This document shows, piece by piece, positions 1 to 6,569 of a stretch of 6,569 nt of DNA. The translations under genes and the position numbers were made by a program. Source of the stretch: Candidatus Argoarchaeum ethanivorans (GTDB lineage Archaea; Halobacteriota; Methanosarcinia; Methanosarcinales; EX4572-44); the NCBI GenBank assembly GCA_905067535.1, contig CAJHIR010000059.1, positions 1-6,569 on the forward strand, written 5' to 3'. Under the pieces are notes generated by a model. It had not been told where the DNA came from. It searched no databases and saw only the letters and a program-made list of their open reading frames with translations. Each line of letters opens with the position of its first letter. The first letter of the stretch is position 1.

Positions 1-1785
1 CTCGTTTACTGCTACTGCAACAGCCCAAGCAGCCTTATCATTTTCTGCAAGCTTGAACAGTAACTTCCTTACATCCTCAGGAAACTTATTGAAATTATAA
101 GCTACCGCCCATGCAACAGTCCAAGCAGCCTCATCCTTTTCTGCGAGTTTGATGAGTAATTTGCTAAAAATCTTTTCATTTATCGGTGTGGGATATCCAT
201 CTTCAGTGAGGAGATACGGTAAAGCTTCAGAATAAGAGGGATGAGAAAATCCTATATGGTTGCCACTGATGTTAATTTTATCATCCTTAAACCAGTTAAG
301 AACCCTGTCAAACTGCCAGGCACCTTCTAACTTTAATTCCCTGACCATTTCCCAATAAGTTTTCCTACTAAGATCAACTCCAAAATATTCGGAAATAAAA
401 GGGAATGACAGGAATAATATCTTGTCTTTCGTCATATTTTTTATCTCTTTTGCAAAAGCCTTTGATGTCTCTTTCGATTTCTCTTTTATTTCATTTTTCA
501 GTCTCTTTTCGTCTTCTATGTCAAACGTAGCTCTAGCAAATTCCTTTATACTCAGAGGTGTGGGCAAATTTTTTTCATCTTCTATAGCGTTAAGAACAAA
601 TTCCTTTAATTCATTATTTCCAAGCCATTTGCAGCTTTCCGCTTCAGCCCAGTTGAGAAGAATCTGTTTTCTTCTTTCATAGTCATAAGAGGCTTTCTTT
701 ATATTCAATTTCTCCTCAAACTCTTCAAGCTCTTTTGCAGATATCTTCTCTCTTTCAAACTCCTTAAAAACCTCCTCGCGCGAGGTTATTATCACATAGA
801 CATCCTCAACCTGCCTCACTGCATCTATTGTGGTTCCAATTCCCCTTTCTAAACCCTCTCTGCTCTCGTACCCTGTTTTCCCAAATGGATCCTCAAAATA
901 GATGATACGCCTGGGCTTTAATTCTGTTTTTATATCTTCTAACTTTCTTCTAACCAGAGTCCTCTCTTCTCGTTCTCCGCCCTTAATCCATCCCGGCTCG
1001 TATTCGCTATTGTAGTACTCCCGCATGAGCTTGACAGCGGTGTATGTTTTTCCGTATTCTTGAGTGCCAGTAATAAAAACGATTCTCTTTTCTTTTAACG
1101 TCCTCGCAATGTCTTCGTACTCTGATGGAGGAACATACACTTCATTGATTCTTCCATACAATTTATTACTACCTTCAGATCCTATTTTTTTCAAAAAATC
1201 AAAAATTCTGGATTTTTGCTTAATTTTCTCTAAATTTGCAACGAAAAATGTTTTGTTGCTGTACGAGATTTGTTCACAGTATTTTTTATCCAATAGGTCT
1301 AATTCATCAAAGAATGCCGGTGTAAAAAGGACAAAAGTTTCCTTTATCGTATCACCATCATTCTCCTTTTTATAGTAACTACGATATGGCTTAATAATAT
1401 CTTCTTTCAAAAATTTTATTATTTCTTTCCTGTTTTTATGAGTTACCTCAATGTCCTCATCAATTGTTTCCGTTCCTAAAGCCACCTCAAGAGGAATGAA
1501 CTTGTGATCTTTATGCGGAATCTTAATCGTTGTGAATTTCTCAACAAGTCCAAATGCTGTATGGATATCATCAACCATCAGCACGCAGTTGTCCGAGCCC
1601 TCCATTTTGTCTTCAGGTCTTAGAATTCCTTTTCTCTCCATCTCTTTTATTTTCTTTTCTAAAGGATCTGACAGATAATCTTGCCTAATAATGTCTTCTT
1701 CGAATCCTGTTTTCTTCGCAAGTTTCTCAGGCAAGGCTTTAAATCCAAGAATATCCAGATAAATGATATACTTTTTTTCGTTCAT
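1..1785 (-). CDS. Cyclase-like / STAND (nSTAND3-like) P-loop NTPase with C-terminal HEAT-like repeats, partial (C-terminus beyond window)
   Basis: An open frame of 595 codons has no stop before the window's left edge, so the C-terminus is missing. An in-frame TAA at 1798-1800 and a Shine-Dalgarno sequence fix the start at 1785. Residues 1-200 resemble a divergent class III nucleotidyl cyclase: YLDILGFK around D11, then GSDNCVLM with D65, which are the two candidate metal-binding aspartates, and a later TPAFFDEL segment (155-162). Residues 215-420 form a P-loop NTPase: Walker A GTQEYGKTY (240-248, K246), Walker B IIYFEDPFG (294-302, D299) and a sensor-like IITSRE (332-337). This layout matches STAND ATPases, most like nSTAND3. 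A winged-helix-like part ends at HPSYSEAL (515-522). From about residue 544, 32-residue repeats carry LAExDxAAW. By family analogy, the repeats would sense a ligand, the NTPase would switch, and the N-terminal domain would act or bind nucleotide. Catalysis is unproven. Gene content to the left is unknown. The gene is more AT-rich than its neighbours. Confidence 0.72.
   Translation of the reverse strand, partial: MNEKKYIIYLDILGFKALPEKLAKKTGFEEDIIRQDYLSDPLEKKIKEMERKGILRPEDKMEGSDNCVLMVDDIHTAFGLVEKFTTIKIPHKDHKFIPLEVALGTETIDEDIEVTHKNRKEIIKFLKEDIIKPYRSYYKKENDGDTIKETFVLFTPAFFDELDLLDKKYCEQISYSNKTFFVANLEKIKQKSRIFDFLKKIGSEGSNKLYGRINEVYVPPSEYEDIARTLKEKRIVFITGTQEYGKTYTAVKLMREYYNSEYEPGWIKGGEREERTLVRRKLEDIKTELKPRRIIYFEDPFGKTGYESREGLERGIGTTIDAVRQVEDVYVIITSREEVFKEFEREKISAKELEEFEEKLNIKKASYDYERRKQILLNWAEAESCKWLGNNELKEFVLNAIEDEKNLPTPLSIKEFARATFDIEDEKRLKNEIKEKSKETSKAFAKEIKNMTKDKILFLSFPFISEYFGVDLSRKTYWEMVRELKLEGAWQFDRVLNWFKDDKINISGNHIGFSHPSYSEALPYLLTEDGYPTPINEKIFSKLLIKLAEKDEAAWTVAWAVAYNFNKFPEDVRKLLFKLAENDKAAWAVAVAVNE
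17..154 (-). repeat. Tandem 96-bp coding repeat (32-residue HEAT-like units)
   Basis: The stretch at 17-58 recurs at 113-154 with 35 of 42 bases identical, an exact 96-bp period. In the protein the units are LIKLAEKDEAAW (544-555) and LFKLAENDKAAW (576-587), with the conserved tryptophans W555 and W587 exactly 32 residues apart. The length and the L-LA-D-AA pattern suggest paired helices of the HEAT/Armadillo kind. The array continues past the left edge, so the number of units is unknown. Confidence 0.8.
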
Positions 1786-1788
1786 CCT

Positions 1789-1795
1789 ACCTCCT
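1789..1795 (-). promoter_or_regulatory. Shine-Dalgarno sequence of the STAND-like gene
   Basis: Read on the minus strand, AGGAGGT lies 3 bases before the ATG at 1785. It is the strongest ribosome binding site in the window, although the spacing is short. It supports the chosen start, as does the in-frame stop just upstream. Confidence 0.75.
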
Positions 1796-1841
1796 CTTTA
1801 CTTTCATGAGAGACAGACTCGGACAACTCATATTAACCAAC

Positions 1842-1849
1842 GTATATTT
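1842..1849 (-). promoter_or_regulatory. Possible TATA box for the STAND-like gene
   Basis: The minus strand reads AAATATAC here. A start of transcription about 27 bases downstream, near 1818, would give a leader of about 33 bases containing the Shine-Dalgarno sequence. The match to the archaeal TATA consensus is only fair and no clear BRE is seen. Confidence 0.35.
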
Positions 1850-1934
1850 GCTGTACAAAATACATAGCTGTTTCTGTGGTCTCTATTTGGGAATCTGAAT
1901 TGAGCAGTTTCTTGATGTGTAGGGGCTGTCAACT

Positions 1935-2010
1935 TATTCAGGTGTTATACCAAAACTCTAAGTTCTTTCATGCGTTCAAACCTAAGAACAGTAGACATTA
2001 TACCTGAATA
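1935..2010. repeat. 76-bp imperfect inverted repeat
   Basis: The outer arms TATTCAGGT (1935-1943) and ACCTGAATA (2002-2010) are perfectly complementary. Inside them TCTA (1957-1960) pairs with TAGA (1992-1995), and GTTCTT (1962-1967) pairs with AAGAAC (1984-1989). This leaves a loop of 16 bases. The nested order makes one long interrupted hairpin rather than several random short ones. It could be a MITE-like remnant, a structured RNA or a protein-binding dyad. No clear target-site duplication flanks it. Confidence 0.5.
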
Positions 2011-2072
2011 TACAACCAGGTCAAAACAATGCCAACACCCAACAACTTCACAACCACAACCATCAGAAAACA

Positions 2073-2080
2073 TTTTATCT
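2073..2080 (+). promoter_or_regulatory. TATA box of nadA, consistent with a leaderless transcript
   Basis: TTTTATCT is centred about 27 bases before the nadA ATG and preceded by a purine-rich CAGAAAAC stretch that could serve as BRE. This is the TATA-to-start distance of archaeal promoters, so transcription would begin at or next to the start codon. The absence of any Shine-Dalgarno sequence before 2104 agrees with a leaderless mRNA. Confidence 0.5.
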
Positions 2081-2103
2081 AATTAAACGGTTAGCTTATA
2101 ATT

Positions 2104-3015
2104 ATGAATGTTTTAATTGAACAAATCAATACCTTGAGAAAAGAAAGGAATGCTGTCATACTCTGCCACAACTATCAGAGGCGCGAGATGCAGGACATAG
2201 CAGACTATCTTGGTGATTCTCTCGGATTAAGCCAGAAAGCTTCAGAACTTGATGCTGAAGTGATTGTGTTCTGTGGTGTTGATTTTATGGCAGAGAGTGC
2301 AGCCATACTGTGCCCGGAAAAAACCGTGTTGCTGCCACAATTGTGTGCACAGTGTCCAATGGCTGCTATGATAACACCTGACAAACTTCGAAGCTTGAAA
2401 GCCAAGCATCCTGATGCAGCTGTCGTATGTTATGTTAATACCAGTGCCTCTGTAAAGGCTGAAAGCGACATCTGCTGTACATCTTCTAATGTTATTAATG
2501 TTGTAAATTCTGTTGATTCTGATGAGATTATTTTTGTGCCAGATAAGAATCTTGCATTGTATGCAGCAGCACACAGTGATAAAACCATCATCCCCTTTGA
2601 TGGATACTGCCCAACACATCACCAGATATTAGAGTCTGATATGCTGCTTGCAAAGGAAAAGCATCCGGAAGCAGAGGTGCTGGTGCATCCGGAGTGTCGT
2701 CCCGAGGTAATAGCTCTTGCCGATCATGTGTTTAGTACAGATGGTATGGTAAAATATGTAAAATCCACCACACACGATGAGTTTATCGTAGCAACAGAAA
2801 ACGGGCTCGTCTATCGACTGAACAGGGAGAACCCCGGAAAGATATTTTATTTAGCATCCGGTAACATCGTATGTCCTGCCATGAAAATGATAAGCCTTCA
2901 AGACATTGTTGATGCTCTTGAAAAAAATCAGTATGTAGTAAGTGTCCCGGAGGAGATACGTGTTAGGGCTAAGAAGGCACTGGATGCAATGATTAGTGTT
3001 GGACGTAACGGTTAA
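2104..3015 (+). CDS. nadA: Quinolinate synthase NadA
   Basis: NadA condenses iminoaspartate with dihydroxyacetone phosphate to quinolinate in de novo NAD biosynthesis, using a [4Fe-4S] cluster in the cytoplasm. The 303-residue length is normal for the short archaeal/Thermotoga-type enzyme. Probable cluster ligands are C84 (in CAQCPM), C169 (GYCPTH) and C257 (NIVCPAMK), spaced about 86 residues apart as in structurally known NadAs. Other active-site residues visible are H22 and Y24 (CHNYQ), Y110 and N112 (CYVNTSA), the TSSN motif (126-129) and E197 (HPEC). The three-fold pseudo-symmetric order of motifs is intact, so the enzyme should be active. No nadB, nadX or nadC lies beside it in the window. 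The gene probably has its own leaderless promoter, and it ends tail-to-tail with mptG, overlapping by four bases. Confidence 0.96.
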   Translation: MNVLIEQINTLRKERNAVILCHNYQRREMQDIADYLGDSLGLSQKASELDAEVIVFCGVDFMAESAAILCPEKTVLLPQLCAQCPMAAMITPDKLRSLKAKHPDAAVVCYVNTSASVKAESDICCTSSNVINVVNSVDSDEIIFVPDKNLALYAAAHSDKTIIPFDGYCPTHHQILESDMLLAKEKHPEAEVLVHPECRPEVIALADHVFSTDGMVKYVKSTTHDEFIVATENGLVYRLNRENPGKIFYLASGNIVCPAMKMISLQDIVDALEKNQYVVSVPEEIRVRAKKALDAMISVGRNG

Positions 3016-3953
3016 CGAAGAAGTGCTCCATGATTGCATGCATGGGTGATGATTACTTTGCCCCCGATAGTTTGATTAAGAAATTCTTCAGCAGCTTTTT
3101 TCACCTCATCAGGTGTTTTAGTTACAGCATAGATAGTTGGGCCAAAGGAGCTCAGTCCAACACCTCTGCCCCCCACCTCTGACATGATGTTCATAAGTTT
3201 TTTTACCTCATCGGTCTGTTGGATTATTTCGTGTTTTTTAAAGCCGATATGTTGTATCCTGCCAATTGCATCCGCGAAGGCTTTAAAATCCTTTTCTATT
3301 ACTGCTGGCAGCATTTTCATAAGTATTATGTGAGAGAGTGTTTGTACTTCACCAAGTGGGACCGGGCATATTTTGTTGAATAGATCAACTTCTCTCTTGC
3401 TCGATGCACCTTTCACGTCTGGTATAGCAAGAACGATGTCCCAGTCCGGAAATTCGTATTGTGCGAGTATTGGTGGTGGATCTGCACGACTAACCGATGA
3501 TGGTGAAAAAGCTTTTTTATCACTGAAGTTGTGCCCGCCGTCAAGGATAAAACCACCGTTCTCAAAGGCAGCAATGCCGATACCAGACGTGCCGCCGCGT
3601 CCTACCATCCTCCCGATTTCAACGACATTATGCTTGAGGTTATATAATTTGTTTACTGCCATTCCTGCCGCAAGTGCTGCCTGTGTGCCAGATCCAAGCC
3701 CGGCATGTGATGGATAAAACTCTTCAATATGGATTCGCGGCGTTGCGCCTGGATGAACCGCTCTAACTGCTGCCTTCATCCGTTCCGCAAGTATGCGATC
3801 GCCTGTTATAACTGTACTGTCTGATAACTCTGCTGTGATGCAGATGTTTGGCTCTTCCAGACTTATGCCAATACCACCGTCAACCCGCCCGAGTGATGCA
3901 TTCAGATCAATAAGCGCGAGATGTATGCGTGAAGACGTAGTAACTCGTATCAT
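3012..3953 (-). CDS. mptG: Beta-ribofuranosylaminobenzene/phenol 5'-phosphate synthase (beta-RFAP synthase)
   Basis: This GHMP-kinase-fold enzyme joins PRPP to 4-hydroxybenzoate or p-aminobenzoate, releasing CO2 and pyrophosphate. It is the first committed step toward the arylamine part of tetrahydromethanopterin, the C1 carrier of methanogens and relatives. The 313-residue protein starts with the typical RIHLALIDLNASLGRVDGGIG (9-29, approximate family signature). It has the glycine-rich GHMP loop PSHAGLGSGT (81-90), the RGGTSGIGIAAFENGGF segment (119-135) and a C-terminal GVGLSSFGPTIYAV (264-277). No upstream in-frame start exists that would improve the N-terminus, and no Shine-Dalgarno sequence is visible. 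A methanopterin-pathway gene is the best clue to the type of organism. Its stop overlaps that of nadA. Confidence 0.95.
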   Translation of the reverse strand: MIRVTTSSRIHLALIDLNASLGRVDGGIGISLEEPNICITAELSDSTVITGDRILAERMKAAVRAVHPGATPRIHIEEFYPSHAGLGSGTQAALAAGMAVNKLYNLKHNVVEIGRMVGRGGTSGIGIAAFENGGFILDGGHNFSDKKAFSPSSVSRADPPPILAQYEFPDWDIVLAIPDVKGASSKREVDLFNKICPVPLGEVQTLSHIILMKMLPAVIEKDFKAFADAIGRIQHIGFKKHEIIQQTDEVKKLMNIMSEVGGRGVGLSSFGPTIYAVTKTPDEVKKAAEEFLNQTIGGKVIITHACNHGALLR

Positions 3954-4035
3954 TCGGTTTTTCTTTATAATTTGATTTAGTACTAATAGATTATGGCAGC
4001 ATCTAAAAAACCAGTGATTTTGATTATTTTCTTAA

Positions 4036-4055
4036 CGTATAAGAAAGTATAAACG
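4036..4055 (-). promoter_or_regulatory. Possible promoter of mptG with two TATA-like boxes
   Basis: The plus strand carries GTATAA twice, at 4037-4042 and 4047-4052, exactly 10 bases apart. On the minus strand these read as two TTATAC boxes one helical turn apart. Transcription from either would give an mptG leader of about 55-75 bases. They are the best TATA candidates upstream of mptG, but no BRE or ribosome binding site supports them. Confidence 0.3.
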
Positions 4056-4075
4056 CATCCTATTCACTTGCTACT

Positions 4076-4092
4076 GAAATTCGATATATATT
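4076..4092 (+). promoter_or_regulatory. Strong BRE/TATA-type promoter inside the spacer
   Basis: GAAAT (4076-4080) followed by ATATATAT (4084-4091) is a good archaeal BRE plus TATA arrangement. It predicts a transcript starting near 4112-4116 on the plus strand, at the centre of the dyad at 4102-4123. No coding sequence starts close downstream, so it may drive a small RNA or a long leader for the DUF3795 unit. Confidence 0.45.
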
Positions 4093-4101
4093 TTCTATGC
4101 A

Positions 4102-4123
4102 CTCGATTGCTAGCGCAATCGAG
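4102..4123. repeat. Perfect dyad, 9-bp arms with 4-base spacer
   Basis: CTCGATTGC (4102-4110) and GCAATCGAG (4115-4123) are exact reverse complements around TAGC. The centre coincides with the transcription start predicted from the TATA box at 4084-4091, a position suited to a repressor operator. As RNA it would be a stable stem-loop. Confidence 0.65.
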
Positions 4124-4133
4124 AGTTGTTTTC

Positions 4134-4155
4134 GCACACGGTGTGTGCAGTTTTT
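4134..4155 (+). terminator. Hairpin followed by T-run
   Basis: GCACAC (4134-4139) pairs with GTGTGC (4143-4148) around a GGT loop, and AG plus five T follow on the plus strand. This looks like an intrinsic terminator, and the T-run alone could terminate archaeal transcription. No plus-strand protein gene ends here, so it would close a transcript of only about 40 bases from the promoter just upstream. Confidence 0.4.
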
Positions 4156-4330
4156 AAAAAATCACTAGAAAATAATACAGAGGAGTGCAGCCAGATGAAA
4201 CTTTTAGATTTTTGAATGTGCCTGACCAGCAGAGTATGGTGTGTCGTTGCAATTTGATGTGGGTGATGTGATTTTATAGTGTGGACTTGGATGCAACATG
4301 GTTGGGGCTTAGGGATAATATGTGTCAATC

Positions 4331-4338
4331 TATAAATA
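4331..4338 (+). promoter_or_regulatory. TATA box for the leader ORF and DUF3795 gene
   Basis: TATAAATA is a near-consensus archaeal TATA box. Transcription would begin near 4358-4362, giving a leader of about 12 bases that just includes the Shine-Dalgarno sequence before the ATG at 4372. Confidence 0.5.
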
Positions 4339-4360
4339 ATCAAAAATCATATTGAACTTA

Positions 4361-4367
4361 AGGTGAT
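4361..4367 (+). promoter_or_regulatory. Shine-Dalgarno sequence deciding the start at 4372
   Basis: AGGTGAT matches the archaeal anti-Shine-Dalgarno core (AGGTGA) and lies 4 bases before the ATG at 4372. It points to a 20-codon frame, not directly to the DUF3795 start codon. Confidence 0.6.
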
Positions 4368-4371
4368 AAAA

Positions 4372-4434
4372 ATGGTCGAAATACCAGAGGAAGAAATACA
4401 AAAATCTTCAGTTAGATGTGGATGGGTACGATGA
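4372..4434 (+). CDS. Small 20-codon ORF overlapping the DUF3795 start (leader or minicistron)
   Basis: This frame encodes MVEIPEEEIQKSSVRCGWVR and stops at TGA 4432-4434. It has a better TATA box and ribosome binding site than the gene it precedes. Its stop overlaps ATG 4431-4433 as ATGA, the classic arrangement for translational coupling. The product has no recognised family: an acidic first half, a basic second half and one Cys. It may be a genuine small protein, a leader that controls reinitiation at the DUF3795 gene, or the former N-terminus of that protein cut off by a frameshift. Confidence 0.4.
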   Translation: MVEIPEEEIQKSSVRCGWVR

Positions 4435-4886
4435 TTGACGAAAACCTGATTGCATACTGCGGTCTTTACTGTGGAGATTGCTTTGCATACAAGGGGAAGC
4501 TTGCTGATTTGGCAAGGGATCTTAGAAAGGAATTGAGGCAGTCAAGGTTTGATAAGACAGCTGAATTTATGTCTACCATTTCATTCTTCAAGGTATTTGA
4601 AAACTACGGGCAGTGCTATGAGGTACTGGGAGCAATGGTAAAATTCCGCTGCAAGAACGCATGTAATGGCGGTGGCGGCCCACCTTTTTGCAAGATTAGA
4701 AAATGCTGCCAGAAAAAAGGTATCAAAGGGTGCTGGGAATGCAGTGATTTTGAAACGTGTGAAAAGCTGGACTTTTTAAAAATCAGTCACGGGGATGCCC
4801 ATCTAAAGAATTTAAGAAGAATTAAAAAAGTTGGTGTCGATAAATTCCTTGATGGAAAAAAATACTGGTACTCTACGTTAAAATGA
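4431..4886 (+). CDS. Cysteine-rich DUF3795 protein
   Basis: Function is unknown. The family, common in archaea and anaerobic bacteria, consists of small Cys-rich proteins likely to bind zinc or an Fe-S cluster. I chose the ATG at 4431 (151 residues) because the family normally begins a few residues before the CGLYCGDC motif, and because this ATG overlaps the stop of the small ORF upstream. Starts at 4416 or 4422 would add only five or three residues. Twelve cysteines are visible: C10, C14 and C17 (CGLYCGDC), C62, C74 and C78, C87, C92 and C93 (CKIRKCC), C101, C104 and C110 (CWECSDFETC). The spacing suggests at least two metal sites. There is no signal peptide or membrane segment, so it is probably cytoplasmic. 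It converges on truD with a 2-base gap and is not functionally linked to it by context. Confidence 0.85.
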   Translation: MIDENLIAYCGLYCGDCFAYKGKLADLARDLRKELRQSRFDKTAEFMSTISFFKVFENYGQCYEVLGAMVKFRCKNACNGGGGPPFCKIRKCCQKKGIKGCWECSDFETCEKLDFLKISHGDAHLKNLRRIKKVGVDKFLDGKKYWYSTLK

Positions 4887-4888
4887 AG

Positions 4889-6205
4889 TCAAATTTTCAT
4901 ATATTCGCGAAGCAGCGTTGTCGCGTAACTTCCCTTCTGGAGGGTAAAATCAACAATCAGCTTGCAATAATCGCTGTTAAGTTCATCGAGGGTCACATTG
5001 TATGTTCGGTTTGCTTGTATAAGTACCTCTCTTCTGAGCCCTTTTGATGCATACTTTGTGGCATCTCTGACATTGAAATCTTTTAGCTTGATGGATTGTT
5101 CTTCTATCACCTGCTGTTCTATCTCCCCAGGAATGCCAGTTGATAGATGCGTTTCATACCCAAACAGAGGTGCTGTGATAAAAGCTCGTCCCCGCTTTAT
5201 GAGGTTATTCATGCCTTCAATGTTCTGGTCTGTTACCTTTTGTATGCGTCTTGTATCCGGAAGCCCGACAGCGTTCTTAAAACACACAATATCGCCGGGA
5301 GTTGCCGTATTCAGTGGAATTTGTTGTTTTATGCGCCTGCTTAAGGTAAGATTGAACAGGTAGGATTGGTATGCATGGACGAACATGCGCTGGAGGTTTT
5401 CTGATAGTTTTGCAAGTGCCCCAAGATAATCGGTTGGGTTTTTAGCAAGATGGTGTAACATTGCAAGCTCGTGGCTGAGTTTTTTTGGGTATAATTTTAT
5501 GCAGCGGTTAAAGTCGTGTGTCTCTGCAAGACACTTTCGTGCCTCTTGACTCTCCTCGCTCTCACCTGCATAGACTTTTGCAAGATAAATCATCACCGCC
5601 TGTTCAAAATTGCCTTCAATGATTGCTCGCCCTACGAGATGAGTAATCGGACGGATCTCTCCAAACCGCTGCACCCCGAAAAAATTGGGAGCACCCCCGA
5701 CCTCAACAAGCTCTTTTTCGATTTTTTCTATTCTGTTAATTGTTTCATCTATGGTATGTGGTATCTTTCGCACAGTGATGCGAAATTTATTAGCATACAA
5801 ATCCCCAAGGCTTATTTTTTTATTAGAACGTCCAAGCACGCGTAAAGACACATCTGTCAAACGAATTCGGTTTATCTCTTCTTCTTCCATGTCCCAGATG
5901 CTGATTTTCTGTCTTGTGCTTGCACGTTTATCCTTGGTTCCAGCCCAGCCAAAACGATTCCTGCTTACTTTTAGTATGCGAGAGAGGTCGCGAATCAACT
6001 TGTAGGTATCCCAGTTACGCTTTTCAACTTCCAAAATAAGATACTTCCCGCTCTCTTCTTCTTCTTCCCGGTTGCTGATTTCCTCTACAACAAAGTCATC
6101 AATCTGACTTTTGAGAATGCCTGCGGTACCATCGCTACTCGTAGCATACGTCTCAATTCCAATGGTTTCGTCAATAGGTGGTATCATTTTATCCATAAGA
6201 TACAT
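4889..6205 (-). CDS. truD: tRNA pseudouridine(13) synthase TruD
   Basis: TruD isomerises uridine 13 of tRNA to pseudouridine; this is the archaeal TruD/Pus7-like form. The 438-residue length is usual for archaea. The nucleophilic aspartate is D92 in GTKDKRAST (89-97). Next come NFFGVQRFG (174-182), the FVHAYQSYLFN segment (275-285), the family's inserted TRUD domain (roughly 185-390), and the C-terminal LQKGSYATTLLRE. All family motifs are intact. The start is ambiguous: Met1 (6205) has AGGA almost touching it, whereas Met4 (6196) has the same AGGA at 10 bases and may be the true start. Family similarity begins only near IGIETY (residue 16). A GAGGTTA (6221-6227) is instead spaced for an out-of-frame ATG at 6215. 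A weak TATA-like AAAATATTT (6248-6256) lies upstream; read-through from the antitoxin promoter is an alternative. Confidence 0.95.
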   Translation of the reverse strand: MYLMDKMIPPIDETIGIETYATSSDGTAGILKSQIDDFVVEEISNREEEEESGKYLILEVEKRNWDTYKLIRDLSRILKVSRNRFGWAGTKDKRASTRQKISIWDMEEEEINRIRLTDVSLRVLGRSNKKISLGDLYANKFRITVRKIPHTIDETINRIEKIEKELVEVGGAPNFFGVQRFGEIRPITHLVGRAIIEGNFEQAVMIYLAKVYAGESEESQEARKCLAETHDFNRCIKLYPKKLSHELAMLHHLAKNPTDYLGALAKLSENLQRMFVHAYQSYLFNLTLSRRIKQQIPLNTATPGDIVCFKNAVGLPDTRRIQKVTDQNIEGMNNLIKRGRAFITAPLFGYETHLSTGIPGEIEQQVIEEQSIKLKDFNVRDATKYASKGLRREVLIQANRTYNVTLDELNSDYCKLIVDFTLQKGSYATTLLREYMKI

Positions 6206-6255
6206 TTCCTGGCATGCCTGTAACCTCTAAAGCAGATAGTTATCCTCAAATATTT

Positions 6256-6480
6256 TCACCCCCATGAAATGAATTCATCGTTTCTTTTATCCTTCCAAGC
6301 CTCATCAGCATCTTTGATATTTTTCATAGCATCCTCATTTCCCAAAATCTCCAGTGTTTCATCCTGCTCTTCTCACTCTGCAAGGTATTCAACAAAATCA
6401 AGTGCTGATTTTAATTTGCTTTTAGATAGCGTCTCTATCTTCTCTATCGCCTCCTTTCGATATTCGATTATGCTATTCAT
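6256..6480 (-). pseudogene. Decayed RelB-like antitoxin gene with in-frame stop
   Basis: The frame begins MNSIIEYRKEAIEKIETLSKS and continues through LKSALDFVEYLAE. A TGA at codon 36 (6373-6375) interrupts it, but similarity resumes in the same frame with EEQDETLEILGNEDAMKNIK, DADEAWKD and EFISWG before a second TGA at codon 75. The helix-rich pattern, with KLKSALDFVEYL followed by an acidic EILGNEDAMKNIKDADEAW, is typical of small archaeal and bacterial antitoxins paired with RelE/ParE toxins. Intact members run to about 85-90 residues. No toxin frame follows: only 50 bases separate it from truD. TGA is the normal stop in truD, and nothing suggests selenocysteine. A substitution in an antitoxin orphaned by toxin loss is the simplest reading. 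The family assignment is from memory and moderate. Confidence 0.55.
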
Positions 6481-6517
6481 GATACATTCCAAATGTCGGC
6501 AACTTACTTATGGCTTT

Positions 6518-6525
6518 CTTTTATA
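6518..6525 (-). promoter_or_regulatory. TATA box of the antitoxin remnant
   Basis: Read on the minus strand, TATAAAAG is a near-consensus archaeal TATA box. It predicts transcription from about 6495, 15 bases before the ATG at 6480. It survives although the gene is broken, and could still drive truD by read-through. Confidence 0.5.
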
Positions 6526-6528
6526 CCG

Positions 6529-6540
6529 GGTTTTAAAACC
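6529..6540. promoter_or_regulatory. 12-bp palindrome next to the TATA box (possible operator)
   Basis: GGTTTTAAAACC is a perfect palindrome three bases upstream of the TATA box on the minus strand, where the BRE and TFB contact would be. Toxin-antitoxin promoters are usually autoregulated through such palindromes, so this may be the old antitoxin operator. Its simple composition leaves chance possible. Confidence 0.35.
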
Positions 6541-6555
6541 TCTGTGCGGAGAGGT
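6531..6555 (-). terminator. Possible hairpin terminator at right edge
   Basis: ACCTCT (6538-6543) and AGAGGT (6550-6555) form a 6-bp stem with a 6-base loop. On the minus strand a short T-run follows directly. It could end a minus-strand transcript entering from the right of the window, but the T-run is only four bases and shares sequence with the adjacent palindrome. Confidence 0.25.
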
Positions 6556-6569
6556 CGCATCGTTGTGTT

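Follow-up and report, generated by a model that had tools for sequence, protein, structure and literature searches.

In Pycsar systems PycC, which has the class III cyclase fold, pairs with an adjacent cNMP-gated effector. Class III cyclases act as dimers and require a transition-state Asn and Arg, found in helix 4. ADCY10 and bacterial cyclase-ATPase-TPR proteins carry a cyclase, a STAND-type ATPase and helical repeats in one chain and have physiological roles; we know of no hypervariable repeat array in either. The combination of nSTAND3, SIR2 and repeats is described as Avs5, or AVAST type 5 (PMC12931631). Fungal NLRs are reported to follow an effector-NTPase-repeat order with combinatorial effectors, PNP_UDP among them, and to contain highly similar repeats in which a few positions are under diversifying selection (PMC4986451). 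In prokaryotic conflict systems, cNMP cyclase domains are described as fused to VMAP or vWA, as infrequently linked with iSTAND2, and as signal generators that alternate with trypsin, TIR and nucleoside phosphorylase (PMC7159879, PMC8195603).

The locus that we compare with these systems lies in a stretch of 6,569 nucleotides from Candidatus Argoarchaeum ethanivorans (contig CAJHIR010000059.1, the window below), whose features are collected in Table 1. As in Avs5, an N-terminal domain resembling an enzyme precedes nSTAND3 and helical repeats follow it at the C-terminus, and EfAvs5 is the Foldseek match of rank 2 for the model of P0001, a full-length relative of the encoded protein. The two differ in that Avs5 has SIR2 whereas the protein here has a cyclase-like domain and HEAT-like units that resemble one another and are hypervariable at fixed sites; the window protein has no Pfam match to SIR2 and shows a cyclase fold instead. 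The domain order, the combinatorial effectors and the few diversifying repeat positions resemble those of the fungal NLRs of high internal conservation as PMC4986451 presents them. The fungal proteins use WD40, ANK or TPR repeats, whereas ours are HEAT-like, mostly archaeal and carry a cyclase-like effector, and most of our arrays are less uniform (mean within-array unit identity 0.63 over 56 arrays) than the criterion given there of units more than 85% identical over at least 100 amino acids. The MoxR-vWA ternary systems, as described in the papers on conflict systems, are multi-gene, while here one polypeptide also holds nSTAND3 and a repeat array. In titles, abstract openings and texts that included few subscription journals, we found no published description of a cyclase-like domain joined to nSTAND3 and a hypervariable HEAT-like array. 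The Avs/NLR-like architecture is present in full, with a central STAND NTPase between an N-terminal domain and C-terminal repeats that presumably act as effector and sensor. We propose, at slightly better than an even chance, a one-protein NLR/Avs-like receptor in which the repeats would sense a trigger, nSTAND3 would oligomerise and the paired cyclase-like domains would act on NTP, leading to defence or dormancy.

Table 1. Features of the window, with positions counted from its first letter
Feature	Position	Strand	Basis
Putative receptor gene (cyclase-like / nSTAND3 / repeats), first 595 codons	1..1785	-	Open frame, Pfam, full-length syntenic relative P0001 in L001
Class III cyclase-like domain, residues 1-187	1225..1785	-
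D11, first candidate metal aspartate, DILGF motif	1753..1755	-	D in 152/155 rows; exceptions E, E, N
R34, near-invariant basic residue, candidate phosphate contact	1684..1686	-	R in 154/157 rows
D65, second candidate metal aspartate	1591..1593	-	D in 155/158 rows; exceptions N, H, E
K127, conserved basic residue, end of helix 120-128, putative functional role	1405..1407	-	K in 148/163 rows
nSTAND3 NTPase, residues 217-378, Walker A K246 and Walker B D299	652..1137	-	Pfam PF20720 E 5.8e-21
Helical part of STAND core, residues 379-540	166..651	-
Start of 32/33-residue HEAT-like repeat array	1..165	-	Sequence; full array in P0001
nadA, housekeeping neighbour, syntenic with L001	2104..3015	+	Pfam NadA E 1.3e-118; L001 order

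An ATG at position 1785 of the minus strand opens a single frame that leaves the window at its left edge, with the 3' end of the gene outside. The original prediction had placed a cyclase-like domain, a P-loop ATPase and C-terminal repeats in this one frame; all three are found there, with D11, D65, K246 (1048-1050) and D299 (889-891) at the positions it named. P0001 (810 residues, 90% identical) is encoded in L001, also from Ca. Argoarchaeum ethanivorans, where nadA and a GHMP-family gene follow in the same order and the gap to nadA is likewise 318 bases. Compared with L001, the window gene has a pN/pS of 0.43 over residues 1-215, 0.16 over 216-380 and 0.35 over 381-545, and 0.64 at the start of the array, while the neighbours have 0.13 (nadA) and 0.08 (the GHMP gene). 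The first 545 codons are under purifying selection, and the gene is maintained, yet changing faster than these two neighbours. Because it is syntenic with L001 and under purifying selection across those codons, the gene is not a chance reading frame. Rfam and tRNA scans of the window gave no match. Elsewhere in the window, a small frame of 74 codons (6259-6480, minus strand), which by eye we take to resemble a short antitoxin-type protein, has one in-frame stop at codon 36 and appears broken.

The ATPase is recovered by Pfam as nSTAND3. Its Walker A (GTQEYGKT) and Walker B (IIYFEDPFG) are intact, with K246 and E298-D299 conserved in the alignments of listed homologues. Where PADLOC matches a scanned protein of the cyclase type, the match is to the ATPase part, with a TIR match in addition in P0059; the protein of G141 has no PADLOC match.

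The cyclase fold that had been predicted for the N-terminal domain, and whose absence from a structure model had been named as grounds for abandoning the idea, is recovered: the model and Foldseek give a cyclase-homology fold, with the PycC structure 7r65 among the matches. In the model D11 lies within strand 2-12 and D65 immediately ahead of strand 66-71, and both are candidates for binding metal. Against our reading, the window protein has no match among cyclase family models, and a PDB sequence search with residues 1-225 gives none at E up to 10. Eight class III cyclases of archaea, taken from the G genomes, align with the domain profile locally and weakly (probability 7%, E 0.0048), and the canonical Asn/Arg pair is recognised neither among the conserved positions nor in this alignment. 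The domain could be a divergent active enzyme, a non-cyclising NTP enzyme or a nucleotide-binding domain. A member of an hsd cluster (L047:7702-11730, plus strand) has two cyclase-like profile matches, at model positions 2-77 and 26-239; the second stretch is without strand 1, and the domain therefore appears partly duplicated there.

Do the two aspartates behave as functional residues? The homologue search listed the best 120 of 406 matches. A first alignment holds 108 of these 120, those with a DILG-type motif, and a second holds 138 rows under a motif filter accepting D or E; a later profile alignment dropped the filter, and structure alignments hold 76 proteins and the window protein. Among the proteins collected from the listed matches, D11 and D65 are both kept in 150 of the 155 rows of the profile alignment that have both columns, the counts being rows rather than proteins with at least two duplicates among them (L005=P0111, L006=P0149). 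The five exceptions are P0059 (D65N), P0136 (D11N), P0137 (D11E, D65E), P0140 (D65H) and P0047 (D11E). P0059 has the usual cyclase-like, nSTAND3 and repeat order with a TIR domain at the C-terminus, and P0136, P0137 and P0140 have a PD-(D/E)xK-like stretch (motif by eye) ahead of the cyclase-like domain, for which P0136 and P0137 have no Pfam match. At least one Asp is altered in 4/4 rows with a TIR or nuclease-like domain and in 1/151 of the others. Against our reading, three proteins in which the C-terminal region is of another kind, P0042 (a GNAT-like tail by Pfam, E 1.2e-4), P0017 and P0100, retain both Asps, and P0047 has D11E with no other effector found. When the former three are counted too, the contrast becomes 4/7 against 1/148 (Fisher 7e-6, p-values here being indicative only because the rows are related). 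In a tree of 153 rows built by a quick method, with P0137 omitted by a length rule, well-supported branches force three label changes, for the TIR lineage, the nuclease lineage and P0047. Read most simply, these alignments point to a function of D11 and D65 that a protein may do without after gaining a TIR or nuclease; the number of independent events is small. Catalysis by the domain is plausible, with evolutionary support that is indirect.

The same rows bear on the alternative that survives best, in which the domain would be a non-catalytic module for nucleotide binding or assembly that gates the STAND core, while a partner elsewhere in the genome kills or signals. The missing Asn/Arg pair fits such a module. 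Three nuclease-fused relatives keep the domain despite altered Asps, and a structural role is therefore also possible; Kaur et al. 2020 (PMC7159879) report that several cNMP cyclase domains of conflict proteins have no catalytic activity. Yet the Asps hardly vary over 155 rows but are changed in the TIR and nuclease lineages, a decay unexpected in a pure binding domain, and we regard this alternative as unlikely, though deserving serious attention.

That the cyclase-like domain serves as an effector is also suggested by what replaces it. A search with the repeats only gave 167 proteins, the best 120 of which were listed and ten scanned with Pfam. Among these ten, nSTAND3 and the repeats are preceded by Trypsin_2 in P0134 and P0160 and by PNP_UDP_1 in P0157; P0164 has SIR2_2, nSTAND3 and an array matching HEAT_2. 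P0186 has the repeats with SIR2_2 and TPR and is without an nSTAND3 match, as are the proteins in which the same repeats are joined directly to CHAT (P0180, P0195) or HATPase_c (P0147, P0158). By comparison of these domain orders, the cyclase-like domain is placed in the effector slot. Between the repeats and CHAT of P0195, residues 132-208 match the methyl-coenzyme M reductase gamma subunit (E 1.2e-23), possibly an assembly artefact. Separately, nSTAND3 proteins at L048:1306-3897 (minus strand) and L017:9047-11986 (plus strand) have a carbon-nitrogen hydrolase (nitrilase-like) N-terminus, a further nSTAND3 effector, seen by a Pfam match in L017 and by eye in L048; one of the pair is on a viral contig with a PUA domain.

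We turn to the repeats, which the original prediction had taken for the sensor. The array is there and has hypervariable sites; about one and a half units fall inside the window and six anchored units are found in P0001. In 133 proteins, among the matches listed, units are most often spaced 33 residues apart (167 pairs) or 32 (161 pairs), and the most uniform arrays are those of P0010, with 11 units of mean identity 0.87, and P0103, with 10 units of mean identity 0.85. Variable positions cluster at -9, -8, -5 and -1 relative to the next N-F anchor, and by their spacing and the model helices the four are predicted to share, for the most part, one side of the second helix. The top-ranked positions are identical in the mostly cyclase-type P0001-P0133 set (524 units) and the trypsin set (75 units), and are again -9, -8, -5 and -1 in a mixed set of HATPase, CHAT, PNP, SIR2 and others (66 units). 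PDB sequence matches of the repeats (8vd6, 'CAP REPEAT') were set aside, since we judged them to reflect helical repeat composition.

At the variable codons, pN/pS is 6.1 in L001 against 0.9 at the other codons, 3.2 against 0.34 in L002, 2.8 against 1.2 in L022 and 1.6 against 0.4 in L005. More diverged arrays give 1.3 against 0.8 (L019), 0.92 against 0.5 (L006), 0.94 against 0.8 (L047) and 0.61 against 0.8 (L020); L004 has no usable repeat units. With all arrays pooled the values are 1.2 and 0.67. Against our reading, the selection signal is absent from the more diverged L006, L020 and L047. When L001, L002, L022 and L005 are pooled, a choice made after the per-array values were known, a pN this high is reached by 3 of 12650 possible four-position sets, and the same four-position spacing, when shifted, gives a pN of 0.09-0.37 against 0.48 at the true positions. 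Because pairs within an array are non-independent and P0001 helped to define the positions, these figures are suggestive rather than a formal selection test. What they suggest is a diversifying signal at the four positions, in the least-diverged arrays only.

The cyclase-like domain is patchy in occurrence. It is found in 7/392 genomes of the phylum sampled and 3/111 of one family, and in 2/23 and 2/350 genomes of two other phyla, the latter including one marginal fragment; true rates are lower because each sample includes genomes already known as carriers. No multi-copy expansion was seen, with one match each in G001 and G002 and two separate places in G280. A plasmid search gave no match, and viral contigs gave one distant nSTAND3 protein, matching query residues 195-559 only. 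The copy of Methanophagales AOM70-1 (L004 / G003:C1:220401-222920) is broken into several frames and is therefore a pseudogene or an assembly error. L002 and L006 sit in metagenome bins named as Dehalococcoidia.

The expected defence-island setting holds for part of the family. We count 11 distinct loci, with L007 and L049 on the same contig and the fragmentary G172, G466 and G541 outside the count; defence genes abut the gene at four (G141, G381, G434, L002). At the G141 locus cas1 and cas2 score above their cut-offs; it also has RAMP-like and CARF matches, which score below, a gene that by eye is Cas10-like, and a CRISPR array with at least 65 copies. G381 has Cmr4, Cmr1 and Csx11, each above cut-off, the last of which we take to be the III-C Cas10. 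At G434 the order is hsdM-hsdS-X-hsdR with our gene as X (hsdM and hsdR above cut-off, hsdS-like below), and, as a measure of background, the single HSDR_N match in the 4.3 Mb of G434 is at this very locus. In L002 the gene adjoins a Type ISP RM gene. Against our reading, the other seven (L001, L022, L004, L005, L006, L021 and the short contig L007/L049) showed neither a CRISPR nor a restriction gene next door, where the neighbours of L004, L005, L006, L021 and L007/L049 were judged from the listed frames alone. L001, of the window lineage, has an hsdM-type gene about 8.6 kb off, and L022 has an adjacent HepT-like gene with HepT/MntA-type genes farther along, below cut-off.

The neighbours in the window and L001 are housekeeping genes, which also goes against our reading. 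An effector gene had been suggested to the left of the window; none turned up in the syntenic L001, where the gene is flanked by nadA and an AAA-domain gene, with an EF-Tu-like gene next, and we therefore dropped the idea of an adjacent cyclic-nucleotide receptor. None was recognised among the scanned neighbours in the window and four scanned in L001, the one full syntenic locus, where, in difference from Pycsar, no paired cNMP-responsive effector gene was recognised either. Could the protein be a physiological ATPase-cyclase comparable to mammalian soluble adenylyl cyclase, sensing a metabolite or stress instead of a virus? The housekeeping neighbours, the purifying selection in the window lineage and the single matches in two genomes are what such a protein might show; the patchy occurrence, the CRISPR and RM neighbours, the effectors swapped on one repeat family and the hypervariable repeat positions speak for the proposed receptor and make this explanation quite improbable.

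It is very improbable that the protein is an accessory of type III CRISPR that signals where Cas10's own palm is inactive, for although it is adjacent to large subunits without a GGDD-like motif in G141 (by eye) and G381, and the III-C Cas10 cyclase domain is reported as inactivated (PMC12669027), it is found at 1/17 Csx11 loci and has cas genes beside it at 2/11 of its own. A regular III-C partnership was rejected, the cyclase-like domain being absent from sixteen Csx11 regions and present only at G381; five of 22 genomes, with weak or fragmentary Csx11 matches, lie outside this survey, one surveyed locus (G023) is below cut-off, and some of the regions are truncated, L060 being 4.5 kb long. 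The large CRISPR subunits beside the gene at L020:12415-15531 and L019:4886-6919 have an N-terminal HD motif and no GGDD-like motif (L019 by eye), and a nucleotide signal is therefore not expected from them.

Returning to the proposed one-protein receptor, its steps may be pictured as follows. Recognition of a trigger, which is probably an invading element's protein, would fall to the HEAT-like array, by way of the four hypervariable and presumably exposed positions in each unit. Binding would free the nSTAND3 ATPase to form an oligomer, which would bring the N-terminal cyclase-like domains together; class III cyclases being dimeric in their working form, the active site would arise on assembly. 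Metal-NTP would be bound through D11 and D65 of the paired domains, which would either make a nucleotide signal or consume NTP, with defence or dormancy as the outcome. Judged from the genes themselves, an immune function is likely. The idea of a one-protein signalling or defence device stands in its fold, nSTAND3, hypervariable repeats and some defence neighbours, and falls short in the effector sought at the left. More tentatively, and at somewhat less than an even chance, we suggest a single-chain archaeal immune receptor that would combine recognition with second-messenger synthesis, whose repeats diversify by unit turnover at four fixed positions, whose STAND oligomer forms the cyclase only on assembly, and whose effector is swapped, on one repeat family, for proteases, SIR2, PNP or CHAT, the cyclase decaying where a TIR or nuclease takes over.

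A search for the ligand can start from the four hypervariable positions of each unit, and the altered metal Asps in proteins with a TIR or nuclease-like domain give a testable prediction of which domain acts. If the proposal is true, the Avs/NLR receptors would gain a branch whose effector is a cyclase, in uncultured archaea that oxidise methane and ethane and whose immunity is little known, and fungal receptors with diversifying repeats would have a prokaryotic counterpart.
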